Part shown: one piece after another, positions 1 to 6,691 of the stretch
Position numbering within the stretch: the first letter of the stretch is position 1
Layout: every line of letters starts with the position of its first letter
Assembly: GCA_021157815.1 (NCBI GenBank)
Contig: JAGGVT010000083.1
Coordinates: 1-6,691 of the forward strand
Reading direction: 5' to 3'
Source: a bacterium
GTDB lineage: Bacteria > JAJVIF01 > JAGGVT01
DNA: 6,691 nucleotides
Notes under the pieces: model-generated
The model's input: the letters and a program-made list of their open reading frames with translations, nothing else
Told to the model about the DNA's origin: nothing
Database searches by the model: none
Program-made: the position numbers and the translations under genes

Positions 1-109
1 CCAGCGTCAGTGTAATCGCGGCGGTCAATGTTGTCTTGCCATGATCGATATGACCGATTGTGCCCACGTTTACGTGGGGTTTCGTTCGTTGAAATTTCTC
101 TTTCGCCAT
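1..109 (-). CDS. tuf: Elongation factor Tu, N-terminal fragment (runs off left edge)
   Basis: EF-Tu is the GTPase that delivers aminoacyl-tRNA to the ribosomal A site. Only the first 36 codons are in the window. They read [20 protein letters not shown] and continue into the P-loop GHIDHGKT (residues 19-26) and [11 protein letters not shown], the classic EF-Tu N-terminus; the P-loop has Ile where Val is more usual. The ATG is at 109-107. It is preceded on the minus strand by AGGGAGG (rc of 120-126), a strong Shine-Dalgarno with a slightly long 10-nt spacing. It is the fourth gene of the str cluster, downstream of fusA, but the 307-base spacer with a terminator-like repeat suggests it may also have its own promoter. 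Identity is near certain; the rest lies outside the window. Confidence 0.97.
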
Positions 110-222
110 GGAGTCTAAGCCTCCCTATCGCTTTCTTCCTGTCTTTTGTAATTACTAAAAATTTAAAACTTAAATAAGGCCTTTTGGTATCGTTTTTATT
201 GCTTACATCTTATTTTTTAGCG

Positions 223-407
223 CTTCAATAAATTATGTGGGTTATTTGCACTCCCGTAAAAAAAGGGGACAGTCCACATGAAATTTCAAATACGGTATTA
301 TCAATATACTATTCTGTAAACCCTCATTTATACTGAGTCTATTCACTTGTTTGGGACAGTCCCCTTTTTTTACTCTATCTAAACTCAACCCACACCGTTT
401 ATTGAAG
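223..407. repeat. Outer imperfect inverted repeat enclosing the inner element
   Basis: The arm at 223-243 (CTTCAATAAA, TTA, TGTGGGTT) pairs with 387-407 (AACCCACA, CCG, TTTATTGAAG). Eighteen of 21 positions are complementary and the only mismatches are the three central bases. Between the outer and inner arms lie 12 bases on the left (244-255) and 13 on the right (374-386), so the two stems are almost in register and could form one long interrupted hairpin or cruciform. The right arm ends about 10 bases after the fusA stop. Whether this is an older terminator or leader structure into which the inner element inserted, or part of a single larger element, cannot be decided here. Confidence 0.7.
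256..373. repeat. REPIN/MITE-like inverted-repeat element, copy 1
   Basis: The 20-base arm at 256-275 (GTAAAAAAAGGGGACAGTCC) is complementary to 354-373 at 19 of 20 positions, the exception being a central A opposite A. About 78 A/T-rich bases separate the arms. Each arm contains a small near-palindrome, GGAC-A-GTCC, so the whole is two inverted REP-like units around a spacer, the arrangement called a REPIN. The outer end of each arm is a run of seven A or T, so on either strand the fold is a stem followed by a U-tract and could act as an intrinsic terminator between fusA and tuf. It encodes no transposase. Its ends resemble those of the 5690-5792 repeat (A-tract then GGGACAGT). Mobility by a RAYT-type transposase elsewhere is an inference. 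Confidence 0.72.
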
Positions 408-416
408 ACCCTATTT

Positions 417-2501
417 TTAAAAGAACACTATCGTTCTCGCTATGTTTTCAGGAACCCCGTTGTAATGGTCGAATTCCATTATGCTCGATGCTCGTCCCTG
501 TGATTTCGACCTAAGCGATGTTGTATAACCAAACATCTCACCAAGCGGCGCCGTAGCGATTACGAATATTGAGCCTCCACCTTTCGCGAGTGTTCTTTCG
601 ATGGAGCCTCGACGGGATGATATATCCCCTATTATGTCGCCCAGAAACTCATCCGGAGTTTCAATTTCGACTTTCATAATCGGCTCCATCAGAACCGGTT
701 TGGCTTTTTCAACCGCTTGTCTCATTGCCATGCCAGCCGCTATCTGATAACCGGTTTCGTTCGCGTCCGTTTCGTGATATCCCCCTCCAATAAAAGTCAC
801 CCTGACACCGATTAACGGGTAACTTCCCAGAGGGCCGGTTTGCGACGCTCCAATCACTCCCTGCCTGACGGCATTATGAAACTGCTTCGGCACAATTTCA
901 AACGGGCATTCATCTTCGAATATCACTTCAGTTCCGGCTTTTTCATCCGGCTCGACACGTATTTTCACATGTCCGAATAATCCTCTGCTGCCGGTTGTTG
1001 TTTCATATTTGACCGATTCCTCAACCACCTGTGTAATCGTTTCCTTGTAAGCCACCTGCGGTTTTCCGATTTTCGCGGTGACCTTGAATTCGCGCTGAAT
1101 ACGGTCAACGATTATATCCAGATGAAGTTCTCCCATTCCCGCGATAATTGTCTGCCCCGTTTCCTCATCCTCACATATCCTGAAAGTGGGATCCTCTTCG
1201 GAAATGGCCGCAAGAGAGTTTTTCAATTTCTCCTGCTCGACAGCGCTGTCCGGTTCTATCGCCAATCGCACTACCGGTTCAGGCGTAAAAATGGATTCAA
1301 GCGCGATATCACTGCCATCGGTAAGCGTGTCACCGGTTGTTGTGAATTTCAATCCGCCAATTGCGCCCAAATCTCCCGCGTTAAGTTCATCAATATCTTC
1401 CTTGTGATTGGCATGCATTCTGAAAAGTTTCAGAATCCTTTCCTTCCTGCCTTCGCGAGTGTTCAACACCTGTTTTCCCTTTTTCATATGTCCCTGGTAA
1501 ATCCTGACGTAAGTCAATTTCCCAAGGTATGGATCATGCTGTACTTTAAAAGCCAATCCAACCAGACTTTTCTTCGGGTCACACGTTACAAAAACCGATT
1601 CATTGTTTTTAACACGATGCCCCTCGATATCAGCCAAATCAAGCGGACTTGGCAGAAGGTCGATTACAGCGTCAAGAAGCGGTTGAATTCCCTTGTTACG
1701 ATATGCTGAACCAAGAAAAACAGGCGTGATCTTCGATTCGATTGTCGCCCTGCGAAGCGACGCGATAATCATTTCGGGAGTCACACCGCCACGATAGTAA
1801 GATTCAAGAAGCTTCTCATCCTCAAGCGTGAGCTCTTCAAGAAGTTGCTCTCGCGCTTCTGCTGCCTGGTTGACGTACTCCTGAGGAATTTCCTCAGTTA
1901 CAAACATTTTGCCCTTGTCATCATCGCTGTAAATCAACGCTTTCTCATGAATGAGATCAATCATCCCTTTGTGATTATCCTCAATCCCGATAGGCAGTTG
2001 GCATAACACCGGACGAGCTTTCAGTCGCTGGCGCATTTCTTCAATTACTTTCCGATAATCTGCTCCGACTCTGTCCATCTTGTTGATGAAACTCAACCGA
2101 GGGATGTTATACCTGTCAGCCTGTCGCCAGACTGTTTCGGATTGCGATTGCACACCGCCAACAGCACAAAAAATCACAACGACGCTGTCCATTACTCTCA
2201 GGCTTCTCTCAACCTCGATTGTGAAATCGACATGTCCGGGCGTATCGATGATATTGACCTGATGGTCGCGCCAGATGGCGTGAGTCGCGGCGGATGTTAT
2301 TGTAATTCCCCGCTCGCGCTCCTGCACCATCCAATCGGTAATCGTGGTGCCCTCATGCACTTCTCCAATTTTATGCGTCCGCCCCGCATAGAACAGAACA
2401 CGTTCCGTAACCGTGGTCTTTCCCGCGTCAACGTGGGCGGCGATACCAATATTCCTTATTTTGTCAAGGTTCAGTCCCAAACCGGATACTCCCTTCGGCA
2501 T
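417..2501 (-). CDS. fusA: Translation elongation factor G
   Basis: EF-G is the cytoplasmic GTPase that drives tRNA-mRNA translocation and, with RRF, ribosome recycling. The 694-residue length is typical. All GTPase motifs are intact: P-loop AHVDAGKT (22-29), switch I RGITI (64-68), switch II DTPGH (86-90), NKMD (140-143), and a GSA near 265. Domain II follows at about 310-400, domain III at about 405-480, domain IV at about 481-600 with the conserved YHETD tip loop near residue 576, and domain V to the end ([18 protein letters not shown]). The ATG at 2501-2499 follows GGCGGA on the minus strand, an acceptable Shine-Dalgarno, and the N-terminus matches the family. It lies 108 bases after rpsG in the str operon. 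The C-terminus ends in TIVFF rather than the more usual basic tail, a minor difference. Identity is certain. Confidence 0.99.
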
Positions 2502-2609
2502 TGATCCGCCGTTTCGGGGTCTGAGTCATCACTATTCCGGTGGGATGATTTCATTCTAATTACTCTATTCTTACGCCCCCCAGTGCGTTAAAATCAAATC
2601 CATCCAGGC

Positions 2610-3077
2610 TTAATACCGATAATGCGCATAAGCCCTGTTGGCTTCCGCCATTTTATAAGTGTCCATTTTTTTCTTTATGGAAGCGCCGGTATTATTGTAT
2701 GCATCCATCAATTCAATCGCCAGTTTCTGGGAAAACGGTATTCCCTTTCGCGATCTGGCATAGTTGATAATCCATCTCATCGCGATTGCTTCCTGCTTGT
2801 TTGCCTTAACCTCAATTGGCACCTGATATGTTGAACCGCCTACACGTCGCGATTTAACCTCCACTTGGGGCTTTACATTCTTAAGCGCTTTCAGAAAAAC
2901 ATCAAGCGGTTCCTCACCGATTTTTTCCTGAATCATGTCGAACGCATCGTAAACCGCGCGCTCAGCAACGCTCTTCTTGCCACGCCACATCAACTTGTTG
3001 ATAAACCGTTGAAGAACCTCGCTTCCGAATTTCGGATCGGGTGGTGTTATTCTTTTTTTCGGCGATCTGCCTCTCAT
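2610..3077 (-). CDS. rpsG: 30S ribosomal protein S7
   Basis: S7 is a primary 16S rRNA-binding protein that nucleates assembly of the 30S head and contacts E-site tRNA. From the ATG at 3077-3075 the product is 155 residues, the normal S7 length. It begins MRGRSPKKRITPPDPKFGSE, and shows FINKLMWRGKKSVAER, the VGGSTYQVPIEV beta-hairpin region and the C-terminal MAEANRAYAHYRY. The frame stays open upstream to a TTG at 3137, but that 20-residue extension (SYVTRQINKDKTANFASDN) has no S7 character, so the internal ATG is chosen. Its Shine-Dalgarno is weak (GAG, 7-nt spacing). It sits between rpsL and fusA in the str operon. In E. coli S7 represses its own operon by binding the rpsL-rpsG intercistronic RNA; the long spacer here could serve a similar role, but that is inference. 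Confidence 0.97.
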   Translation of the reverse strand: MRGRSPKKRITPPDPKFGSEVLQRFINKLMWRGKKSVAERAVYDAFDMIQEKIGEEPLDVFLKALKNVKPQVEVKSRRVGGSTYQVPIEVKANKQEAIAMRWIINYARSRKGIPFSQKLAIELMDAYNNTGASIKKKMDTYKMAEANRAYAHYRY

Positions 3078-3310
3078 GTTGTCACTCGCAAAATTTGCTG
3101 TTTTATCCTTATTTATTTGCCTTGTAACATAAGACAAAAAAAATGTTCCGATTATTCATGTGAAAAGAGCTATTGACGATCTCCCCTTTTAATAAAGCTC
3201 CCTCACATTGAATCAGAACGCATATTTATCTTTTTCAATTTCCCAGGTACACTCCCCCATTTTGAGATTCCCAGGATGTATCTTGAAAAATCCAAATTCT
3301 AGTTCAGGAT
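3078..3310 (-). other. rpsL-rpsG intercistronic spacer
   Basis: These 233 bases between two genes usually closely spaced contain no credible ORF. On the minus strand a possible stem forms from GAGCT-TT-ATT and AATAGCTC (about 3154-3195), with a two-base bulge and a loop of about 16 bases. An isolated U-tract of eight lies at about 3136-3143, without a strong hairpin directly before it. TTCCCAGG occurs twice (3240-3247 and 3268-3275 on the plus strand). The region could carry an S7 autoregulatory structure as in enterobacteria, but nothing in the sequence proves it. Confidence 0.45.
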
Positions 3311-3685
3311 TTAGCTCTTTGGCCGCTTAGTACCGTACTTGCTTCGCGACTTTTTACGATTCTCCGCTCCTGAAGTATCGAGAGTTCCTCTAAGGACATG
3401 GTAACGAACACCGCCAAGGTCCTTGACTCGCCCGCCTCTTATAAGAACAACCGAGTGCTCCTGCAGATTGTGTCCGATGCCCGGAATGTACGCTGTGACC
3501 TCAATGCCGTTTGTGAGTCGCACTCTCGCCACTTTACGAAGCGCGGAGTTCGGCTTTTTCGGGCTTACGGTCCAAACGCGGGTACAGACTCCACGTCGCT
3601 GCGGACAAGCCTGAAGCGCCGGCACCTTGTTTTTTTTTGTGACTTTTTTACGTCCCTGTCTGACTAACTGGTTAATGGTCGGCAT
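3311..3685 (-). CDS. rpsL: 30S ribosomal protein S12
   Basis: S12 lies at the 30S decoding centre and controls translational accuracy. The 124-residue length is normal. The protein starts [18 protein letters not shown] and has the conserved [11 protein letters not shown] (27-37), [10 protein letters not shown] (42-51), [20 protein letters not shown] (71-90) and the C-terminal [11 protein letters not shown]. The lysines where streptomycin-resistance mutations fall are wild type (K43 and K88, counting the initiator Met). The segment after K88 reads [16 protein letters not shown] is almost universal, so Pro91 is replaced by Gly (codon GGC, 3415-3413). The ATG follows GGGGA with 7-nt spacing. It is the first gene of the str operon, about 125 nt downstream of the predicted transcription start. 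Identity is certain. Confidence 0.99.
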
Positions 3686-3760
3686 AATTCAATCCCCGTT
3701 GGGTGATTCTCTCGCCTAACCCTTCGCAAGAATGTGTTATTTAATATATGGCGCCCAGAC

Positions 3761-3796
3761 AAAAAAAATCGCTGAAAGCAATAGTTAACCTTCAGC
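3761..3796 (-). terminator. Terminator-like hairpin in the rpsL leader (possible attenuator)
   Basis: On the minus strand GCTGAA (rc of 3791-3796) pairs with TTCAGC (rc of 3771-3776) across a 14-base loop. After GA comes a run of eight T (rc of 3761-3768). It lies about 15 nt after the predicted start of the str transcript and about 75 nt before rpsL. The six-bp stem is short, so termination would be partial at best. It may be an attenuator, a pause site or coincidence. Confidence 0.4.
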
Positions 3797-3816
3797 ACCT
3801 CAAGGCGCAAGAAGGT

Positions 3817-3845
3817 AGACTACCAAACCTCCATAATAATGTCAA
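3817..3845 (-). promoter_or_regulatory. Predicted sigma70-type promoter of the str operon with UP-like tract
   Basis: On the minus strand a consensus -35 TTGACA (rc of 3840-3845) is followed after exactly 17 bases by TAGTCT (rc of 3817-3822). The TGG just before it gives the TGn extended -10 motif, which can offset the weak -10 hexamer. Upstream of the -35, at 3846-3877, are several A-tracts resembling an UP element, as expected of a highly expressed ribosomal operon. The -10 lies inside an 11-base odd palindrome, GGTAGACTACC (3814-3824), possibly a coincidental operator-like site. Predicted start near 3810. Confidence 0.65.
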
Positions 3846-3892
3846 ATCTTTTTTCATATTATTTTTCGTTTTTTTTCAGTGATTCTATACAC

Positions 3893-3921
3893 TTGTAATC
3901 ATCTGTGTTTAACGGTAAAAT
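3893..3921 (+). promoter_or_regulatory. Predicted promoter of the STAS-NYN gene pair
   Basis: TTGTAA (3893-3898, four of six matches to TTGACA) and TAAAAT (3916-3921, five of six to TATAAT) are 17 bases apart. The predicted start is near 3928, giving a leader of about 77 nt to the preferred ATG at 4005, or a nearly leaderless mRNA if the ATG at 3936 is used. It faces away from the str promoter. Confidence 0.5.
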
Positions 3922-3973
3922 AAATTTAATTGGGGATGTTTGAGGATCTTCCGTGGTTTAGACAGATTATTCC

Positions 3974-3993
3974 AATTAAGCACCTGCTTAATT
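3974..3993 (+). promoter_or_regulatory. 20-bp perfect palindrome upstream of the STAS gene
   Basis: AATTAAGCA and TGCTTAATT are perfect inverted 9-bp arms separated by CC. As RNA this can fold into an 8-bp stem with an ACCT loop, followed by the T-rich ATTCTTTTG. It ends 11 bases before the ATG at 4005 and lies downstream of the predicted start site. It could be a dimeric-regulator operator or a leader hairpin that occludes initiation or terminates weakly. No matching factor can be named. Confidence 0.5.
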
Positions 3994-4004
3994 ATTCTTT
4001 TGTC

Positions 4005-4784
4005 ATGGTAGTGAACATTTCTTACAGAGCGATAGGTAGTGTGGTGTGCCTGTATCCTGAAGGCAGATTGAAAGGTGCAGCTACTGGTCCAATCAAGACT
4101 CTCATCCAAAAGCTGCTTGCAGAGGATTCAAGAAATTTCATTATCAATTTTAAAAACGTTCTTGTGATGGATGCCCCCGCGGCTACCGCCATGAACTCAA
4201 TCTATAAGGAGGTGAAAAGAAACGACGGCCGTTTGATTCTCACTGATGCAGGTTATGATGTTCTCCCTTGGCTTGAGAAGTATGCGACTGAGGTTCCCAT
4301 CTTGAACGATGAAAAAGTCGCGATTGAAAAACTGTCCGGGAAACTGGAAAACTACAAGGGAAATATAGCGGTAACCGGTGCCAGTGATATCGCAAGCGCC
4401 CTTTTCAAAGGCGCAAAGAACTACAAGGGGCTGGTTTTTCATTTTTTTGACGATCCTGAAACCACCGCTGAAAAGGTGATTGAACTGAACCCACTGGCAA
4501 TTGTTCTTAACATGGAACATGGGCAAAGTGCCATTCAGGCAATACGTAAATGGCGATTCGATCAGAATACCAAAGAGTGTCCAATTATTTTATTTGGACC
4601 GCCATCAGCAGGAGCTGACGCGAATGTCATGATTAAGGAAGGCGCGAATGATTTCATTGAGGTTAAATTCTCGCAGGCTGAAGCGCTTGCTTATCTGAAA
4701 CCTCTTGACTTCAGAAATATATTGGCAAGAAAACTTGATATGGTTCTCGCTGGCGATTACGAGGACATTATCAGGAAATCATGA
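4005..4784 (+). CDS. STAS-domain protein fused to a degenerate receiver-like domain
   Basis: From the ATG at 4005 the product is 259 residues. Residues 1 to about 105 match the anti-sigma-factor-antagonist (STAS) pattern: VVNISYRAIGSVVCLYPEGR as first strands, then NFIINFKNVLVMDAPAATAM, and NDGRLILTDA before the last helix. SpoIIAA-type STAS proteins carry a phosphorylated Ser/Thr after the Asp; here it is D56-A57, so that switch is absent. Residues of about 119-235 look like a response-regulator receiver (ELNPLAIVLNMEHG, CPIILFGPP, IKEGANDFIEVKFS). The N-terminal acidic pair is missing, the phosphoacceptor Asp is Asn (N169), and only the conserved Lys seems kept (K221). No membrane segment or signal peptide is evident. 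This start was chosen because the STAS fold begins there and a palindrome lies just upstream, but no Shine-Dalgarno is seen; ATG 3936 or TTG 3930 in the same frame remain possible. It probably acts as a cytoplasmic protein-protein regulator, partner unknown. The NYN gene follows after 73 bases. Confidence 0.82.
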   Translation: MVVNISYRAIGSVVCLYPEGRLKGAATGPIKTLIQKLLAEDSRNFIINFKNVLVMDAPAATAMNSIYKEVKRNDGRLILTDAGYDVLPWLEKYATEVPILNDEKVAIEKLSGKLENYKGNIAVTGASDIASALFKGAKNYKGLVFHFFDDPETTAEKVIELNPLAIVLNMEHGQSAIQAIRKWRFDQNTKECPIILFGPPSAGADANVMIKEGANDFIEVKFSQAEALAYLKPLDFRNILARKLDMVLAGDYEDIIRKS

Positions 4785-4845
4785 CTTGCGCTTATATGTC
4801 TTATATTTTATTGAGAAAAATTCAATCCTGTAATTGACAGGCAAA

Positions 4846-4850
4846 AAGGA
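4846..4850 (+). promoter_or_regulatory. Ribosome-binding site fixing the NYN gene start
   Basis: AAGGA lies 7 bases before the ATG at 4858, ideal spacing. It favours that ATG over an in-frame TTG at 4834, which would place this site inside the coding sequence. Confidence 0.75.
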
Positions 4851-4857
4851 TTACATT

Positions 4858-5691
4858 ATGTTCTGGGGAAAGACAGTTGTATATATCGACAATTCTAATA
4901 TTTACAGAGGAGGCAAGGATTCCGGATGGCTGCCCGAATATGAAAAGCTGATGCGCTTCCTTGAAGGGCTTGGAGGACAGCTTTGGGATGTTCATTTCTT
5001 TGCAATTGAGGAATCAAGCAGTGAGAGAACCACCACAAGTGACTTCTTTGATTACCTCCAAAAGGGGTTGGGATTCAAACTCCACCTCTACACCTATGGA
5101 TTGAAATCCATTCGATGCACCCACTGCGGGCGATTCTCGCAGATTTCAATTGAAAAGGGGCTTGATATCGGCATGGCGACACAGATTATGCGTGATTTCC
5201 ATAACGATGCTTTTGACACGATGATCCTCATGAGCGCGAACAAGGACTTCATTGAACTGATGGATTTCGTCAGGACATCGGGGAAAAAAGTCAAACTGAT
5301 GATCTGGCGAAATACTCTAAGCCAGGATTTGAACAAATTCACTGACCAATGGGGAATCGAGATTATCTATCTGGATAATCATCGCCATGAACTGGAGAAG
5401 GAGCATCGAGCCATTAAGGAAAACGCTGATTTGCCCTATGAATTCAGTAATCATTACAATTGTAGTGACCGAGGCACAAGACCATCTCAACCAAACGACA
5501 TCTTGAATAAGGAAGCCGGCATTTCCCAGAAAACAGATGCAAATGGAAATAACGCCGATGCAAATAACGCGACACAGCATGAACAATCAACTGACCCATT
5601 GAACCCGGATGAAAACCCGCCACAAGAAGAAACATCACCGGATACCGAGCATTACACTTTATATAAGGACACTCCGCTTTCTGACAATTAA
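4858..5691 (+). CDS. NYN/DUF88 (LabA-like) PIN-fold protein, putative nuclease
   Basis: The product is 277 residues. The NYN domain occupies about residues 5-175 in PIN-like order: first strand VVYIDNSNIYRG with acidic D11 (7-18), KGLDIGMATQ with D103 (100-109), MILMSANKDFIELM (122-135), then GKKVKLMIW (142-150). NYN proteins are predicted or shown metal-dependent RNases with a cluster of Asp residues. The usual third motif is SGDxDF; here it is SANKDF, so one Asp is Asn (N128) while D130 is kept. A CTHCG motif (87-91) before the second acidic site could bind metal or be redox-active; a full zinc site would need other ligands or a dimer. Residues from about 190 form a polar, N/D/Q/E/P-rich, probably disordered tail with a short DAN(G/N)N repeat. 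It follows the STAS gene on the same strand, probably co-transcribed. Its TAA (5689-5691) overlaps the outer end of the inverted repeat. RNA target and activity are unknown. Confidence 0.85.
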   Translation: MFWGKTVVYIDNSNIYRGGKDSGWLPEYEKLMRFLEGLGGQLWDVHFFAIEESSSERTTTSDFFDYLQKGLGFKLHLYTYGLKSIRCTHCGRFSQISIEKGLDIGMATQIMRDFHNDAFDTMILMSANKDFIELMDFVRTSGKKVKLMIWRNTLSQDLNKFTDQWGIEIIYLDNHRHELEKEHRAIKENADLPYEFSNHYNCSDRGTRPSQPNDILNKEAGISQKTDANGNNADANNATQHEQSTDPLNPDENPPQEETSPDTEHYTLYKDTPLSDN

Positions 5692-5792
5692 AAAATAGGG
5701 ACAGTTACCTGTTTTATGTCGCTGATAAACAGTGGCAACTGCATTTGGCTTAACCATGCGGGTTATAAAACAGGTAACTGTCCCTATTTTTT
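5690..5792. repeat. REPIN/MITE-like element, copy 2, with perfect 28-bp inverted repeat
   Basis: The 28-base arm 5690-5717 (six A, TAGGGACAGTTACC, TGTTTTAT) is perfectly complementary to 5765-5792. The 47-base centre can form two small hairpins: CGCTG/CAGTG at 5720-5734 and GCAT(TT)GG/CCATGC at 5741-5759. Together these give a three-way-junction fold. Each arm also has an internal ACAG-TTAC-CTGT mini-hairpin, giving REPIN architecture. T-runs follow the stem on both strands, so it could terminate both convergent genes. It overlaps the last two bases of the NYN stop and includes the RND stop (5784-5786) with its last Lys codons. The ends share an A-tract and GGGACAGT with the 256-373 element. 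No transposase is encoded; mobilization in trans is inferred. Confidence 0.82.
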
Positions 5793-6691
5793 TCGCAACG
5801 CATAGAGGCAAGGCATGAAGAAGAGGGCGACGAATGCCTCCATGATTAGTCCGCCGATGGCTCCGACTGCCATGGGCTGCAACATGTCAGCGCCTTCGCC
5901 CAGGTTCAGCGCAAGCGGCGTGAATCCAATTATCGTGGTTATTGTAGTCATCAGTCGAGGGCGCAGACGGATTTTCGCGGCTTGATGCACCGCATTGCGG
6001 ATACTCAAACCTTGCTTCCGGTGAAGCTCTTCCGCGTAAGTCATGAGCAGGACACCGTCATTGATTGTCAGCGCTGCGACCACCAGAACTCCGATTATCA
6101 CTGTCGCCGCGAACGCAAGTCCGGACAGATACAATGCGAATACCAAACCGGCAAGACAGAAAGGAGTGCTGCCCAGAATAAGTGTCGGAAGCCTGACACT
6201 GTTGAACTGCACGGTGAGCACAATGAATGCGAAGAATAACGCCAAACCCAACATCGCCATTACACCCTGCGTCATATCTGCCATCAACTCAGCCTGCCCT
6301 CCCAGGCTGAATTCGTAACCTGGTGGACGGTCGATTTTATTCAGTTCGGTCAGCAGTTTTGTCGAGGCGGTTGCGATATCTACACCGGATGTATTCGCCT
6401 GCACGGTTACTTGTTTGATTTGATTTTTACGGATGATTTCCAACGGCCCAACAGATTCGATCACGCTTGCAACGTCGCGTACCCGAATCGCCTTTCCCTG
6501 AGCCTGTGTCAGGACTATATCTTCAACATTCTGACGGGAGACTATCTGGTTTTTCGGAATCAGTACGCGGATATCATAGTACTCGCCGGCATAGCGATAG
6601 CGGCTGACCACCGCGCCGGTTATGAGTGATCGTAATGTTCCCGCAATATCCGCAACAGAGATGTCCAGTTCAGCTGCTTTTGTCCTGTCAA
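5784..6691 (-). CDS. RND-family efflux permease, C-terminal part (runs off right edge)
   Basis: RND permeases are inner-membrane proton antiporters that work as trimers with a periplasmic adaptor and an outer-membrane channel. The frame is open to the window edge, so this is the last 301 residues of a protein usually above 1000. It starts in the second porter region (DRTKAAELDISVADIAGTLR), passes through RDVASVIE and GGQAELMADM, and then has five hydrophobic segments fitting TM8-TM12: about fragment residues 141-161, 167-190, 193-216 (ending VVAALTINDGVLLM), 244-263 (RLRPRLMTTITTIIGFTPLA) and 269-296. It ends LFFMPCLYALRKK, a normal RND C-terminus, so no truncation is evident. A GTG at 6611 is only an internal codon. 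The proton-relay Asp residues of TM4 lie outside the window. HAE1 (drug) versus HME (metal) class cannot be settled. It converges on the NYN gene and shares the repeat as terminator. Confidence 0.93.
   Translation of the reverse strand, partial: DRTKAAELDISVADIAGTLRSLITGAVVSRYRYAGEYYDIRVLIPKNQIVSRQNVEDIVLTQAQGKAIRVRDVASVIESVGPLEIIRKNQIKQVTVQANTSGVDIATASTKLLTELNKIDRPPGYEFSLGGQAELMADMTQGVMAMLGLALFFAFIVLTVQFNSVRLPTLILGSTPFCLAGLVFALYLSGLAFAATVIIGVLVVAALTINDGVLLMTYAEELHRKQGLSIRNAVHQAAKIRLRPRLMTTITTIIGFTPLALNLGEGADMLQPMAVGAIGGLIMEAFVALFFMPCLYALRKK

Follow-up and report, generated by a model that had tools for sequence, protein, structure and literature searches.

Exploring the 6,691-nucleotide window (the whole stretch of DNA that was analysed, contig C180 of the 3.2 Mb genome G000), we found an ORF of 259 amino acids whose product joins an N-terminal STAS domain to a C-terminal receiver-fold domain (Table 1); its coordinates and residues match those given in an earlier, sequence-only reading of this DNA. 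The fusion gene is flanked by a divergent block encoding ribosomal proteins (S12-like and S7) and EF-G, and by a gene for an NYN-domain protein (PF01936, 56.8 bits) with a polar C-terminal tail. The ATG of this directly downstream gene, at 4858, is preceded by a Shine-Dalgarno-like AAAAGGA, and co-transcription of the two genes is possible. The window ends in an AcrB-type RND transporter gene (PF00873, 211 bits), cut by the contig end so that only its C-terminal part remains. The ATG at 4005 has no obvious Shine-Dalgarno sequence upstream, and further in-frame starts lie at 3930 and 3936. A start at GTG 4011 (product beginning NISYRAIG) matches the beginning of the ortholog in genome G002 (MNLRQRQVG), and as judged from sequence the true start is possibly this GTG instead of ATG 4005.

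Table 1. Features of the fusion gene and its downstream neighbours (positions in the window)
Feature	Position	Strand	Evidence
STAS-pseudoreceiver fusion protein	4005..4784	+	Pfam; AlphaFold model; ortholog in 4/4 phylum genomes
STAS domain, residues 1-113	4005..4343	+	PF01740; fold match to SpoIIAA (1thn_B)
STAS phospho-loop D56-A57-P58-A59, neither known phospho-position being Ser/Thr	4170..4181	+	Alignment to SpoIIAA; residue table
Receiver-fold domain (pseudo-receiver), residues 117-252	4353..4760	+	Fold match to KdpE (4kny_A); PF00072, sub-threshold
G125-A126 replacing acidic pair	4377..4382	+	Ortholog alignment; residue table
N169 replacing phospho-Asp	4509..4511	+	Alignment; residue table
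G198-x-P200, G198 replacing conserved Thr/Ser; GxP common to all orthologs in alignment A3	4596..4604	+	Alignment
V220 replacing conserved Lys	4662..4664	+	Alignment; residue table
NYN-domain protein	4858..5691	+	PF01936
AcrB-type RND transporter, C-terminal part	5784..6689	-	PF00873

The STAS profile matched residues 5-91 at 36.5 bits, above its cut-off of 22.6, whereas the receiver profile matched residues 160-229 at 16.8 bits, under its cut-off of 30.2. Searches of NCBIfam and of PDB sequences grouped the C-terminal half with receivers, namely PhoB, response regulator/GGDEF proteins, YycF and FrzS. An AlphaFold2 model based on an alignment of three sequences (mean pLDDT 75.9, pTM 0.48) has a STAS fold at residues 4-113 and beta-alpha alternation from residue 119 onward; given this pTM, the mutual placement of the two halves is unreliable. 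Comparison of the model with solved structures by VIA-align gave Z 16-17 to STAS structures, including SpoIIAA (1thn_B; Z 16.4, rmsd 2.1 over 111 residues), with RsbS at Z 15.9 and the Listeria stressosome (7b0u) at Z 14.6; together with the profile match, this places the N-terminal half in the STAS family. The receiver half aligned with the KdpE receiver (4kny_A) at Z 15.6, rmsd 2.3 over 119 residues, and with solved receivers generally at Z about 15. Modelling the G001 ortholog as well gave the same topology and the same structural matches. Because the NCBIfam and PDB profile matches and the model agree, we accepted the receiver fold despite the sub-threshold Pfam score; the receiver outline proposed in the sequence-only reading thus held, and the model gave no sign of a non-receiver structure.

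To become phosphorylated, SpoIIAA uses S58, and RsbV, RsbS and RsbR use the Ser/Thr immediately after the loop Asp, a position that we take to correspond to A57 here. Alignment over residues 10-79 sets MDAPA of the fusion protein against MDSSG of SpoIIAA, A57 falling at S57 and P58 at S58. With Ala and Pro at both sites, the STAS half has no known phosphorylatable position, and the Ser/Thr of the SpoIIAA/RsbV-type DS(S/T)G loop is likewise absent from all four orthologs. The earlier claim of an Ala at the phospho-position therefore stands insofar as D56-A57 carries no Ser/Thr, but A57 is only one of two such positions. In the receiver half none of the five active residues is kept (G125, A126, N169, G198, V220), indicating that it is not a phospho-competent receiver; the aromatic residue at K-3, F217, is retained. 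Alignment and residue table confirmed the Asn in place of the phosphoacceptor Asp and the missing acidic pair, both noted earlier, and extended the loss to the conserved Thr/Ser and Lys. A (beta-alpha)5 receiver fold in the model with 0/5 phosphotransfer residues, at a sub-threshold PF00072 score, identifies this half as a pseudo-receiver (ALR). Deamidation of Asn to Asp has been raised as a possibility for ALRs (PMC4395418); at N169 it would still leave a non-canonical site, the acidic pair, Thr and Lys being absent. Pseudo-receivers make up ~6% of bacterial receivers, ~20% of them are without the acidic first residue, and D, T and K are each still present in ~65% (PMC12632262). Against these frequencies, loss of all five residues lies at the far end of the known class.

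Each of the four sampled genomes of the phylum (G000, searched by family and by protein, and G001, G002 and G003) carried an ortholog as an intact ORF, and the orthologs of the other three genomes were the best matches of our protein among the fusions. Their STAS loops read D-Q-V-F (G002) and K-K-E-A and K-K-E-V (G001/G003), no Ser being found in any of the four proteins; the receiver Lys was absent from all of them, and the receiver Asp position was occupied by N, H, D and D, such that two retain Asp as the sole receiver active residue. The losses are therefore not local to this genome. The first acidic position is Gly in 4/4 orthologs in alignment A3, the G002 residue being alignment-dependent (G in A3, F in the residue table) with an Asp beside this Gly; the Thr position of G002 also varies with the alignment (G in A3, L in the residue table). 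The positions of G125, GxP, EG and R237 are conserved among the orthologs. Identity of the fusion protein of G000 to the others is 24-27%, compared with 39-46% for TIM and HDAC, indicating that the fusion evolves faster.

The orthologs clustered with 93/92 support apart from seven further STAS-receiver fusions, which form a group of their own (99/98), in a midpoint-rooted tree, whose root position does not decide between one and separate fusion events for the two groups. These paralogues are encoded in G000 (C1, C14, C159), in G002 (three) and in G003 (C184); the three of G002 are clustered (L042, G002:C2:675336-678005), and one of them has diverged from its two neighbours. Homology between orthologs and paralogues extends over almost the full length (234 columns, E 2.9e-21), and the paralogues resemble our protein in domain order, length and the lost receiver Lys (absent in 7/7). 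Unlike it, they retain an N-S-x-G motif in their STAS loop, and their receiver site carries Asp or Glu, mostly Asp.

A peptide-pattern scan of genome contigs with our protein alone detected no relatives, and with the G001/G003 pair its matches were limited to these two genomes, a Lac Pavin MAG and a Planctomycetota-labelled MAG. A profile search covered 385 genomes, 381 of them outside the phylum, and in these 381 no STAS-receiver fusion was found among the six candidates scored per genome, a depth at which rarer fusions were possibly missed; the matches there that spanned both domains were only adjacent, separate STAS and receiver genes with a stop between them. In three of these genomes (L056, L057, L061) a single-domain STAS gene is directly followed by a receiver gene, an arrangement that is a possible precursor of the fusion. 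The open-licence literature that was searched yielded no description of a STAS and pseudo-receiver fusion in either domain order.

Among known systems, the anti-sigma factor antagonists SpoIIAA and RsbV share the STAS fold, SpoIIAA with a sequence match as well, yet our protein has no Ser at either phospho-position and carries an attached receiver. The stressosome proteins RsbR and RsbS also share this fold; position 57 here is neither the Ser of RsbS nor the Thr of RsbR. The additional domain of RsbR is N-terminal to its STAS domain, and RsbS consists of STAS alone, whereas here the STAS domain is N-terminal and followed by the receiver fold. The pseudo-receivers or aspartate-less receivers RitR and FrzS have the same receiver fold with substitutions at the phospho-Asp (Asn in RitR) and at other active-site positions, and are presumed to be phosphorylation-independent (PMC12632262, PMC4395418). 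Our protein differs from them in that its pseudo-receiver follows a likewise non-phosphorylatable STAS domain. Calling the protein unusual, as was done earlier, is thus only partly justified: pseudo-receivers and STAS proteins active without phosphorylation (PMC8256260) are known separately, and it is their double-null combination in one protein that is uncommon.

Given that both phospho-switches are lost and that the relatives in 4/4 phylum genomes are alike in this, the fusion protein probably acts by binding partners. We lean towards a signalling adaptor that works independently of phosphorylation, with an N-terminal STAS domain and a C-terminal pseudo-receiver; it belongs to a STAS-receiver family that we encountered only in this small phylum. 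In its favour stand the two-domain models, the missing phospho-transfer residues, the same losses in the orthologs, and operon-like linkage to tpiA and a gene for an HDAC-family deacetylase in three of the four genomes. The STAS half would be locked in one state and bind a protein partner, which may be a HATPase of the anti-sigma/Ser-kinase type or an enzyme encoded in the operon. Output may depend not on phosphate but on protein amount, on a ligand or partner occupying the altered receiver pocket, or on both; this pocket would be marked by Gly at the first acidic and Thr positions of the ortholog alignment and by the conserved GxP. Binding-based control agrees with mechanisms listed for other pseudo-receivers, both protein/protein and ligand ones (PMC12632262), and with the unphosphorylated, active STAS proteins (PMC8256260). 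HATPase_c_2 and SpoIIE proteins are numerous in 4/4 phylum genomes, so that possible kinase and phosphatase partners exist. The fast evolution of the fusion, compatible with relaxed constraint, and its position in G000, unlinked from tpiA and HDAC, count against an adaptor. So does the loop that anti-sigma kinases contact: each lineage has rewritten it in its own way (APAA, QVFC, KKEA), which speaks against a conserved SpoIIAB-type contact. The sequence-only reading had offered a constitutive scaffold or a switch governed by ligand or partner binding; this is still the best reading, and the data do not choose between the two.

The gene neighbourhood also bears on an unlikely alternative, in which the protein regulates lower glycolysis by tuning or scaffolding the neighbouring triosephosphate isomerase/HDAC-type deacetylase pair, for instance with a glycolytic metabolite binding the altered receiver pocket and deacetylation being directed. 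In three of the four genomes the order tpiA-fusion-HDAC is conserved and operon-like, in a cluster of sugar-metabolism genes, the fusion gene overlapping or abutting tpiA; gap and pgk precede tpiA in G001 and G003, and a GNAT acetyltransferase gene precedes it in G002, where tpiA and the fusion gene overlap by 4 bases. Operon membership by itself, however, does not demonstrate interaction, and the linkage is broken in G000 although both genes are present (tpiA on C131, HDAC on C56). Two of the linked loci (L043 1-9988, L044 1-10215) share a longer conserved order, in which uvrA-like, MGMT-like and rapZ-like genes, named from translations alone, stand ahead of gap, pgk, tpiA, the fusion gene and HDAC. 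Next to the tpiA gene of G000, on C131, lie Tad-pilus-like genes (L047 2-4960), read from translations as a receiver-ParA CpaE/TadZ-like, TadB/TadC-like and a TadA-like ATPase gene.

Less likely still is a constitutive anti-anti-sigma factor, whose STAS half would hold an anti-sigma kinase as an ever-unphosphorylated SpoIIAA does and whose receiver would serve only for dimerisation. Its STAS fold is close to that of SpoIIAA in complex with SpoIIAB, and G000 has 7 HATPase_c_2 matches. The SpoIIAA loop (DSSGL), however, is not conserved among the orthologs, and beside the fusion gene there is no kinase or sigma gene and no HATPase_c_2 candidate. A decaying, non-functional relic of a formerly phospho-regulated protein, as loss of every catalytic residue and fast evolution might suggest, is very improbable given the ORF intact in all four genomes and still next to tpiA and HDAC in three, the two predicted folds and the conserved positions noted above.

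The adaptor that we favour belongs to a family joining a pseudo-receiver to a switchless STAS domain; sister fusions that bear the phospho-Ser occur in the same genomes. The switching of bacterial pseudo-receivers is described as unresolved (PMC12632262), and the fusions of this one small phylum form a natural gradation from sites that are partly intact to sites that are lost entirely. The conserved neighbourhood names TIM and HDAC as testable partners. As a long shot, the family may be a class of STAS-pseudoreceiver adaptors specific to the phylum, in which a remodelled receiver pocket that senses a ligand took the place of both lost phospho-switches and links lower glycolysis with protein deacetylation or a partner-switching network.
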